64,000 nucleotides of DNA. Origin: Armatimonadota bacterium. Lineage in GTDB: Bacteria; Armatimonadota; Fimbriimonadia; Fimbriimonadales; Fimbriimonadaceae. The notes under the pieces were generated by a model. The model saw only the letters and a list, made by a program, of their open reading frames with translations. It did not search any database and had not been told where the DNA came from. A program made the translations under genes and the position numbers. Location: contig JACRPN010000008.1 in the NCBI GenBank assembly GCA_016223145.1, positions 298,103-362,102 of the forward strand, written 5' to 3'. This document shows positions 1-64,000 of this stretch, in pieces; within the stretch, counting starts at the first letter, position 1; each line of letters begins with the position of its first letter.

Positions 1-223
1 TGGATGTGGTTGCCCCGCCGGAGGATGAACTCTCGATGCACGTCACCACCTGCTCCATCCGTTGCCCTTGGGCCAGGGTGACAAAAGTCCACGAGTTCCC
101 CTTCTTGAAGGGCCAGTAGTTGGGGCCAACCGGCGAGGCCGTCGCCCCCAAAGAAAGGGCAGCCAAACCAAGGCCAAGCCAATACCGAGTGGGAAGAGAC
201 GTGAGCCGCGTGCGGAGAACCAT
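1..223 (-). CDS. Secreted protein, N-terminal part (gene runs off left edge)
   Basis: The reverse strand is open from an ATG at 223 to the window edge (74 codons). The first about 30 residues look like a signal peptide: a basic start (RTRL, PTRY) then a hydrophobic stretch LGLGLAALSLGATAS. After it comes YWPFKKGNSWTF, a phrase typical of the start of secreted proteins of this phylum that open with 'Y.P...GNSW'. Function is unknown. No clear Shine-Dalgarno sequence precedes the ATG, and the frame stays open for some codons upstream, so an earlier start is possible. Confidence 0.6.
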   Translation of the reverse strand, partial: MVLRTRLTSLPTRYWLGLGLAALSLGATASPVGPNYWPFKKGNSWTFVTLAQGQRMEQVVTCIESSSSGGATTS

Positions 224-404
224 CTGCAAGAAGGACGCTTCAGACGCCGAATGCGTGTCAAATCGGCTCTTGGCAGACTCATGGAGGACCCACGGGAAAG
301 GGAGCCCGGCAACTGCCAGGCCCCCTTCAGGGGCGGCGTCATCCAAAGCCGCGATCGCCCTACACGATGACGCCGCGTTTCCAGTTGCGAGAAGTCCGAC
401 AGGC
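224..404. other. Spacer with a short GC palindrome
   Basis: No convincing gene. Around 322-347 lies a short palindromic unit, CCCCCTTCAGGGGCGG followed by CGTCAT. It resembles the palindromes at 42128-42158, which also end in GGCGTCAT. It may be one of the dispersed palindromic repeats of this genome. Confidence 0.4.
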
Positions 405-626
405 TTATTGCTTGCCGGACTTCTTGGGAACCCCCCTGGCCTTCATGTCGGAAGGCTGCTCTTTGAGCATGCTATGGCCCTCAGGTTCAAACCTCGGAGC
501 GTCTGTTCTTGGAGGCGGGATCTCCTTGGAGAGCGAGGCAGTGTTGCCGTCGGCTTCTGCCGAACCTGCCGTACCGCATCCGCAAAGGAGCAAGGCGAAG
601 GAGAGCATCAGGAGTAGATGTCTCAT
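405..626 (-). CDS. Small putative lipoprotein
   Basis: A 73-residue protein starting [18 protein letters not shown]: a short basic head, a hydrophobic core and a cysteine at position 15 or 17 that could be lipidated. The rest is polar, proline-rich and ends in KKSGKQ, with no known domain. The ATG at 626 overlaps the TGA of the upstream prepilin gene (ATGA), so the two are almost certainly translated together. A longer form from 638 is possible, but the overlap favours 626. A role with the pilin-like protein (export, surface anchoring) is inferred from coupling only. Confidence 0.65.
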
Positions 627-1513
627 CTCAGGTCCCACAGATACTTGTTTCCGTCATAGGCCGCGCCGCCGAAAAAGGGCAGAACGTCGCATCCCGCCAC
701 GAGCGAACCCAGAGATTGGCTGTGGGCGTGGCCATCCATGAAGGTCATGTTGGTCTGTCTGGCATGTCGGAACCACACGCCCCCAAACTCCAACCAGGAA
801 TAGGGAGGGGTGCCGGTAGGATTGGGTTGCCAGCCGCCGTAGTACCACATCTCGTCGGGCGAGGTGGTTGGCACGAGGAGCGTCCCGTTCTCATCATAGA
901 TGCAAGGGGGCTCGATGACCCAGTTGCCTCCTCCCACGGGCTGGCCGGTCTGCCAGTTCCTGTCCCAGATGCTGTCGCCGGCAGCGATGGTGGCCGCAGG
1001 CTGGCTGATCCGGGTCAGGTTGATCGGCTCAGAGCCGACGTAATAGTCGGAGTAGTATCGGTAGATCCAGGGCGAGAGGAACAGGTAGTTCAGGCCAATG
1101 TCTGAACGCTCGGCCCAGTAATAGTACTTGGCCGGGTCGTTTTCGGGCACCGGATTGCCGTACGGGTCAACCGTAAGGCCCGCATCGTTGGCGTTCGGGT
1201 CTGTTGGGCAGCGATGGATGTACCAGTTCTTGACGTACGGGTCGATAAGCTGTCCCCAGATGACGTCGGGGGGCCCAAATCCCCATCCAGGGATGTTGTA
1301 GCCCCCCTGATTTACGTGGCACATACCGTCGTCGTGATCGGCGGCGTACATCATGAGCCCGAGCCCTATCTGTTTGAAGTTGCTCATACACGTCGTCTTC
1401 TTGGCGGCAGCCTTGGCTTGCGCGAAGACGGGGAAGAGAATGGCGGCAAGAATGGCAATGATCGCAATGACGACCAGCAACTCGATCAACGTGAATGCAC
1501 GATGTCGACGCAT
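623..1513 (-). CDS. DUF1559-family prepilin-like protein
   Basis: A 296-residue protein whose N-terminus [19 protein letters not shown] is a textbook type IV pilin/type II pseudopilin signal: basic leader, cleavage before the Phe-Thr-Leu-Ile-Glu segment, then a hydrophobic helix. The H-X9-DG-type C-terminal segment with FMDGHAHSQ near the end is typical of the DUF1559 family, expanded in planctomycetes and Armatimonadota. The chosen ATG at 1513 has a strong GGGAGGAA Shine-Dalgarno sequence; longer in-frame readings upstream lack one. The protein should be cut by a prepilin peptidase and assembled or displayed at the envelope. It is coupled to the following lipoprotein gene. Confidence 0.92.
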
Positions 1514-1857
1514 GGATTCCTCCCTGAAGGCCCGTTCTCGAGCCCTCACAGCTCTCAGCACAAGAGAGGATGCACCCCTTTCGTGCAGAGGCGATACTTC
1601 TATGATTCTACAGATTCTCCGGAACTCCTCCATGATTTTGCGAATCGCAGGATCATGGGCTGGCGCCCGCCCGCGAGTCCCCGAAAGGCCACAGGTTGGA
1701 GCCCTTTGGCTTCCGGGCACAAAATCGCGCCATTCCTTGCAAAAATGCCTGGAAGTGTGATTTACTGTAATTGCCGTCGGGCGTAATTGTCGTTCGCGGT
1801 GTGAGTGTTGAGCCGCTTGCCATTGGGCGAGTTGGAATTTGTGGAGGAATTGGTGTA
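1514..1857. other. Divergent intergenic region, prepilin / PEP-CTERM
   Basis: 344 bases between two divergently transcribed genes. No supported gene was found on either strand. It must hold both promoters; an AT-richer patch around 1755-1790 (TTTACTGTAATTG) is the likeliest regulatory segment, but no clear -35/-10 pair could be assigned. Confidence 0.4.
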
Positions 1858-2526
1858 ATGCGTAGGCTTTTTGGTGGAGCCTGCTTGGCTGCGGGGCTCT
1901 TGCTCGCGGGCCAGGCGGCCGCAGATGTTACGATCAACTTCGGCGAAGCAGGGCTGACCCCCGGGTTTGGCCCCGACCCTTGGTTTGCGGGCAACCCCAA
2001 GGGAACTGATCTAGGCAACCAGTTTGTGGGCGTCGGAGCGTTGTTCTCAGTGGTTAGCGGAGCGGCCTATGTGGCCAACAGCTCATTCGTTTCCGGCTGT
2101 AGCTCCCTTGGATGGGACGACTTCCTGGCCGTCAATACGACGCCGCCATACGGCACCTCGCAAGCCGTTTTGTCGGTGGTTTTTGTGGATCCCAACGATG
2201 GCGTGACCCCCGCCTTTGTGGCAGGCGGATCGGTGTCGTTCCGGATTTCCGACATCAACCCTGTACCGTCAAACCGCGTGGTGGTCCAGACCCTTAACCT
2301 GAGCAACCAGGTGATCGAGCAGGTCTCGCTCACCCAGTATCAGGACGTTCTGGGATTCACGACCGGCGACGTGGCGAAGATTCAATTCATCGACAACGGG
2401 TCCGATGGCTTTGTGGTGGATGACCTGAGCTTTGGCGCGGTGACCGTGGCGCCCGAGCCCTCGACGATCTGGGCGTTGGCGCCTTTGGGCATCGGCCTAC
2501 TGGCGCGGCGAAAGGCTCGCAAGTAG
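1858..2526 (+). CDS. PEP-CTERM sorted secreted protein
   Basis: A 222-residue protein with a signal peptide ([22 protein letters not shown]), a beta-rich body and a C-terminal PEP-CTERM signal: APEPS, a hydrophobic stretch, then ARRKARK. Such proteins are exported, then cut and anchored by an exosortase. The ATG at 1858 is preceded by GGAGGAA at a good distance, which rules against the longer in-frame opening. The body holds VDDLSFG, often seen just before PEP-CTERM tails. The substrate or surface role is unknown. A terminator hairpin follows at once. Confidence 0.85.
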
Positions 2527-2549
2527 CTCGACGGGCGATCAGCCTGCGC

Positions 2550-2582
2550 AACCCCGGCTCCACCGAAGGTGGGGCCGGGGTT
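2550..2582 (+). terminator. Rho-independent-type terminator
   Basis: AACCCCGGC with TCCACC pairs with GGTGG and CCGGGGTT around a GAA loop, followed by TTT. It lies 24 bases after the PEP-CTERM stop and just before the end of the convergent SPFH operon, so it may serve both directions. Confidence 0.75.
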
Positions 2583-2587
2583 TCTTG

Positions 2588-4051
2588 CTACTTGGTCTCG
2601 TCATTCCCAAGCTCAAAGCTAGGTGGCTGGAGCTTGGGAGGAGGGGGAAGCTCGATGTTCAGCCGCCGCCGTTCCTTCTGCGTCGGTGCGGGTCTGCGGT
2701 CCTGCCTGGGCGCCGGCTCCTGAGCTTCTTTGGGCTCAGCAGGCTCCTCCGCGTGGCTCTCGACGGGCCTGGGCTGCGTGGGCGCCGAGATCCCTTTGGC
2801 CGGTGCCTGAGGCGAAGAAGAACCTCCGCCAATCCCCTTGATCTTCTCGACCAGGTCCACCCCGAAGAGCTGCTTGATCTGCTCCATCGTCGAGAGCGCC
2901 CGCCCGGCCGTTCCGCCGCCATCAGGCATGTCGATGATGGTCATTCTCTCGATCTCCGTCTCCGCGACCACATTGGTCACCGCCTGGATGATGCTCGGCA
3001 GCTTTTGCATGAGCAGCACTTCACGCCCATGCTCTCCGGCAGCCTCAAGGCTCGTGACCACGGCCCGAAGCGCTTCTGCCCGCGCGCGTCCCTCTTCGAG
3101 AATCGGAGCAACCTCCGCCTTAGCTTGTGCTTCGGCCGCCTCTGCGACGGCCTTGGCAGGCTGAATGACGTCCGCCTCCAACTGCCGGCGTACCTGCTCC
3201 ACACGGGCGCTCTGAACCTCGAGTTCGGCCCGCGCTTTGGCCACCATCGCGGATACGGCGGCTAGCTCTTCAGCAACGAGCGCTGCGCGGCGGGTCTGGA
3301 TGTCGATCAGCCGCTTGTCCGCGTCTGCCTTGGCGATGCTGGTTTGCGCGTCGATCTGCGCCTTGCTCTCCTTCTGCAGGTTCTCGCTGGAGCGCACGAT
3401 GGAATCTGCCCGAGCCACAGCTTCGGCGATGCGCGCCTTGCTGACCACCTCGGCGTTGCGCTTACGGCCGATGCTGTCCAGGTAACTCACGTCGTCGGTG
3501 ACGCTCTGAATCTTCAACGTGTCCACGATCAGGCCCAGCGCGGTCATGTCCTGCTCGACCTCCTGCACAAGCTGCTCGGCGAAAAGGATCTTGTCCTCGT
3601 TCACCTGCTCGGGGGTCATCGTGGCCAGCACGCCCCTCAGCGAGCCTTCGAGGGTGCTTTTGGCGATCATCATGATCTCTTCGCGGCGCTTACCTAGGAA
3701 ACGTTCGATGGCGTTGTTGAGCAGCGGCTCATGGCCGGCGATCTTGACGTTCGCCACGCCCTGCACCACCAGCGGAATACCACCTTTGGAGTAGGCGTTC
3801 GTCGCCGTGAGGTCGATGACGATGTTGGTTAGGTCCATGCGGTCCACGCGCTCGATCAGCGGCTTTCGCCAGGCTTTGCCGCCCTTGATCACGCGATAGC
3901 CGACGACGCGGTCCGGCCCCACCCTTCGGCGGAAGCCAGTGAACACCAGAACCTCGCTCGGAGCACAGATGTTCAGCAGCGCAGGAAGGCTCAGGATGAA
4001 AAGCAGGACGAAGAAGGCGACGACGCCAAGAACCATCAATAGCCAAGTCAT
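2588..4051 (-). CDS. SPFH/flotillin-like membrane protein (second of pair)
   Basis: A 487-residue protein. Residues 3-25 form one membrane helix, followed by an SPFH (band 7) domain from about 30 to 200 (PSEVLVFTG, then YSKGGIPLVVQGVANVKI). A long Ala/Glu-rich coiled coil with repeated AEA/AKA motifs (about 205-345) is typical of flotillins such as FloT and YqiK. The tail after 400 is rich in Pro, Glu and Gln and probably disordered. Flotillins scaffold membrane microdomains on the cytoplasmic side. Its ATG overlaps the TGA of the upstream SPFH gene (ATGA). The two proteins are paralogues and may form mixed oligomers. Confidence 0.9.
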   Translation of the reverse strand: MTWLLMVLGVVAFFVLLFILSLPALLNICAPSEVLVFTGFRRRVGPDRVVGYRVIKGGKAWRKPLIERVDRMDLTNIVIDLTATNAYSKGGIPLVVQGVANVKIAGHEPLLNNAIERFLGKRREEIMMIAKSTLEGSLRGVLATMTPEQVNEDKILFAEQLVQEVEQDMTALGLIVDTLKIQSVTDDVSYLDSIGRKRNAEVVSKARIAEAVARADSIVRSSENLQKESKAQIDAQTSIAKADADKRLIDIQTRRAALVAEELAAVSAMVAKARAELEVQSARVEQVRRQLEADVIQPAKAVAEAAEAQAKAEVAPILEEGRARAEALRAVVTSLEAAGEHGREVLLMQKLPSIIQAVTNVVAETEIERMTIIDMPDGGGTAGRALSTMEQIKQLFGVDLVEKIKGIGGGSSSPQAPAKGISAPTQPRPVESHAEEPAEPKEAQEPAPRQDRRPAPTQKERRRLNIELPPPPKLQPPSFELGNDETK

Positions 4052-5400
4052 TTCGTTTCACCTCCCTTGGCGGTTGCAGCCGGGGCACTGGGGGCGGGTA
4101 GCTCCTTGGCTCCGGATATGGTGCCTGGGATGTCGATGCCCGTCGTGTCGGCAACGGCCGAGAACACCTCCCTCAGCATCGCCGGGTAGTTGCCGACGTA
4201 ATTGGCGAGGGCCTTGCCATCGCCTCCGTCGATCACGTTGACTGAGCCCACTTTGACCTTGGCGACACCCTGCGCCGCCGAAGCAAGAATGGATTCGATG
4301 TCGTCGATCAGATAGGCCATCATCGCCGACTTGCCGGCGACCGACCAAGCGTCGTGCATCATCTGCACGGTTTGGGCGACGGCCACGCCGCGCTCTCTGA
4401 GGATCGCGGCTTCTCCCTTGGCGCGATATTCCTGAGCCACCTGTTGGGCTTCAGCCGGAAGTACGGTGTCTACCTGAAGCCGGATCCCCTCAAGCTCCGC
4501 ACGAAGCTTCTGCAGCTCCTGTTCGGCCTTGGCGCGGGCCTGCCTTGCCGCTGCGAGCATACGCTCTTCTTCCGACTTCACCGTAGATTCAAGGTCCGCC
4601 TGAATTCTCCGGAGCTCGTTCTTCATCTGGAAGATCTGGGCCTCGACCTGATTTTTGGTCACGTTGGCGCGCGCTTGGTTATCGGCCTCGCTGAGTTCGG
4701 CGTCGCGCTCGGCGTCGCTCTCCGCGATCTCGGCCTCCCGGATGATGTTTGCAATTGCGCCGCGCCCGATGCTGTCCAGATAGTGCTGGTCGTCGCTGAC
4801 GTGGAGGATTTTGAGCGTGTCGAGATGGATGCCGAGCTTCACGAGGTCTTGCTCGGACTCCGAGGCGAGCTCTTCGGCGAACCTCAGCCGGTCTTCGTTC
4901 ACCTGCTCAGGGGTGAGCCTGGCAAGAACGCCTCGCAGGTGTCCTTCGAGGGTCTCCTTGGCGACGCGCCGAATCTCGTTGGGATCGCGCCCCAAAAAGC
5001 GCTCGATCGCGTTTCCGATAACGCGCTCGGAACTGGAGATCTTTACGTTGGCGATGGCGTCGACATTCAGCGCAACGCCTCCCTGGGAGTAGGCCCCGCG
5101 GATCGAGATCGGGACTTCGAGCAGCCCCAAGCTCATCCGGTAGACCTTCTCGACGATCGGCCAACGAAATGTGAAACCGCCAAGAAGCACGCGGTACCCG
5201 CGAAGCGACCCATCCGGGAAGCGGTGGTTGCGGCCCGAGAGGATCAACACCTCATTTGGTGGGCAGAGCTGCAAGAGGGACTTCATGAAGGAGAAGAACA
5301 GCAGCAGAAGGACTACAGCAGACGTGCCGACCACCACCCACAAGGCGGGTGAGAAGCCGGGGGGGTCCGGCATTTGAGCGAGAGTGTGAGAGTGCAGCAA
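4048..5400 (-). CDS. SPFH/flotillin-like membrane protein (first of pair)
   Basis: A 450-residue paralogue of the next gene: a membrane helix at about 19-41, an SPFH domain from about 45 to 215 (PPNEVLILSG, YSQGGVALNVDAIANVKI, ERFLGRDP), a charged coiled coil to about 340, then a conserved C-terminal part and a short Pro/Ala tail. Two starts are possible. The TTG at 5400 has GGAG ten bases upstream, inside the end of the previous gene; the ATG at 5373 has no clear ribosome site. It lies 8 bases after the NfeD-like gene, which matches the common NfeD-flotillin partnership. Confidence 0.88.
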   Translation of the reverse strand: MLHSHTLAQMPDPPGFSPALWVVVGTSAVVLLLLFFSFMKSLLQLCPPNEVLILSGRNHRFPDGSLRGYRVLLGGFTFRWPIVEKVYRMSLGLLEVPISIRGAYSQGGVALNVDAIANVKISSSERVIGNAIERFLGRDPNEIRRVAKETLEGHLRGVLARLTPEQVNEDRLRFAEELASESEQDLVKLGIHLDTLKILHVSDDQHYLDSIGRGAIANIIREAEIAESDAERDAELSEADNQARANVTKNQVEAQIFQMKNELRRIQADLESTVKSEEERMLAAARQARAKAEQELQKLRAELEGIRLQVDTVLPAEAQQVAQEYRAKGEAAILRERGVAVAQTVQMMHDAWSVAGKSAMMAYLIDDIESILASAAQGVAKVKVGSVNVIDGGDGKALANYVGNYPAMLREVFSAVADTTGIDIPGTISGAKELPAPSAPAATAKGGETK

Positions 5401-5407
5401 GGATGGG

Positions 5408-6016
5408 TTACTCCATGATTTCAGTCAGTGGCATGACCTTGGCGTTATTGCCTTCCATGCCCACGACGACGACCTCGGCGCCGATGGGGATGTCGCTTGC
5501 CCCTTCAGGCAGCGCGAGCAGATCGAGAATATCGCCCTTCACGGTGCAGCGGATCTTTCCTGGGAGGCCGGCCCTTAGCGCGACCGTCACCAGGGCGGTC
5601 TTGCCCAACAGGTCCTTCTCCGTGGTCGATCCGCCTGCTTCCGACTTCTTGAGCAGCCGCACCGAGTAGGCCACGATGAGGCCCGTCAGAATCCCGCCAG
5701 CGCCAGAGTAGATGGCAGTTTCGGCCTGCCCAAGGTTGGAGAACTTGGTCAGAAGCAGTCCGCAAGCCCCAAAGACGGCGCTGAAATAGGTCCAGAACCT
5801 CAGGCTCAGGAAGGGAATCCAGGTGTCGCTGGCGTGCATCGCCGTTCCGACGCCCTCATGATCCACGTCGTGGTCCACCGAGAGGTCGTGGTCGCCAAAG
5901 TCGTGGCTGATGTCGTGGTCGGTAGCGAAGTCGCTATGGCCATGCCCGGCACCCAGAACGCTCAGCAGCACCAGCGCGCCGCCGACGATCAATCCTACGA
6001 TGTAGAGTCCGAGCAT
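5408..6016 (-). CDS. NfeD/YuaF-like membrane protein with OB-fold C-terminus
   Basis: A 202-residue protein. A first membrane helix (about 2-22) is followed by a segment unusually rich in His and Asp (about 24-55, for example HGHSDFATDHD). Two more helices lie near 72-120, and a C-terminal OB-fold-like domain (GKTALVTVALRAG, then GAEVVVVGMEGN) resembles NfeD and YuaF proteins. In many bacteria such genes sit beside flotillin genes, and YuaF works with FloT in Bacillus. Here it heads a three-gene operon with two SPFH genes. The His/Asp stretch could bind metal; that is a guess. Confidence 0.8.
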   Translation of the reverse strand: MLGLYIVGLIVGGALVLLSVLGAGHGHSDFATDHDISHDFGDHDLSVDHDVDHEGVGTAMHASDTWIPFLSLRFWTYFSAVFGACGLLLTKFSNLGQAETAIYSGAGGILTGLIVAYSVRLLKKSEAGGSTTEKDLLGKTALVTVALRAGLPGKIRCTVKGDILDLLALPEGASDIPIGAEVVVVGMEGNNAKVMPLTEIME

Positions 6017-6106
6017 TGTGGTTAAGGATTCTCTATGCAGGTACGCGGGACCTTCTTTTCAGGTTGCAGACCACGGAAGTGATAGACTCCGCTCGCGCCA
6101 CCGGAC

Positions 6107-7864
6107 ATGAACGACCTTTCGCAGCCGACCCCAGAGCCCCTGACCGGATCGTCGTTACGCGACGCCCGGCTGATGCGCGCCAACCAGTTGGTTGAGAGCC
6201 TGCGGTCCACGCCCAATCTCTCTCGCATCGGCGTCCAGCGGCTGGCGGCAGACTTTGACCTATCTCCGCGCATCGTCGAGGAGTTGCTGAGGCGCGGCGT
6301 GGCGACAGGCGAGCCAAGAAAGCCGATCGTCGCCATCCTTAGGGACGCTGTAGTCGCTTGCTCTCGGGCGCTGGGCAGGGTTCTCGATTCGCTGTTTGCA
6401 TCCGCGCTCCCTTTCCTGGTCTTTTCGGCCTCCGTCGGTCTCGGGATCATCTTTCTGGCATCACAGACCGTCAGGAACGACTCCCAAGAAAGCCTCAGGG
6501 TTGCGATCCGGATCGCTACCGGCCTGTCCGTGCTCTTGCTTCACTGGGCGTGTTTCTATCGGCGGGCGGACTTCAGGGTGGCAGCGATCGGGACCGGGCT
6601 CTTTGCGCTGTTGTTTTCCGGTTTTGGCGCGGCGTCGGCGCTCCAGACGGGGTTCCCGCCGATGTTTCAGACGACCCCCGGGCGGATCGTCTACATCGTG
6701 AGTTCAGGCATCGTGTTTGGCGTGTTCTATGGAACCGCCGCGACGATCGCCACCACTTTTGGCGCGATGGTGCGTCTGAGGGAGGAACGGTCCCGCAGGA
6801 TGCAGCTCTCCCGGCACGAGCTTCTCTCGCGACTGTTCGAGGTGCAGGAGCGGCTTTGCTGCATCCCGGAGCGCATCCCGAGGAAACGCCATCCTGTGCT
6901 TCGGTGGGCGCGCCGCCACGTCGCGCTCACGGCCCTGCTCCTCAGCCTCATGATGGCCGGAATCAACTACGCGGTGGCGTGGAGCACCAACTTCAACCCC
7001 TCGAACCCCGTGAACGCGAGCTCGGCGATGATGCTGTTCGGGGTCGGCATGTTCGTGGTGCTCATCGCCATCATCGGTCTGCTCGCCGTATGGACCGACA
7101 CGCTCCTCAAGGCCCTAGCGGTGGGCGTCCTGTCCTCCGTGGGCGAGTTGGCTTTCAGCTTCTTGCCCTATCCCGGCTCTCCCACCTCGCCGGAGCGCTT
7201 TTTGGCTTCTTTGGGCAGCGCAGCGGTGCTGTTTCTGATCCGGGTCTCGGGCATCGGGCTTGTGCGATTGGGCCTGTACCTGACGAGCGAGCTTAGCCGG
7301 TTGCGCCTGGGCGAAGACGCCGATGAGGCCTCTCTGATCGCCGAGTATCTGGAGATCAAGCGCCGGTTGGCAACGGCCCCGGTGACGGTGCTCGTCTTGG
7401 TTGTGGATGCCGTAGGCAGCACCAGACTGAAGGAGAACGCCGACCCGTTGACGGTCGAGTTCACGTTCCGCAGCTATCAGTCTTGGCTGGCCGAGACCTT
7501 TGAGCGTCACAAGGGGCGCTCGGTCGCGCAAACCGGCGATGGGGCGATCGTGACCTTTGGAGACCCGGACAATGCGCTCTGCGCCGCCCGAGCCGTGCTT
7601 GGGCATTTGGAGGAGTTCAACCGGACACAGAACCGTCTGGATGCGCCCTTTCAGCTTCGCCTGGCGATGCACGGTGGGGAAGTGGTCGCCGATTTGGACC
7701 AGGTCCAGTTTGCCCAGGTCATCGACGTCGCAGCCCACACAGAGAAGGTCTCACCCACCGGCGGCATCGCGGTCACCGAGCCGGCCTATCGGGCTCTCGG
7801 CGAGCCTCGCGCTGCGCGTCTCAGCCAGAAGGTGGATGGCTACGACGTCTTTGTTCTGGAGTGA
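6107..7864 (+). CDS. Membrane-bound class III adenylate/guanylate cyclase
   Basis: A 585-residue protein. Residues about 40-65 look like a small helix-turn-helix (LSRIGVQRLAADFDLS). Several membrane helices follow between about 95 and 400, then a class III cyclase catalytic domain from 425 to the end. Two metal-binding aspartates are visible: D434 in VVDAVGST and D478 in QTGDGAIVTFG. The usual LRLAMHGGEV strand is present. It probably makes cAMP or cGMP in response to a membrane signal; substrate specificity cannot be read safely here. It faces away from the NfeD-SPFH operon across about 90 bases. No Shine-Dalgarno sequence is seen. Its end overlaps the convergent metalloprotease gene by 25 bases. 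Confidence 0.88.
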   Translation: MNDLSQPTPEPLTGSSLRDARLMRANQLVESLRSTPNLSRIGVQRLAADFDLSPRIVEELLRRGVATGEPRKPIVAILRDAVVACSRALGRVLDSLFASALPFLVFSASVGLGIIFLASQTVRNDSQESLRVAIRIATGLSVLLLHWACFYRRADFRVAAIGTGLFALLFSGFGAASALQTGFPPMFQTTPGRIVYIVSSGIVFGVFYGTAATIATTFGAMVRLREERSRRMQLSRHELLSRLFEVQERLCCIPERIPRKRHPVLRWARRHVALTALLLSLMMAGINYAVAWSTNFNPSNPVNASSAMMLFGVGMFVVLIAIIGLLAVWTDTLLKALAVGVLSSVGELAFSFLPYPGSPTSPERFLASLGSAAVLFLIRVSGIGLVRLGLYLTSELSRLRLGEDADEASLIAEYLEIKRRLATAPVTVLVLVVDAVGSTRLKENADPLTVEFTFRSYQSWLAETFERHKGRSVAQTGDGAIVTFGDPDNALCAARAVLGHLEEFNRTQNRLDAPFQLRLAMHGGEVVADLDQVQFAQVIDVAAHTEKVSPTGGIAVTEPAYRALGEPRAARLSQKVDGYDVFVLE

Positions 7865-8658
7865 GCAGCCACCTTCCGCGCCAGCCCGGCCGTCGTTTTC
7901 CAGAATTCCGGCCCAACTTGAGGACAGAACTTCGACATCAGCGCTTTCATCCGGTTCACTTTAGAGCGCAGGACCAGGTCGGAGGCGATTCTGGTTTCCA
8001 AATAGGTGGCCTCGGCGACCATGTATGCGAAGACCTCGGCCTTGTCCTCCTCGACCCCGGTCGTGCCGTAGTGGTTGATGAAGCCCGGGTACTGGTCGGT
8101 GGCCACGCCCGTCCCCGCCGTGTTCTGGGCGAGCGCGCCGCCGGTTCCATACTTGAAACCCTCGGGGTTAAGGGCAGACCATTCTTTGTCCCGGTAGACC
8201 TCCCCGTCGTCTTTGAAGTCGATCATGTGATACAGCTCGTGGTGGAGCACCCGCACCTGGTACATCCGGTTGGTCTTGCCACGGCTCGTGTCGAGATAGA
8301 GGGTGTCATGTTCCCAATCGGGGACGGCCGCACGAAGCTGGCCCGCAAACGCGAGGTTCTCGCAGAGAACGATTCGTTTGAGGCTGAGCTTGGCGACCAG
8401 TTCCCTGGGATAAAGCGAAAACTCCTTGACGAAGATCGGAATGTAGCGGTCCAGCTCGATATTGGGCGCTGGGGCACCCGAAATCTCGCCGGAAGTGAGC
8501 TTGACCGGGAAGGAGGGCGCCGCTTCGACCTTGAGGCCATAGTGCACGCCGAGACCGTCGAGGAGGGCGCGGTTGGTGGCGAGCGCCTGGGCCTGGATTG
8601 TTTGGGGGATGAACGCCCCGGCAAGCACCAAGACAACGCATGAACGTGCGCGGCTCAT
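7840..8658 (-). CDS. Secreted putative zinc metalloprotease
   Basis: A 272-residue protein with a signal peptide in its first about 24 residues and a gluzincin-type zinc site HHELYH, in which H140, E141 and H144 form HExxH. A downstream EEDKAEVFAYM helix could supply the third ligand. The family resembles secreted putative metallopeptidases common in Armatimonadota and planctomycetes, with unknown substrates. The start at 8658 was chosen because the signal peptide begins there; the longer frame from 8736 reads through repeat-like DNA. A second, unrelated-looking HELAH protein lies at 33127. Confidence 0.72.
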   Translation of the reverse strand: MSRARSCVVLVLAGAFIPQTIQAQALATNRALLDGLGVHYGLKVEAAPSFPVKLTSGEISGAPAPNIELDRYIPIFVKEFSLYPRELVAKLSLKRIVLCENLAFAGQLRAAVPDWEHDTLYLDTSRGKTNRMYQVRVLHHELYHMIDFKDDGEVYRDKEWSALNPEGFKYGTGGALAQNTAGTGVATDQYPGFINHYGTTGVEEDKAEVFAYMVAEATYLETRIASDLVLRSKVNRMKALMSKFCPQVGPEFWKTTAGLARKVAAHSRTKTS

Positions 8659-8931
8659 CAGCAGAAGGACGGCGGCCACGGCGCGAAGATTCGGCAGATT
8701 GTGCTGCGGCCGCTCTGTTGGCGTGGAAGGGTGCAAGGGAGGTGAGAATGTTGAGGGCCGTGAGGATGATGAGGACGGTGAGGATGGAAGGGTGGACGGA
8801 TGGACGATTGGAGGTGTGGAAGGATGATGAGGACCGTGAGGATAGTTGGCCGTTCACAGTTAGCGATTCGGGACGGAGCGTCGGGTTTACCCGGCCTCGA
8901 GCGCCTGGCATTGATGCCCAAGCGGCCTGGA
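8659..8931. repeat. Purine-rich imperfect repeats
   Basis: Upstream of the metalloprotease the plus strand carries diverged repeats of GAGGATGATGAGGAC and GTGAGGATGG (about 8740-8850). They resemble the purine-rich runs at 48544-48660. Frames open through this stretch on the minus strand give only low-complexity protein, so no gene is called. Confidence 0.6.
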
Positions 8932-9325
8932 GTCTGCACCTGCAGGCTTTTAGAAGGCGGGAATAGGTTAGGGTGGTGAGAATGGTGAGCGTGAGCTCGT
9001 AGCCGCAGGCTCCGTGCCTGCGGCCTGGAGTCTGCACTTGCTGGCTTTGAGAAGGCGTGAACAGGTGAGGGTGGTGAGAATGGTGAGCGCGAGCTCGTAG
9101 CCGCAGGCTCCGTGCCTGCGTCCACGGGGTCTGCACCTGCTGGCTTCTAGAAGGCGGGAATAGGTTAGGGTGGTGAGAATGGTGAGCGTGAGCTCGTAGC
9201 CGCAGGCTCCGTGCCTGCGTCCTCGGGGTCTGCACCTGCTGGCTTTGAGAAGGCGTGAACAGGTGAGGGTGGTGAGAATGGTGAGCGTGAGCTCGTAGCA
9301 GCAGGCTCCGTGCCTGCGTCCCTAT
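8932..9325. repeat. Four tandem 98-99 bp units in an ABAB pattern
   Basis: Units start at 8932, 9030, 9129 and 9228, each with GTCTGCAC at its head. Each ends with GAGCTCGTAGCCGCAGGCT and a small palindrome, GCAGGC-TCCGT-GCCTGC. Units 1 and 3 share GCGGGAATAGGTTAGGG; units 2 and 4 share GCGTGAACAGGTGAGGG. This points to a duplicated 198 bp pair. Open frames across it are low complexity and are not called as genes. Confidence 0.93.
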
Positions 9326-9423
9326 CCACAACCCACAAACCCTCCAACCCAACCTGTTTCCTCTAGCTTTTCGAACTAGAAAACCTAAAGAACATTCTCA
9401 ACGATCCGACAATTAGGATCACT
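9326..9423. promoter_or_regulatory. Short spacer before the GGDEF gene
   Basis: AT-richer than its surroundings. TAGGAT at 9414-9419 sits four bases before the ATG at 9424 and could be a -10 for a leaderless transcript. It is weaker than the other examples in this window. Confidence 0.35.
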
Positions 9424-10545
9424 ATGGCCATTTGGCATGCTTTTAGGGAAGGGGATGGGAAGAGGAAGGGACAAGGGCGCAAGGTCAGGCGGCCGCGGCG
9501 CAGCCGTTCGGTGATCGACGTGACGCGCCTCATGACGGGTCGCCAACGAAAGACAAGGTGTCCATGGCGCAGGCTCACCGAATACATTTGCAGCCTTGAC
9601 TGGCCGGAGTGGATGCTCAACGTTTGGGACTTCCTGATCGACGAGTTTCCCGAGGTTCTGGGTACATGTGAACGCGCCGCAGCCCTCACAACCACGACGG
9701 CGAGATCGGGACTCAAGGCGTTCCAATGTCGCCCGTGGCTGAAGGGTGCGCTCTATTCAGCGGTCGCGCTGGCTCTCACGACCCTAGCCCAGGCGATGCT
9801 TGGCAACCCCTCCGGTTCGCGATTCCTGTACCTGCTGCCGATCTGGTTTGCCACTCGGCTGTCGGGCCGAGGAGTCGGCTTTGCAAGCGTCTTGGCCGTC
9901 TCGTGGCAGATGGCGTACTCCGATCATGGCGAAGGGCACGCGCTAGCGTTGCTCGAACCCAACGGGCTCTTGCGAGTTGGTTCCCTGACCGCTCTCATGC
10001 TCATCATTTCGCAGGTCGAAGGGCGCCTGCAAAGCATTCAGGAAGCGGCTCGTCGCGACCCTTTGACACAGGTGCTGAACAAGGCAGAGATCGAGCATCG
10101 CGTCGGAGAGGCGATCCGGCTATGGCAAAGGCACAAAGTTCCGGCCTATGTCGTGATGGTGGATTGCGACCGGTTCAAATCCATCAACGACCGCTATGGC
10201 CACGCCTTCGGCGACATCGTGCTGCGGTTCTTGGCTCGACGGCTGCAGTCGGCGGCAAAGTCCAATGGAATGGTCGGCCGTGTTGGGGGCGATGAGTTCC
10301 TGATTCTGTTTCAGGGTTTGAATTCCGCCACGGTCAAGCGCCGGATGAGCTCAGCCGCGCACATCTTTGAGAAGTACGTCTCCGGTATGGGTCTCGACGC
10401 ATCGATCTCTTGTGGCGTCGTCGAAATAGGCCCCGGCGCGGACTCCCTAGAGCGCGCCTTGTCAAGCGCCGACCAAAGGATGTACCTGCAAAAGCGGGCC
10501 GGCCGAATCGAGGCGCGCCCGAGCGGCGCCTATCTCACCGCGTAG
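9424..10545 (+). CDS. Membrane GGDEF-domain diguanylate cyclase
   Basis: Up to 373 residues. The first about 100 are polar and Arg-rich with no recognisable domain. Three or so membrane helices follow (about 108-195). A GGDEF domain covers about 205-365, with RDPLTQVLNK at its head, VDCDRFKSIND and the intact active-site motif GRVGGDEFLILF, so it should make cyclic di-GMP. The start is uncertain: ATG codons at 9424, 9532 and 9613 are in frame, none with a good ribosome site, and the poor quality of the N-terminus suggests a later start. Two genes with HD-type phosphodiesterase domains lie at 20778 and 22013. Confidence 0.8.
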   Translation: MAIWHAFREGDGKRKGQGRKVRRPRRSRSVIDVTRLMTGRQRKTRCPWRRLTEYICSLDWPEWMLNVWDFLIDEFPEVLGTCERAAALTTTTARSGLKAFQCRPWLKGALYSAVALALTTLAQAMLGNPSGSRFLYLLPIWFATRLSGRGVGFASVLAVSWQMAYSDHGEGHALALLEPNGLLRVGSLTALMLIISQVEGRLQSIQEAARRDPLTQVLNKAEIEHRVGEAIRLWQRHKVPAYVVMVDCDRFKSINDRYGHAFGDIVLRFLARRLQSAAKSNGMVGRVGGDEFLILFQGLNSATVKRRMSSAAHIFEKYVSGMGLDASISCGVVEIGPGADSLERALSSADQRMYLQKRAGRIEARPSGAYLTA

Positions 10546-10560
10546 CGAAACCCGCTCTGC

Positions 10561-10576
10561 CATACTCGCTGAAATG
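10561..10576 (+). promoter_or_regulatory. Putative leaderless -10 and start, hydratase gene
   Basis: CATACT at 10561-10566, seven bases, then the ATG at 10574. There is no Shine-Dalgarno sequence. Confidence 0.5.
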
Positions 10577-11329
10577 CTCAACGTCGCGCAATCCGGACCC
10601 CTGTTGCAGGTTTCACTGAACCGGCCTGAGGTTCGGAACGCTTTCAACGACGAGCTGATTGCCGCTCTGAGCGAGGTTTTTTTGGACTTACCCGCGGGGG
10701 TTCGGTGCGTCGTGCTCTCGGGCGAGGGCAAAGCGTTTTCGGCAGGCGGCGACCTTGAGTGGATGCGCCGGGCGGCGGCGTATTCCGAGGAGCAAAATGT
10801 TCAGAACGCTCTGAAGCTGGCGCGGCTGTTTGAGGCCATCGTGAGCTGCCCGGCGGTGGTGATCGCCAAAGTGCACGGCGCGGCTTTTGGCGGAGGATGC
10901 GGGCTTGTAGCGGCGGCAGACGTGGCCGTCTGCGAGGCTGAAACCAAGTTCGCATTTTCGGAAGTGCGATTGGGGCTATTGCCGGCCACCATTTCGTCGT
11001 TCGTGATTCCGAAGATTGGCGCAGGCCATGCCCGGGCGCTCTTTTCGACCGGCGAGGCCTTTGGGTCCGAAAGGGCACTTAGGATCGGTCTCGTACACGA
11101 GGTTGCCGGAGCCGATTCGCTCCATTCAGCCGTGGAAGCCAAGGTCCAGGCGGTGCTCGCATCCGGTCCGGACGCTTGCGCCAGGGCCAAGCGCATCGCC
11201 GCCGAACCGCCGCTTGCCATCGAGGCTGCGGCTATGCTTCTAGCGGAGGCTCGCGCGTCCGACGAGGGACGGGAAGGTGTCGCGGCGTTTCTGGAGAAGC
11301 GGCCTGCGAGGTGGGCGCCAAAGGCATGA
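10574..11329 (+). CDS. liuC: Enoyl-CoA hydratase family, likely methylglutaconyl-CoA hydratase
   Basis: A 251-residue crotonase-fold protein. The oxyanion-hole segments are visible: AFSAGGDLEWMRR near 56 and HGAAFGGGCGLVAAADVAV near 96-115. The GDLEWMR/Y.EEQN signature and FAFSEVRLGLLPATIS match methylglutaconyl-CoA hydratases of leucine breakdown rather than general enoyl-CoA hydratases. The next gene, which overlaps by ATGA, is a biotin carboxylase of the methylcrotonyl-CoA carboxylase type, the step just before in the same pathway. Acetoacetate, the end product, could be used by the acetoacetyl-CoA synthetase at 57422. Confidence 0.83.
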   Translation: MLNVAQSGPLLQVSLNRPEVRNAFNDELIAALSEVFLDLPAGVRCVVLSGEGKAFSAGGDLEWMRRAAAYSEEQNVQNALKLARLFEAIVSCPAVVIAKVHGAAFGGGCGLVAAADVAVCEAETKFAFSEVRLGLLPATISSFVIPKIGAGHARALFSTGEAFGSERALRIGLVHEVAGADSLHSAVEAKVQAVLASGPDACARAKRIAAEPPLAIEAAAMLLAEARASDEGREGVAAFLEKRPARWAPKA

Positions 11330-13026
11330 TCCGTAAGCTGCTCATCGCCAACCGGGGAGAGATCGCCGTGCGCATCATGCGGACGGCCCGGACCATGGGC
11401 GTTCGCACCGTTGCCGTCTTCAGCGACGCCGATGCCGAGAGCCTTCACGCCAAGCTCGCTGATGAACGCGAGGGCCTGGGGGCGCCGGACCCGGTCGAGA
11501 GCTATCTGAACATCGAGAAGATCGTCGGGGCCGCCAAGGCGACGGGCGCCGATGCCATCCATCCGGGCTATGGGTTTTTGGCCGAAAACGCCGACTTTGC
11601 CGATGCCTGCGCGGAGGCCGGTCTGACGTTTGTCGGGCCGACCGGGGCAGCAATGCGAAAGCTCGGCGCAAAGATCGAGGCCAAGCAGCTTGCGGTCTCA
11701 GCGGGAGTTCCCGTCGTGCCCGGCTTTTTCGAGAAGGGAGCGCCAGCCGAGAGACTCAAGGCTGAGGCCAAGAAGATTGGATTCCCTGTGATGCTGAAGG
11801 CTTCGGCCGGAGGTGGCGGGCGAGGGATGCGAGTCGTCCGTGATGAGTCCTCCTTCTTCTCCCACCTGGAGACGGCTTCCTCCGAGGCTCTGAACGCCTT
11901 CGGCGATGGCGCGATGATGGTGGAGAAGCTCATCGAGAGGCCCCGTCACGTCGAGGTTCAGATTCTGGCGGACCACCATGGCCGCGTCGCAGCGCTATAC
12001 GAGCGAGAGTGCTCGATCCAGCGACGGCATCAAAAACTGATCGAAGAAGCGCCGTGGGGAGGTGATGCGCGATGGGCTATGCGCGATGGAAGACAGGAAG
12101 CGACCTCGCCACTTCGGGGAGAGGTTGGTGAACGCAGTGAACCGGGTGAGGGGGCAATGGAAGGCGATGCGCGATGGGCGATGGGCGATGGGGACAGACA
12201 ATCCACCTCGCCCCTTGTGGGAGAGGTCCGGCTCCACCCCGAAGGGGAAGGAAGTGAGCGCAGTGAACCGGGTGAGGGCGTGGCTTGGCCCGACCTCCGA
12301 GAAGCAGCCGTCCGCCTAGCGCAGGCCGCAGGCTACACCAACGCCGGCACGGTCGAGTTCATCGTCGACGACGCCACGGGCCGGTTCTACTTCCTTGAGG
12401 TAAATGCCCGGCTTCAGGTCGAGCACCCTGTCACCGAGCTCATCACCGGGCTCGACCTTGTGGCGTGGCAGCTCAAGATCGCCTCAGGAGAGGCCCTCGA
12501 CCTTCCGTCACCCCTGATGAACGGCGAACGAACAGGCATCTGCGGCCACGCGATTGAGGCACGGATCGTCGCCGAAGATCCCGCGAACGGCTGGCTGCCC
12601 TCGATTGGCCGGATCGTGGGTTGGGCCGAGCCGAAGGGTCCGGGCATCCGGGTGGACACGGGCTTCGGCGCGGGGCTGGAAGTCTCCCGCTACTACGATT
12701 CGCTTCTTGCTAAGGTGATCTTGCATGGGGCCAACCGCGAAGAAGCCCTCTTGCGGATGGAATCGGCCCTAATGGACTTCCATATCCTTGGCGTGAGGAC
12801 CAACATCGAGTTCTTGCTGGCGGTGCTCCGACACCCGGACTTCCGAGCCGGGCAGTTCGACACAGGGTTCTTGGGGCGAGAATTCGAGGGTTGGGCCCCG
12901 AGTGATTCCTTCCCGAATGCGCTGGCAGCGCTCTGCAGCGCCCCGCCGACTGGGTCCACAACCGGCAAGCCGGCTGCTGCGATCCCGTCGGTATGGCAGA
13001 GCGCAGATACCTTTCGTAACGTCTGA
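11326..13026 (+). CDS. Biotin carboxylase subunit, repeat-interrupted, without biotin carrier domain
   Basis: A 566-residue protein. The biotin carboxylase fold is clear: IANRGEIAVRI at the start, HPGYGFLAEN, the Gly-rich ATP-grasp loop ASAGGGGRGMR, ECSIQRRHQK, NARLQVEHPVTE and GHAIEARIVAEDP. Residues about 244-322 are a foreign insert made of two palindromic repeats plus short GCGATGG-type repeats, replacing the usual short 'SPALTPELR' loop. The protein stops at WQSADTFRNV, where methylcrotonyl-CoA carboxylase alpha subunits go on to their linker and biotinyl domains; neither is present. Pairing with liuC suggests a liuD-type gene that has lost its end. A free-standing carboxylase using a carrier elsewhere is the other reading. 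Confidence 0.85.
   Translation: MIRKLLIANRGEIAVRIMRTARTMGVRTVAVFSDADAESLHAKLADEREGLGAPDPVESYLNIEKIVGAAKATGADAIHPGYGFLAENADFADACAEAGLTFVGPTGAAMRKLGAKIEAKQLAVSAGVPVVPGFFEKGAPAERLKAEAKKIGFPVMLKASAGGGGRGMRVVRDESSFFSHLETASSEALNAFGDGAMMVEKLIERPRHVEVQILADHHGRVAALYERECSIQRRHQKLIEEAPWGGDARWAMRDGRQEATSPLRGEVGERSEPGEGAMEGDARWAMGDGDRQSTSPLVGEVRLHPEGEGSERSEPGEGVAWPDLREAAVRLAQAAGYTNAGTVEFIVDDATGRFYFLEVNARLQVEHPVTELITGLDLVAWQLKIASGEALDLPSPLMNGERTGICGHAIEARIVAEDPANGWLPSIGRIVGWAEPKGPGIRVDTGFGAGLEVSRYYDSLLAKVILHGANREEALLRMESALMDFHILGVRTNIEFLLAVLRHPDFRAGQFDTGFLGREFEGWAPSDSFPNALAALCSAPPTGSTTGKPAAAIPSVWQSADTFRNV
12055..12291. repeat. Palindromic repeat cluster inserted in frame in the biotin carboxylase gene
   Basis: Two copies of the CCCCTCACCCGGTTC...CTCTCCCC...GGCGAGG family lie in reverse orientation at 12104-12154 and 12206-12279. 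They are separated and preceded by GATGCGCGATGGG / GGGCGATGG short repeats. The whole stretch stays open and adds about 79 residues (DARWAMRDG, GEVGERSEPGEG, repeated) to the enzyme. Confidence 0.9.
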
Positions 13027-13053
13027 TCCAGCGCGCCCACTCGGTTCACAAGC

Positions 13054-13067
13054 TAGAATCTGGCGTG
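13054..13067 (+). promoter_or_regulatory. Putative leaderless -10 and GTG start, glycosyltransferase gene
   Basis: TAGAAT at 13054-13059, five bases, then GTG at 13065. There is no Shine-Dalgarno sequence. Confidence 0.5.
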
Positions 13068-14075
13068 CTCCGCTTTGAGGGCCAGGCCCTTCCGCCCAAC
13101 CCCGCCATCGCCGTCATTTCGAACGACGCGATCGGCAACTTTGTGGCGGCGACCCCTCTGCTCCAGATGCTCCGAGAGAAGTATTCGCCCTGCGAGATCG
13201 TGTACTTCGGCGGCAAACGGACTTTGGAGTTTCAAGAGGCGTCGGACCTATTTGAGTCGCACGAGCCGCTGCACGGTTCCGATTCAGCGACAGCGGTCGA
13301 GATGCTGGCCCGCTGGGCCGGGAATTTCGACCTCGTGGCGAACGTCGAGGTCGGCCCGCTCGCCAAGACGGCGGCGGCGCTGATCGCCAAGCCCGAGGGA
13401 TTCGTCGCGGGTCCCTGCGCCGGTCCGGGTGGACGCGGGGAGTTGGCGTTTTTAGACGATGAGCCCGGGCGGCTCTGGCGCGATCCCGAGTGGATCGCCG
13501 AGGACCTCACCGAGCGCTACAAGTGCTTGAACTCCGGCTTCATCGGCGAGATTTTCTGCCGTGGAGCCTATCTGGGCGGGCCGATCCCGCCTTACCGAGT
13601 GCCGAGTGCCGAGCCTCCGATGCCGATCCCGGATGTGCTCATCGGGTGCTCAGCGAGCCTGTCCGAGAAGCTCTGGCCCGTGGAGTCCTGGATTAAGGTG
13701 CTCCAGGCGCTGGCCGAACGGGGCGTTTCGGCGGGTCTGCTGGGCGCAAAGCCGTCGGACCAGCGTGCGCTTTGGCTTGGGGCGAGCGCCGAGGAGGTCA
13801 TGGTGCGCTCGGGGCTGGTGCTGGACCTGCGCGGGCGGCTCACGCTGCCCCAGGTGGTGGGCGCTCTGGGCAAGGCACGCGCCGTGCTCAGCCTGGACAA
13901 CGGGATTCTGCACCTGGCGGTCGCGGCGGGAACGCCGACGGTCGGGCTGTACCGCCACGGCATCCACCGTCTCTGGGCACCGCCCTTTGAGGGCTTGACA
14001 GTCATGACGCCAGGGGAGGGAAGGGAAGTGGCGGAGATTGAGCCTGATAGGGTGCTTGCGGCGCTGCAGATTTGA
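13065..14075 (+). CDS. Glycosyltransferase family 9 (heptosyltransferase-like)
   Basis: A 336-residue protein with the two Rossmann halves of GT9/GT-B enzymes. It has an N-terminal ISNDAIGNFVAATPLLQMLRE, like the 'GDxxxxTP' start of heptosyltransferases. The C-terminal half has SLSEKLWPVESWIKVLQAL and a sugar-nucleotide region AVLSLDNGILHLAVAAGTPTVGLY, the usual 'DSG..H.A.A.G.P.V.LFG' motif with N for S. It probably adds a sugar to lipopolysaccharide core or another cell-surface glycan. It starts with GTG and seems to be a single-gene unit with its own promoter. Confidence 0.8.
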   Translation: MLRFEGQALPPNPAIAVISNDAIGNFVAATPLLQMLREKYSPCEIVYFGGKRTLEFQEASDLFESHEPLHGSDSATAVEMLARWAGNFDLVANVEVGPLAKTAAALIAKPEGFVAGPCAGPGGRGELAFLDDEPGRLWRDPEWIAEDLTERYKCLNSGFIGEIFCRGAYLGGPIPPYRVPSAEPPMPIPDVLIGCSASLSEKLWPVESWIKVLQALAERGVSAGLLGAKPSDQRALWLGASAEEVMVRSGLVLDLRGRLTLPQVVGALGKARAVLSLDNGILHLAVAAGTPTVGLYRHGIHRLWAPPFEGLTVMTPGEGREVAEIEPDRVLAALQI

Positions 14076-14236
14076 ACGACAGGAATCCTTGAAATCCTCC
14101 AAATCTCTCGTCACTTCGGGGAAAGCAGTACGTAAGTAGGCCTGTTGCGCCTGGTTTTGCGGGCATGGCGCTTCCTTCACGACCCAACTGACATGGATAG
14201 GCCAAGTTGTCAACCAGGAACTGCTCGGAGCAGTGC

Positions 14237-15286
14237 TTACTTAAGTTCGACGAGGAGAAACCGGCCTGGAGTAGCGCCGATCCTCTTCGGCTGGTGAAGC
14301 AACAGGAACTTGCCGTTCGCGCTCCTTCCCGCAAGCTGGAAGTTCCCGACCCTCTTCCAAGTACCGCCCCTAGACGTCACGAATAGACTTGGCTTCGCTT
14401 CCCTTGGAGTCCAGGATGTCCATGCCCAAACGCGTCCGCGCGCTGCGGTGGACTCTATTCGCCAGCCCTTCTCTTGTCTCGGCAGCCTTACGAACCGTTT
14501 CCGATAGGCGTCGAAGTAAGAGTCGCCATGAAGGTAAGCAATTAGGCCGTTCTCGATATCAGCAGAGGTCGGATATTCTTTTTGGTTAGGGAATGTCCTC
14601 AGTTCCTTAGGCAAATTGGGTTCACACAGCGGGATAGCGAGTCCAACCAGCTTACGTTCGCTAGCGGTAAGACTGCTCTTTGTCAGGAAAGTCAGTCCAC
14701 TATCACGCAATGTCGCGAATGCAACTGTCACACTGGTGTTCCTGGAGTGCGAATTGCTGGCGGTGCCTCCGCCCTTGATGATCGCTATCCGGACGCCATG
14801 CGCGGAAACCTTCGATTCCAGCATGCCGGTGGCCGTTCCAAAGGACCGTGTTTGTCCGAAAACCGCAGACGCAATCCCGTTGCGGCGGATTGTGAACATC
14901 CCGATGGCGTCAACCTGATTTGTCGATTGAGTGTTCGACTCTGACCCACTACGCCGAACGCAGAGAAGGCGGCCTTCGTCTGGGCACGCGACCGGTAAGA
15001 AGTTGTCGCTGGGAATTGCTGACTTGTCGGACGAAGCGACGGCCGAGTCGGCAAGCGAGACCGACCAAACATGGGCGCCCGTCATTGCATCCGCAGCCGA
15101 AGCGGTCCCATCTTGAACATCATACTGGACCAAGACCTTTCCGTCATCCGAGACGATTAGCATATCGAGCGTGGGGTATCCCACGGCGAACCTAAGTTCT
15201 GATACGCCTTTGAGGTCTTCAACGTTTGAGATCGAGGAGTTGGACTGTGTGTGGAGTGCGGACAAGAAGATGAGTGTCGATATCAT
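14237..15286 (-). CDS. Secreted protein of unknown function
   Basis: A 349-residue protein with a short signal peptide (MISTLIFLSALHTQ). The rest has repeated strand-like segments of the kind seen in beta-propellers or lipoprotein sensor domains (MLIVSDDGKVLVQYD, LIAYLHGD, RGRVWAWTSW, SLFVTSRGGTWKRVG), but no family was recognised. It overlaps the upstream M61 peptidase gene by ATGA, so the two are co-translated. Its base composition is a little less GC-rich than the neighbours. Confidence 0.6.
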   Translation of the reverse strand: MISTLIFLSALHTQSNSSISNVEDLKGVSELRFAVGYPTLDMLIVSDDGKVLVQYDVQDGTASAADAMTGAHVWSVSLADSAVASSDKSAIPSDNFLPVACPDEGRLLCVRRSGSESNTQSTNQVDAIGMFTIRRNGIASAVFGQTRSFGTATGMLESKVSAHGVRIAIIKGGGTASNSHSRNTSVTVAFATLRDSGLTFLTKSSLTASERKLVGLAIPLCEPNLPKELRTFPNQKEYPTSADIENGLIAYLHGDSYFDAYRKRFVRLPRQEKGWRIESTAARGRVWAWTSWTPREAKPSLFVTSRGGTWKRVGNFQLAGRSANGKFLLLHQPKRIGATPGRFLLVELK

Positions 15287-17004
15287 CGGCTTTGGTTAGG
15301 TCTGATCAAATACTCTGACAGTCTTGCTGACGTGGGCTCCGAGGCGAACGGATCCCGCTCCAAGCGGTATTCGCGTGGGGAGTGCGACTCCATGCGCATT
15401 TTGAGCTCTATAATCTGCCCGCTGCGTTGCACCTTCAGCTTGTAGGCTTGGCCGATCTTCATCCCAGCGAAGAGGGACATGGCGAAGGACTGCCCGTCCA
15501 ATTCGAGGATACTGTCGCCCTTCAGCAGACCCGCTTCGGCCAGAGCGTCGGAGGTGGAGGCGACGACGCCCTCCTTGAAGGCCGCTCCGAAAACGGGAAC
15601 CGGTTTGCCGATCTCGAGGACCCTTAGGCCGATGCCCTGGAGCACCTCGAACGGGACCTCGTCGGTGGATTGCACGATGGTGCGGTAGAGCGCCGAAAGG
15701 TCCTTCCCCGAAACCTCGTTGATCGCTCGCAGGATGCCGTCTTCCTCGTAGCCGTGGTGCGGCAGCTTGTGCTTTTGATAGAGGAGGCGCATCACGTCGT
15801 CGAGCGACTTGGCGCCGTCAGTGGCCTCGCGAATGGCTGCGTCGAAAACCAGCCCCGAGATGAGCCCCTTGTTGTAGTAGTCCAGGTCGTCGTAGCCGAA
15901 GCCGCCGTGCTCCCAGGTCTCTCGGCAAGCGCGCTCGAGGGTAATCCTTTTGCGGGTGCGGCCGCTTTGGAGGGTGTAGATCTGGCTGGAGAAGCTGTCG
16001 AGCAGCCAGGCTTCGTCGTACCTCCCCGACCGGTAGGCGGTCAGGTAGGCATAGTAGTCGGTCACGCCCTCGGCGAACCAAAGGTTGCCGGTGCGTTGCT
16101 CCTGGGTGTAGTCGAACGGCCCGAGGATCTTGGGCCTAATCTGCTTGACGTTCCACGCATGGAAGTACTCGTGCGAGGCGAGGGTGCCCAGGCTCAGCCG
16201 CCCGTTGTTGTTGGTGGCGATGACGTTGCAGGCGCGGTGTTCGAGACCACCGTTGAAGTTGCCCACGGCGAGATGGACGATGTAGAGGTACTTGCGGAAC
16301 GGCGCGCTTCCAAAGAGCTTGATGGCAGGAAGGCTGAGCTGCTTGAGCTCCTCGACCACTTCGTCCTGGTTGGTGGGATAGAGCCCGTTGGCGGTCACAA
16401 ACACGACCTCGAAGGGGATACCGGCGACTTCGAACGGCCTGCGCTGCATTTTGCCAAGCTGGAGCGGGTGATCGATGAACTCGTCGTAGTCTGGGGCCTC
16501 AAACCCGTCCTCTTCGGCAGCCTGCATGGCGGTGGCGACATCCCAGCCGCGCGGCAGCGTGAGCTTCAGGCTGCAGCGCTCATTTTTGCGGCCTTGGGGG
16601 TAGACGAATGTCGCCGGTCCGTTCACGAACGTCGAATCAGACCTGACGTTGACGCCAAAGAACCCCAATCCAGGGTCGTTGCCAAGCACCCGGTAGCTGA
16701 AGGTCATCGGTCCCTGCGTCGGGTTTGAGACCACCCACGACCTGGCGTCTTCACCCGGTCCGATCTGCAGGGCTTGGCCAGCCCCGTTGGCGGCCCGAAT
16801 GTCGGAGAGGTTCTGCTCGTAGCGCTGAAGGAAGTAGAAACCCGGGCACCAGGCTGGGATATGAAAGCTCTGGTCAGGCTCTGTGGTCTCCAGCCGAACA
16901 GAGACCAGGACGGATTGCGCCTGGGGCTGTGGCGTGAGTGTGTAGTGGACGTCGGCCCAGGACAGCACGGGGAGCAGGCAAAGGAATAGAAGGAAGCGTC
17001 GCAT
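15283..17004 (-). CDS. M61-family peptidase with PDZ domain
   Basis: A 573-residue protein. A signal peptide (MRRFLLFLCLLPVLSWA) leads into a beta-rich N-terminal domain, then a catalytic domain with zinc site HEYFH at 278-282 and a downstream WFAEGVTDYY supplying E312. A C-terminal PDZ-like domain (about 475-545; GDSILELDGQSF) follows. This is the glycyl-aminopeptidase-like M61 family, exported to periplasm or surface. The start at 17004 is chosen because the signal peptide begins there; the longer frame reads through dispersed repeats and gives Arg-rich nonsense. No clear Shine-Dalgarno sequence. Confidence 0.88.
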   Translation of the reverse strand: MRRFLLFLCLLPVLSWADVHYTLTPQPQAQSVLVSVRLETTEPDQSFHIPAWCPGFYFLQRYEQNLSDIRAANGAGQALQIGPGEDARSWVVSNPTQGPMTFSYRVLGNDPGLGFFGVNVRSDSTFVNGPATFVYPQGRKNERCSLKLTLPRGWDVATAMQAAEEDGFEAPDYDEFIDHPLQLGKMQRRPFEVAGIPFEVVFVTANGLYPTNQDEVVEELKQLSLPAIKLFGSAPFRKYLYIVHLAVGNFNGGLEHRACNVIATNNNGRLSLGTLASHEYFHAWNVKQIRPKILGPFDYTQEQRTGNLWFAEGVTDYYAYLTAYRSGRYDEAWLLDSFSSQIYTLQSGRTRKRITLERACRETWEHGGFGYDDLDYYNKGLISGLVFDAAIREATDGAKSLDDVMRLLYQKHKLPHHGYEEDGILRAINEVSGKDLSALYRTIVQSTDEVPFEVLQGIGLRVLEIGKPVPVFGAAFKEGVVASTSDALAEAGLLKGDSILELDGQSFAMSLFAGMKIGQAYKLKVQRSGQIIELKMRMESHSPREYRLERDPFASEPTSARLSEYLIRPNQSR

Positions 17005-17477
17005 GGGAGTTGTCGGACTTATTTTGGCGGATGGGGTTCTAGGATGAGGACGGATGACGGCTTGGGCCGATTCGGGGATGGCGCATGGACGAAGGGACCG
17101 TCTCCCTCCCCAACCCCTCCCTTCCCGACGAGCCGGGACTCGGAAGCATTTTCGATGCGCAAAAACATGGGAGGGACTCCGGAAGCGCCAATCGCGTCCG
17201 CGGGTTTTTTCCCCCTCACCCCTGTTCGCTGCGCTCCCCGATAGTCGGGGCAAGCACTAGCCCTCTCCCACGAGGGGCGAGGGGGTTCCTGACATCAAAC
17301 CTCAGACCTCAGACCTCAGACCTTCTTCCCCCTCATCCCTTCAACGCTTCACTCACCTTCCCTCCGGCGCCCCGTCTCCCCGTTTCTCCGAACCTCCCTT
17401 TCACCCCTCACGTATCTCTCACGTCCCTTCGCCCCATTTCCCTCGTCCAAATACCAGTAAGGAGCTAAACTCGCACC
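17005..17477. repeat. Intergenic cluster of dispersed repeats
   Basis: Three repeat types lie side by side in this 470-base gap. At 17099-17173 is a CTCCCTCCCC...CCGGGACTCGGAAGCA...GGGAGGG element, with a near copy at 42417-42497. At 17211-17285 is a member of the CCCCTCACCC...GGCGAGG palindrome family. At 17299-17323 is a three-fold heptamer, CTCAGAC. No gene was found. The gap separates divergent M61 peptidase and MlaD genes. Confidence 0.85.
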
Positions 17478-18878
17478 ATGCAAGGGGCTTGGAAGGTCGG
17501 ACTGCTTGTCGTCGTGTTCGTGGGGCTGCTTTTTGGCGCCTACGCGATCCTGGGCAAATCGCTCTTTGCCAAGAAGGCGGACCTTTATTACGCCGAGTTT
17601 GAGGACGCCACCGGGCTTGCCCTCGGTGGGGCCGTGCTTATGGCGGGCGTGAAAGTCGGATCGATCCAGGATATTCAGTTGACCGAGATCGGCACGGCAA
17701 AGGTCTCGATCGCGCTGGAAGAGGGCAGGCGCATCCCTGCCGGCAGCAGCGCGATGGTGCAGGGGCAGCTTATCGGGTTTGGCGATAGCCCTCTGGTGAT
17801 CCTCGCGCCGCCAGGGAAGTCCTCGACCTTCTTGAGTCCAGGCGACATCTTGGCGGGCAGGAAGGGCTCGCCGATGGACAATTTGTTCCCTGAGTTCAAA
17901 ACGACCGCTCAAGAGATGAACAAGACGCTCATCGCGGCTCGCGAACTCATCGGCGACGCAAAGATTAAGAACAGCCTGACCAACCTCATCGATTCGGCGG
18001 CCAAGACGGCCGATCGGTTTGGGAAGCTCGCAGGCGACGTCCAGGGAGTGCTCGCCGACAACAAGGCCTCGATCAAGTCGGCCATGAACAGTTTGGCGTC
18101 GGCGATGAAAGACGTTCAGGAGGGCGCCAAGCTCGCGGCAAACCTGCTGAAGGACGATCGCTGGAAGACCGAAGCCGAGGGCCTGCTCGCCAAGCTCAGT
18201 GAAACCGCCGGCAAGGCGGACACCCTGATGGCGAACCTCAACGAGCTTGTGACCGATCCCAAGCTCAGGGACCCGATCAATGCCTCTGCGGCGAACATCC
18301 AGTCGATCACCGAATCGGGGACCAAGATTGCCGCGAACACCGAGGAGATGACCAAGAACGGGATCGAAATCAGCAAGAACGTCGCCGAGGTCACCAGAAA
18401 GGCCTCAGAGCTGGCCGACGACGCTCGCGAGGTCCTTCAGAAGCTGAAGGAGTTCTTCCAGAAGGTCCCCTCGACCTCCGGCATCAAGAACATGACCACG
18501 GAGATGGACCTGCACCATCAGTCCGGCCCCTCCTATTGGCGGACGGACTTCACAGCGACCTTCCCGACCGAGGATGGGCGGTTCATCGCCGGCGTATTCG
18601 ATGCGTTCGAGGGCAACAAGCTGACCCTACAATACGGTAAGGACGTGACGAAAAACATCGGATATCGGTACGGAGTGTATGCCAGCAAGCCAGGCGCCGG
18701 GGTAGACTGGCGCCTCGCGGCCAGGTGGGACCTGCGTGGGGACTTCTACGATATCAACGACCCCACGTTTGACCTCCGGTCGCGTTTCGATCTCGGAAAC
18801 GGCTGGTTGGGCTGGATCGGCGTGGACAAAGTGTTCAGAAAGAACGCCCTTTCGCTCGGAGTCGGGATCCGAAAATAG
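17478..18878 (+). CDS. MlaD/MCE-domain lipid transport protein with long C-terminal region
   Basis: A 466-residue protein. One N-terminal membrane helix (about 7-25) leads to an MCE domain (about 38-115): ADLYYAEFEDATGLALGGAVLMAGVKVGSI matches the MlaD 'F.d..GL..G..V...GV.VG.V' pattern. Residues about 135-325 are helical and Lys/Ala/Asn-rich, as in the tail of Mce proteins. The last about 110 residues are strand-like (DFTATFPTEDGRFIAGVFD, LTLQYGKDV, LAARWDLRGDFYD), like a small outer-membrane barrel. It probably moves lipids between membranes. No MlaE/MlaF genes are adjacent. The start has TAAACT six bases upstream and AAGGAG thirteen upstream, so either leaderless or leadered start is possible. 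Confidence 0.82.
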   Translation: MQGAWKVGLLVVVFVGLLFGAYAILGKSLFAKKADLYYAEFEDATGLALGGAVLMAGVKVGSIQDIQLTEIGTAKVSIALEEGRRIPAGSSAMVQGQLIGFGDSPLVILAPPGKSSTFLSPGDILAGRKGSPMDNLFPEFKTTAQEMNKTLIAARELIGDAKIKNSLTNLIDSAAKTADRFGKLAGDVQGVLADNKASIKSAMNSLASAMKDVQEGAKLAANLLKDDRWKTEAEGLLAKLSETAGKADTLMANLNELVTDPKLRDPINASAANIQSITESGTKIAANTEEMTKNGIEISKNVAEVTRKASELADDAREVLQKLKEFFQKVPSTSGIKNMTTEMDLHHQSGPSYWRTDFTATFPTEDGRFIAGVFDAFEGNKLTLQYGKDVTKNIGYRYGVYASKPGAGVDWRLAARWDLRGDFYDINDPTFDLRSRFDLGNGWLGWIGVDKVFRKNALSLGVGIRK

Positions 18879-18889
18879 GTGGATTTCCG

Positions 18890-19432
18890 ATGCGCGTCAT
18901 ATTGAATCAAACGGTGCCGAAACTCGGCAAGCAGGGCCAGGTCGTCAAGGTTCAGCCAGGCTACGCCCGCAATTTCCTTTTTCCTCGCGGTCTGGCGATC
19001 GTCGCCGACAAGAGGCAGCTTGGAGTGCTCGAACAGAAGATGGCTCGAGTCGCTGCTGCCGACGCCTCGACTCTTGAAGGCGCAAAAGCGCTGAAGGAGA
19101 AGCTTGACGGACAGACCGTGCGCATCGAGGGCAAGGCGGGGAGCGGCACGACGAAGCTGTTTGGAGCGGTCACGTCGCAGAACATCGTGGACGCTGTCAA
19201 GGACCAGCTTGGGATCGCCATCGACAAGAAGCAGGTGGCGCTTCTCGACCCGCTGAAGCGGCTCGGCAAGCACTCGGTGGAGCTGGATCTGCACCGCGAA
19301 GTCGAGGCCCACATCACGGTCACCGTGTTCGACCCGGCGATCCCCGAAGAGGATGAGGCTGCTCCGGAAGCCGAGGCCGAGGATGTTGCAGAGACCGATG
19401 AAGAGGCCCCGGCGGAAGCTGAAGCCGAGTAA
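18890..19432 (+). CDS. rplI: 50S ribosomal protein L9 with acidic tail
   Basis: A 180-residue protein. The N-terminal L9 signature is clear: MRVILNQTVPKLGKQGQVVKV, then GYARNFLFPRGLA. A helical linker (about 42-75) and the C-terminal domain (GSGTTKLFGAVTSQNI, LGKHSVELDLHREVEAHITVTV) follow. Family members are usually near 148 residues. Here about 35 extra residues form a Glu/Ala-rich acidic tail (EEDEAAPEAEAEDV). AGGTGG precedes the ATG. It follows the MlaD gene by 11 bases, an unusual setting since rplI normally sits with rpsF and rpsR. Confidence 0.97.
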   Translation: MRVILNQTVPKLGKQGQVVKVQPGYARNFLFPRGLAIVADKRQLGVLEQKMARVAAADASTLEGAKALKEKLDGQTVRIEGKAGSGTTKLFGAVTSQNIVDAVKDQLGIAIDKKQVALLDPLKRLGKHSVELDLHREVEAHITVTVFDPAIPEEDEAAPEAEAEDVAETDEEAPAEAEAE

Positions 19433-19487
19433 TCGTTTCGAATCGTGTCGCGAGAGCGGCCGAAACGTCGTATGATCTTGCAAGAAG

Positions 19488-20552
19488 ATGCTGATCACGC
19501 TCGTTTCGGCCGCTTTGGTTTTATATGGGGCTAATAGCGCCGGACTGTCTGAAAAGCAGGCGGTTCGTGTTACCCCCCTCACCCGGTTCGCTGCGCTCAC
19601 CGACCTCTCCCCGATGGGGCGAGGGGGAGAGGTTGCCTCAGTCAAGCTTCGGCGGATCTTTGCCAAGGGTGAGAAGTTCGAGTACGAGTTCAAGTCGAGC
19701 CTCTTGACCGAAGTTCGGGACTTGGTGATCACCACCTTCATGCCCGAAAAGATCGTCTACGAGTACAAGTTCGGCTATGAGATCACCGCCCTCAAGCCCG
19801 ACGGTTTCTGCGAACTGAAGTACAAGCGTCCCTCGATCACGATCACCGAGCCCGGCGAAGACGGCCCCGAGAAGACGGTTGAGAAGCTCGACCAGGACGT
19901 CTTGATCACGCTTTCGCCGGTCAACGACATGGTGTCCATCAAGGACCAGTCTCCCCCGAAGAAGGGGGGCAAGGACGGCGGCGGGAGCCTTAGGTCCCAC
20001 CGACTCGTTGGCCTTCCCCGTGCTCAGGTGGACGTCATCGGCCAGTTCGTCGGTGAACTCCACAGGCTGGCGGCATTCGTCGGTTCGATGGATTCCTCGC
20101 TGGACTTCTCGCCGAGGCTCCCTTTTGAAGAGGAAGTCGCGCCGGGTGCTACCTGGAAGCGAACGGTCGGCTATTCGCCCCAGAAGTCGAGCTCGGACTC
20201 GAAGATGGTGGTTCAGCGGCTGGACTACACCTACACCTACGTGGGGATGGTGGAGTCTGGGGGCAAGCAGGTGCAGCGGGTCACGGCAGACATGAGCCTT
20301 GACAGCGACCTCGCCCAGTTCATCCACGATACGTTCAGGCTCAAGCCGGCGCAGACCGGGCTTAAGGCTATTCCGCTCAAGCTCAAGGTCCACGTGGACT
20401 ACGACCTTGACCCGAAGACGATGCGCACGATCGTTGCCAACGCCACCTCGGAGGGTGGGTTCAGCGTTACGATTTCGGCCTCGGCGGACCCGGTAATCGA
20501 GGAGATCTTTCACGGCACCTGCAAGCTGAAGGCGGCGGGTCCGGCGAAGTAG
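19488..20552 (+). CDS. Secreted protein of unknown function, with translated repeat after the signal peptide
   Basis: A 354-residue protein. MLITLVSAALVLYGANSA is a plausible signal peptide. Residues about 27-48 (RVTPLTRFAALTDLSPMGRG) are encoded by a copy of the palindromic repeat at 19573-19627. After it begins a conserved-looking body (FAKGEKFEYEFKSSLL) with many strands. The body has the feel of the large secreted families of this phylum that measure reduced 'mean signal' or bind lipids, but no named family was recognised. AAGAAG before the ATG may serve as ribosome site. Transcribed the same way as rplI, 55 bases after it. Confidence 0.7.
   Translation: MLITLVSAALVLYGANSAGLSEKQAVRVTPLTRFAALTDLSPMGRGGEVASVKLRRIFAKGEKFEYEFKSSLLTEVRDLVITTFMPEKIVYEYKFGYEITALKPDGFCELKYKRPSITITEPGEDGPEKTVEKLDQDVLITLSPVNDMVSIKDQSPPKKGGKDGGGSLRSHRLVGLPRAQVDVIGQFVGELHRLAAFVGSMDSSLDFSPRLPFEEEVAPGATWKRTVGYSPQKSSSDSKMVVQRLDYTYTYVGMVESGGKQVQRVTADMSLDSDLAQFIHDTFRLKPAQTGLKAIPLKLKVHVDYDLDPKTMRTIVANATSEGGFSVTISASADPVIEEIFHGTCKLKAAGPAK
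19573..19627. repeat. Palindromic repeat copy inside a coding region
   Basis: CCCCCCTCACCCGGTTCGC, then TGCGCTCACCGACCTCTCC and CCGATGGGGCGAGGGGG. It matches the copy at 12104-12154 (reversed) over nearly its full length. It is read in frame just after a signal peptide. Confidence 0.9.
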
Positions 20553-20777
20553 CCTGGGCGCCGAACCGTGAGCCGTGGGCCCGGCACCTATCCGCCGGAA
20601 GCTCCACCTCAACCCCTCCTCCTGGGCAAAAGGAGAGGCCCACCTGCTCTTCATCTCCTCATCTCATCATCTCCTCCCGTTATCCGAGTCCCCCTAACCA
20701 ACCCCTCTTCGGCCGAGGCGGGCGGGGGGGAAGGACGAGCGTCTTTAGGGCCCCTTCAATCGTCCGTCTGCTGTAGG
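20553..20777. repeat. Spacer with pyrimidine/purine palindromes
   Basis: Holds CAACCCCTCCTCCTGGGCAA followed by AGGAGAGG (20609-20641) and ACCAACCCCTCTTCGGCCGA with GGCGGGCGGGG (20697-20731), both CCCCTC...GAGG-type hairpins. The frame of the next gene stays open through it but gives low-complexity protein, so the gene is started later. Confidence 0.6.
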
Positions 20778-22016
20778 ATGTCCGTAGCTCCGATTTCCCA
20801 ACGCGAGGCAGGCCACCCGTTCTTGCCGTTCGCGAGTCTGGTGGTCGCCGGCACCGTACTGGTGGCGCAGCCTCAGAATGTTTGGCTGGCAGGGGCGCCG
20901 TTGTGGCACTTGGGGGTATGGCTGGCGCTTGGCGTCCTCGTGGCGCGGATCACGCGGTCCTTTTCGGGGTCCCAATACGCGATGACGTTGCCGTTTGTCA
21001 CGATCACTGCGGTCGAGTTTGGGGTGCTCCCCGCAATGCTCATGGAGGGATTGGCGCGATGGCTTGCCGATCCCAAGGCGTCGCTCAGCGACCCCGCGCG
21101 GGCCCAATCGGCCTGCATCGGCGCGGGGATCGCGTCGGTTTGTGCGGGGATCGCGCTGCGGTCCGCGCTGGGCTACGGCCTTCTAGGAGCGGCGGCCATG
21201 GTGGGTCTTTGGGCGGTTTTGGAGGGAGGAATCCGGTTGGCGGCAAACGAGCGGCGAACCTTGGGAGCTTCCGAGTTGCCGGCGATCTTGGCCTCGTCGG
21301 CCGTGCTGATCAGCGTCGGCTCCACGCTGGCTGCTGCCGCGTCTCACGCACAGGGCGTTCCGCTGCTCAGCGCGGTCTTGGTGGTGCCGGCCCTCGCTCT
21401 TCGGCAGGCCCACAGAGGCCGATCGGCTCTTCTCAATCAATATTACGGAACCATCGCGGCGCTCTCTCAGATGCTCCAGCGCGCCCACCCTTACACGGGC
21501 GGGCACGTGGGAAGGGTGGCCTCCTTCGCCGAACGCACGGCGCTCGCCCTGGGGCTCTCGCAGAAGAGGGCGCAAATGGTGCGCGAGGCGGCGGTGCTGC
21601 ACGACATCGGCAAGATCGCCGTGGACGAGCGCATTCTCGATAAGCCTGAGCCGCTGACCGATGAGGAATTCGCCGCGGTGAAGCGGCACAGCGCCTATGG
21701 CGAGGAGATTGTGGGCCACGTGAGCGAATTCCGCACCATGGCCACCTGGATTCGCAGCCACCACGAACGTCCCGACGGACGAGGCTATCCCGACGGGCTG
21801 ACGGGCGAGGCCATTCCGATTGAAAGCAAGATCATCGCCGTCGCCGACGCGTTCGACGCGATGACCTCCGACGGCGAGGACGAGGCGGGGCGGGCATATC
21901 GCAAGGCGATCAGCGAAGAGGAGGCCCTTGCCGAACTCGACCGGTGCTCGGGCTTGCAGTTCGATGGGAAGGTGGTCGCAGCCTTTCGCGAGGCGGTGTT
22001 GGGAGGCGCGCGATGA
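20778..22016 (+). CDS. Membrane HD-GYP phosphodiesterase
   Basis: A 412-residue protein with about seven membrane helices in the first 210 residues, then an HD-GYP domain. Visible motifs are HPYTGGHVGRV, AAVLHDIGKIAVDE, the RHSAYGEEIV helix and HHERPDGRGYPDGL, which is the GYP signature. Such proteins break down cyclic di-GMP to pGpG or GMP. The ATG at 20778 begins a sensible N-terminus; upstream is repeat DNA. It overlaps the next gene by ATGA, starting a four-gene coupled run. Confidence 0.88.
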   Translation: MSVAPISQREAGHPFLPFASLVVAGTVLVAQPQNVWLAGAPLWHLGVWLALGVLVARITRSFSGSQYAMTLPFVTITAVEFGVLPAMLMEGLARWLADPKASLSDPARAQSACIGAGIASVCAGIALRSALGYGLLGAAAMVGLWAVLEGGIRLAANERRTLGASELPAILASSAVLISVGSTLAAAASHAQGVPLLSAVLVVPALALRQAHRGRSALLNQYYGTIAALSQMLQRAHPYTGGHVGRVASFAERTALALGLSQKRAQMVREAAVLHDIGKIAVDERILDKPEPLTDEEFAAVKRHSAYGEEIVGHVSEFRTMATWIRSHHERPDGRGYPDGLTGEAIPIESKIIAVADAFDAMTSDGEDEAGRAYRKAISEEEALAELDRCSGLQFDGKVVAAFREAVLGGAR

Positions 22017-22723
22017 CGTCCGAGCTGATGATCGTTCTCGGCGTGCTGGCCCTGGTGTCGTTAGCCTTGCTCTTTTGGGAGCGGGTGTTGCTGCCTGCCG
22101 TGCTGGAGGAACGTTTCTGCGAATCGCTTCGGGCGTTCGGCGCGGCCTTCGAACTGCGGTTCCCGATCCACAAGGGACAGACGGACCGGGTGCGCGACCT
22201 CTGCGTGCAGGTGGGCCATCGGCTTGAGTTTCCGCAGAGGGTTCTCAAGAACCTGGAAAACGCCGCCCAGATGCGCGACGTCGGCCTTTGCGCCATGCCG
22301 TTCCGGCTCGGCGAGGGCCGACCTTACGAGCAATGGTCCGCCGCCGAGCGAGCCGCCTACATGAAGCATAGCGAGCTCAGCGCCAACATGCTCGAGTTCA
22401 TCCCGTCCCTCAAGCCGCTGGCGCCGATCGTTCGGAAACACCACCTCTCGTATCGGGGTCCGATCGCCAACGGCGCGCCGGTGCGGTCCGATCTGCCCTT
22501 TGAATCTCGGGTGCTCAAGGCAGTGTCCGACTTTGTGTGGTTCGAGCGATGGCAAGGGCAGCTTTTGGCCCTGGAATCGATGCGTTCGGGGGCCGACACC
22601 GAGTACGATCCCGTGGTGGTTGAAGCGCTGGTGGGAGTCGTCACGGGCGCCGAGCGTCCCCGTGCCGGATTGGCTGCGGCCGACCTCGGTGTTGAGGCTA
22701 TTGCCTCAAAGGCTCACGGTTGA
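22013..22723 (+). CDS. HD-GYP-related protein with degenerate active site
   Basis: A 236-residue protein with one N-terminal membrane helix (about 4-25). The remainder resembles the second half of an HD-GYP domain (NAAQMRDVGLCAMPFRL, MKHSELSANMLEFIPSLKPL, PIVRKHHLSYRGP). However, the HD pair is replaced (RDVGL) and the GYP loop is only partly kept. It may be a non-catalytic partner of the preceding HD-GYP protein. GGGAGG precedes the ATG, which overlaps the previous stop (ATGA). Confidence 0.72.
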   Translation: MTSELMIVLGVLALVSLALLFWERVLLPAVLEERFCESLRAFGAAFELRFPIHKGQTDRVRDLCVQVGHRLEFPQRVLKNLENAAQMRDVGLCAMPFRLGEGRPYEQWSAAERAAYMKHSELSANMLEFIPSLKPLAPIVRKHHLSYRGPIANGAPVRSDLPFESRVLKAVSDFVWFERWQGQLLALESMRSGADTEYDPVVVEALVGVVTGAERPRAGLAAADLGVEAIASKAHG

Positions 22724-24432
22724 GCGAGGCGCCCGAGCGCCCCTTGGCGCAAGTGCGCCTGATCCGCTACTTCCCCTGGATTCTGTTTCTCGCGGGTCTG
22801 GGCCTTCGGCTGGTGGGCATCGGCTGGGGACTTCCCAACAGCCTTCACAACCAGTCGTATCATCCCGACGAGATCGTGAACTGGGGTTACGCGCAGGAGA
22901 TCGAGCCCCAGAGCCTTGACTTCGCGCCCGGATTCTACAGCTACGGCACGCTCTATTTGACGCTGCTTCGGGTTGCCTCCGACGTGGTGGGCGGTTATGG
23001 TGGTGGCATCGATCCCGCTCGGCCCGAAAGTGTGTGGACGTTCGTGGGGAACGGCATTTTGGCGGGACGGATCCTCAACGCCATCTTCGGCGCGCTCACG
23101 GGCGTCCTCGTCTTTTTGCTTTGCAGACGGTGGATGAGTCCCTTGGCGGCCTCGCTTGCCGGGCTGGCGATCGCCTTCGCGCCAGGGTTCACTGTTCATT
23201 CCCGGTTCGCCACGGTTGACGTGCTGGCGACGATGCTCATCGCTGCGAGCGCGTTGGTGGCTTCGCGGCTCCTCATCGCCGAGGGCGAGGAGGCTCTCGA
23301 CCACAAACAAACGCTCAAGCTCGTGCTCTGGGCGGGGTTTCTCGCTGGGCTTAGCGCGGGCACCAAGTACACCGGTGGGTTGGCGATACTGGCCGTGCTG
23401 GCCGTCATCGTGATGGGAAGGAAGCCGGGATGGGGAAAGCTGGCGCTCGCGGCGGTGGGGGCATGCCTGCTCGGGTTCCTGGTCTCGACTCCTGGCTGCC
23501 TGACCGAGCCGGACAAGTTCTGGGCAGGCTTTTCCTATGAATTGGCACACTCGGCGCAGGGACACGGCTTGGTGTTTGTGGGTTTGGGAAGCGGCTTCGC
23601 CGTGCAGATCTACAACCTTATCGAAGGTTTTGGAGGGCTGTTGCTGTTGGCTTCGGTGGCGGGCGTCGCGCTTGCTCCGAAGAGGCTGAGGCCGCTGGTG
23701 TGGCCGCTCCTTGCGTTTGCGTTGCCCTACTACGTGGTGATCGGCCGCTCGGAGATCATGTTCCTGCGCTATTCGTTCCCGCTGCTCGTTCTCTTGGCGG
23801 TGGGTTTTGGCACGCTTGCGGAATGGGGGTTTGAGCGGGGCGAAAAGGTCGGGAGGCCCCTGGCCGCCGGGCTGATGCTGATCCTCGGCGGCGTGCCGAT
23901 TTGGGGTGGTTTGAGGACGGCAGGAGTGATGGCCGCGTACATGGCAGGAGGAGACCCGCGAGACGAGGCGGCGCTCTACCTAAAGGAGCAGATCGCGAAG
24001 TCGCCTGGGACGACCGCCGGCATCGTGTCGGATCCTTGGTTCCAGACGCCGCCACTCTTCCCGGATTCAACCCAGCCGCGCGCCCGGTTTATGCAGAACT
24101 ACGATGAAGCGATGGCCGAGATGCGCGCCGCAGGGATGGTCCAGTACGTGCCCGAAAACCCTGCGGAGCGTTTCGATTGGGACGTTAGGCTGCTCGACGA
24201 ACTCAAGCCGTCGCTCGTCGTGTTCTCCAGCTTCGATATCGAGCCTCTGGCGCGGCTCGCCGAGCGCGCCGGGCTCGCACCTGGGATTCAACTTCAGGTG
24301 GACCGGTACAAGGCCTTCCTCAAGACGCTGCAGAGAGATTACGCGCTGGAGCGGACGTTTGGCGGCGGTCTCCCGGCGATCCACGACCTGGAGTACATTC
24401 GGCCCTGGATATGGGTCTGGAAGCGGAAATGA
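22720..24432 (+). CDS. GT39/ArnT-like membrane glycosyltransferase
   Basis: A 570-residue protein with about ten membrane helices in the first 400 residues. The first periplasmic loop holds HPDEIVNWGYA, the acidic 'DE' site of GT-C transferases such as Pmt and ArnT. AGTKYTGGLA and LRYSFPLLVLLAVG are also typical. The soluble C-terminal part lies outside the membrane. It should use a polyprenyl-phosphate sugar to glycosylate a lipid or protein at the envelope. The TTG start overlaps the previous stop (TTGA), so it is coupled to the HD-GYP pair. Confidence 0.83.
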   Translation: MSEAPERPLAQVRLIRYFPWILFLAGLGLRLVGIGWGLPNSLHNQSYHPDEIVNWGYAQEIEPQSLDFAPGFYSYGTLYLTLLRVASDVVGGYGGGIDPARPESVWTFVGNGILAGRILNAIFGALTGVLVFLLCRRWMSPLAASLAGLAIAFAPGFTVHSRFATVDVLATMLIAASALVASRLLIAEGEEALDHKQTLKLVLWAGFLAGLSAGTKYTGGLAILAVLAVIVMGRKPGWGKLALAAVGACLLGFLVSTPGCLTEPDKFWAGFSYELAHSAQGHGLVFVGLGSGFAVQIYNLIEGFGGLLLLASVAGVALAPKRLRPLVWPLLAFALPYYVVIGRSEIMFLRYSFPLLVLLAVGFGTLAEWGFERGEKVGRPLAAGLMLILGGVPIWGGLRTAGVMAAYMAGGDPRDEAALYLKEQIAKSPGTTAGIVSDPWFQTPPLFPDSTQPRARFMQNYDEAMAEMRAAGMVQYVPENPAERFDWDVRLLDELKPSLVVFSSFDIEPLARLAERAGLAPGIQLQVDRYKAFLKTLQRDYALERTFGGGLPAIHDLEYIRPWIWVWKRK

Positions 24433-25343
24433 CGGCGTCCACGGTCGAGCTGCCGGCGCTCTGGATGGAACCGATTGAGGCCTATCTGGACCACCTGCAA
24501 ATGCAGTTGGGCGCCAGTCGCCACACCCAGCTTGCCTATCGCAACGACCTCACCCAGGCTGCCGATTTCTTTCGCAGTGCCGGGCTTGAAAGCTGGCAGC
24601 AGCTCGACCTGCGGGCCGTCTCGCGGTATCAGGCGACGTTGGGAAGACCGCTCGCGGCCACGACGGCCCAACGCAGGCTGAGCTCGCTTCGGTCGTTTCT
24701 CAAGTTCTTGAAGCAAAGGGGCCAGGGGCCAGCGATGGACCTGCCCTCGACGGGAGGTTTCCGGAAGCCCAAGGTACTCCCCAAGGCTCTGCCGATGGAG
24801 ACGCTTGAGAAGCTGCTGGCTGTCCCCGATCTCGCCACCCCAAAGGGCCTGCGGGACCGGGCGATGCTCGAACTCATCTATGGCGCCGGACTGCGCGTGA
24901 GCGAGTCCTGCGACCTCGCCATGGAAGAGATTGATCTGGAGGGCAGGGCGCTTCGCGTGACGGGCAAGCGGGGTAAGACCCGGTATGTGCCTCTGCCCGG
25001 GCAGACCATCGAGTGGCTCCGGCGATATCTGGAATCGGGGAGGCCCGCGCTGCTGAGACGGCCGTTACGGAACGTCTTTGTGTCTGATCGTGGGCTGGCG
25101 ATGCGGCGAACGACCGTTGGCCAGCGGCTGCAGGCGATGGCGGCCAAGGCCGACTTGCCGGAGCACGTCAGCCCCCACACCCTGCGGCACACGTACGCCG
25201 TACACCTGCTGAAGGGGGGCGCCGACCTGCGGGCGGTTCAAGAGCTGCTTGGCCACGCCTCGCTGGCCTCGACGCAGGTCTACACCCAGCTCGACCTGGA
25301 CGAGGTGAGGCGCAAGTATCAGGCGGCCCATCCGCGTCGGTAG
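24429..25343 (+). CDS. Tyrosine recombinase of the XerC/XerD type
   Basis: A 304-residue protein. The N-terminal core-binding domain (about 12-98; YLDHLQMQLGASRHTQLAYRNDL) is followed by the catalytic domain. The catalytic set is visible: Arg in YGAGLRVSE, Lys in GKRGKTRYVP, HTLRHTYA giving His and Arg, LLGHAS, and the nucleophile Tyr in STQVYTQL. Length and N-terminus match Xer proteins that resolve chromosome dimers, rather than phage integrases. No attachment site or phage genes are near. The ATG at 24429 overlaps the previous stop (ATGA); an in-frame ATG at 24411 is the alternative. Confidence 0.9.
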   Translation: MTASTVELPALWMEPIEAYLDHLQMQLGASRHTQLAYRNDLTQAADFFRSAGLESWQQLDLRAVSRYQATLGRPLAATTAQRRLSSLRSFLKFLKQRGQGPAMDLPSTGGFRKPKVLPKALPMETLEKLLAVPDLATPKGLRDRAMLELIYGAGLRVSESCDLAMEEIDLEGRALRVTGKRGKTRYVPLPGQTIEWLRRYLESGRPALLRRPLRNVFVSDRGLAMRRTTVGQRLQAMAAKADLPEHVSPHTLRHTYAVHLLKGGADLRAVQELLGHASLASTQVYTQLDLDEVRRKYQAAHPRR

Positions 25344-25385
25344 GCCCCTGGCGGCCAGTCCTTCGGCTGCCCGGAATCCCCCAAA

Positions 25386-26168
25386 CTAGCGGCGCCGGCG
25401 AGCCAGAAAAGCCATACCGAGGCAGAATCCAAGGGCCGTAGCAGGCTCCGGAACCACCGTCAAAGTCGCATCATCCCAGAGGGTGATCCCCGCAGAGTCC
25501 GACTCCGTTCGGAACGAGACGGTGAGGACCTTGCCTATTCCCGGATCGCCCGGCTGCGCCGTGTATTCGAGCGTGAGGGGCACAAGAGAAAAGCCAGGGA
25601 CGACTTGATTCAAGGGTGCTCCGAGCCAACCTGCTGAGCCTATGCGCCACTCCGCGAGCACAAGGCTCTCGGACGCAAGAAAGTCGGGATTTCCAAGATC
25701 CATAGGCCCGGCGATCAACTGGAACAGACCGGCTTTGGGGTCGGTGTCCTGGTCGAGCGGCATGCCGAAAACGACGGTCGCTCGATAGGTTCGATTGGCC
25801 TGGATGGTTTCACTAACCGATTGGCTTACTCGCCGCTCCCAGTTGTTGATGAAGAGCATCCGAGGGCCAGTGGGATCGCCGAAGCTGGTCGGCCGCATCA
25901 GCCCATGGTCCGAAGCGGTGCCGTGATCGCCAGGGATGGCGTACTGCCAGTCGGCAATTCCCGAGATCGCAGCGTAGTAGCTGTCATCGCCCAGGTAGAC
26001 GGTGCGGATCATTTTCTGATCGTCGACGATCAGGTCGCTCTGGCCGGCCCCCAAAATGGGTGGCTCTTCGAATCCAGGATTGACGAGCAGATTCGTGGAG
26101 GCGAGGCTGCTGGACGCAATCAACAGCAATGGAGCCGTCGCCACGAGTTTCATCTCAAAGAGTCGCAT
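25386..26168 (-). CDS. PEP-CTERM sorted secreted protein
   Basis: A 260-residue protein with a signal peptide (MRLFEMKLVATAPLLLIASS) and the start NLLVNPGFEEP, common in carbohydrate-binding-like surface proteins. The tail is VVPEPATALGFCLGMAFLARRRR-like: PEP motif, hydrophobic stretch, Arg end. The body ends with a jelly-roll-like set of strands (TYRATVVFGMP, LTVSFRTESDSAG, LWDDATL). GAGG lies eight bases before the ATG at 26168. Exported and presumably processed by an exosortase; function unknown. Confidence 0.87.
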   Translation of the reverse strand: MRLFEMKLVATAPLLLIASSSLASTNLLVNPGFEEPPILGAGQSDLIVDDQKMIRTVYLGDDSYYAAISGIADWQYAIPGDHGTASDHGLMRPTSFGDPTGPRMLFINNWERRVSQSVSETIQANRTYRATVVFGMPLDQDTDPKAGLFQLIAGPMDLGNPDFLASESLVLAEWRIGSAGWLGAPLNQVVPGFSLVPLTLEYTAQPGDPGIGKVLTVSFRTESDSAGITLWDDATLTVVPEPATALGFCLGMAFLARRRR

Positions 26169-26294
26169 GGACAAACCTCGATCGTCAGCCTATCTCCGGT
26201 TTGAGCCAGATTTCCAACGCAAACAAGTAAGGATTGGGAAGAGCCTCAAGTCTGGTATTTCTGCCAGGCACGGATCGACCTCTAGCGCGTGCGC

Positions 26295-26308
26295 CATACT
26301 CCCTTGTG
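26295..26308 (+). promoter_or_regulatory. Putative leaderless -10 and GTG start, EamA gene
   Basis: CATACT at 26295-26300, five bases, then GTG at 26306. This favours GTG over the longer reading from 26234. Confidence 0.5.
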
Positions 26309-27184
26309 CAAGACCAGCGCCACCGAGTATTCAGCCTTGCGCTGGTCGTCACCTACGTGTCCTGGGGCTACAATTTCGTCGCCCTAAAGCTCATGTGGAG
26401 CTACATCTCCGCGCCGGCCCTGGCTCTGACCCGTTGGGGCGCGATGATTGCGGGGCTCTATGCCTTTTGTCTCATCAGTCGGGTGCCCCGCGGCATTCCG
26501 CGCAGCGACCTACTTCTGGTGCTCTTTCAGGGCTTTCTTTCGCTCGGGATCTATATGGTGCTCTTCCTGGAGGGCACGACACGGACGGGCCCTGGTGAGG
26601 CTTCCATCGTGCTGGCCACGGCGCCGCTCTTCACCGCGCTCTTCTCGGCGCTGGCCAAGCAGGAGGTGCTGAAGCGCGAGACGGTGTTCTGGTCGCTCTT
26701 CGCGTTTGCAGGGGTCTCGATGGTGGTCGCGGGTCACGGCGTACAGGGCGGGCTCGTCGGCGACTTGCTGATTCTCGGTTCGGCGGTTGTATGGGCGGTG
26801 GCAACGGTCATCAGCAAGCCACTCGTGGGGAAATACCCTCCCGCGACGGTTCTGACGGTCTCTATGTGGGGCGCGCTACCGATCATCCTCCCCTATGGCT
26901 ACTCCCAAGTGCTGGCCACGAATTGGGCGGCCCTGCCCCCGGTGGCAATCTGGCATTGGGTGTTCGTGGCCCTTGTCGCGGGAGTCTTCGGGTTTGTGTG
27001 TTTCTACGTCGGGGTGAAGCAGGTGGGCGCATCGGGGACGATGATTTATCAATACGCCGTTCCGCCATTGGCGAACCTTTTCGCGTGGATCGTGCTTGGA
27101 CAGAGCCTTACGGGGGTCCAGTGGCTCGGGTTCGTCATCGCGTTTGCAGGCGTGTTCTTGGCGCAGAGGTCGAGGCTGAGGTAG
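26306..27184 (+). CDS. EamA/DMT-family transporter
   Basis: About 292 residues with ten membrane helices in two EamA repeats. The first is LALVVTYVSWGYNFVALKL up to AGVSMVVAG, the second GDLLILGSAVVWAVATVISK up to FAGVFLAQRS. This is the drug/metabolite transporter superfamily of the inner membrane; members export amino acids, nucleotides or drugs, and the substrate cannot be predicted here. The start is placed at GTG 26306 because a -10-like CATACT lies just upstream. An in-frame ATG at 26234 would add 24 residues of poor quality. Confidence 0.86.
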   Translation: MQDQRHRVFSLALVVTYVSWGYNFVALKLMWSYISAPALALTRWGAMIAGLYAFCLISRVPRGIPRSDLLLVLFQGFLSLGIYMVLFLEGTTRTGPGEASIVLATAPLFTALFSALAKQEVLKRETVFWSLFAFAGVSMVVAGHGVQGGLVGDLLILGSAVVWAVATVISKPLVGKYPPATVLTVSMWGALPIILPYGYSQVLATNWAALPPVAIWHWVFVALVAGVFGFVCFYVGVKQVGASGTMIYQYAVPPLANLFAWIVLGQSLTGVQWLGFVIAFAGVFLAQRSRLR

Positions 27185-27282
27185 GGGGCGGACGTTCCGG
27201 ACCTTCAAATTGCGAAGAGCGACGGGCAAAGGGCGACGCCTTCCGGTCTCCAGACCACGAACCGCGGACCACGAACCCCGCC

Positions 27283-28980
27283 TCAGTAGCCTGCCGCGCC
27301 GGTTCCGGAGAGCCTCCTGTCAAGGCCCGCGATCCGGTGGCCCGTAGCCGGATCGACGAAGATCGCCTGGCAGGAGCCGATGGTTTCGGGCGTGGCTTTG
27401 AGGCGGTGGCCAAGCGCCTCCAAGGCGATCTTTGTGTCTGGGCTCAGGCCCCGAGCCTCCCAGCGCACTTCGTCGGGCAGCCACTGATGATGAAGCCTCG
27501 GGGCGTCGACGGCCTGCTGGATCGTCATACCGAATTCGGCGACGTTTAGGAACGTTTGGAGCACCGTGTTGATGATCGTCGGCCCGCCCGGCGATCCAAA
27601 AACCACGACCAATTGGCCGTGGCGCAGCGCGATTGTCGGCGTCATCGAGGAGAGAGGCCGCTTCCCGGGAGCGATGCTGTTGGCCTCGCCCTGGATCAGG
27701 CCGTAGTTGTTCGGGACTCCGGGCTTCGAAGCGAAGTCGTCCATCTCATCGTTGAGCAGGAAACCCGCGCCGCGCACCACGACGTGGCTGCCGTAACTGT
27801 CGTTGATGGTGTAGGTGTTTGAGACGGCGGCGCCCTCTGCGTCCACGACGGAGAAATGCGTGGTGTGCTCGCCTTCGTGAATCTGCCCGAGCCCAGGCAT
27901 GATGTCCTTGGCTGCGGTCGCAAAGATCGGGCTGATCGTGGCGCGCAGTTTGGCCCCATAAACTTTGTCGGTGAGCTGGCCAACCGGGATTTTGGTGAAG
28001 TCGGGGTCGCCCATATAGGCCGCCCGATCGGCGAACGCCCGCTTCATGGACTCCAGCATCCAGTGGTAGGTCACCGACGAGCCTGCTCCGTAGCTGCTGA
28101 GGTCCTTGCCCGAGAGGATGTTGAGCATCTCAATCAGGGCGGTCCCACCCGAGCTTGGAGGCGGGGCGGTGATGAGGTCGTAGCCCTTGTAGCTGCTCTG
28201 CAACGGTTCACGAAAGACGGGCTGGTATTGGGCGAGGTCTTGCTCGGTGATGAGGCCGCCGCCGTCTTTGCATTCCTCTGCGATCAGCCGCGCGGTCTCT
28301 CCCTTGTAGAAGCCGTCCCGCCCATTCTTGGCGATGCGTTCGAGGGTCTTGGCGAGGTCGGGCTGCTTCAGCGTGTCGCCCCACTCGTAGAACTTGCCTT
28401 CACGGCAAAACACCTCCCAACTCGCCGGGAACCGCTTGAAGGTGGCTGAGCGCGACTTTAGGCCTCGGGCCAGTTCGAAGCTGACTTCAAACCCCTCGCG
28501 CGCCAGCTTGATCGCCGGCTCGACCAGATCGGCCCACGCGAGCTTTCCGTACTTGGCGTGCGCTTCGAAGAGTCCGGCGACGGTCCCGGGCACGCCGGCG
28601 GCTTTTTGGCCGACCGTGGATAGCGCCTTGACGACGTTGCCCTCTTTATCGAGATACATGTCCTTGGTCGCGGCGGCGGGCGCCGTCTCGCGGTAATCCA
28701 CGAATACCGATTCGCCCGACTTGAGGCGGATGAGCATGAACCCGCCGCCCCCGATGTTGCCCGCAGCCGGAAGGGTGACGGCCAGGGCGAACGCCGTTGC
28801 GACGGCGGAGTCCACTGCGTTGCCTCCCTTGTGCAAGACCTCGGCGCCAACCCTCGAAGCGATGGCGCTGTCGGAGACCACCATCGCGCGCTTGGCGCGC
28901 AGGGTTTCGGTGACCTGCGATGGGGCGGGAGCCGCGACGAGCGACAGGAGCAGACCAAGCAATACGGGCAAGGACCTCAT
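27283..28980 (-). CDS. ggt: Gamma-glutamyltransferase
   Basis: A 565-residue precursor with a signal peptide (MRSLPVLLGLLLSLVAAP). Family motifs are plentiful: GGNAVDSAVATAFALAV, GGGGFMLIRL, DYRETAPAAA, the PPPSSGGTALIEMLNIL glycine segment, and EHTTHFSVVD, where T373 should be the self-cleaving catalytic threonine. FLLNDEMDDF and GKRPLSSMTPTI complete the small subunit. It breaks the gamma-glutamyl bond of glutathione outside the cytoplasm. AAGG precedes the ATG at 28980. The M3 peptidase gene lies upstream, 49 bases away in the same direction, so both may help use peptides. Confidence 0.95.
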   Translation of the reverse strand: MRSLPVLLGLLLSLVAAPAPSQVTETLRAKRAMVVSDSAIASRVGAEVLHKGGNAVDSAVATAFALAVTLPAAGNIGGGGFMLIRLKSGESVFVDYRETAPAAATKDMYLDKEGNVVKALSTVGQKAAGVPGTVAGLFEAHAKYGKLAWADLVEPAIKLAREGFEVSFELARGLKSRSATFKRFPASWEVFCREGKFYEWGDTLKQPDLAKTLERIAKNGRDGFYKGETARLIAEECKDGGGLITEQDLAQYQPVFREPLQSSYKGYDLITAPPPSSGGTALIEMLNILSGKDLSSYGAGSSVTYHWMLESMKRAFADRAAYMGDPDFTKIPVGQLTDKVYGAKLRATISPIFATAAKDIMPGLGQIHEGEHTTHFSVVDAEGAAVSNTYTINDSYGSHVVVRGAGFLLNDEMDDFASKPGVPNNYGLIQGEANSIAPGKRPLSSMTPTIALRHGQLVVVFGSPGGPTIINTVLQTFLNVAEFGMTIQQAVDAPRLHHQWLPDEVRWEARGLSPDTKIALEALGHRLKATPETIGSCQAIFVDPATGHRIAGLDRRLSGTGAAGY

Positions 28981-29029
28981 GCGGATAGGACCTTGCGCGC
29001 GCTCGTTTGGGTTCGGTGATTTGGGGCGT

Positions 29030-31045
29030 CTAGCCGCCAAGACCCAAGTGCTTTAGGAACGCGTCCATCTTGGGCTCGCGGCCCAAATAGTCCTTCAGCA
29101 TGTCCATTTCTTCCATGGAGCCCCCTCGACCCAGAATCTTGTTTCGGTAGTACTTGCCCGCTTCAGGATTCAGCAGACCCAGCTCCTCGAATCGCTGGAA
29201 CATGTCCTGGGCATACACCAGCGACCAAAGGTATCCATAATAGGCACCCTGATAGCCGACCATATGCGTGAACGAAGCGTGGTACATGGACTCGTTGATC
29301 GGCGCATAGGGCATGAGCCTTCCAAAGACCTCTTTGTACTTGGCGACCGTGTCTACCTTGCCGTCGGGCACCGTATGGAAGGCTTGGTCCATCTCGCCCA
29401 GGAAGAGCTGGAACGAGGTCTCGATCCCAGAGCCCAGGGTGCGCGCCCGAACCATTCCGTCCAGAAGGGCTTTGGGGAACTTCTCCCCTGTCTGATAGTG
29501 CGCGGCAAACGTGTCGAGCACCGCCGGGTCCCATACCCAGTTCTCCAGCATCTGTGAGGGTGCTTCGACGAAGTCCCTGGCCACCGAAGTGCCCGAGAAT
29601 CGCGCGTAGCGGCACTGCGAGAGGATGTGGTGTAGGCCGTGGCCGAACTCGTGGAAGAAGGTCTCGGCTTCATCGTGGGGCAGAAGGGAAGGCTTCTCCG
29701 CAGTGGGCTTGGTAAAGTTGCATACGAGCGCCGCCAAGGGCACCTGCTCCTTGCCATTCAGATAGTAGCGGGGCCGCAAGCCCCAACACGCCGCGTGCGA
29801 GTATTTGGCGGGCCGTGGATAGAGGTCCGTATACATCCGGCCCAGGAGCTTGCCGTCCTCCATGCTCACGACCTCGTAGAGTTTCACGTCTTCATGCCAG
29901 AGCGGCAGCTTGAGTTCGGCTGCTTTGGACGTGATGTCGCGGTACTCGATGTTATAGAGCTTCGAGGTGATGGAGAAGAGCCCGGCGACCACCTTTTCCA
30001 TCGGAAGGTACTCGGCGACCTTGTCCTGATCGACGGCGTACTTGTCCCGGAGCAGGGCATTCTTGTAGAAAGCGTAGTCCCAGACGTCGAGCTTGGCGTT
30101 CGGGTCGCCTGTCGCCTTGCGCTTGACCTCGTTGAATTCCACCATGTCGGCATCTCGCTTCTGGCGGACCAGCGGTTCGAGCTGCTCATAGAACTTGGCG
30201 ATGGTGTCCGAGTTGCGCGCCATGCGGATCTCGACCTCGTAGTCGACTGGGGACTTGTAGTTGAGCATCTTGGCTTGTTGTGCCCTCAAGGGGATTAGCC
30301 GCTCGAGCACTTGGACGTTTTTGAGGCCGCCTCGGCGCTTGTGCGCGAGCCAGCACTTCTGCCTCGTGAGCGCCACTTCGCAGTTGTCCATGATGGCGGA
30401 GTAAGTGGGCGTGTCCATGCCGACCAGGTAAAGGCCGTTCGTCATCGGGATCCGCTTGAGGACTTCTGCGGGAACGCCTTTGAGCTCATCTGGCGCCAGC
30501 GCCACCTTGGTCTCGTCTTCGGCGATGTTGCGCTGAAAGTCGATGCCCAGCTTGTTGAGCTGCTCTTCGATACCCTGGAGCTGCTTTCGCTTGGCGGCGT
30601 CTAGGCCCATGCCCGAACGCCGGAAATCGCGCAGCCAGTGGTCGCACAATCGCTGCTCTTCAGGAGAAAGTTTGGCTTTTGTGGCCGCAGCGGCTTTCAG
30701 CGCCTTGTAAAGGTCCTCACGCTTGCCGAGCGCGATGGCCCAATTGGTGACGGCCTCATCTGCCGCCCGCGCCGAATCTCGCTCCTCGGCGTTGGTGGAC
30801 ACGTATTGCATGAAGACGGTGAGCGACGTGTCCACGTCGAGCTGAGCCGAGATCTTGTCCAGTGACGCGAAGGTGTTCCAGAAATTGCGGTCTTTGGGCT
30901 TGATCTTCAGGATGGCCGCGATTCCCGCGTCCGCCTTCTTGAGGGCCGCCGTTACGTTGGCAGGCACTTCTTGTCCAAGTCCAGTTGCTGCGAGGAGAAT
31001 GAGCGCGCCGATGGAGGTCGCGCGCAGATGAGTCCACTTCTGCAT
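29030..31045 (-). CDS. Exported M3-family oligopeptidase
   Basis: A 671-residue protein with an N-terminal hydrophobic signal (TSIGALILLAATGLG). The zinc site HEFGHGLHHILS puts HExxH at 465-469, as in thimet oligopeptidase and oligopeptidase A. Other family marks are GRMYTDLYPRPAKYSHAAC and LLPHDEAETFFHEFGHG. It would cut short peptides outside the cytoplasm, which is less usual since most M3 enzymes are cytosolic. GGAG precedes the ATG at 31045; the longer frame upstream is unlikely. It is followed by ggt. Confidence 0.92.
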   Translation of the reverse strand: MQKWTHLRATSIGALILLAATGLGQEVPANVTAALKKADAGIAAILKIKPKDRNFWNTFASLDKISAQLDVDTSLTVFMQYVSTNAEERDSARAADEAVTNWAIALGKREDLYKALKAAAATKAKLSPEEQRLCDHWLRDFRRSGMGLDAAKRKQLQGIEEQLNKLGIDFQRNIAEDETKVALAPDELKGVPAEVLKRIPMTNGLYLVGMDTPTYSAIMDNCEVALTRQKCWLAHKRRGGLKNVQVLERLIPLRAQQAKMLNYKSPVDYEVEIRMARNSDTIAKFYEQLEPLVRQKRDADMVEFNEVKRKATGDPNAKLDVWDYAFYKNALLRDKYAVDQDKVAEYLPMEKVVAGLFSITSKLYNIEYRDITSKAAELKLPLWHEDVKLYEVVSMEDGKLLGRMYTDLYPRPAKYSHAACWGLRPRYYLNGKEQVPLAALVCNFTKPTAEKPSLLPHDEAETFFHEFGHGLHHILSQCRYARFSGTSVARDFVEAPSQMLENWVWDPAVLDTFAAHYQTGEKFPKALLDGMVRARTLGSGIETSFQLFLGEMDQAFHTVPDGKVDTVAKYKEVFGRLMPYAPINESMYHASFTHMVGYQGAYYGYLWSLVYAQDMFQRFEELGLLNPEAGKYYRNKILGRGGSMEEMDMLKDYLGREPKMDAFLKHLGLGG

Positions 31046-31152
31046 GAGTCTTAACTCCGGGGCTTCGTCGCCCGTTCTTGCCAGAGTACCGGACCAGGCC
31101 GGCGCATCGTTCCCGAGGGGCGGTCCGTCCTTTGGCAGAGGCAAGCGCCAAC

Positions 31153-31566
31153 ATGCATTGGAACCCTGCAATTCTCGCAAACCTGGCGGCCTGCGCGTTC
31201 TTTGCGACGACGTTTATCCAGTCCAGCTACGACAAGCTGACGGACCGCAAGGGCAACCTCGAGTGGATGGTGCCGCACTTCGAGAAAAGCCCGTTCAAGG
31301 GTACGGTGCCGATGTTTCTCACGGCGTTAACGGCTCTTGAGTTTGTCAGCGGATGGGGATGTCTGATTGCGATCGTGTCGACCCTGTTTTCGGGACCGGC
31401 TTGGGTCGCCGCGGCAGCCATGGGTTGCGTTTCGCTGACGTTGGTCTGCCTGATGACGGGTCAGCGGTGGGCCAAGGACTACGCGGCAGCGGCATCGCTT
31501 ACGGGCTATATGGCGTGTGCTCTGATCGGATTGGCCACAGTCCCGATGTTCCCGTTTGGGGAGTAA
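31153..31566 (+). CDS. DoxX-like small membrane protein
   Basis: A 137-residue protein with four membrane helices. The pattern FFATTFIQSSYDKLTDRKGNLEWMVPHFEKSP and TALTALEFVSGWGCLIAIV is DoxX-like, with the usual 'G..K..d......f.......l' layout of the first loop. The family has roles linked to respiratory quinone or redox metabolism, but the function here is unknown. AGAGG lies rather far upstream (13 bases). It is transcribed away from the M3 peptidase gene. Confidence 0.72.
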   Translation: MHWNPAILANLAACAFFATTFIQSSYDKLTDRKGNLEWMVPHFEKSPFKGTVPMFLTALTALEFVSGWGCLIAIVSTLFSGPAWVAAAAMGCVSLTLVCLMTGQRWAKDYAAAASLTGYMACALIGLATVPMFPFGE

Positions 31567-31758
31567 GGGCGTCAGGAGATGACACCGATACTCCGCACGC
31601 CCCGTTGGGGCTGGGGAAGCGGGTGAAGATGCCCCGGTTCCAGGGCGGTGCCCTTCGCTATCTCCTTGCGGCCCGTTGGGCCAAAGCTCGCGTAGCTACA
31701 TGCGATGCATCCGGCGTCCACAAGCTCCCAGACGCCGGTTGCGCTTCGAACCCCGCCT
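31567..31758. other. Convergent spacer
   Basis: 192 bases between convergent genes. No gene, and no clear terminator hairpin was found. CCCGTTGGG pieces occur at 31603-31612 and 31671-31680. Confidence 0.4.
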
Positions 31759-32994
31759 TCATCCTTCCAACGCTCTCTTAGCCACGTCCCACATTCCGTA
31801 TTCGTCAAGTTGGCTGTCGCAAAACATGACGATGCCGGGCACGCCCGTTTTTCGGATTCGCTCGACGACTCGGCTCAGTTTGGCGTCGGGGTAGGGTCCA
31901 TTGGGTTCTTCTTTGAAGAGGAAATTGATGGCAATGCCGATGTAAAGGGCCTCGAAGTCCTTCGCCCACTCTTGTTGGTTCCCGATCGACTCCTCAAGCA
32001 GGTGCAGGTACTGCTCGAAGTTCCCCGGATAGTGGTCGCGGTAGTCCATCGGGATCGCAATATCCACATATCGATCAAATGTCCGCCAATCCTGGCCGAT
32101 AAAGCGCCCACTATGGATTGGGTTCTTGAACACTGCCGCCGAGATCTTCATGCTGGGGTTCGCGGTTTGTACAGCTTCACGGCACTGCCTGGTGAACTCG
32201 GTGATCCAGTGGATTCGGTAAAGATAGAAGAAGTAATCCAGGTCGTATCGGCCCCCCTGGAAGAAGCTGCCGCTCAGTAGAAACTCGGCCTTGAACTTTC
32301 TGGGTAGTGTGTTCCAGTTAACCGGTAGGACCCTTGGACTTTGCTCCCAGTGGGCTTCGAGGTAGCCACGATCGTAGGATTCATGGAAAAACCGCTCATC
32401 AGGGTACTTCTCACTAACGAAACCTGCCCATTGCGGAAGGTGCTTCAGGCAGTAATCGCAAAAGCAGTAGCGATCGGGGGCAGCATCTCCGGGGTAACGC
32501 ACGTAGTCGTGGTGGATGCTGACAAAGTTGTAGCGCTCGGCGAACTCCTTGTAGACGGGCACCAGCCACTGGTCCGTGTAGCCGGGCCGCTGTGCCGGGC
32601 ACATCCAAAGTGGCCCCCAGGGCTTGCCACGCAGCATCTCCTCGGCGCAAGTTTTGCCGTCCGGGTCCAGCGCTGCCCAATCCGGATGAGCACGGTACGC
32701 GGCGCCGTTCTTGCCTTCAAAGAAGTCGATCATCCAGGCGTGGGCCTGCATCCCGCGCTTCTCGCACTCCTCTTGGAGGACCGCCGGCAAATCGAAATCT
32801 CCATAGCCTGGCGCAACACATTCGGGGAATCCAGGGCTGGGCCAATAGAGCAGGCCGTCGCCACCCTTGAGGTGCATGAACACCGCGTTGAATCCGTGAT
32901 CTTTCAGTTTGTCCAGGTACTTGGCCACGCTCTCGCGGGTCTTTCCGCATTGCGCGGGACCGCCCCAAACACCCCGAACTTCGAAACCGCTCAT
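31759..32994 (-). CDS. Glycosidase-like TIM-barrel protein (GHL10-like)
   Basis: A 411-residue protein without a signal peptide. The N-terminal FEVRGVWGGPAQCGKTRESV and KYLDKLKDHGFNAVFMHLK match the first strand-helix of the family-10-like glycosidase superfamily (DUF187/FenI-like). HAWMIDFFEG, LWMCPAQRPGYTD, VSIHHDYVRYPGD and AIPMDYRDHYPG look like successive barrel strands, with possible catalytic acids at HHDYVRYPGD and PMDYRD. A Cys-rich spot, CFCDYCLKH, may bind metal. Cytosolic location would suit an enzyme acting on short oligosaccharides. The substrate is unknown. Confidence 0.68.
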   Translation of the reverse strand: MSGFEVRGVWGGPAQCGKTRESVAKYLDKLKDHGFNAVFMHLKGGDGLLYWPSPGFPECVAPGYGDFDLPAVLQEECEKRGMQAHAWMIDFFEGKNGAAYRAHPDWAALDPDGKTCAEEMLRGKPWGPLWMCPAQRPGYTDQWLVPVYKEFAERYNFVSIHHDYVRYPGDAAPDRYCFCDYCLKHLPQWAGFVSEKYPDERFFHESYDRGYLEAHWEQSPRVLPVNWNTLPRKFKAEFLLSGSFFQGGRYDLDYFFYLYRIHWITEFTRQCREAVQTANPSMKISAAVFKNPIHSGRFIGQDWRTFDRYVDIAIPMDYRDHYPGNFEQYLHLLEESIGNQQEWAKDFEALYIGIAINFLFKEEPNGPYPDAKLSRVVERIRKTGVPGIVMFCDSQLDEYGMWDVAKRALEG

Positions 32995-32999
32995 GGTTC

Positions 33000-33126
33000 T
33001 ATCTTGCCTCCGAGGTGAGGTGTTGTGCCCGCCGGCTGTCGCGCTTCGCGCTCCTGCCCCTCACCCGATTCGCTTCGCTCACCAGCCTCTCCCCCCTCGA
33101 GCAAGGTGGATGCCTGCGCTTCGTCC
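33000..33126. repeat. Intergenic palindromic repeat copy
   Basis: A copy of the CCCCTCACCC-GATTCGCTTCGCTCACC-AGCCTCTCCCC family sits at 33057-33110, between two minus-strand genes. Its right arm is degenerate. No gene. Confidence 0.75.
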
Positions 33127-33837
33127 CTATCCCTTCTTCCTCGTCGGCGAAAGCAGGTCTTTCACCCCCCACGCCTCGGCGACGGCTATTAGGCCACCGC
33201 CGTCGTATTTGGCCAGTTCGCCTCGGACGAACGGGAACATGTCGTTTTGCCCGAAGAGCGCTTCCGAAAGCTCTCCGAAGTACTCCATCTGGTTGGTCGT
33301 AGCGTAGCCGTCGCGCTCCCTGCCATCCCAAAAGGCCACACGCTTGTAGAGCCCGGCCTTCATCGCAGCCTCGTAGGCCGACTTGATCCCCGCGTTTTCA
33401 AAGCCGCTCGCAAGGAAGCGGTCGTGATACGCGTGTGCCAGCTCGTGGAACACCATCCAGGGCTGATCGATGGTCCAGAGAAGAAACGTCTCGGCGCACC
33501 CCACTTCGATCCCTTTGGCCATTTCTGGGTTCATCGCGTGCTCCACCAGATATTCCTTGCCCGGGTGATAAGCCATGCATTGCGTGATCGGCGCCTTACG
33601 ATGAACCCAGATCGGGACCTGCCTCAGCTGGCCAAGGGCAGGATGCGGGACGACCCGCGTGATCTGATAGAGCTGTTTGTCCAGCTCTTCGCGCACGGGA
33701 TTCCATTCTAGAAGGCTGTTGAAGAGCGAGCGCTCGACGTGCGCCTTCCATCCCCGGATCTCGATGTCCCGATAACCTGGGTTCTGGGCAGTCTGAAAGG
33801 ATGAGATCGCGGCGATGCCGAGCAGGAGCGAGGTCAT
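33127..33837 (-). CDS. Putative zinc metalloprotease (HELAH type)
   Basis: A 236-residue protein with a short hydrophobic N-terminus (MTSLLLGIAAISSF), probably a signal peptide. The HELAHAYHD helix gives HExxH at 131-135, and YFGELSEALFG further on could hold the third zinc ligand as in gluzincins. The layout YR.. I.IRGW.. V...L is shared with secreted metallopeptidases of Armatimonadota and planctomycetes. It is not closely similar to the HHELYH protein at 7840. The substrate is unknown. TAAGAT six bases before the ATG suggests a leaderless transcript. Confidence 0.72.
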   Translation of the reverse strand: MTSLLLGIAAISSFQTAQNPGYRDIEIRGWKAHVERSLFNSLLEWNPVREELDKQLYQITRVVPHPALGQLRQVPIWVHRKAPITQCMAYHPGKEYLVEHAMNPEMAKGIEVGCAETFLLWTIDQPWMVFHELAHAYHDRFLASGFENAGIKSAYEAAMKAGLYKRVAFWDGRERDGYATTNQMEYFGELSEALFGQNDMFPFVRGELAKYDGGGLIAVAEAWGVKDLLSPTRKKG

Positions 33838-33849
33838 GGCTCCATCTTA
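33835..33849 (-). promoter_or_regulatory. Putative leaderless -10 and start, metalloprotease gene
   Basis: On the minus strand TAAGAT (33849-33844), six bases, then the ATG at 33837. Confidence 0.45.
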
Positions 33850-33891
33850 TCCGTTCCAATGCCGTTCGTCCGCATCTATCGTTGAATCGTT

Positions 33892-33919
33892 TTGGTTCCT
33901 AAGAGAGTGTTGATACAAT
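33892..33919 (+). promoter_or_regulatory. Putative sigma-70 promoter
   Basis: TTGGTT at 33892-33897, sixteen bases, then TACAAT at 33914-33919. A GGAGGAAAAG ribosome site follows at 33932-33941. This is one of the few leadered promoters that can be proposed here. Confidence 0.5.
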
Positions 33920-33948
33920 GAGTCTCACTTGTGGAGGAAAAGCTCAAA

Positions 33949-35982
33949 ATGCTGAAGGCAAAGGCCATTGTTCCGATTCTCGTTGTTCTGTGTGCCCTTT
34001 TCCCGCTTCGCGGTCTGGGGGGCAGGGTTCAGGACTACCATCCGACGACTCCGGGGCTCACTGCCGCGGAGACGAGCATCGACCTGACGGTGCCTCAGGC
34101 GATGGAGCGCGCCACTAGTGCTTTGCGCGCGGCGGGGCTCGTGACCCACAAGCCCATGGAACACACCATTGGAGGCAACAACGAGTGGGTGATGGCGCTC
34201 ATCGATTGCACGCCGTCTGGAGGCAAGACGCGAGTCGTGGTGTCCGCCGCATCCAACCCTACCAGGCGCGGCGAGTCCTACCGCGTCTGCATGTTCCTCA
34301 TCGAGTACATGCGGACGGGAAAAACGCCGGCAAACGGTGGCTTGAGCGGAAGCGTGATCGGGGTCTGGGAATGGAAGTGGGAGAACTACATAGGCTCGGG
34401 GACCAGCATGGTCACCCTTCAGCAGGATGGCAAGGCGACCTGCCCCGACCCAGGCTGGGCTCCGGGCGAGTGGTGGGTCGAAACAGACGGGACCGTTCGA
34501 GTCTATTGGCCCACGTCCTATCCGAAAACGAACACCCATTACTCAATGGTCTTCACGCTGGCGCAAGATGGCCGAACGATGAGCACCAGCGCTGGAAACT
34601 ACTATTACAAGTCCGTCAAGGCGACTCGCATTGGCGGTGCGCCATCTGTGACGCCACAACCTGGAGTTAGCCTCGAGAAGCTCGCGCCGGGAGTCTGGGA
34701 ATGGAAGTGGCAGGGATATACCGGAGCGGGAACGAGCCAGGTCACACTGACACGGGACGGTAAGGTCACGTGCCCCGACCCTGGCTGGCAGCCCGGCGAG
34801 TGGTGGGTCCAGGATGGCAAGGTGATGGTGTATTGGCCGTCTTCTTCGCCAAGGACGAACCTCCACTACGTCGTTCAGTTCGCGATCACGGTTGATGGGA
34901 GGTCCATGACGACGACGAGCAGCAACTACTACTATCAGTCTGTTACAGCCGCTCGGGTCGGAGATGTGCCAAGCGGTGGCCCTCCGGCCGGCGGTGGAAG
35001 CACGGGAGGCTCGTCGGGCGGCGCCACGGGGGGAAATTCTGGTGGCGGAGCTGGCGGTGGCTTTAGGCTTCCCGAGCCAGGGCCAGGAGAAACAGCCACG
35101 GCGTTCGGGCCACCAAAATATGCTCCTGGCCCGTTGCCCTTGCCACCGGTTGGAGCACAGGGCGGAGGCGTGAAGACCGCGCTGCTCTACCGGCGCTCAT
35201 GGCCTTTGGCCAGCGTCCCTTCCCGCCAGTCGGATGTGAACTTGGTCGCGCTGAAGGCCATCCACGTCGAAGATCAGTACGTCCCGGACGGGTATCTGCT
35301 GGTTGAAGTTGAACTGAGCAAGCCAAGCGCCGATTACACGGTAGATCTTTATGTCGGCGGATACCTGATCGCGCCCAAGGACGGAGTGGATGGGGTCAAA
35401 AACGCCGGATTCCGGCCCGCCTACGAGTGGGTGGGTCTGGGATGGTTCAACAGCAGGCATCCGGACCAAATGGGGAAGATCCGTCAATACCGGTTCTCGA
35501 TCCCCCGCGTCCTGCCTGCGAAGATTCGAGCAGAGCTCTATTGGACTCCCTTGGGCAAGCCGCGCACGTTCGTCAGCCAGCAGGAGACGTCTTTCACCAT
35601 GCCTTGGGGCGACCAGGCATGCGTGATGGGCACGATTATTGGCGATAAGGATAAGGACGTGGTGACGCAAGTTGCCGCTCTGGTAACGGCTGGTACGACG
35701 GACTTGGTCATTTCGATCCCGGGAGAGGTCCGTCCAGAGAGCAACCCCTACATCAACGACTTTGTCGCAGGACTCCACTTCAAAGACGGCGAAACCGAGT
35801 ACCGCGATAAGACCATTCGGTACCTAAACAGAAAGGTCAAGTGGCGCGAACTGAGCATCAGCGTGGGTCCCCCATTTAAGGATCGGGACCATCGCAACAA
35901 CCGTTTTTGGCCGGGCCTCACCAATGGGGGCTACGTGGAAGGAGAGCCCATATGGATTGGGGGCTCAGGTAGAGCCGGATAG
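33949..35982 (+). CDS. Large secreted protein with two tandem GVWEWKW domains
   Basis: A 677-residue protein with a signal peptide (MLKAKAIVPILVVLCALFPL). Residues about 45-125 form an alpha/beta part. Two copies of an about 91-residue domain follow at 138-229 and 248-338. Each opens with GVWEWKW and shares TCPDPGW, PGEWWV, VYWP, HY and a closing NYYY.SV.A.R.G. A Gly/Ser/Thr-rich linker (about 342-371) joins them to a strand-rich C-terminal region (about 395-677), with SPE-like loops but no known domain. The Trp-rich units look like small beta domains that could bind a sugar or lipid; that is inference. ATG 33949 has a strong GGAGGAAAAG site. Confidence 0.72.
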   Translation: MLKAKAIVPILVVLCALFPLRGLGGRVQDYHPTTPGLTAAETSIDLTVPQAMERATSALRAAGLVTHKPMEHTIGGNNEWVMALIDCTPSGGKTRVVVSAASNPTRRGESYRVCMFLIEYMRTGKTPANGGLSGSVIGVWEWKWENYIGSGTSMVTLQQDGKATCPDPGWAPGEWWVETDGTVRVYWPTSYPKTNTHYSMVFTLAQDGRTMSTSAGNYYYKSVKATRIGGAPSVTPQPGVSLEKLAPGVWEWKWQGYTGAGTSQVTLTRDGKVTCPDPGWQPGEWWVQDGKVMVYWPSSSPRTNLHYVVQFAITVDGRSMTTTSSNYYYQSVTAARVGDVPSGGPPAGGGSTGGSSGGATGGNSGGGAGGGFRLPEPGPGETATAFGPPKYAPGPLPLPPVGAQGGGVKTALLYRRSWPLASVPSRQSDVNLVALKAIHVEDQYVPDGYLLVEVELSKPSADYTVDLYVGGYLIAPKDGVDGVKNAGFRPAYEWVGLGWFNSRHPDQMGKIRQYRFSIPRVLPAKIRAELYWTPLGKPRTFVSQQETSFTMPWGDQACVMGTIIGDKDKDVVTQVAALVTAGTTDLVISIPGEVRPESNPYINDFVAGLHFKDGETEYRDKTIRYLNRKVKWRELSISVGPPFKDRDHRNNRFWPGLTNGGYVEGEPIWIGGSGRAG

Positions 35983-36106
35983 AACCTGTCCCGTAAACCG
36001 TAACCGGCCGAGTCTGGAGACTGGCGTTCCTATGCCTGCGAGACCATCTGAGGGACGAGTTACTTGAATGTCTCCGTAGTGCGAACAGGCTGCCCCTTCA
36101 TGCCAT

Positions 36107-36126
36107 GGCGGGACCAACGTCCCGCC
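36107..36126. repeat. Short perfect hairpin
   Basis: GGCGGGAC-CAAC-GTCCCGCC, eight base pairs with a four-base loop, between two same-strand genes. There is no T-run, so it may be a repeat rather than a terminator. Confidence 0.6.
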
Positions 36127-36202
36127 GGAGCCAAGGTGGCCGAACACTCGCAATCTTTACTTCCGTCTAAGGAAAGTATCCACAACGCCAAAGGAGGAAA
36201 CC

Positions 36203-36604
36203 ATGAGAAACACACTCAGTACGGTCCTGGCGATAAGCGCTATGGCCTTCGCCACCTTTGCCCCCTCGTTGGCTCACGGGCGCGTGCTTGAACCCCAAAG
36301 TGCGGCCATCAAGCACCGAGAGAAGATGAAGAACGAATGGAAAACGATCGCCATCGGCTCAGGCGTGCTCGGCGCCATCGGCCTGCTCAACAAGGACGGG
36401 ACCCTTACGTTCCTGGGCACGGCGGGAGCGCTCTATTCGGCCCACCGATACGAGCAGGATCGCAAGAGCGAGAACAAGCTGCGGCGCGCACGCGCGGCCA
36501 CCTTCAGCAAGGCGTACATCTATCGCAACGGCAAGAAGTACGTCCGCCGCACAGTCTACAAGGGCGGCAAGAAGTACTACCAGTTCGTGTGCATGAAACA
36601 CTAA
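36203..36604 (+). CDS. Small secreted basic protein
   Basis: A 133-residue protein. The signal peptide MRNTLSTVLAISAMAFATFA is clear, and AAAGGAGG stands before the ATG, among the best ribosome sites in the window. A hydrophobic segment (IAIGSGVLGAIGLL, about 52-80) could cross or touch the membrane. The C-terminus is basic and Tyr-rich (YIYRNGKKYVRRTVYKGGKKYY), a repeated 'Y.NGKKY' pattern that might bind polymers. Similar short proteins are common in this phylum; no family name was recognised. It converges on the TPR gene with only two bases between stops. Confidence 0.75.
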   Translation: MRNTLSTVLAISAMAFATFAPSLAHGRVLEPQSAAIKHREKMKNEWKTIAIGSGVLGAIGLLNKDGTLTFLGTAGALYSAHRYEQDRKSENKLRRARAATFSKAYIYRNGKKYVRRTVYKGGKKYYQFVCMKH

Positions 36605-36606
36605 CG

Positions 36607-38820
36607 CTACCGACGTGGTGAGGCGAGTTCTGCGTTGACTCGCCTCACCTCACCCAGCAGCCAGTCGACCTTGTCGAACGGGTCGCCTCCTGTGCGCTTC
36701 CATCGGACTTTCCCCTCCGAGTCGATCAAGATCGTCGAGTGGAGCTCGATGTTCTCGAAGTCGTCGTAACTGGCGAACCGTCGGGCGTTTTCGTGGTCCT
36801 TGTCGGAGAGCAAGCGGAACCCGATCTCGCCAAGTTTGAGCGATTCACGAATCTGCTTCGGCGTGGCGCTGCTCACGGCCAAGATGGCCGTGTTCTCTTT
36901 CTCGAACGCTGCGCTCGACCCGTTCACTTTTCGGAGTTGCTCCATGCAGTGCACACACTCGTCGCTCAGGTAGAAGATCAGCAGGACGTTCTTGCCCCGA
37001 TAGTCGGTGAGGCGGACGCTCCGGCCGTTCGCGTCAGTTACGGCTAGCTTCGGAGCCTCATAGGGTTCCCAGTTCCCTGGGCCGAGCCGGTTCAGTGCAG
37101 AGGGCTTGTAGATCCGCTCGGGAGAGGCGGGATCGGCAACGGGGCTTTCGCGTAATCCAAGAGCGGTGACGTCCTTCAGCCACCGAAGGTCCCGATCCGC
37201 TCCCGACCACACGTGCCGCAGCTTTCCCGCGTATTGCCTTGCCTTTTCGGTTTCTCGCAGCGCTGCGTGGCAGACCGCCAAACCGGAAAGCGAGAAGCCA
37301 TCGTACGGAAGATGCTTGAGCGTCGCTTCAAAGTAGGGAATCGCCGCAGCGAAGTCCTTGGCCTTCAGATACAGCTCGGCCAGCATCCGCGGAACCATGA
37401 TCGGATCACCAGGAGGGTCACCCAGGCCGTAGGGGCTGTCGGCATAGGCTTTGACTTCCTTGTCGGCTTCCTCCTTGAGCACCTTCGCGCCATCGGCGGG
37501 CTTGCCCATCGCCGACAAGATGTTCGCTGCGAGAATCCTCCCCTCAGGGGTCTTGGCCTGAGCGATCTCCGCCTCGCTGAGTTCGCCGCTGCCCTTTTTG
37601 CCTTCGAGGATCGCAAGCCGAAGGGTCGCCAGGTCCACCTTGCCTGTCCCGGCATAGGCGAGGCCCTCGATGAACGCGCGTTGCTGGCCGTAGGGGCTCT
37701 GATTGCGCCACGGAATTGAACCCGTACGCAGGATATCCCCCCACCGTTCGAATTTCACGAGTGCCCGCACCAGGGCTTCAACGCCCGTATCGTACGACTC
37801 AAAGTTGTTGTACAGAGGGTCCAGGGGGGCAGCGATCAGGTCTCGCGCACCTTGGATTGCGGCGTCTGCCATACCGAGCTGCTCCTGGATGTAGGAGAGG
37901 TAGGTCCGGTTGTGCGCGAAGTTCCACTCCTCGAAAGGTAGCGCCATGCGGGCGTTCATGTACTTCAGCTCGACCCTCGTGGCGCCGTCCATCGCGATGG
38001 CAGCCTCATGCCACATGCCCACCTTGCTGAAGATGTGTCCGGGCATGTGCATGGCATGGCCGATTCCAGGGGCGAAGGAGCCGTATTGCCGGCAACTGTC
38101 CACACCTTTGTAGGGGTCCGGAAAGTCCCAGTTGTGAATGCGGTAGTGGTGGGCCCCTGGGTGGCTCGGCGCGACTGCGATAACCTGCTGCAAGACCTTG
38201 TCGTTCTCGGACGCCGAAAGGAGCCCGATGGAATAGAGCCCCGCGTACGCCTTGGCCTCAATGTCGTTCGGATGGGCCTTGGTGATGTCAAGCAGCCGCT
38301 TGCTAAGGGTTCCTCCAGAGTCTTTGTTACCTTCGGCGAAGGCAGCTTCCCAAGCCTCGATGAACGCACGCTCAATCGGCGTGGCCTTGTCCTTTCGCGC
38401 TGCGGCTTCCTTAAGGAAGGCACGGTATCTGTCGTATTCTTTGCCGTAGCGGGCGCCCATATTCGACCAGTTGAGGCCGGTCGCCGTGAGGCCCCAATAG
38501 GCCATCGCACAGTCGGGGTCGAGCTTCAGGCACCAGCGAAAGGTGCGTTCGGCCTCCTCATACCAAAAGCTGTGGAGCAGCGCGTTGCCTTGGTTGAACC
38601 ACTCTTGGACCTCGGGAACCTTGGTGGTGATCCGGAACGGGGCGGTGCCGATGCCGTCCATCTTCCAGGGTTTGGTGCGCATCCCGGTGTCGAACGCCTT
38701 TCCGTGCGCCGAGTGGCCAAAGTCTTTGCCAGCGACTTGGCCCATCGCCAAGGAGCCCGCTGAGGCCAACAACAGCAGTGGAAGGATTCTTGACTTCTTT
38801 GTCATGGTAAGGGTTTCCAT
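36607..38820 (-). CDS. TPR protein with C-terminal thioredoxin-like (peroxiredoxin) domain
   Basis: A 737-residue exported protein (hydrophobic start ILPLLLLASAGSLAMG). TPR-like repeats run from about 65 to 560 (WFNQGNALLHSFWYEEAERTFRWCLKLDPDCAMAYWGL is the first). The last about 140 residues form an AhpC/TSA thioredoxin fold: VRLTDYRGKNVLLIFYLSDECVHCMEQL carries a CxxC site, then STILIDSEGKVRWKRTGGDP. Such TPR-TlpA fusions act outside the cytoplasm. His-rich spots such as HAMHMPGHIF may bind metal. The start is either 38820 or the ATG 15 bases later (38805). Confidence 0.8.
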   Translation of the reverse strand: METLTMTKKSRILPLLLLASAGSLAMGQVAGKDFGHSAHGKAFDTGMRTKPWKMDGIGTAPFRITTKVPEVQEWFNQGNALLHSFWYEEAERTFRWCLKLDPDCAMAYWGLTATGLNWSNMGARYGKEYDRYRAFLKEAAARKDKATPIERAFIEAWEAAFAEGNKDSGGTLSKRLLDITKAHPNDIEAKAYAGLYSIGLLSASENDKVLQQVIAVAPSHPGAHHYRIHNWDFPDPYKGVDSCRQYGSFAPGIGHAMHMPGHIFSKVGMWHEAAIAMDGATRVELKYMNARMALPFEEWNFAHNRTYLSYIQEQLGMADAAIQGARDLIAAPLDPLYNNFESYDTGVEALVRALVKFERWGDILRTGSIPWRNQSPYGQQRAFIEGLAYAGTGKVDLATLRLAILEGKKGSGELSEAEIAQAKTPEGRILAANILSAMGKPADGAKVLKEEADKEVKAYADSPYGLGDPPGDPIMVPRMLAELYLKAKDFAAAIPYFEATLKHLPYDGFSLSGLAVCHAALRETEKARQYAGKLRHVWSGADRDLRWLKDVTALGLRESPVADPASPERIYKPSALNRLGPGNWEPYEAPKLAVTDANGRSVRLTDYRGKNVLLIFYLSDECVHCMEQLRKVNGSSAAFEKENTAILAVSSATPKQIRESLKLGEIGFRLLSDKDHENARRFASYDDFENIELHSTILIDSEGKVRWKRTGGDPFDKVDWLLGEVRRVNAELASPRR

Positions 38821-39157
38821 TGTAGCGAGTTCTATCGCTACGGGAGATGAAATAGGGCCAGAAATCGGCGGGAAATTCGACGTTTCAGGATTGCGGACTG
38901 CGGACTGCGGACTGCGGATTGTGGACTGACGAGTATTTGGCCCCCAGGCCTCTGTCCCTTCAGGCCCATAGCCGCTGGTCTTCAGTCTGCGCAGCTAGGG
39001 ATTTCTCGCAAAGGCGCAGATGCGCAGAGGGACGCAAAGGGGCGTCAGAACCCGGCACTTCACCCATACAAACGCATCGACAAGGGTCGGTTGCCGGAAC
39101 TCATGGGTAAGGATCGAACGGAGCGACGGGTGGCACCCGAAACCACCCCACTACCCT
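38821..39157. repeat. Intergenic region with heptamer repeat
   Basis: 337 bases between two minus-strand genes. A tandem seven-base repeat, TTGCGGA/CTGCGGA, runs about six times at 38888-38927. No gene was found in the rest. Confidence 0.75.
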
Positions 39158-40315
39158 TCACCCATACACCTCCCTCTCCAGCCTCCTTGCTTCAGACTCC
39201 GTCGCGCACTCGACCATCAGATACATCCCCTCGGGGCCGAGGGCGTCGAGCAGGGGCAGCACCTCGTCCGGTTTGACCCAGATCGCCTGCACCGACTTTC
39301 CGGCCGCCCTGATGCGGCGGTACAACTCGTACCACTGGGGCGAGCCGCCACCAGGGAACTGCGGCTGCGGCGTCCACTCCACCGCGTTCAGCGATTCGAT
39401 TTCCAGCACGGCATCGAGGATAGGGAAGCAGTCGGTGCCGTCGAGGTGGAACATCGAGTAGTCGAGCCAGTCGCATTGGCGGGATAGCGAGGGAAGGACG
39501 AACTTGCGGAAGTGCTCGGGGGAGATCATGGAGCCCGCGTCGCACTGGACCTTAGCGGTCTTCCCCGGTCCCCAAAGGCTGAAGGCGGCGAACACCATCC
39601 CTCCCGATTCCCCCTCCTCCTGCCCTGGAGGAGGAGGGGGTAGGGGGTGGAGGTTCTGAGATTGCGGATTGCGGATTGCGGATTGCGGATTCGAGAGCCT
39701 GATCCGCTCATAGATCAGGTCGAACGTCTCGAAGAACGCCTGGTTGATCGCCTCGATCTGCGCAAGGACCCACTCGGGACGGTCTATCGAGTCGATCAGG
39801 AGTTCCATTGGGTCGCGGAGCTGCGCCAGCGTGTCCCAGTTCTCGATGAGGTCCGGCATCCCGACCGGCAGCCAGCCTCCAAGGGTCTGAGAAACTCGAA
39901 TTGCCTCGTCAATCAGGGCGAGATGTGTCTGCCACCATTGGTTGGCCGGGTTAAAGCGGACCGGCGGCGTGGCGTCGGGGTCCTGGATGCACGGGTTGTA
40001 CCAAACCGTGGTCTCTGCGAACCCGGGTTCGCAGCCGAGGAAGAGCCCGAGCGAGCCGGGGCCGATCATCGTGTCGAGGTAGGGAAAGGCTGCGCCCCCG
40101 TGGTAGGTGCGGGAGAGCCAATGGAGCGATTGCTGAACGCGGAAGGTTGGGTCGATCCACCGTTGTTCGAGGTCTGCCGGAGGTGCCGGCTCAGGGACTT
40201 CCAGCCAAGGCTCCTCTGCGGGAGCCGTAATCCACAGGGCGCAGCCCTTGCCGAGCCACCAGTCCAGGAGCCGAGACCGGGCGATGCCCCAGTCGTTCTG
40301 GCGCATTGTGTCCAC
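39158..40315 (-). CDS. URO-D-like protein with an in-frame repeat insert
   Basis: A 385-residue protein of the uroporphyrinogen decarboxylase / methylcobamide methyltransferase superfamily (PGSLGLFLG, GMPDLIENWDTLAQLRDP, WGPGKTAKVQCDAGSMISPEHFRKFVLPSL, DYSMFHLDGTDCFPILDAVL). These proteins often move methyl groups to or from corrinoids. Residues about 208-244 are a foreign insert: a seven-base repeat read as NPQSAIR three times, then a pyrimidine/purine palindrome read as LHPLPPPPPGQEEGE. The insert lies between a helix and the next strand (GGMVFAAFSLWG). The start is 40315 or the ATG at 40306. Confidence 0.78.
   Translation of the reverse strand: MDTMRQNDWGIARSRLLDWWLGKGCALWITAPAEEPWLEVPEPAPPADLEQRWIDPTFRVQQSLHWLSRTYHGGAAFPYLDTMIGPGSLGLFLGCEPGFAETTVWYNPCIQDPDATPPVRFNPANQWWQTHLALIDEAIRVSQTLGGWLPVGMPDLIENWDTLAQLRDPMELLIDSIDRPEWVLAQIEAINQAFFETFDLIYERIRLSNPQSAIRNPQSQNLHPLPPPPPGQEEGESGGMVFAAFSLWGPGKTAKVQCDAGSMISPEHFRKFVLPSLSRQCDWLDYSMFHLDGTDCFPILDAVLEIESLNAVEWTPQPQFPGGGSPQWYELYRRIRAAGKSVQAIWVKPDEVLPLLDALGPEGMYLMVECATESEARRLEREVYG
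39584..39694. repeat. Heptamer repeat and palindrome translated within the URO-D-like gene
   Basis: ATTGCGG repeated about 4.6 times (39660-39692) next to CCCCCTCCTCC-TGCCCT-GGAGGAGGAGGGGG (39613-39643), an 11 bp or longer hairpin. The same heptamer occurs in intergenic DNA at 38888 and 59977. Confidence 0.88.
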
Positions 40316-40510
40316 AGCCCAAGTTTGGCAGGCGGCTCGTCTTTATGGGCTGCCGAGAATCGGCGGAAGGCTGACACCGCATCGGACCGCCACCTGCAAG
40401 AACCGGCAACTTTACGGGCTGGATACACCTTGGACGTGTTTCACTTCCGTTGTAGGATATCTAGGACTCACGCACGCTGGTGAGTTGTATTGATTGGAGG
40501 TTTCTAGGAA

Positions 40511-41095
40511 ATGAGACTCAAAACGCTGACTTTGGCGGCTGTTGCCGTCATCGTCCCACTGGCTTCGACCAGCTTTGCCGTGACCGGCTTGAGGCCGGCT
40601 GCACCCGATCTCACTTGCACCGAGTCCATCGCTGCCATGGGAGGCGGGGTATATCGGTACACGTATACCCTTACAAATGTGTCCGCCCTTGCTCCGGTAT
40701 GGTGGTGGGGCGTCTACACGAACAATGCGCCTGGCGGTCTGGTTTATGCGCCCATGGGCAGCGGCTATTTTGGAAGCATTCCTTCTGACATGGCCCTTGC
40801 CGGATACAGCTATATGGGCTGGGATACGAACTTCGCGTATGGCGGTGGCGGCGCCACCAGTGTTGGTACTGGCGGATCGAGCACCCTCGTGTTCGATGCG
40901 GTCGGATATGACGCTGCCAGCAAGCCCTTCTTCGCCGACATTGATGGTGAGTGGACCGGCGCAGGAACGCTAGGATCTAATGCCGACGGAACTCAAATCC
41001 TGAGCTATATGGGTGATACTTCGCCCGTGCCTGAGCCCGCATCATTCGCTGCACTGGCGATTGGAGTAGTAGCGCTCGCGCGACGTCGCCGATAG
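40511..41095 (+). CDS. PEP-CTERM sorted secreted protein
   Basis: A 194-residue protein: signal peptide MRLKTLTLAAVAVIVPLASTS, a beta-sandwich-like body (YRYTYTLTNVSALAPVWWWGVY), and the tail PVPEPASFAALAIGVVALARRRR-like with PEP, hydrophobic core and Arg end. TAGGAA precedes the ATG. Followed by a hairpin terminator at 41114. Function unknown, presumably surface-displayed. Confidence 0.87.
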   Translation: MRLKTLTLAAVAVIVPLASTSFAVTGLRPAAPDLTCTESIAAMGGGVYRYTYTLTNVSALAPVWWWGVYTNNAPGGLVYAPMGSGYFGSIPSDMALAGYSYMGWDTNFAYGGGGATSVGTGGSSTLVFDAVGYDAASKPFFADIDGEWTGAGTLGSNADGTQILSYMGDTSPVPEPASFAALAIGVVALARRRR

Positions 41096-41113
41096 TCGGC
41101 CAAGCGTTCTTAG

Positions 41114-41152
41114 AGTGGGGCCGGCGCCCTTCAGGAAGTTGGCCCCGCTTTC
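41114..41152 (+). terminator. Hairpin terminator
   Basis: AGTGGGGCC pairs with GGCCCCGCT across an 18-base loop, followed by TT. It lies between convergent genes and could act both ways. Confidence 0.55.
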
Positions 41153-41173
41153 AACGATCTGAGGTCAAGGGGA

Positions 41174-42031
41174 CTATCCCCTCTCGGCGTAGTCGAACGC
41201 CGTATTGTGCTGCGTGTGGTCGATGTCGCCTTCGACCCAGTGCGCCCTGGTCTCCAGAACAGGGTGCTCGAAGAAGCTCTTGCATGAAGCAGGGAACTCC
41301 GGTCCCGGGCCGCAAGGGAAGAACGCCGCGTAGTGGATCATGGCGATCATCGGGCGGTGGTTGGGGCTGGGGTTGGGCATGCCGCCGTGCCACAGCCGGA
41401 TATCGCGGATGAGCGCGCTGCCGAGCTTCACCGAGGGCTGAAACGGCTTGGAGATCGGCCGCTGCTCTTCCAGCATCGCTTCGGGGATCTTGATGTCGGC
41501 CGACCGCCAATCGCCGAACGGGATCTTGTGCGTGCCGGGCCAGAGCTCGATGGCGCCGTTACCCGCGTCCATGTCCACGAGCGGGAAGTTCACGACAAGG
41601 CAATAGGGCGGGCCGTAGAGGCCGGGCCAGAGATGGCCCATGTCGAAGTGGGTGGGCTGCCTTTGGCCGGAGGCGGCGAGCGCGGTGTTGCCGCTGTAGA
41701 AGGCGTTGTAGAGCCCGTCGCCGAGGATCGAGTGGGTGACTTGGATGATCAGGTCGTTCAGCAGCACATCCTTGAACAGGAACGGCGGAAAGGGCGGCGG
41801 GTCTTGTTGGATGTTGGCCTTCACGAAGTTGAAAGGCGTGTCGCCTCGGCTGAGCACCTTGTCCACGTCTGCGAGCATTTGCTCACGGATAAGCGCCAGG
41901 TGCTGGACGTCGGCGACAGCTTCCAGCACCACCATCCCATCGTCGAGGATGGCGTTTCTTGCGGCTTGGAGCGTTACCGGCGAGAACACGCCGGTGTGAA
42001 GTTCTTCGGGTGTGGGCTTGACGCACGTCAT
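41174..42031 (-). CDS. Phytanoyl-CoA dioxygenase (PhyH) family oxygenase
   Basis: A 285-residue Fe(II)/2-oxoglutarate oxygenase. The iron triad is visible as H128 and D130 in PTHFDMGHLWPG and H215 in RDIRLWHGGMPN. R226 in NHRPMIAM should bind 2-oxoglutarate. GNGAIELWPGTHKIP is the usual double-stranded beta-helix turn. Members hydroxylate small molecules, fatty acyl chains or secondary metabolites, and the substrate here is unknown. GGAGG precedes the ATG at a good distance, unlike many starts in the window. Confidence 0.88.
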   Translation of the reverse strand: MTCVKPTPEELHTGVFSPVTLQAARNAILDDGMVVLEAVADVQHLALIREQMLADVDKVLSRGDTPFNFVKANIQQDPPPFPPFLFKDVLLNDLIIQVTHSILGDGLYNAFYSGNTALAASGQRQPTHFDMGHLWPGLYGPPYCLVVNFPLVDMDAGNGAIELWPGTHKIPFGDWRSADIKIPEAMLEEQRPISKPFQPSVKLGSALIRDIRLWHGGMPNPSPNHRPMIAMIHYAAFFPCGPGPEFPASCKSFFEHPVLETRAHWVEGDIDHTQHNTAFDYAERG

Positions 42032-42532
42032 GATCGCCTCCGGGATTCAGTCTATCCCTTGGGCGCTCTTCCGAGCCTTAGCCGGCAAGCCACCCTCCGG
42101 GTGGGGATCCCCCCAGCTCGGAACACAGGGTGCCTCCACCCTTTACGGGTGGCGTCATAGTGGTCTCCGCCCGGCTCGCGGTTCTTGAGTATGGTCGGAT
42201 GTGCCGTGCTCTGATGGGCTCAGTAGGGCCTGCTGCACAGTTGCATCCTACTTTCCCGACAGGAACCGACTCCACGAACACCACCCTAAAGGGTGGAGGC
42301 ACCCGCGACTTCTATCACTCGGTGCAGACTCTAGCCCTGGGATCGACATGCCTTTGAACCAAAGGTCAATTACTCACCACACACAGTCGAAAAATGATGA
42401 TCGAGAGCGAGCAAGGCCTCCCTCCCCCGACCCCTCCCTTCCCGACTTCGCCGGGACTCGGAAGCAGTTTCGACTCCCTCAAAACAAAGGGAGGGGAGCC
42501 CACGAGCTGCCCGAAATCCACTATCCTAGGCC
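42032..42532. repeat. 500-base gap with inverted and dispersed repeats
   Basis: Holds an inverted pair: GGGTGCCTCCACCCTTTACG at 42129-42148 and its reverse complement ending CTAAAGGGTGGAGGCACCC at 42285-42303. Each arm is itself a small hairpin. Further right, 42417-42497 is a second copy of the CTCCCTCCCC...CCGGGACTCGGAAGCA...GGGAGGG element of 17099-17173. No gene was found. Confidence 0.85.
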
Positions 42533-42535
42533 ATG
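42522..42535 (+). promoter_or_regulatory. Putative leaderless -10 and start, GH4 gene
   Basis: TATCCT at 42522-42527, five bases, then the ATG at 42533. Confidence 0.45.
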
Positions 42536-44068
42536 GGCTTGAAGATCGCGGTTCTCGGCGCGGGGAGCGTCGGCTTTACGCGGGGGATGATCCGCGACAT
42601 CCTGTGCGTTCCTGAGCTTCGGGAGATCGAGATCGCTCTGCACGACATCGACGCGCGGAACCTCTCGATGGTCGAGCAGCTTGTGCGCCGGGACATCGCC
42701 GCCTCGGGTCTGCCCACACAGGTGACAGCCCACCTAGAGAGAAAGAAGGCGATCGAAGGCGCGAAGTACATCTTCAGCTTCGTGCGGGTTGGCGGCCTCG
42801 AGGGCTTTGCGCACGACGTGTACATCCCCTTAAGGTACGGCGTGGACCAGTGCGTCGGCGACACGCTCGGTCCGGGTGGCCTGATGTACGCCCAGCGCGG
42901 GGTTCCGGTGCTTCTGGACTTCTGCGCCGACATCGAGGAATTGGCTGCGGACGACGCGCTGTTCCTCAACTACTCGAACCCCATGGCGATGCTCACGTGG
43001 GCGTGCCTGGAGTACACGAACGTGCGCACGATTGGACTCTGCCATGGCGTCATCGGCGGGCATCACCAGCTCGCCAGCGTCATCCAGCTTCTGGCGCGAG
43101 AGAGGGGCTGGATCGGCCCGGAGGACCGGGTCACCAAGGAAGACGTGGACATCGTCTGCGCGGGCATCAACCACCAGACGTGGTACGTGCAGGTGCGCTT
43201 CCAGGGCCGCGACATGACGCCCTACCTGCTGGAGGGGTTCCAGAAGCACCCCGAATTCCGCCAGACCGAGAAGGTGCGCATCGACATGCTGAGGCGGTTC
43301 GGCTATTACTCCACAGAATCCAACGGCCACCTGAGCGAATACGTGCCCTGGTATCGCAAGCGCCCGGCCGAGATCGCCGACTGGATCGACTTGAGCAGCT
43401 GGATCAACGGGGAGACCGGCGGGTACCTAAGGGTGTGCACGGAGGGGCGGAACTGGTTCGAGCAGGAGTTTCCGAGGTGGCTGGAAGAGCCGCCGTTCAC
43501 CTTCGAGCCGAAGGACCGGGGCCAGGAGCACGGGTCCTACATCCTGGAGGGGCTGGAGACGGGCCGCGTGTATCGGGGGCACTTCAACGTGCGCAACGAC
43601 GGGATCATCACGAATCTGCCGCAGGACTGCGTGATCGAAGCGCCGGGATATGTGGACGGAAATGGCATCTCGATGCCGGTGGTCGGCGATCTGCCGCTGG
43701 GGTGCGCGGCGGTGTGCAATGCGTCGGTCTCGGTGCAGCGGTTGGGGGTTGAGGCGGCGGTGCGAGGGGAAGTGGAGCTGCTCAAGCAGGCAATGATGCT
43801 GGACCCGCTGACGGGGGCTGTGTGCAACCCGCCGGAGATCTGGCAGATGGCCGACGAGATGCTGGTGGCGACAGGGCAGTGGCTGCCGCAATACCGGGAC
43901 GAGGTTGCGTTGGCGCGGGAGCGGTTGACGGGTTCGGCGAGTTTGGCACGGTTTGGTGGGAATCGGGGTGCTGCGCGCCTGAGGGTTCGGTCTGCAGAGG
44001 AAATGTCTGAGGACGCGGCGGCCAAACGGGCCGCCGCGTCCTCAGACAAGGCCGGGATGACGGGGTGA
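42533..44068 (+). CDS. GH4-family glycosidase (alpha-galactosidase/alpha-glucosidase-like)
   Basis: A 511-residue enzyme. The NAD-binding N-terminus AVLGAGSVGFTRGMIRDIL, the YSNPMAMLTWA and CHGVIGGHH metal/substrate region and AGINHQTWY are hallmarks of family GH4, which uses NAD+ and a divalent metal to cut alpha- or beta-glycosides by an oxidation-elimination route. Cytosolic, as usual, and close to a sugar ABC importer (47188-51803) that may feed it. The last about 30 residues, from MSEDAAAKRAAASSDKAG, are produced by a 19 bp perfect palindrome at 44005-44047 and are not part of the family core. Confidence 0.88.
   Translation: MGLKIAVLGAGSVGFTRGMIRDILCVPELREIEIALHDIDARNLSMVEQLVRRDIAASGLPTQVTAHLERKKAIEGAKYIFSFVRVGGLEGFAHDVYIPLRYGVDQCVGDTLGPGGLMYAQRGVPVLLDFCADIEELAADDALFLNYSNPMAMLTWACLEYTNVRTIGLCHGVIGGHHQLASVIQLLARERGWIGPEDRVTKEDVDIVCAGINHQTWYVQVRFQGRDMTPYLLEGFQKHPEFRQTEKVRIDMLRRFGYYSTESNGHLSEYVPWYRKRPAEIADWIDLSSWINGETGGYLRVCTEGRNWFEQEFPRWLEEPPFTFEPKDRGQEHGSYILEGLETGRVYRGHFNVRNDGIITNLPQDCVIEAPGYVDGNGISMPVVGDLPLGCAAVCNASVSVQRLGVEAAVRGEVELLKQAMMLDPLTGAVCNPPEIWQMADEMLVATGQWLPQYRDEVALARERLTGSASLARFGGNRGAARLRVRSAEEMSEDAAAKRAAASSDKAGMTG
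44005..44047. repeat. Perfect 19 bp inverted repeat at the end of the GH4 gene
   Basis: GTCTGAGGACGCGGCGGCC (44005-44023), a five-base loop, then its exact reverse complement (44029-44047). It is translated as part of the C-terminus. No T-run follows, so a simple terminator is unlikely, though it would fold strongly in RNA. Confidence 0.9.
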
Positions 44069-44115
44069 GTTGCACAGGCGAGACGCCTGCGCACCATTTG
44101 GTGGGCAGCTCTCGA

Positions 44116-44754
44116 TTAATGAGGCCGCTTTCGGAGCAATGCCAATCCGCCAAGACCCAGAGCCGCCAACGTTGCGGGCTCGGGCACCGGCACGGCGTCC
44201 ACACGGACATTGTCCACGTCTGCGAACACCACTCCGTGGTCGACGGCGCCCTGCGCTCGGACGATGAACTTGTCGTAGTCATCCGTCGGCAGGCTTAGGG
44301 AATGGTGCTCAACGGAAAAGGTGCCGGGCGTGTAGGTGTCCGAGTTGACCAGGGTGTTTCCGAGCCACCCTTCCAGCGTGACCGTGTTGCCGCCTTGCTG
44401 GAGGAGGAACGTCCAGATGTCCAGTGAGGCTTTCTTGAGCTGGAATCCGGTTCCGGCCATCCCGATGGAGAAGCTCTTCATGCGTCCGAAGGCGACGCCG
44501 CTGCCCGGAACATAGCCCCCAAAGCCGAGGACGTTTGGCGTAGAGAACGACCCGCCAAGGTCGCCAGAATTGGCCTGTTCGATGCAGAACACTCCGCCCG
44601 AGAGGTCTTGGTCCACGTCGTAGAACTTCACACCACTACTGGTAATCGATGGGCCGAAATCGCCTTCATTCAGTTCATCGAAGGTGGCGAGATAGGTATT
44701 GGCCGCCGAAAGCGCCGCCGTTGACAGAAGGCAGAGTGCGAGATACGGTTTCAT
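44116..44754 (-). CDS. PEP-CTERM sorted secreted protein
   Basis: A 212-residue protein. Signal peptide MKPYLALCLLSTAALSA, body starting TYLATFDEL (a frequent opening in this phylum), then VFADVDNVRVDAVPVPEP, hydrophobic core, RKRPH. The body resembles lectin-like jelly rolls (LDIWTFLLQQGGNTVTLEGW). It is expressed on its own, pointing away from the methyltransferase operon. Confidence 0.87.
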   Translation of the reverse strand: MKPYLALCLLSTAALSAANTYLATFDELNEGDFGPSITSSGVKFYDVDQDLSGGVFCIEQANSGDLGGSFSTPNVLGFGGYVPGSGVAFGRMKSFSIGMAGTGFQLKKASLDIWTFLLQQGGNTVTLEGWLGNTLVNSDTYTPGTFSVEHHSLSLPTDDYDKFIVRAQGAVDHGVVFADVDNVRVDAVPVPEPATLAALGLGGLALLRKRPH

Positions 44755-44913
44755 GTCTGGTCCCGAGGTCGGCCCGGAATCGCGCCGCCCACGATCCAGA
44801 GTGGGTCCCCTTTTGCGCCTTGATACAGTTCATTTTTGTCAGGATTGAAAAGCCGGTATCGCCCCCTGGATGGGCCCGCAGAAGGATAGAATGAGGGCAA
44901 CAAGAGGTGCCCT

Positions 44914-45738
44914 ATCCTAGTCGTTGGCGAGCGCATCAACACCAGTCGAAAGGTCAAGGGCGAGCCGGTCGTCGAGCGGGCCGTCGCAAACCGTGACGCG
45001 GCGTTCATCGAGCGTCTCGCCATTTCCCAGATCGACGCCGGCGCCCACTATCTCGACGTCAATTGCGGCACGCTCACCGACTCGGAGCCGGAGGCGTTGC
45101 GCTGGCTGGTCGAGACGGTCCAGAGTTGCACACCGTGCCCACTTTGCATCGACAGCCCAAACCCGGACGCCCTTCGCGAGGCCCTGGAGGCCTATGACCC
45201 GAGGCATGGGGCGCCGATCGTCAACTCCATCACCGCCGAGCCGGACCGATACCGGCGGCTCATCTCCGTAGTGCTCAGGCATGGCGCGAAGGTCGTGGCG
45301 CTAGCTATGGACGATTCGGGCATCCAGGCCGACGGAGCGGTGAGAAGCCTGATCGCCCGCAACCTTGTGGCGCGCCTCGCGGCGGATGGCGTTCCGCTTG
45401 CCGACGTATACCTTGACCCTATGACCTTTCCGATCGCCGGCGGCGAGGGGTCGGCGAGGGCTCTTTTGAAGCTGATTGGTGAGGTGAAAGCCGAGTTTCC
45501 CGGTGTTCACACCATCGCTGGGCTGAGCAACGTCTCTCACGGCCTGCCGAACCGAAAGCTGGTCAATTGGGCGATGACCGTGCTCGCCATCGGTGCGGGT
45601 TTGGACGCCGCGATTCTGGATCCCAATGACCGCACGCTGATGGCGCTGGTAGCGTCAGCCGAAGTACTCACGGACCGCGATGAATACTGCATGGGCTACA
45701 TCGAGGCGTGCCGGTCAGGGAGGTTCGATGGGGTGTAG
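44914..45738 (+). CDS. Methyltetrahydrofolate methyltransferase (corrinoid MeTr-like), start codon apparently ATC
   Basis: A 274-residue pterin-binding TIM-barrel protein: LVVGERINTSRK, DAGAHYLDVNCG, CIDSPNP, PIVNSITAEPDRY, DVYLDPMTFPI and TIAGLSNVSHGLPNR are family marks of AcsE/MeTr-type methyltransferases. It moves the methyl group of methyl-THF to or from a corrinoid. No ATG, GTG or TTG exists in frame between the stop at 44887 and codon 62. The alignment of the first residues fits a start at ATC 44914, with AAGAGGTG at 44902-44909 as ribosome site and TAGAAT at 44887-44892 as possible -10. It overlaps the start of metF, so the three genes form an operon. Confidence 0.8.
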   Translation: MLVVGERINTSRKVKGEPVVERAVANRDAAFIERLAISQIDAGAHYLDVNCGTLTDSEPEALRWLVETVQSCTPCPLCIDSPNPDALREALEAYDPRHGAPIVNSITAEPDRYRRLISVVLRHGAKVVALAMDDSGIQADGAVRSLIARNLVARLAADGVPLADVYLDPMTFPIAGGEGSARALLKLIGEVKAEFPGVHTIAGLSNVSHGLPNRKLVNWAMTVLAIGAGLDAAILDPNDRTLMALVASAEVLTDRDEYCMGYIEACRSGRFDGV

Positions 45739-46783
45739 CTCGGAGCCCGCTTCGTATGACCGGGTTCCGGGGGCTTCGCCCGAGCAGATCGAGCCCGTCA
45801 GCAGGTTGCAGGCGCTCCTGTCCGCCGGGACGTTTGTGGTCTGCGGCGAGATGAGCCCTCCGAAAGGCCCCGACCGAGTGGCCCTACTCAACAAGGTCAA
45901 GCACTTTCAGGGCATCGTCGACGCGGTGAACCTGACCGACAATCAGGCGGCCTCAGTGCGGATGAGCTCCTCCCATTGCAGCGTTCTGCTGGCTGAGGCG
46001 GGTCTTGAGCCCATCATGCAAGCCACCTGCCGTGACCGCAACCGCTTGGCGCTGCAGTCGGAGATTCTGTCGGCGAATGCTTGCGGGGTTCGCAATCTGC
46101 TCTGCCTGAGCGGCGATGATCCCAGCATTGGCGACCATCCTGAGAGCAAGGGCGTGTGGGACCTGGACGCGACGCAGCTTGTGCAGCTCGCTGCGGGGAT
46201 GGCCGAAGGGCGCTTCATGAACGAACAGCCCATTTCGCCGCCTCCCAAGCTCTTTGTCGGCGCGGCGGCGCACCCCTATGGCGAGCCGTTCGAGATGCGG
46301 GTGTGGTCTGTGACGAAGAAGATCGAAGCGGGGGCCAAGTTCTTTCAGACGCAGCCGATTTTCGACATCGGAGGATTTGAGAAATGGATGGATGCTCTGC
46401 GCCGAGAGGGCCTGGAGAAAAGGGCGGCGATCATCGCAGGGGTCATGCCGCTGCGCTCGGTAAAGGCGCTCAAGCACATGGCGGAGAAGGTGCCGGGGCT
46501 GCGATTTCCTCAGGAACTGGCGCAGAAAATCGAGGCAGCGGACGACCCGGAAGCCGAAGGTGTTCGGATCTGCGTTGAGACGATCCGTCGACTACGACAG
46601 ATTTCAGGCGTGGCTGGGATCCACATCATGCCGGCCATGAAGGAGTCGCTCACGCCGAGGATCGTCGAGGAGGCCGGTTTGCTTCCTCGGCCGCTCGCTC
46701 ACAGCCCGAACAGCCCCGAAACGGGCTCGATGGCGAGATCGGCGGTTGCCGCCGTCCGTGTGGCCTCCAGGGGGCTTGTGTGA
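45728..46783 (+). CDS. metF: Methylenetetrahydrofolate reductase
   Basis: A 351-residue TIM-barrel flavoprotein of the MetF family: CGEMSPPKGPD near the start, DAVNLTDNQAASVRMS, QATCRDRNR, NLLCLSGDDPS, a KIEAGAKFFQTQPIFD strand and the GVMPLRS segment. It converts methylene-THF to methyl-THF for the methyltransferase encoded before it. GGGAGG precedes the ATG at 45728, which lies inside the previous gene's end (11-base overlap). The next gene overlaps by GTGA. The about 40-residue tail is Ala/Ser/Pro-rich. Confidence 0.9.
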   Translation: MGCSSEPASYDRVPGASPEQIEPVSRLQALLSAGTFVVCGEMSPPKGPDRVALLNKVKHFQGIVDAVNLTDNQAASVRMSSSHCSVLLAEAGLEPIMQATCRDRNRLALQSEILSANACGVRNLLCLSGDDPSIGDHPESKGVWDLDATQLVQLAAGMAEGRFMNEQPISPPPKLFVGAAAHPYGEPFEMRVWSVTKKIEAGAKFFQTQPIFDIGGFEKWMDALRREGLEKRAAIIAGVMPLRSVKALKHMAEKVPGLRFPQELAQKIEAADDPEAEGVRICVETIRRLRQISGVAGIHIMPAMKESLTPRIVEEAGLLPRPLAHSPNSPETGSMARSAVAAVRVASRGLV

Positions 46784-47178
46784 GCCGGTTGTCCGAGCGT
46801 TTTTCAGGATTCATGGAGCGGCACAGGCTGCCGTACCGTCTGTTTTTGATCGCCGAGAACACGGTCAAGAAGCCCATCTTTGGCTGCAAAACCTGTGGGC
46901 AGTGCATTTTGAGCTACACCGCCTTCACTTGCCCGATGCGATGCCCCAAGAAGATGCGAAACGGGCCTTGCGGCGGAACCAGGACCGACGGCATGTGCGA
47001 AGTGGACCCGTGGCTGCCCTGCGTGTGGCATCTGATCTATGTTCGGTCCAAGAAGCTGGGCCGGGAGCGCAAGCTCCTTCACATCCAGCCGGCACACGAC
47101 CACCGGCTGGAAGGCACGAGCGCCATTCTGAACGCGATGGCAGGCAGGATTCATGGCACGTCGCTCCGAAAGGAATAG
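46780..47178 (+). CDS. MetV-like methylene-THF reductase C-terminal (zinc) protein
   Basis: A 132-residue protein with eight cysteines, mostly in the order CKTCGQC, CPMRC and PCGG, then C73 and C81. This matches the MTHFR C-terminal domain family, whose acetogen member MetV binds to MetF and is needed for its activity. The GTG start overlaps the stop of metF (GTGA). The trio methyltransferase, MetF and MetV copies the methyl-branch module of the Wood-Ljungdahl pathway. The other pathway genes (ACS/CODH, corrinoid protein) are not in the window. Confidence 0.85.
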   Translation: MSRLSERFSGFMERHRLPYRLFLIAENTVKKPIFGCKTCGQCILSYTAFTCPMRCPKKMRNGPCGGTRTDGMCEVDPWLPCVWHLIYVRSKKLGRERKLLHIQPAHDHRLEGTSAILNAMAGRIHGTSLRKE

Positions 47179-47187
47179 CGAACCACC

Positions 47188-48543
47188 GTGATTCGATTCC
47201 TTACGCTTTGTGCCTTTCTGCTTCTCGTTGCGCGAGCGGCTTGGGTCGCATCACGCCCCAAAGTCGACCCGCCGACGAGCGGGCCAGTGGTCATTGAGCT
47301 CAGCGTGTTCGGCATGCCATGGGAGAATGACCTTTACAAGAACATCTACATCCCCGCGTTCGAGCGGCAGAACCCAGGCATTAAGGTGCGGTTCCACCAC
47401 TTTGAAGACTACGGGAACCGGATCAAGCTCTCGTACGCAGGGGACATCGCGCCGGACGTCATGCGCGAGGGCAGCGACGGAGGGCCGCTGTGGATTCGCC
47501 GTGGCATCAACCTGCCGCTCGATGAGTTCATCGATGGGCCGGATGGTATCGACCGCAACGACTTCATCCCGATCCTGTGGGACTACCTTCGGTATGACGG
47601 CAAAATCTACGGGATCCCCCAGGACATCAACATCGTGGGTCTGTTCTTCAATAAGGACCTCTTCGACAAGGCCAAGCTGCCCTATCCTGACGCGAGCTGG
47701 ACCTGGAGCGACCTGAAGGCGGCCGCCGACAAGCTGACGGTGGACTCGGACGGGGATGGGCACCCCGAGGTACTGGGATTCAACTTATCCTGGAACGACT
47801 GGGGGTTTCGGCCTTTTCTCTACCAGGCTGGCGGCCGCTTCTGGAGCGAGGACGGAACTCAGACGGTCTATGACAGCCCGGAAGCCGCCAAGGCGCTTAG
47901 CTTCATGAAGGGGATGATGCGCAGCTACACGCTGACCCAATCGAGGACCCAGCGAGGGGGCCTTGGGCCGGATAAGTTTTTTGAGCAGGGCAAGGTGGCG
48001 ATGTACTTCGATGGAAGCTGGATCACACCCTCGATCAAGAAGAACGCGCCGAAGCTTCGGTTCGGCGTGGCCCCGATCCCCAGGGGCGAAAAGCCCATGT
48101 CGGTCAGCAGCTCGTGCTTCTGGGGGATTAGCAGCAAGACGCGCCATCCGAAGGAGGCCTGGAAGCTCGTGAAGTTTCTATCGAGCACCGAGGCGCTGGT
48201 CAAGTACTGGCAGGTCTTGTGGGTGGCGCCACCCTCGCGATGGTCGTCGTTGAGGTCGGCCGGCTTCAGGAATGTAACGGGCGTCGAGGGGCGCATCCCG
48301 GGCGTACCCACCCAGGCCGAGTTCGAGGAGAAGTGCGGCTGGATCAGCCAGGTGCTGGAGAACGGCTGGACGACCATGGAAATGTGCAGCCCGTACATCG
48401 ACCGCGCGTCGCTTCGGTTGCGCGAGGCGGTGGACCGGGTGCTCTTGGAGGGCGCGGACCCACAGGTGGCGCTACACAATGCCGCGGTGGCCACGAACAA
48501 GCAGATCCGGCAGGCGATCGAGGCGGAGGGGTTGCGGAGGTGA
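47188..48543 (+). CDS. Sugar ABC transporter substrate-binding protein
   Basis: A 451-residue protein of the family-1 solute-binding proteins. An N-terminal hydrophobic segment without a lipobox cysteine (LTLCAFLLLVARAAWVA) is followed by IPAFERQNPGIKVRFH, APDVMREG, PLDEFI, KIYGIPQDINIVGLFFNKDLF and GKVAMYFDGSWI, the usual MalE/UgpB-like order. It catches an oligosaccharide or glycoside outside the membrane and hands it to the permeases at 48822 and 50982. The GTG start has AAAGGA upstream. It begins nine bases after the MetV-like gene but need not share its role. Confidence 0.9.
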   Translation: MIRFLTLCAFLLLVARAAWVASRPKVDPPTSGPVVIELSVFGMPWENDLYKNIYIPAFERQNPGIKVRFHHFEDYGNRIKLSYAGDIAPDVMREGSDGGPLWIRRGINLPLDEFIDGPDGIDRNDFIPILWDYLRYDGKIYGIPQDINIVGLFFNKDLFDKAKLPYPDASWTWSDLKAAADKLTVDSDGDGHPEVLGFNLSWNDWGFRPFLYQAGGRFWSEDGTQTVYDSPEAAKALSFMKGMMRSYTLTQSRTQRGGLGPDKFFEQGKVAMYFDGSWITPSIKKNAPKLRFGVAPIPRGEKPMSVSSSCFWGISSKTRHPKEAWKLVKFLSSTEALVKYWQVLWVAPPSRWSSLRSAGFRNVTGVEGRIPGVPTQAEFEEKCGWISQVLENGWTTMEMCSPYIDRASLRLREAVDRVLLEGADPQVALHNAAVATNKQIRQAIEAEGLRR

Positions 48544-48821
48544 GGGATGTGTGAGGATGTGTGAGGGTGAGTGAGGGTGAGTGAGGATGGGATGAAGAGA
48601 TTAAGAGATGAAGAGATTAAGAGATGAAGGGATGATGGGATTAAGAAATGAAGGGCGATTGGTGAAGGGCGACTTCCTTGGAGTGCGGCGACCTAGCGCC
48701 GCTTTGCATGCGAAGAGCGATGGGCGAAGGGCGAAGGGCGGTGCGCGAACAGCGATACGGCGATTCGGGACTTCTGTCTGCACTGCGAACCAGGAACGCG
48801 AACTGCCCGGAGGCCCGCTAG
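48544..48821. repeat. Purine-rich short tandem repeats
   Basis: GTGAGGGTGAGTGAGGATG and GAGATTAAGAGATGAAG units repeat several times up to about 48655, then GAGCGATGGGCGAAGGGCGA units at 48715-48750. This separates the binding-protein gene from the first permease gene. No gene. Confidence 0.8.
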
Positions 48822-49706
48822 GTGCCTAACCCCAAGGCTCAGCTTCAGACCGCCGGGTGGAACTTTGTTTCTCCGGCGCTGCTGATCATGGGCATTTTCG
48901 TCGCCATCCCGGCGATCTGGGGGATCCTGCTCGCGTTTACGCACTACGACGGCATGTCCGAAGCCCGGTTCGTCGGGGCTGACAACTTCAAGCGCCTGCT
49001 CGACGATCCGCTTATTTGGACCACCCTACTCAACACCTCGATCTACGTGGTCTTCACGCTTCCGGTCGGACTGGCGCTCGGGCTCGGGATCGCTCTGGCG
49101 CTTCACCAAAAGTGGTTCACGGGGCGGAGCTTCGTGAGGGGCCTTTACTTCCTCCCGAATGTGACGAGCATGGCGGCGGTGGCGTTCGTGTGGGAGTGGA
49201 TTTTGAACCCGGAATACGGCCTGGCCAATGCGGCTCTTCGGCAGGCGGGCCTTAAGGGGTCTGGATGGCTGAGCGAACCCAGCCTGGCGATGCCCTCGGT
49301 GGCGATGGTCAGCGTGTGGCACGGGCTGGGGTTCGGGGTGCTGATCTATCTGGCCGGTCTCAGGGCGATTCCTGAGGAGGTTCACGAGGCGGCGCGCATC
49401 GATGGCGCGAACTCGTGGAAAGCGTTCCGGCACGTCACCTGGCCGTTGCTCACGCCGACCACGATGTTCCTGACGATCATGGGGGTCATCGGCGGCTTTC
49501 AGGTGTTCCAGAGCGTATACATCATGACCGGCGGCGGGCCGCTCGACCGCACGCGGGTGTATCTGTATTACCTTTGGCAGACGGCGTTCCAGAACCTGGA
49601 GATGGGCTACGCCTCGGCGATGGCGGTGCTGCTGTTTGTGATCGTGCTGCTGTTGACGTTGGCCCAGTGGCGGTTCTTCAATAGGAGAATGAAGCCGTGG
49701 CAATGA
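48822..49706 (+). CDS. Sugar ABC transporter permease (MalF type)
   Basis: A 294-residue permease with six membrane helices. The MalF-type order is seen, with LPNVTSMAAVAFVWEWILNPEYG and the EAA loop EEVHEAARIDGANSWKAFRHVTWPLL, which contacts the ATPase subunit. GTG start with GGAGG upstream. It belongs with the binding protein before it and the second permease at 50982. No ATPase gene is near, as is common for these importers, which share a MsmX-type ATPase. Confidence 0.93.
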   Translation: MPNPKAQLQTAGWNFVSPALLIMGIFVAIPAIWGILLAFTHYDGMSEARFVGADNFKRLLDDPLIWTTLLNTSIYVVFTLPVGLALGLGIALALHQKWFTGRSFVRGLYFLPNVTSMAAVAFVWEWILNPEYGLANAALRQAGLKGSGWLSEPSLAMPSVAMVSVWHGLGFGVLIYLAGLRAIPEEVHEAARIDGANSWKAFRHVTWPLLTPTTMFLTIMGVIGGFQVFQSVYIMTGGGPLDRTRVYLYYLWQTAFQNLEMGYASAMAVLLFVIVLLLTLAQWRFFNRRMKPWQ

Positions 49707-49741
49707 GGATGGTCTTCGAGGAGATTAGGATTTAGGAGACG

Positions 49742-49906
49742 ATGGCTACAGATCGTGGGGGCAGGACAAGCAGAGGGATAGGTTTTCTGTTGGCCGCGCT
49801 TGTCATAAGTCTCGTGGCCTATGGTGAGCACCTTCCGTGGCATTCATTCGCGTTCGCGGCAATGTTCGGGCCAATGGGTGTTTGGTCCCTGATTGAGAGG
49901 AGATAG
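49742..49906 (+). CDS. Small putative membrane protein
   Basis: A 54-codon reading frame from ATG 49742 to TAG 49904-49906, starting MATDRGGRTSRGIGFLLAAL and ending GVWSLIERR. Two hydrophobic segments (about 13-27 and 36-49) would cross the membrane. AGGAG lies only three bases before the ATG. It sits between the first permease gene and the toxin-antitoxin cluster. No family known; it could be chance. Confidence 0.5.
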   Translation: MATDRGGRTSRGIGFLLAALVISLVAYGEHLPWHSFAFAAMFGPMGVWSLIERR

Positions 49907-50017
49907 ACCGGTGGCATCCGGGGATGGGCCGACGACCGAGTCGTTGGGCGGGGAGCACCTAACCCATGATCGGCCGTGTGCCCGAGGATTTGTGAGGTGA
50001 TTTGAAGCCGTCCGCCG

Positions 50018-50032
50018 CATATTGAGACCATG
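50018..50032 (+). promoter_or_regulatory. Putative leaderless -10 and start, first antitoxin
   Basis: CATATT at 50018-50023, six bases, then the ATG at 50030. Confidence 0.45.
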
Positions 50033-50251
50033 AGAACCGTGACGGTGACCATGCGGGACGAAGTGCTTGAGGCAGCGAAGAAGAACGCCCAGCTCGCAGG
50101 AATGCCCGTCGGGCAGTTCTTGGCGAAGGTCATCGAGCAGGCTGTGTCGCCTGCCGGAAAAGGCAAGGTCCAGGATGCCTTTCGAATAGCGGACGAGCTT
50201 GGGCTGAAAGGACCACGCACCTGGAAGCGCGAAGATCTATACGATGGCTAA
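50030..50251 (+). CDS. Putative antitoxin, VapB/CopG-like
   Basis: A 73-residue protein. MRTVTVTMRDEVLEAAKKNA has the strand-helix start of ribbon-helix-helix DNA-binding antitoxins, with the helix up to LAKVIEQAV. The C-terminal tail TWKREDLYDG is the kind of toxin-binding tail seen in VapB-like proteins. No toxin follows directly. The next frame, ATG ATC GTA TAC TAA (50284-50298), looks like the first four residues of a PIN toxin (MIVY) and then stops, so a toxin gene may have been lost here. A second antitoxin-toxin pair begins at 50302. Confidence 0.7.
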   Translation: MRTVTVTMRDEVLEAAKKNAQLAGMPVGQFLAKVIEQAVSPAGKGKVQDAFRIADELGLKGPRTWKREDLYDG

Positions 50252-50289
50252 GACCTTTGCTGAGCACAAGAGCGCCATTGAGATGATCG

Positions 50290-50304
50290 TATACTAATAC
50301 CATG
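50290..50304 (+). promoter_or_regulatory. Putative leaderless -10 and start, vapBC-like pair
   Basis: TATACT at 50290-50295, six bases, then the ATG at 50302. It is the best match to a consensus -10 among these sites. Confidence 0.55.
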
Positions 50305-50532
50305 GACCCGCGGATCATCGAAGGGAACTGGGACGACGTCTCAACCAAGCATGCAAAAGAATTGGCGGGCCATCGCGTCGAGATTCGGGTGCTTGACGAA
50401 GTCAAGACGGGCCAGAAGAAGCGGGGCACCTGGGACGACTTTGAGGCCATTGCTCGCGAAATCACGAAAGGGTGGCGCCTCCCTGAGGGCAAGATCTACA
50501 GAGCCGAGGACTTCTACGAGAGCCCAGAGTAG
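50302..50532 (+). CDS. Putative antitoxin of the PIN toxin that follows
   Basis: A 76-residue protein (MDPRIIEGNWDDVSTKHAKE, then LAGHRVEIRVL). Its N-terminus is like a short beta-hairpin DNA-binding fold, and its C-terminus KIYRAEDFYESPE ends in the acidic/aromatic tail seen in the antitoxin at 50030 (REDLYDG). Its stop shares one base with the GTG start of the PIN gene (TAGTG), which is the usual antitoxin-toxin coupling. No named family was recognised. Confidence 0.7.
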   Translation: MDPRIIEGNWDDVSTKHAKELAGHRVEIRVLDEVKTGQKKRGTWDDFEAIAREITKGWRLPEGKIYRAEDFYESPE

Positions 50533-50972
50533 TGCGCTATCTCCTCGACACCAACATCTTGTTGCGGCTAGCAGTGGCCGAGGATCCCCTGCATCCCAGA
50601 GTCCTCGACACGGTTCGGTCGTTGGAAGCCGACGGACACGAGTTGTGTTGCTCAACACAGGCACTTCGGGAGTTTTGGCACGTTTGTACGAGGCCCAAGT
50701 CTGCCAATGGGATAGGAAAAGAGCTTGACGAGGTGGGGCGCATGCTCGACGCGCTCGCTGCCCGCCTTACTGTGCTCTTGGAAGATGAATCGACGTACAG
50801 TCACTGGGTTGCTTTGGTCCGAAAACTGGAGGTCAAAGGCGCAGCTTGTCACGACGCTAATCACGTGGCGATAGCGCTCTCTCATAAGGTCCTCACGATC
50901 CTCACGCTTGATGTCTCGGATTTCCGGCGATTCTCACTAGTTGGGATCAAGGCTGTCGACCCGTCTGAGTAG
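50532..50972 (+). CDS. PIN-domain toxin, VapC-like
   Basis: A 146-residue protein. The N-terminal MRYLLDTNILLRLAVAEDP gives the first acidic residue (D6). ALREFWHVCTRP has the conserved Glu, and CHDANHVAIAL plus TLDVSDF carry the later acids, so the four-acid PIN active site looks complete. Such toxins cut tRNA or other RNA. Coupled to the antitoxin before it. The pair sits between the two permease genes of a sugar ABC importer, so it probably inserted there. Confidence 0.87.
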   Translation: MRYLLDTNILLRLAVAEDPLHPRVLDTVRSLEADGHELCCSTQALREFWHVCTRPKSANGIGKELDEVGRMLDALAARLTVLLEDESTYSHWVALVRKLEVKGAACHDANHVAIALSHKVLTILTLDVSDFRRFSLVGIKAVDPSE

Positions 50973-50981
50973 GATCTAGCA

Positions 50982-51803
50982 ATGACCCGCGTCACCCGCA
51001 CTGCCATCTGGATGATCGTCCTTGCCGGGGCGTTGATGATGGCGGTGCCCTTCCTGTGGATGGTGCTCACCTCGCTCAAGACCGACGCCGAGGCGTTCCT
51101 GTTTCCACCCAAACCGCTGCCCGCCTCGCCGCAATGGAAGAACTACGCTGACGCCATGAGCATCGCCCCGTTTGGCAGGTTCTTTTTCAACAGCGCCGTC
51201 ATCAGCATCTGCGTGACTCTGGGGAGCCTTCTCCTGAACAGCCTTGCCGCTTTTGCCTTTGCGAAATACCCGTTCAGAGGCCGCGACGTGCTCTTCATCG
51301 CCTTGCTCGCCACCATGATGATCCCGGGCCAGGTGACCATGATCCCCAGCTTTCTCCTGCTCAAGCACCTCGCTTGGCTGGACACCTACACCGGCCTCAT
51401 CGTGCCCGGGCTCGCGAGCGCGTTCGGCATCTTTTTCCTCCGGCAGTCCATGCTCACGATCCCAGACGACTATTTGGATGCCGCGCGTTTGGACGGTGCT
51501 TCGGAGCTCTCTATTTATCGGCGGGTGGCGCTTCCGCTGGTCAAGCCGGCTCTGGCAACGCTTGGAGTCTTCACGTTCCTTGGAGTCTGGAACGACTTCC
51601 TTGGGCCGCTCATCGTGGTGAAGAGCGAAGAGATGAAGACCTTGCCGCTAGCGATCTCGGCGCTATCGGCGGGGCATTACGTGATGAGCTGGCCGCTGCT
51701 GATGGCTGGGGCGTCCTTCGTCATCGTGCCGGTGCTGATCGTGTACCTCTTGGCGCAAAGGTACTTCATCGAGGGCATCGCGGCGGGCGGTCTGAAGGGG
51801 TAG
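50982..51803 (+). CDS. Sugar ABC transporter permease (MalG type)
   Basis: A 273-residue permease with six membrane helices. AVPFLWMVLTSLKT at the start, FAFAKYPFRGRDVLF and MMIPGQVTMIPSFLLL, then the EAA loop DDYLDAARLDGASELSIYRRVALPLVKPAL, define the MalG/AraQ type. This is the partner of the MalF-type gene at 48822, from which it is now separated by about 1.3 kb of toxin-antitoxin and other DNA. It starts 10 bases after the PIN gene, so it may now be transcribed from the toxin-antitoxin promoter. Confidence 0.92.
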   Translation: MTRVTRTAIWMIVLAGALMMAVPFLWMVLTSLKTDAEAFLFPPKPLPASPQWKNYADAMSIAPFGRFFFNSAVISICVTLGSLLLNSLAAFAFAKYPFRGRDVLFIALLATMMIPGQVTMIPSFLLLKHLAWLDTYTGLIVPGLASAFGIFFLRQSMLTIPDDYLDAARLDGASELSIYRRVALPLVKPALATLGVFTFLGVWNDFLGPLIVVKSEEMKTLPLAISALSAGHYVMSWPLLMAGASFVIVPVLIVYLLAQRYFIEGIAAGGLKG

Positions 51804-51812
51804 CGACGCACG

Positions 51813-53708
51813 TCACACCTTCGGCCGATCGATTCCTGCCACGTCTTCGATCGCGCGGCGGCGATTATCTTCGACCATGGCCACAACTGCGGCAAAGCGA
51901 GGATCTTCTCGCACGGTGGCGAGGTCCATGTCGTGCACAAGCCAATCGAGGTCTGCGAAGCCCGTTCGGGCTACCTTCTCGAGGCATGCGAGTGTCTCCT
52001 CGCGCTTGCCAAGCAAGCTGTAGATACACGCCGCGTTGTAGAGGATCGAAGGGTCATGCGGCCCCAGTGACAAGGCTTGTTCCAGGCACTCCGAAGCGGC
52101 CACCGTGTCGCCGAGCACCGTGTGCACGCTCGCCTCAAAGTACGCGGCTCGCGGGTCGTCTGGATGAAGCCTACGGCTTCGCACGAGGATCGGCAGCGTG
52201 CGCTCGGCGATCTGCTTTCGGCGGACTTCGTCGCCCATAGCGCGACATGCGACCTGTGCCAGCCCAAGACATTGATAGTCGTCCGATCGGATGTCCGCCG
52301 CTCGAAGAAATGCCTCGATCGCCTCTTCGTTCCTGCCCTGGGCAAAGCGACAGCGGGCCAGCACGTACCATGCGTCGTAGGACTGGGGTGCCCTGTCGAT
52401 GGCGACAATGAAGCGCTTACTCGCCTCCTCAAAGTTCTCAGCTAGAAGGTGCGCCAGTCCGTCGGCGATGGCGGCTTCTGCCGATTCCGGCGCGATCTGA
52501 AGCAGTCGGTCAGCAGAGGTCCGGGCGTCGTCATACATGGCGTGGTCGCCCCAGAAGAAGAAGTGATATGCCGCCGACTGGGCAAGCGCTGAATACGCTA
52601 GGACGAAGTCAGGATCGAGGGTCACTGCCTCCCGAAAGAGACTCCGGGCGGCCCGCAGGCCAGTGATGCTGAAACGCCAATACTGCTGCATGCCCTGAAG
52701 ATACAGTTCGTAGGCGTGAATGTTTCGCGTGCCCGACCGCGCGAGCCCCTCCCGCTCCTCGGGGGTGACTGCGATCTCGAGTGAGGAAACAATGGCAGCC
52801 GTCAGTTCATCCTGGATGGCAAAGATATCTTCCAACTCACGGTCATAGGTCTCGGACCAGAGGTGTGTGTCGCTGGCCACGTCGACGACCTGCGCCGTGA
52901 CCCGGATACGGTTACCCACCTTTCTGACGCTGCCCTCGATCACGATACCGACCCCAAGAATCTCGCCCACCTCGCTGAGCGACCGCTCGCGTCCCTTAAA
53001 GGCAAATGATGAAGTGCGGGAAACGACCTTGAGCCTTCGGATCTTTGTGAGAGCATTGATGAGTTCATCCGACAGGCCGTCGCAAAAATGCTCGTTTTCG
53101 GGATCAGAGCTGAAGTTTGCGAATGGGAGGACGGCGATACTTGTCAGCGCGTCCTGGGACCGGACGGCGCTCGTGGCATCGCTCTTCTCGAAGACCATTT
53201 TGTATAGCTCGACGGGCCTCCCGATGTTTTTGAGCGGAGGCGTGCCTATCGGACGAAACGTGAAGCCACGACGACCGCTTACCTGGCGGAACACGTCTTC
53301 GGACACGCAGACGCCGCCAGGTTCTGCGAGCTTCTGCAGGCGCGACGCGAGGTTCACTCCATCGCCGAGGATGTCGCCTTCCACGTGCTCGATGTCACCC
53401 AAGTGAATCCCAATGCGTACGCTGAAACGTTTTGAGGAATCGGATTCCAACCCGTTTCGGGTTATCACGTCCTGCTGGATAGCCGCCGCGCAAGCCACGG
53501 CTTCCAGTGCGCTTGAGAACTCGACGAGGTAGCCGTCGCCCAGCGACTTCACGATTCGACCGAAATGGGCAGCGAACAGTGGCTCGACGATCTCCGCATG
53601 GCGACGAAGCAGTTCCAGTGCCGATGGCTCATCTCGCTGCGCCATGGCGCTAAAGCCCACGATGTCTGTGACGACGATCGCCGCAAGCCGGCGTTGATGT
53701 TCGGACAC
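51813..53708 (-). CDS. Class III cyclase with TolB-like and TPR regions
   Basis: A 631-residue soluble protein. An N-terminal cyclase domain (about 8-180) has both metal aspartates, D15 in VVTDIVGFSAM and D58 in KSLGDGYLVEF, plus VRIGIHLGDIE. A TolB/FlgO-like segment follows (about 195-325; SIAVLPFANFSSDPENEHFCDGLSDELI, VVSRTSSFAFKGR). TPR repeats fill about 340-600 (AYELYLQGMQQYWRFS, LDPDFVLAYSALAQ). This cyclase-'YbbK-like'-TPR layout is common in soil bacteria and probably answers a protein partner with cAMP. It starts with GTG. CACAAT stands eight bases upstream. Confidence 0.88.
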   Translation of the reverse strand: MSEHQRRLAAIVVTDIVGFSAMAQRDEPSALELLRRHAEIVEPLFAAHFGRIVKSLGDGYLVEFSSALEAVACAAAIQQDVITRNGLESDSSKRFSVRIGIHLGDIEHVEGDILGDGVNLASRLQKLAEPGGVCVSEDVFRQVSGRRGFTFRPIGTPPLKNIGRPVELYKMVFEKSDATSAVRSQDALTSIAVLPFANFSSDPENEHFCDGLSDELINALTKIRRLKVVSRTSSFAFKGRERSLSEVGEILGVGIVIEGSVRKVGNRIRVTAQVVDVASDTHLWSETYDRELEDIFAIQDELTAAIVSSLEIAVTPEEREGLARSGTRNIHAYELYLQGMQQYWRFSITGLRAARSLFREAVTLDPDFVLAYSALAQSAAYHFFFWGDHAMYDDARTSADRLLQIAPESAEAAIADGLAHLLAENFEEASKRFIVAIDRAPQSYDAWYVLARCRFAQGRNEEAIEAFLRAADIRSDDYQCLGLAQVACRAMGDEVRRKQIAERTLPILVRSRRLHPDDPRAAYFEASVHTVLGDTVAASECLEQALSLGPHDPSILYNAACIYSLLGKREETLACLEKVARTGFADLDWLVHDMDLATVREDPRFAAVVAMVEDNRRRAIEDVAGIDRPKV

Positions 53709-53964
53709 GTCAACCCATTGTGACGCACGTCTCTTTCTTGTGGGTTCCCCAAGGCCAAAGCCACTTCGTACGGGCGGCGCCTGCCTCTGTCACACGGTTC
53801 GCCGAAGGTCACCGACCTCTCCTTCAAGGGAAGACGTGGTTTTTCCGAGCCTGAGTGCCCTGGCCATTTGGGACGGCAGTTTGATCCTGAGCGTTGGGCC
53901 AATGTGGTCCTAAATGGGCACAATCCAGGAGGGTACGACCTCCTGCAGCACGAAGCAAAGCAGT
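53709..53964. repeat. Spacer with degenerate palindromic repeat
   Basis: A weak copy of the CCCCTCACCCGGTTCGC family lies at about 53790-53836 (CACACGGTTCGCC, CACCGACCTCTCC). It separates the divergent cyclase-TPR and oxidoreductase genes. Otherwise no gene. Confidence 0.6.
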
Positions 53965-55350
53965 ATGAACCAATCCTCTCGCCGCCAATTTCTTGCCTCC
54001 GCCTCTGCTCTTGGCGCGGCGAGCCTTGTTCCGAAAGAGCTACTGGCTTTCAATAGGGTCCAGGGCGAGCTTCCCGGACCGAAGAGCTTCGAGTACAAAG
54101 CGCTTGTTTCACCGGTAACCGCGATCATCTGCGGATATGGGGGCCGAGGAGGCTATTACGGGAGCATGCAGGCGCAACTGCCGGGCGAGTGGAAGGTCGT
54201 GGGTGTTGCCGAGCCGATTGACTATCGCAATGAGGCCGCCGCACGTATCCACAACCTGCCCGACGGCCTTCGGTTTTCCACTTGGGAGCACGTCTTCGAT
54301 CGGCCCAAGTTCGCCGACGTCGTTGTCATCTCGATGCCGGACAACCTGCACTACAAGCCCACGCTGCGCGCGCTTGAGATGGGTTACGACGTGCTCCTGG
54401 AGAAGCCAATCGCACAGACCTGGCGCCAATGCCAGGACATCCTGGAGCTGGCGAACAAGAAGGGCCGCATCGTCGGGGTCTGCCACGTTCTGAGGTATGC
54501 ACCCTACTTCGTGCAGATGCACGCGGCCATCAGCCAAGGCGTCATCGGCGACGTCGTGAGCATTCAGCACTTGGAGCCCATTCACTACCTGCATTTCGCC
54601 CATAGCTTCGTCCGCGGCCCTTGGCACAACTCGCGGGCATCGAATCCGTCGCTCCTGTCCAAGAGCTGCCACGACCTCGACATCATCCGATGGCTGGTAG
54701 GGAAGCCCTGCACGCGGGTCTCCTCATTGGGCGGTTTGCGGTGGTTCAGGAAAGAAAACGCGCCAAAGGGCGCGCCCAGGATGTGCCTCGCCGGGTGTCC
54801 GCACGAGGCGACATGCATCTATCACGCAGGCCGGGTGTATGTGAAGGAGAAGCTCTGGAGTACCCATCACATCATCTCGCGCGACCGCTCCGATCAAGCG
54901 ATTCTGGAGCAATTGCGGAAGGTGCATATCGGTCGCTGCGTCTTTCAGGCGGACAACGACGTTGCAGACCACCAGTTGGTGAACATGGAGTTCGCGGGCG
55001 GAGCGACCGCCGCCTTCAGCATGGAGGCGATGACCAGCTACGCCGGCCGCCGGACGCGGGTCATGGGAACGAAGGGCGATATCGTGGGCGACGAAAACGT
55101 TCTGGATGTGTTTGACTTCGAGAATCGCACCCGGATCCAGTGGGACGTGAACAGACACTACCGCGATCTCTCCGGCCACGGCGGCGGCGACCTGAGGCTC
55201 GTACGCGATTTCACGCAAGCTGTCGCCCGGCACGACCCGAATCTGCTCTCCTCCAACCTCGGCGAATCCATGGAGAGCCATTTGATCGGGTTCCAAGCCG
55301 AACGGTCGAGGTTGGGAGATGGCCGGGCTTTGCGGGTTGTAAGCGGATAG
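53965..55350 (+). CDS. Tat-exported Gfo/Idh/MocA-family oxidoreductase
   Basis: A 461-residue protein. MNQSSRRQFLASASALGAAS is a twin-arginine signal, so it is exported folded. The Rossmann domain holds ICGYGGRGGYYG, then VVISMPDNLHYKPTLRALEMGYDVLLEKPIAQT with the family EKP motif. The C-terminal part includes SCHDLDIIRWLVG and a Cys cluster CLAGCPHEATC, with H on the dinucleotide-binding Gfo/Idh/MocA fold. Members act on sugars or sugar acids; the substrate is unknown. An alternative ATG at 53914 would place the Tat signal inside the protein. Confidence 0.9.
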   Translation: MNQSSRRQFLASASALGAASLVPKELLAFNRVQGELPGPKSFEYKALVSPVTAIICGYGGRGGYYGSMQAQLPGEWKVVGVAEPIDYRNEAAARIHNLPDGLRFSTWEHVFDRPKFADVVVISMPDNLHYKPTLRALEMGYDVLLEKPIAQTWRQCQDILELANKKGRIVGVCHVLRYAPYFVQMHAAISQGVIGDVVSIQHLEPIHYLHFAHSFVRGPWHNSRASNPSLLSKSCHDLDIIRWLVGKPCTRVSSLGGLRWFRKENAPKGAPRMCLAGCPHEATCIYHAGRVYVKEKLWSTHHIISRDRSDQAILEQLRKVHIGRCVFQADNDVADHQLVNMEFAGGATAAFSMEAMTSYAGRRTRVMGTKGDIVGDENVLDVFDFENRTRIQWDVNRHYRDLSGHGGGDLRLVRDFTQAVARHDPNLLSSNLGESMESHLIGFQAERSRLGDGRALRVVSG

Positions 55351-55402
55351 GGGGCCGCATCGTTGCCGCCGTTCTGCCTTACTCCTTGCGTCGCGCTCAG
55401 GC

Positions 55403-55417
55403 CATAATCCCATCATG
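55403..55417 (+). promoter_or_regulatory. Putative leaderless -10 and start, nucleotidyltransferase pair
   Basis: CATAAT at 55403-55408, six bases, then the ATG at 55415. There is no Shine-Dalgarno sequence. Confidence 0.5.
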
Positions 55418-55600
55418 CGGCGCACGGACCTCCTGGACACCAAGGAATGGGCTCATCGGCGGATGGTGCTAAGGGCAAGAGCCATGAGTCCAAGCAAGAA
55501 AGCTCAGTTGGTGTTCAAGCTCAGTTCCATGGGGGACGACATTCACCGCCTAGCGATGGCCAGGCGCGCCAAAGCTCACGTAAAGCCCAATGAACCCTGA
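55415..55600 (+). CDS. Small helical protein paired with a nucleotidyltransferase
   Basis: A 61-residue, basic, mostly helical protein (MRRTDLLDTKEWAHRRM, then LRARAMSPSKKAQLVFKLSS). It overlaps the next gene by 11 bases and has its own leaderless-type start. The layout, small protein then nucleotidyltransferase, is that of a toxin-antitoxin pair, but no family name was recognised for this one. Confidence 0.68.
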   Translation: MRRTDLLDTKEWAHRRMVLRARAMSPSKKAQLVFKLSSMGDDIHRLAMARRAKAHVKPNEP

Positions 55601-56168
55601 ACGCGTTTTTCGGGAGCTATTCGGAGTGCTTGATCGGCTCCAGATTCGGTTTGCCGTGGGCGGCTCCTATGCAAGTGGCGCCCGCGGCGTTCCCCGGCAA
55701 ACAAACGACATTGACGTCTTGGTGGAGCTATCGCAGCCGCAACGGAATCGGTTCATCGAGGCCATCGAAGTGGAGTTTGAGGTGACGTCCAAGGACGTTG
55801 AAATGGCGCTCACTGGACAAGATCCAATGCGTTCGTTTCAACTGTTCCATCGAGAAGAACTGTTCAAGGTAGACGTCTTTTTGGGCCGGTTCCCGGAATT
55901 GGCTGAATCCGAAATCGAAAGGGCGAGCCGAATTGAGCTTCTTCCGGGCATTTGGGCGCCTTGCCTGACGCAGGAAGACATCGTGATCGAGAAGCTCCTT
56001 TGGTACGAGCTGGGCAACCGGGTAAGCGACCGGCAGTGGAACGACCTGGTGGGGGTCATCGAGGTTCAGGGACCGGACTTCGACCGCGCTTACGTCAGGG
56101 ACTGGGGAGCCAGGCTGGGGGTATCCGATTTGGTGGAAGAGGCTTTTGCAGAGGCGAAGGAGTTCTAG
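55590..56168 (+). CDS. Nucleotidyltransferase (AbiEii/MenT-like fold)
   Basis: A 192-residue protein. FAVGGSYASGARG gives the GS motif (G25, S26), and QTNDIDVLVE gives the D40/D42 metal pair, as in minimal and AbiEii-type nucleotidyltransferases. LTQEDIVIEKLLWYELGNR and RQWNDLVGVIEVQG are the helical second half. Such enzymes modify tRNA or other molecules and often act as toxins with a small partner. It follows a 61-residue gene with an 11-base overlap. Its start has no separate ribosome site, so translation is coupled. Confidence 0.82.
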   Translation: MNPERVFRELFGVLDRLQIRFAVGGSYASGARGVPRQTNDIDVLVELSQPQRNRFIEAIEVEFEVTSKDVEMALTGQDPMRSFQLFHREELFKVDVFLGRFPELAESEIERASRIELLPGIWAPCLTQEDIVIEKLLWYELGNRVSDRQWNDLVGVIEVQGPDFDRAYVRDWGARLGVSDLVEEAFAEAKEF

Positions 56169-56457
56169 TTGTGGTGGGTTGGGTTGTTCGATGGAGCATC
56201 CTTCGGACGCCCAAAGATGGAATTGGGCAAAGACCTTTGGCGCCTATGCCAGGAGTCAGGGAGCGGAGTGTGAGGCGTAGGTCCGCAGAACCGTCCTAAC
56301 TCAGCGAGGGGCAACGCCCTGGAACATGGCCTTCCGACGATTTGAGCCCTTGGAGGGCGTCCTATAGCCCCGATTAGCAGCGTGTTCGAAGGGGCAAGGT
56401 TGGCCGGCGCATAAGTGATTGCCGGCCAACCGCCATCAGGGTTTTCGACCCTTCGGC
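56169..56457. other. Convergent spacer ending in a terminator
   Basis: 289 bases without a gene. The right end holds the hairpin at 56398-56431. A short frame near 56160-56300 reads only as Arg-rich shadow and is not called. Confidence 0.5.
56398..56431. terminator. Strong hairpin between convergent genes
   Basis: GGTTGGCCGGC pairs with GCCGGCCAACC, 11 perfect pairs with a 12-base loop. Plus strand continues GCCATCAGGGTTTT, so the T-run is late. Probably a shared terminator. Confidence 0.6.
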
Positions 56458-57264
56458 CTATCGGCGGCGGCGCAGGACCACGGCCGCGCCCAGGCCAAGG
56501 ACCGCTAAGGACGCCGGTTCAGGCACCAGTGATTGGTAGCTGATGTCGTCGAACAACATGCCCGCGGCACCCGGAGCTTGGCCTCCGCCCGCGCGTATCA
56601 GCAATCGGTCATAGGTGACTGGGTAGGAACCGTAAGCGCCCGCACCGTCGACAAAGAAGTCCTCCCATCCGGTACCCGTGTAAACAAGGGAGCTGTTCAT
56701 CCAGATGCGCCATACGTCGTTCTGAAGCCCAGGGTTAAAGGTCATGTCGAACTTCATGTCGATGACCGTCCCAGCGTTGACGTTTGTAGCCAGATAGGTC
56801 AAATAGAAGTTGGTGCCGTCGTAGTCGTAGGCGTATATGCTCCAACTCGTGTCCAGACCACCCTGGTTTTCCATGCGGATGTAATTGCCTCGTTGGCCGG
56901 TACCATTGTCAATGCTGACAGTGATCCCCTCGGTGGAGACTCCTCCCGCGAGTGGCATCCATTTCCAGCTTGCTTCGAAGTACTGGAATGGGCCCGTTTC
57001 GCTGACGGCATTGGTGAGTGCGGGCGTGTAGGGCTGGTCTCCGTAGGAGCCCGAGCCCACGGCATTGCTGATGTGCCAGCTTTGACTGCCGCTAATCGCT
57101 CCCGTATTGATAACGCCCTGATCCCATCCGGGGTTCGTGATCTGCCATCCGTTGTAGCCGTTGGCGATCGGGCCAGTTGGGTAGGACTCGAAATCAATGA
57201 ACTGGGCGTCAGCAAGGGACAATGCAGACAGCCCGACAAGCGCAACAAGTGTCACGTACTTCAT
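56458..57264 (-). CDS. PEP-CTERM sorted secreted protein
   Basis: A 268-residue protein: signal peptide MKYVTLVALVGLSALSLADA, start QFIDFESYPTGPIANGYNGW, lectin-like body (FYLTYLATNVNAGTVIDMKFDM), then LVPEPASLAVLGLGAAVVLRRRR-like tail. AAGGAG precedes the ATG at a normal distance. The opening 'FESYPTG' and closing 'MLFDDISYQS' are shared features of PEP-CTERM surface proteins. Function unknown. Confidence 0.9.
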   Translation of the reverse strand: MKYVTLVALVGLSALSLADAQFIDFESYPTGPIANGYNGWQITNPGWDQGVINTGAISGSQSWHISNAVGSGSYGDQPYTPALTNAVSETGPFQYFEASWKWMPLAGGVSTEGITVSIDNGTGQRGNYIRMENQGGLDTSWSIYAYDYDGTNFYLTYLATNVNAGTVIDMKFDMTFNPGLQNDVWRIWMNSSLVYTGTGWEDFFVDGAGAYGSYPVTYDRLLIRAGGGQAPGAAGMLFDDISYQSLVPEPASLAVLGLGAAVVLRRRR

Positions 57265-57421
57265 GTTTTAGCTCCTTTCAATCAAGCAATCCTTTGCCTG
57301 CACTCAGGGATAGGATGCTCGGGATTCGGTACCCGGCAAAGTGACTGGGTAAGGCGAATCAATAGGGAATTGTCCTCTCAAGTGTGCAATGTGACTAACC
57401 TTACTGCGATGTAAAGTAAGC

Positions 57422-59458
57422 TCAGTCTCGGAGCCGGCCTTGAGCGATGCTTTGGAACGCGTCAAGCGCCTCCGGATTTGCGATCGCTTCGACGTTCTTC
57501 ACGGGTCTCCCGTGGATCACCTCGCGCACGGCGAGTTCGACGATCTTCCCGCTGCGCGTGCGCGGGATGTCGGAGACCTGAACGACGATCGCAGGGACGT
57601 GGCGGGGCGTCGTGTTCTTCCGAATCTGGCTCTTGATTTTCGCGATGAGGTCCTCCGATAGCGAAACACCTTCGCGCAGGCGCACGAACAGCACGACGCG
57701 CTCGTCGCCCTGCCATTGCTGCCCGACCACGAGCGCCTCGACGATCTCATCGAGTTGTTCGACCTGGCGATAGATCTCGGAGGTGCCGATCCTAACGCCC
57801 CCGGGGTTTAGCACGGAGTCCGATCTGCCGTGCATGACCACACCGCCATGCCCGGTGATCTCCGCCCAATCGCCGTGGCGCCAAAGCCCTGGGAAATGCT
57901 CGAAATAGGCGGCCTGGTATTTCTTGCCGTCCGGGTCGTTCCAGAAGCCTAGCGGCATCGAGGGGAAAGGGCTGCGGCAAACCAGTTCGCCCTTCTCGCC
58001 GCGGATCGAGGCGCCTGTCTCCTCCACAACGTCGACGTCCATCCCCAGACCAAGGCACTGAATCTCACCTTTCCAGACCGGCAGTGTTGGGTTGCCGAGC
58101 ATAAAGCAGCTCACGATGTCGGTACCTCCAGAGATGCTCGCCAGATGGATGTCTCTCTTAATTGCGCGATACACGTACTCGAAGCTCTCCGGTGCGAGGG
58201 GCGACCCCGTAGAGGTCATCGTTCGCACTGAAGAAAGGTCATGGGTCTCCATCGGCTTCAGGCCCGCCTTTTCGACCGAAGCGATGTACTTGGCGCTGGT
58301 CCCAAAAAGGGTCATGCTCTCGGCATCGGCAAGGCTAAAGAGCACGTTGCCGTCCGGGAAGAACGGCGATCCGTCGTAGAGGATCAGCACGGCTTCGCTC
58401 GCGAGCGCCGAGGTCAGCCAATTCCACATCATCCAGCCGCATGTGGTGAAGTAGAACACGCGGTCGCCCTTGCGGATGTCGCAATGAAGCTGGTGCTCTT
58501 TGAGATGCTGCAAAAGCGAGCCGCCCGCGCCGTGGACGATACACTTCGGCACGCCCGTGGTGCCAGAGGAATACAGGATATAGAGAGGATGGTTAAACGG
58601 GAGTTGGGCGAAACGGATGGGGCGAGGTGTGAAGGTAGAGAGCACTTTCGACCAGATCTCAACGATCCTTGTACTGGCTTCGTGGGACTTGTCGGACGAG
58701 TCTGTCAAGTCGGGCGGGCCGCACAAGTCAGACAAGTCAGACATATCGGAAAGGTCGGACTGGACTGAGCCCCCATACTCCACCACCACCACCCGCTCGA
58801 CCGTCGGCAGTCCGCGCAGCACCTCGGGCAGCTTTTGCATCACGTCGTGGCGCTTGCCGCCATAGAAGTAGCCGTCGCAGACGATCAGGATCTTCGGCTC
58901 GATCTGCCCGAACCGGTCCAGGATGCCCTGCACCCCAAAATCCGGCGAACAGGAGGACCACACCGCACCGATGCTCGAAGCGGCCAGCAGGCCGACGACC
59001 GCTTCCGGGCCGTTGTGAAGGATCGCGGCGACCCGGTCGCCCTCTTTCATGCCCCACTTCTGAAACGCTTGAACAAGCTGGGACACGTGATCGTAGAGTT
59101 GTCGTCGGGTCAGCCGCGACCGCACCTGGCCCTCGCCCCAGAAGTCGATCGCCTCGCGGTCATCCGGGTCCCGGAGCAGGTTCTCGGCGTAGTTGAGCCG
59201 CGCGTCGGGGAAGAACCGCGCGCCGGGCATTTGTTCTTCATCGCTGACCGGCACGCCTTTGTCGGTGGAGGCAATCACCTCGCAGAAGTCCCAAACCGCG
59301 GACCAAAAGTCGCCCTTGTGCTCGACGGAGTACTTATGGAGGGCGGAGTAGTCCCCGAGCACCTCCCCAGAGCGCCTCTCAAGTTCGCACGTAAATGCAG
59401 TGATCCGGGCGTACTCGATGGCTTCCGGCGTGGGCGTCCACAGCGGCGTGTCGGGCAT
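57422..59458 (-). CDS. Acetoacetyl-CoA synthetase with repeat-derived insert
   Basis: A 678-residue enzyme of the acyl-CoA synthetase superfamily. [17 protein letters not shown] is the AMP-binding P-loop, and [15 protein letters not shown] near the end carries the catalytic lysine. The N-terminal [16 protein letters not shown] and DFCEVIAS are closest to acetoacetyl-CoA synthetases. It makes acetoacetyl-CoA from acetoacetate, ATP and CoA and so could finish leucine breakdown begun at 10574. Residues about 231-262, Ser/Asp-rich ([12 protein letters not shown]), come from a nine-base tandem repeat and are an in-frame insert. TATACT lies eight bases before the ATG. Confidence 0.9.
58673..58768. 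repeat. Nine-base tandem repeat inserted in frame in the synthetase gene
   Basis: AAGTCAGAC, AAGTCAGAC, ATATCGGAA, AGGTCGGAC-type units (plus strand) with a GGGCGGGCC core at about 58713-58722. Translated as repeated Ser-Asp-Leu on the minus strand. Confidence 0.8.
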
Positions 59459-59472
59459 CGTCGGAGAGTATA
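59456..59472 (-). promoter_or_regulatory. Putative leaderless -10 and start, acetoacetyl-CoA synthetase
   Basis: On the minus strand TATACT (59472-59467), eight bases, then the ATG at 59458. Confidence 0.55.
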
Positions 59473-59608
59473 CAAGCTAGCGCTCGGACCTACTCCACCC
59501 ACTCATCCCACGGCTTCGATGGATCCGGCTCCGAGCCGAACCCCGAGGTGATTTTCTGCATGGCGGGCACCATCTCGAAGGGAGAAGGGTACCTTTAGCC
59601 GGTCGTGA

Positions 59609-59624
59609 TACAATGAGTTCGATG
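59609..59624 (+). promoter_or_regulatory. Putative leaderless -10 and start, HicB-like gene
   Basis: TACAAT at 59609-59614, seven bases, then the ATG at 59622. The hexamer overlaps an upstream in-frame ATG (59613), which favours the later start. Confidence 0.5.
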
Positions 59625-59816
59625 CGAAAGCCGTTTACGATCATCTATGAACCGGCAGAGGAGGGCGGATTCACCGCCTATATCCCGGAACTCTCGGGCG
59701 CCATCTCCGAGGGTGAGACGGTCGACGAGGCACGGTCCATGGTGCTCGATGCGGCCAAAGAGCTGCTGGCCCATCAAAGGGAAAAAGCGCTTGAATCCGG
59801 TCAGGCCCAGTCTTGA
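59622..59816 (+). CDS. HicB-like protein (orphan)
   Basis: A 64-residue protein, MRKPFTIIYEPAEEGGFTAY onward, with IPELSGAISEGETVDEARSMV: the partial RNase H-like fold of HicB antitoxins (FTIIYEP.EEGGF.AYIPEL.G....G.T.DEA). It lacks a C-terminal DNA-binding helix. No HicA toxin gene was found on either side, so it is either an orphan antitoxin or one of the many stand-alone HicB-like proteins. Confidence 0.85.
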   Translation: MRKPFTIIYEPAEEGGFTAYIPELSGAISEGETVDEARSMVLDAAKELLAHQREKALESGQAQS

Positions 59817-60119
59817 CACCGCAACGCCTCTGTCAGCCATAATCACGATCCGTCATATGCGACACCTTCTGGCACGATCCTATATGCGATCCTTCGCCGG
59901 CCGATAGGCCGAACGATCCCCCCTGCCAGACCCGATTCACTTTTTCACGGGCGTTCTTGCGCCCGAACGACAACTCGATTACGGATTGCGGATTTCGGAT
60001 TGCGGATTGCTGATTGTGCACGGGTCTCTCGACCTGTGACCTGTGACCTGCGACCTGCGACCCAACAACCCAATCACCCATTGACCCAACACCTGAGCAC
60101 CTGACCACCTAAACCCTGC
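59817..60119. repeat. Intergenic region with two kinds of heptamer repeat
   Basis: ATTGCGG-type repeats at 59977-60017 and TGTGACC/TGCGACC repeats at 60031-60063, followed by a run of CACC-rich pieces. No gene. A CGGCCGATAGGCCGA hairpin lies near 59898. Confidence 0.8.
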
Positions 60120-61316
60120 ATGCACATGGAAAACCTGACCTCGTTCTTCGAGAACGCAATGGCCTTTAACGACCGCACGATGACCTACATGGTTTCGAGG
60201 CGGCTTAACGAGCTGTTTCCAGGTCAGGCCGTGGTCGAGAGCTACGAGAGCTTCGACGTGGACGGCTTCGTGAAGTACGGCGCAGGCGAGGCGACGCTCG
60301 TCCACCGTATGACGCCTCAGTTCTTCTCGAAGTGGGAAGGCGAAGAGCGGCGGCTGAAGCGAAAATTGCTCACCTCGTGGATCGAGGTGGAGTGGCTGGG
60401 CGAGAAGTTCCAGGTGCTCCGCACGCTGCGATCGGAGTGCGGCTGGGTGCACTGGATCGTCGGCCCCGAGGACCAAGTCGAGGCGTTCATGAAGGCCGTG
60501 TTCGGCTACACCACCGAGCGCTCGCCTGCGACGCACGTGTACGCGGGCTGGTGGCACGAATCGGAGTCCATGGACCGCGCGATCCGCGATTCGCACTGGC
60601 CGGACATGGTCTTGCCCAAGGACCTGCGCAAGGCGATCGAAGACCAGACCGTCGGGTTCTTCCAGGCGAAGGCCGACTACGACCTGCTCGGCGTGCCGTG
60701 GAAGCGGGGCTTGCTGCTCGCCGGCCCGCCCGGCAACGGCAAGACGTTCCTGATCCGCGCGATCCTGAACCGGCTGCCCGTGCCCCGGCTCGTGGTCAAG
60801 AGCTTCGGCGAGGACCCCGAGGACGTGCAGGAGGTGTTCGACAAGGTGCGCGAGATGGCGCCGTGCGTGCTCGTGCTGGAGGACATCGACTCGCTGATCC
60901 GAAAGGAGCTGCTTTCATCCGTGCTGAACGCGCTGGACGGCACCGAGCCGCTCAGCGGCGTGCTGGTGCTGGCGACCACGAACCATCCGGAGCAGCTCGA
61001 TCCGGCGATCCGAAACCGGCCCTCGCGGTTTGATCGCGTGATCGAGTTCGGTCCTCCCGCCGTGCCCGAGCGGCGCTTGCTGTTGAGGAGGCTCTTCGGC
61101 CGTCTGCCGGCGGAGGTCCGCCCGAACGCGCCGGAGCTTGCCGTCTTGGCAAAGGCGACCGACGGGTTCTCGTTCGCCTACCTGAAGGAACTGGCGGTGG
61201 CGTCGGCTGCCGAATGGCTAAGGGGCGGAAGATCGGGAAGCCTGTTCGAGGTCGCACGGAACATGGCTCCTCAACTGAGGACGCAGATGACGGCGCAGGT
61301 TGCATCGGAGGAGTAG
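60120..61316 (+). CDS. BCS1-like AAA ATPase
   Basis: A 398-residue protein. The first about 160 residues are of the kind found in bacterial AAA proteins with an N-terminal substrate domain. The AAA module follows: Walker A GPPGNGKT (202-209), Walker B LVLEDID (251-257), sensor-1-like ATTNHPE (285-291) and RNRPSRFDR with the Arg finger region. It is cytosolic and would unfold or remodel proteins. The start is 60120 or the ATG at 60126. Repeat DNA lies upstream. Confidence 0.88.
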   Translation: MHMENLTSFFENAMAFNDRTMTYMVSRRLNELFPGQAVVESYESFDVDGFVKYGAGEATLVHRMTPQFFSKWEGEERRLKRKLLTSWIEVEWLGEKFQVLRTLRSECGWVHWIVGPEDQVEAFMKAVFGYTTERSPATHVYAGWWHESESMDRAIRDSHWPDMVLPKDLRKAIEDQTVGFFQAKADYDLLGVPWKRGLLLAGPPGNGKTFLIRAILNRLPVPRLVVKSFGEDPEDVQEVFDKVREMAPCVLVLEDIDSLIRKELLSSVLNALDGTEPLSGVLVLATTNHPEQLDPAIRNRPSRFDRVIEFGPPAVPERRLLLRRLFGRLPAEVRPNAPELAVLAKATDGFSFAYLKELAVASAAEWLRGGRSGSLFEVARNMAPQLRTQMTAQVASEE

Positions 61317-61408
61317 GCCGGCCTTATTGTATGAGGCCGGCCTACCTCCAAGAACGGCGACAAGGCCCTGTTCTGCGACGCGATGCATAATGCACGAAAG
61401 AGCCGGCC

Positions 61409-62089
61409 TTGAGACGCTTGACCACGATTGCGATACTCCAGATCGAGCTTGCGCTCGCAAGCCCAGTCCGCGCGTTTCTGATCCTGTTTCTCGGCCTGAC
61501 GTTTGTTGGCCCGGTGTTGGCGAGCCTCTTGATGTATCCGTTGTCGTGGCGGCAATGGGCCGACCACGAGACCGGCATAGCTTTCATCGCAGCCTATGCA
61601 GCATTGATCGTCTGGCTCAAGAAGTCGTCTCCGTGGCTCGGTTGGCTTGGCGCCATTGGCGTATCGGTCCAAGCAATCCTCGGCCTCTTGCTCATCTATA
61701 CGCCGATCGGGGCGACGCTCGGGTTTCTTCATCCTGACCTCACGTCTCCTGTTGCGCACTATCCGTTCACGGCTTATGCCACGGCTTGGGCGATTCTCGC
61801 ACTGGCTTGCGCGTGGGGGATGGTCAAGGACGACTGGCGCGCCTACTTCGGCGAGATCGCGGTGATCCTCGTTCTTTTGGCTGCCGAGTACTTCGGGCCT
61901 GACCTCTCGCCTGGGGAGAATCATGTACGCCGGCCCGCGATGTTCCCTTTCGAGGATGCGATCCGGCCCTATATGGACTGGTTGGAGAGTGCCGCATACT
62001 GCTGGGGTCTTGCGGTGCTTTTCCAGGCGCTTTACCGCCGAGGAAGGAAGCAGTATTCAATGAGCCGAGCGATCGGCCAGATGCAATAG
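61409..62089 (+). CDS. Multi-pass membrane protein of unknown function
   Basis: A 226-residue protein with about six hydrophobic helices (LIELALASPVRAFLILFLGLTF-like start, FIAAYAALIVWLKKSS, AILGLLLIYTPIGATLGFL, WAILALACAWGM, IAVILVLLAAEYFG, AAYCWGLAVLFQALYR). It does not match a named transporter, though the order of helices resembles heme-copper-oxidase assembly or COX15-like proteins. TTG start at 61409. It follows the AAA gene by about 90 bases, so it may be its membrane partner; that is inference only. Confidence 0.65.
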   Translation: MRRLTTIAILQIELALASPVRAFLILFLGLTFVGPVLASLLMYPLSWRQWADHETGIAFIAAYAALIVWLKKSSPWLGWLGAIGVSVQAILGLLLIYTPIGATLGFLHPDLTSPVAHYPFTAYATAWAILALACAWGMVKDDWRAYFGEIAVILVLLAAEYFGPDLSPGENHVRRPAMFPFEDAIRPYMDWLESAAYCWGLAVLFQALYRRGRKQYSMSRAIGQMQ

Positions 62090-62125
62090 CGTTCCTCCGG
62101 TTGCTTCACCCGGCTTACCCAGTCG

Positions 62126-62941
62126 TTACCTGCTCACCTGCGCCAGCAAGAGCTTTCCCAGGCAAGACTCGATCGACACGACGTCGAACTGCTCCGAGAG
62201 GAGCGCCCGAAGCTCGTCGCGGGTAAACCGCCGGTAGTAGATGCCGCCCCGGTGGAATCCTTCCTTATGTATCAGATAGGGATGGATGCGCCGCCACTCA
62301 TAGGCGGACAGGATGAACCGCCCGCCAGGCTCCAAAGTCTGCGCGATCGATTCGAGCGCCTGGCTCCGCAAGCTCGCGGAGGGGAGGTGCTGAAGGACCT
62401 GGGCCATCAAGGCAAGGTCGAACGCGCGCGGCTTTACCGGCAACTGCAGGACGTCCGAATGAACGAGCAGCACGCGGTCGGCCAGGCCGGCTTCCTGCAG
62501 CTTGCCCCGGCAAACTTGAAGCGAACCCACCGATCGGTCAACCGCAACGACGCGGTTGGCGCGCCGGGCCAGGTCCACGGTGAACCGCCCAGTTCCGCAG
62601 CCGATTTCAATCACCCGATCAAAAGGCTGTGAACTGAGCGCCTTGCGAATCTTGCTTGCCTCGACCCCGCTCGATAGGCTCACGGCAATGCCCGCATCGT
62701 AGAATTTCGCCTGGCGGTCGCGGCATCGCTCTTCATCGAGCTGGACATCATGGCCCTCGGCCCTCTCGGGCTCATCGACCACCGGCGCAAAGACCCCGTC
62801 CGCAAATCGATAGCGCCGCGAACACTCGCTACAATGCGCCTCTGACGCACTGAGGTCGATCTCGAAAGGGCCACCGCAGGCGCACGCGAGCAAGTCCTCA
62901 AATCGCTGCATGACGGATTGAGCATCCACGAGGACTTCCAT
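62126..62941 (-). CDS. SAM-dependent methyltransferase with Cys-rich N-terminus
   Basis: A 271-residue class I methyltransferase. The SAM-binding motif EIGCGTGRFTVDLA is intact, followed by VVAVDRSVGSLQVCRGK, SDVLQLPVKPRAFDLALMAQVLQHL and LEPGGRFILSAY. The first about 50 residues have Cys20, Cys22, Cys37 and Cys40 in a Trm112-like zinc-ribbon arrangement. Such domains often act on small molecules or quinones. CATAAT lies eight bases before the ATG. The substrate is unknown. Confidence 0.85.
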   Translation of the reverse strand: MEVLVDAQSVMQRFEDLLACACGGPFEIDLSASEAHCSECSRRYRFADGVFAPVVDEPERAEGHDVQLDEERCRDRQAKFYDAGIAVSLSSGVEASKIRKALSSQPFDRVIEIGCGTGRFTVDLARRANRVVAVDRSVGSLQVCRGKLQEAGLADRVLLVHSDVLQLPVKPRAFDLALMAQVLQHLPSASLRSQALESIAQTLEPGGRFILSAYEWRRIHPYLIHKEGFHRGGIYYRRFTRDELRALLSEQFDVVSIESCLGKLLLAQVSR

Positions 62942-62955
62942 GACCTGAGATTATG
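62939..62955 (-). promoter_or_regulatory. Putative leaderless -10 and start, methyltransferase gene
   Basis: On the minus strand CATAAT (62955-62950), eight bases, then the ATG at 62941. Confidence 0.5.
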
Positions 62956-63226
62956 CCGCAACTCCCGACGGGACGATAGGCAGGCTGAAAACCAGTCCTA
63001 CGGCGACTCTTGCCGTATCTTTGGCAGAGAGGCCGGTGGGTGGCCGTTCAGTGCTTCGGCCTGTGGCGACAGCCCAGTTTGCTCCACGCATCTGGCGATG
63101 CCAGCGATTTCTCGAATTAAGAGGGAAGATTGCGCCAGAGTCCTTGCCGCTTGTGGCGCCCTGGCGCGGATCGGCGAGCGGCTTGCGGTCTTCAACATTC
63201 AGAGCTCGCCATTGGGTCCTTCAAGG

Positions 63227-63241
63227 TACATTGCGCCCATG
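63227..63241 (+). promoter_or_regulatory. Putative leaderless -10 and start, DUF1801-like gene
   Basis: TACATT at 63227-63232, six bases, then the ATG at 63239. This supports the short form of the gene over a frame that stays open back to 62918. Confidence 0.5.
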
Positions 63242-63652
63242 CCAAACGTCGCTGCAACCCCTGAAGAGTATATTGCCGGGCTCGAGGAACCGCGAAGGTC
63301 GCATATCCAGGCGATCTATGACATGGTGCGCGAGGCTGCGCCAGACTTGGAGCCCTGGATGGTGGCCGGGAAGATTGGCTTCGGGCAATTCCCCTACCAA
63401 GGAAAGAGCAAGAAGTGCTCGGGCATCTGGTTCAAGCTGGGGTTGGCGAGCAACAAGAACTCGATCATGTTCGCCACATGCGCGGGGATGGACGGCGGCT
63501 ATATGGCCGAGGCCTATGCCAAACGGCTGCCGAAGGCCGACGTCGGCAAGAGCTGTCTCAACTTTCGCAAGTTCGAGGACGTGGACATGGAAGTGCTCCG
63601 CGAGATCGCCGTCAAGACTGCGGCGGCGGATTTCTCACATTGGGTTATGTAG
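63239..63652 (+). CDS. DUF1801-like protein
   Basis: A 137-residue protein (MPNVAATPEEYIAGLEEPRR, then a long helix, EPWMVAGKIGFGQFPY, GIWFKLGLASNKNSI). The 'P.R......LR..I....P...E...W..P.F' order of DUF1801/YdhG-like proteins is seen in altered form. Small cytosolic protein; function not known. The next 170 bases hold no gene. Confidence 0.72.
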   Translation: MPNVAATPEEYIAGLEEPRRSHIQAIYDMVREAAPDLEPWMVAGKIGFGQFPYQGKSKKCSGIWFKLGLASNKNSIMFATCAGMDGGYMAEAYAKRLPKADVGKSCLNFRKFEDVDMEVLREIAVKTAAADFSHWVM

Positions 63653-63821
63653 TTCGGGGGTCGCGGGTGGAGGTGAGAGGTCCGGGGCCAAAGGTCTGAG
63701 GTCCACACTCACAACTCCCGCCAGAATCACAATCCTCGCGGTTCTCACCACCCGTACGCACGGTGAACCCAATCCCATGGTTCTCCTCGTTCGTGGATCC
63801 CCTCCACTCTGGAGAGGTGCT
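63653..63821. other. Convergent spacer
   Basis: 169 bases between convergent genes. GGTCTGAGGTCC and GAGAGGTCCGGGG pieces echo the other short-period repeats. No terminator was clear. Confidence 0.4.
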
Positions 63822-64000
63822 TCACCTTTGCTTGGGGCAAAACATCTGCATCACCGCAAGCTGTCTGTAGCCAAGAACGGGATAGATCCTGGCCCCGTCT
63901 TTGCTGGCCAGCAGCACGCTGTGGCGAACCCCAGCTTCCTTGTCGTCTCCCAGCATCCGCGCCATCAGTGCCTTTCCATAGCCTCTCCCACGATAGATGG
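63822..64000 (-). CDS. GNAT acetyltransferase, C-terminal part (gene runs off right edge)
   Basis: The minus strand is open from the window edge to TGA at 63822-63824. Its 59 complete codons include YRGRGYGKALMARML, the acetyl-CoA-binding motif A of GNAT enzymes (R-G-x-G-x-G/A). SVLLASKDGARIYPVLGYRQ is the usual 'L.as..A...Y..lGF' strand. The N-terminal part lies outside the window. The enzyme would acetylate an amine; the substrate is unknown. Confidence 0.82.
   Translation of the reverse strand, partial: IYRGRGYGKALMARMLGDDKEAGVRHSVLLASKDGARIYPVLGYRQLAVMQMFCPKQR

Follow-up and report, generated by a model that had tools for sequence, protein, structure and literature searches.

A biotin carboxylase gene of an Armatimonadota bacterium carries an in-frame insert that is built from two kinds of dispersed repeat, a palindromic hairpin element and heptanucleotide tandem repeats. 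The gene lies in a window of 64,000 nucleotides (the whole stretch of DNA analysed), which belongs to a draft genome (G000) of 3.87 Mb in 23 contigs that is 97% complete. The insert is very probably explained by the spread of both repeat families through this genome and by the tolerance of their sequences, in frame, as a translated and unstructured loop.

Results

The open reading frame of the biotin carboxylase encodes 566 aa free of stops. Pfam recognises Biotin_carb_N, CPSase_L_D2 (ATP-grasp) split in two stretches, and Biotin_carb_C in its protein, the nearest named relatives of which are from Fimbriimonadaceae and Chthonomonas-labelled MAGs. A MAFFT alignment sets this protein beside 17 orthologues from Armatimonadota, 489-531 aa long, which share the layout QRRHQKxxEEAP, followed by about 10-12 residues and the helix LWxxMREAA. 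The first-pass annotation had proposed such an alignment to fix the borders of the insert. They fall between EEAP (ending at 12054) and WPDLREA (starting at 12286), which gives 231 nt or 77 codons (Table 1). The claim that palindromes and heptamers form an in-frame insertion in a conserved ATP-grasp enzyme is borne out by this alignment and by the stop-free frame. Its size needs correction: the gain in frame stands, but the figure of about 79 added residues was a gross one, and the net gain over the relatives is about 65 residues.

Table 1. Coordinates of the biotin carboxylase gene, its insert and the repeat copies in the window.
Feature	Position	Strand	Evidence or remark
Biotin carboxylase (AccC/LiuD-type BC subunit)	11326-13026	+	Pfam and AlphaFold2 structure match
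In-frame insert, 77 codons replacing about 10-12	12055-12285	+	Alignment with 17 orthologues and 2 congeners; low pLDDT
Unit 1 GCGATGN heptamer run	12057-12089	+	Direct repeat with 12159-12191, 88%, spacing 102
Unit 1 54-nt hairpin element, frame TSPLRGEVGERSEPGEG	12101-12154	+	Covariance model R1, 69.7 bits
Unit 2 GCGATGG heptamer run	12159-12191	+	Direct repeat with unit 1 run
Unit 2 78-nt long hairpin variant	12203-12280	+	Model R1, 39.0 bits; 24-nt internal difference from unit 1
Intergenic copy upstream of peptidase M61 gene	17212-17282	-	Family match
Antisense copy in gene 19488-20552 (+)	19575-19624	-	Between signal-peptide-like N-terminus and mature part
Intergenic copy	33057-33095	-	Family match
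GATTGCG heptamer array with a different palindrome (LPPPPPGQEEGE), second in-frame repeat insert	39600-39691	-	Gene 39158-40315
Intergenic copy between divergent genes	53790-53834	-	Family match

The insert is absent from the site in 16 of the 17 orthologues and in both congeners compared (G001 and G002). An ancient conserved loop as its source was ruled out, since related species have an empty site. The same loop holds a different insert, with TCGGAGC and TTCATCC heptamers, in another Fimbriimonadaceae genome (L054). Among the matches listed, and judged by eye, the gap between the matched carboxylase halves is short in the family genomes except in G000 and G061. The active-site motifs flanking the insert are invariant in the alignment, in agreement with the earlier reading that the catalytic motifs are kept on both sides. 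The AlphaFold2 model, calculated from an alignment of 32 sequences, has a confident fold (mean pLDDT 82), and its top structural matches are biotin carboxylases. Disorder is confined to the insert and the C-terminus, with pLDDT below 50 at residues 250-294 and 301-313 and at the C-terminus. A second biotin carboxylase, 52% identical across the N-terminal half, is encoded at G000:C9:90861, so the window gene is not the sole carboxylase of the genome.

The insert consists of two units, each with a GCGATGN heptamer run and a hairpin element of 54 or 78 nt, in register at 102 bp. The 102-bp spacing holds for the heptamers and for the element's 5' half, and the 3' half recurs at 126 bp. Such spacings fit one duplication, in tandem and in frame, of a unit of 34 codons, together with the 24-nt difference. 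Several long variants of the element, with differing middles, occur elsewhere.

The hairpin element has the consensus CCACCTCGCCCCTTnGGGGAGAGGTCGGTGAACGnAGTGAACCGGGTGAGGGGG. Positions 12104-12154 and 19574-19624 of the window are 90% identical over 51 nt. In the whole genome there are 49 DNA matches at E<=1e-3 and at least 150 covariance-model matches, a similarity that is far beyond chance. Two hairpins in the element are supported by compensatory changes, for example A-T and G-C at one pair in 25 and 18 copies, respectively, and G-C and C-G at another. Paired cells amount to 94.7%, and double changes were found in 26 cells against 8.5 in shuffles, none of 500 shuffles reaching the observed value. 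The family is short, palindromic, of high copy number (at least 150) and mostly extragenic, as are REPs in the broad sense. In Rfam, no family scored above the gathering score, and one chance lncRNA match was seen below the threshold. With the covariance model, matches were patchily distributed over 39 of 85 family genomes. Similar elements occur in Bradyrhizobium (L068 and L071 genomes) and Pelagibacterium (L040 genome), with about 60-120 model matches each, which indicates that elements of such architecture cross phyla. One Bradyrhizobium copy has a longer, perfect palindrome as its hairpin 2.

Within the window, the copies that the first-pass annotation had placed between genes at 17211, 33057 and about 53790 were all recovered as intergenic. 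The one that it had put inside another gene at 19573 lies in frame in the gene 19488-20552, whose N-terminus and mature part are joined directly, without the copy, in the congeners. The product of the gene 39158-40315 (385 aa, minus strand) has no Pfam match, and its LPPPPPGQEEGE palindrome peptide recurs in L185 and partly in L202. Two other repeats were observed. A 98-bp repeat forms four tandem copies of 91-96% identity at 8929-9322, and an inverted repeat (GGGTGCCTCCACCCTTTACGG) lies at 42128-42304. The Y1 transposase genes at C1:124614 and C13:122681 are flanked by a palindrome similar to the latter, so that GGGTGCCTCCACCCTTTACGG looks like a true RAYT-linked REP of this genome.

Around the copies, 1.28 Mb of the genome was scanned; these are stretches chosen by their copies, and densities there differ in kind from genome averages. 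They hold 133 hairpin clusters. By a coding-potential scan, about 20 of these lie mid-ORF and in frame in conserved genes; the 21 in-gene calls include two that are doubtful as listed (L131, and a minus-strand frame at window position 19575, where the gene is on the plus strand). In a cruder coding map, 29 clusters lie inside coding sequence and 10 overlap it. The comparison of copies in genes and between genes, with their frames, which had been proposed at the outset, thus gives 39 of 133 clusters touching coding sequence, against about 83% of the DNA being coding, and a single frame for the sense copies. Hairpin copies are strongly depleted in genes.

The decorated proteins include alanyl-tRNA synthetase (AlaRS), Era, XerC, UbiE, MazG, IspH, a HemW-like protein and a TIGR01777 oxidoreductase. 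M28 and S9 peptidases, DUF5107 and GH2 proteins, a GlcF-like protein and a glycosyltransferase are also decorated, as are a metallo-beta-lactamase/rhodanese protein, a DnaE-like polymerase, a YprB-like RNase H and an N-terminal extension of DXS. Empty sites were found in congeners for the biotin carboxylase, AlaRS, Era, XerC, UbiE, MazG, IspH, HemW and the 19488 gene, and the inserts measure 19-67 residues across seven genes compared with congeners. When searched with joined sequences, AlaRS, Era, IspH, UbiE and MazG were single-copy in the genome, and the decorated proteins should therefore be functional. The DnaE-like polymerase (L125, 9514-14121) has several separate repeat-derived inserts, with two palindromes near the N-terminus and heptamer runs at about 12170 and 12326.

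Sense-oriented copies are read in the frame TSPxxGEVGERSEPGEG in 10 of 10 genes, for which the probability by chance is about 2e-4. Of 82 isolated copies, 59 have this frame open, against 53 and 27 for the other two frames. Antisense copies use the frame with PSPGS in about 7 of 10 cases, though all three frames are mostly open. The kept frames encode hydrophilic peptides with much Gly, Pro and Ser. The use of one sense frame in all 10 genes points to selection on the translated product, and this preference is the best evidence that the inserts are probably translated. Excision of the segment from the transcript or from the protein is conceivable, but nothing points to it.

Tandem Repeats Finder detected 208 period-7 clusters in the same 1.28 Mb, of which a lenient rule places 44 inside coding ORFs. 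Many of the latter are clearly repeat-derived, such as RSEVRGPRS in AlaRS and IRNPQSEIRN in DXS, and judging from these sequences heptamer arrays appear to be inserted in frame in tens of genes. It follows directly from the sequence that a stop-free heptamer run encodes an identical 7-residue cycle in all three frames, and hence only the total length of the run is constrained. On a crude coding map, heptamer arrays lay near 40% of the palindrome clusters in non-coding DNA, against 15% of non-coding positions picked at random, which is only suggestive of a proximity of heptamers and palindromes in non-coding DNA.

Discussion

We propose that the insert is composed of the palindromic element with its two hairpins (54 nt) and of heptanucleotide tandem repeats, both of which would have spread through the genome. 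The majority of copies lie between genes. A copy inside a gene would survive where the frame is kept, no stop arises, the peptide is soluble and disordered, and the loop is tolerant. In the biotin carboxylase, a unit of heptamers and palindrome would have inserted into the loop that follows EEAP, with a probable later duplication in frame (102 bp). The segment would be translated as an unstructured, nearly neutral loop and be tolerated by the enzyme. The 82 isolated copies, whose ends are placed only approximately, have no excess of matching flanks, and neither a target duplication nor a consistent junction was seen among them. Because of this result, and because no Y1 transposase gene is adjacent, our claim concerns the identity and the persistence of the inserts and not their movement.

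The palindrome might be a REP that is moved in trans by the Y1 (RAYT/TnpA-REP) transposases of this genome, as in REP-RAYT/REPIN systems. Hairpins of single-stranded DNA are a known substrate of this transposase class, and 12-14 Y1_Tnp matches are present in the genome. In our survey of the hairpin element and Y1_Tnp over 85 family genomes, the copy number correlated with the number of Y1_Tnp (Spearman 0.40, uncorrected for genome size or kinship). However, in REP-RAYT systems the palindrome flanks its cognate Y1 gene, whereas at 13 Y1 places no copy of our family was nearer than about 1.9 kb and other palindromes flanked several of the Y1 genes. Moreover, four of the 11 genomes with at least 20 copies (G007, G017, G058 and G073) gave no Y1_Tnp match at E<=1e-3. 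Mobilisation by a RAYT was rejected as a requirement on this neighbourhood and on the presence across the 85 genomes, the weak correlation remaining. A RAYT does not look necessary for the movement of the palindrome, and we regard its action in trans as unlikely. It is possible, if somewhat doubtful, that transposase-independent seeding, for example heptamer slippage and subsequent recombination or repair synthesis from one repeat tract to another, keeps adding disordered segments to Fimbriimonadaceae housekeeping proteins at a rate sufficient for the same carboxylase loop to be hit twice in the family.

The paired structure kept among the copies, and the double hit on this loop within the family, might also indicate selection on the segments for a role of their own, for instance in regulating the enzyme or in forming an RNA hairpin in the mRNA. 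We consider this very unlikely, as unrelated enzymes have the identical peptide in places that do not correspond, no orthologue keeps it, and intergenic copies keep the pairing too. That the inserts mark decaying, non-functional genes is a highly improbable reading: although the biotin carboxylase has a paralogue and the inserts of HemW and the DnaE-like polymerase are large, the frames are open, catalytic residues are conserved on both sides, the single-copy essential AlaRS and Era are decorated, and one frame is preferred. The genome is a draft, and contigs C4, C11 and C22 end within copies, so that repeats could have been wrongly joined inside genes during assembly or binning. This reading is hardly credible and was rejected, because, unlike mis-joins, the inserts in about 20 conserved genes keep the frame and are contig-internal, and because an independent repeat insert occupies the same loop in L054. 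The spread and in-frame tolerance of the two repeat families remains our explanation.

In-frame palindromes are already known. Rickettsia palindromic elements (RPE), 105-146 bp long, were first described from 19 reading frames, and the palindrome-decorated enzyme of the Rickettsia conorii gmk gene is made and active, as reviewed in PMC2229807. As with our family, RPE and the palindromes of Wolbachia and Methanocaldococcus are dispersed, both between genes and in frame in conserved housekeeping genes. RPE differ from the window element (54-nt core, 78-nt long variant) in their length and their obligate intracellular hosts, and no heptamer composites are described for them in the text consulted. 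The first-pass annotation had named RPE as the closest known case. They are a fair analogue, though not the sole one: according to PMC3733652, in-frame intragenic REPs occur in Opitutus terrae, R. conorii, Thauera, Xanthomonas and others, free-living hosts included. Their targets include DnaE2 and tRNA synthetases, and most groups encode 20-30 residues, some 43-82.

These GTAG/CGTC REPs are likewise palindromes of REP size in frame in conserved genes. They have a tag (also TGTC/CCTC) beside an 8-9 bp stem, AT-led for CGTC, and a CCA tail, as far as the same text describes them (PMC3733652). Compared by this description, our consensus has CCTC and CCA but no GTAG/CGTC tag and no AT-led 8-9 bp stem, and our inserts, unlike those REPs as described there, are mixed with heptamer arrays. 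The ERIC, Correia and Yersinia palindromic MITEs (100-170 bp), for which PMC2229807 gives in-frame gene fusions, are also small non-autonomous repeats translated in genes, but no terminal-repeat or target-duplication signature was found in the window family. The G-rich heptamers of Xanthomonas and Nostoc are similarly dispersed heptanucleotide tandem repeats (PMC4692102), whereas in this genome many are attached to palindromes and appear to be translated as parts of conserved enzymes. The first Fimbriimonas genome paper (PMC4072686) makes no use of the word palindrome. We found no report of in-frame palindrome insertion in Armatimonadota in the literature searched, as had been supposed for the phylum. 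What is new is the phylum, the composites with heptamers, an element with no RAYT neighbour and apparently no GTAG/CGTC tag, and the wide range of essential single-copy genes that are hit here and have empty sites in members of the genus.

These results add a free-living phylum to in-frame repeat insertion, in parallel to what has chiefly been described from Rickettsia. Within one genus, AlaRS, Era, IspH, UbiE and MazG with and without inserts form a natural series. This series allows tests of how proteins gain segments from repeat DNA, of which frames and loops are tolerant, and of how REP-like palindromes without an obvious transposase are moved.
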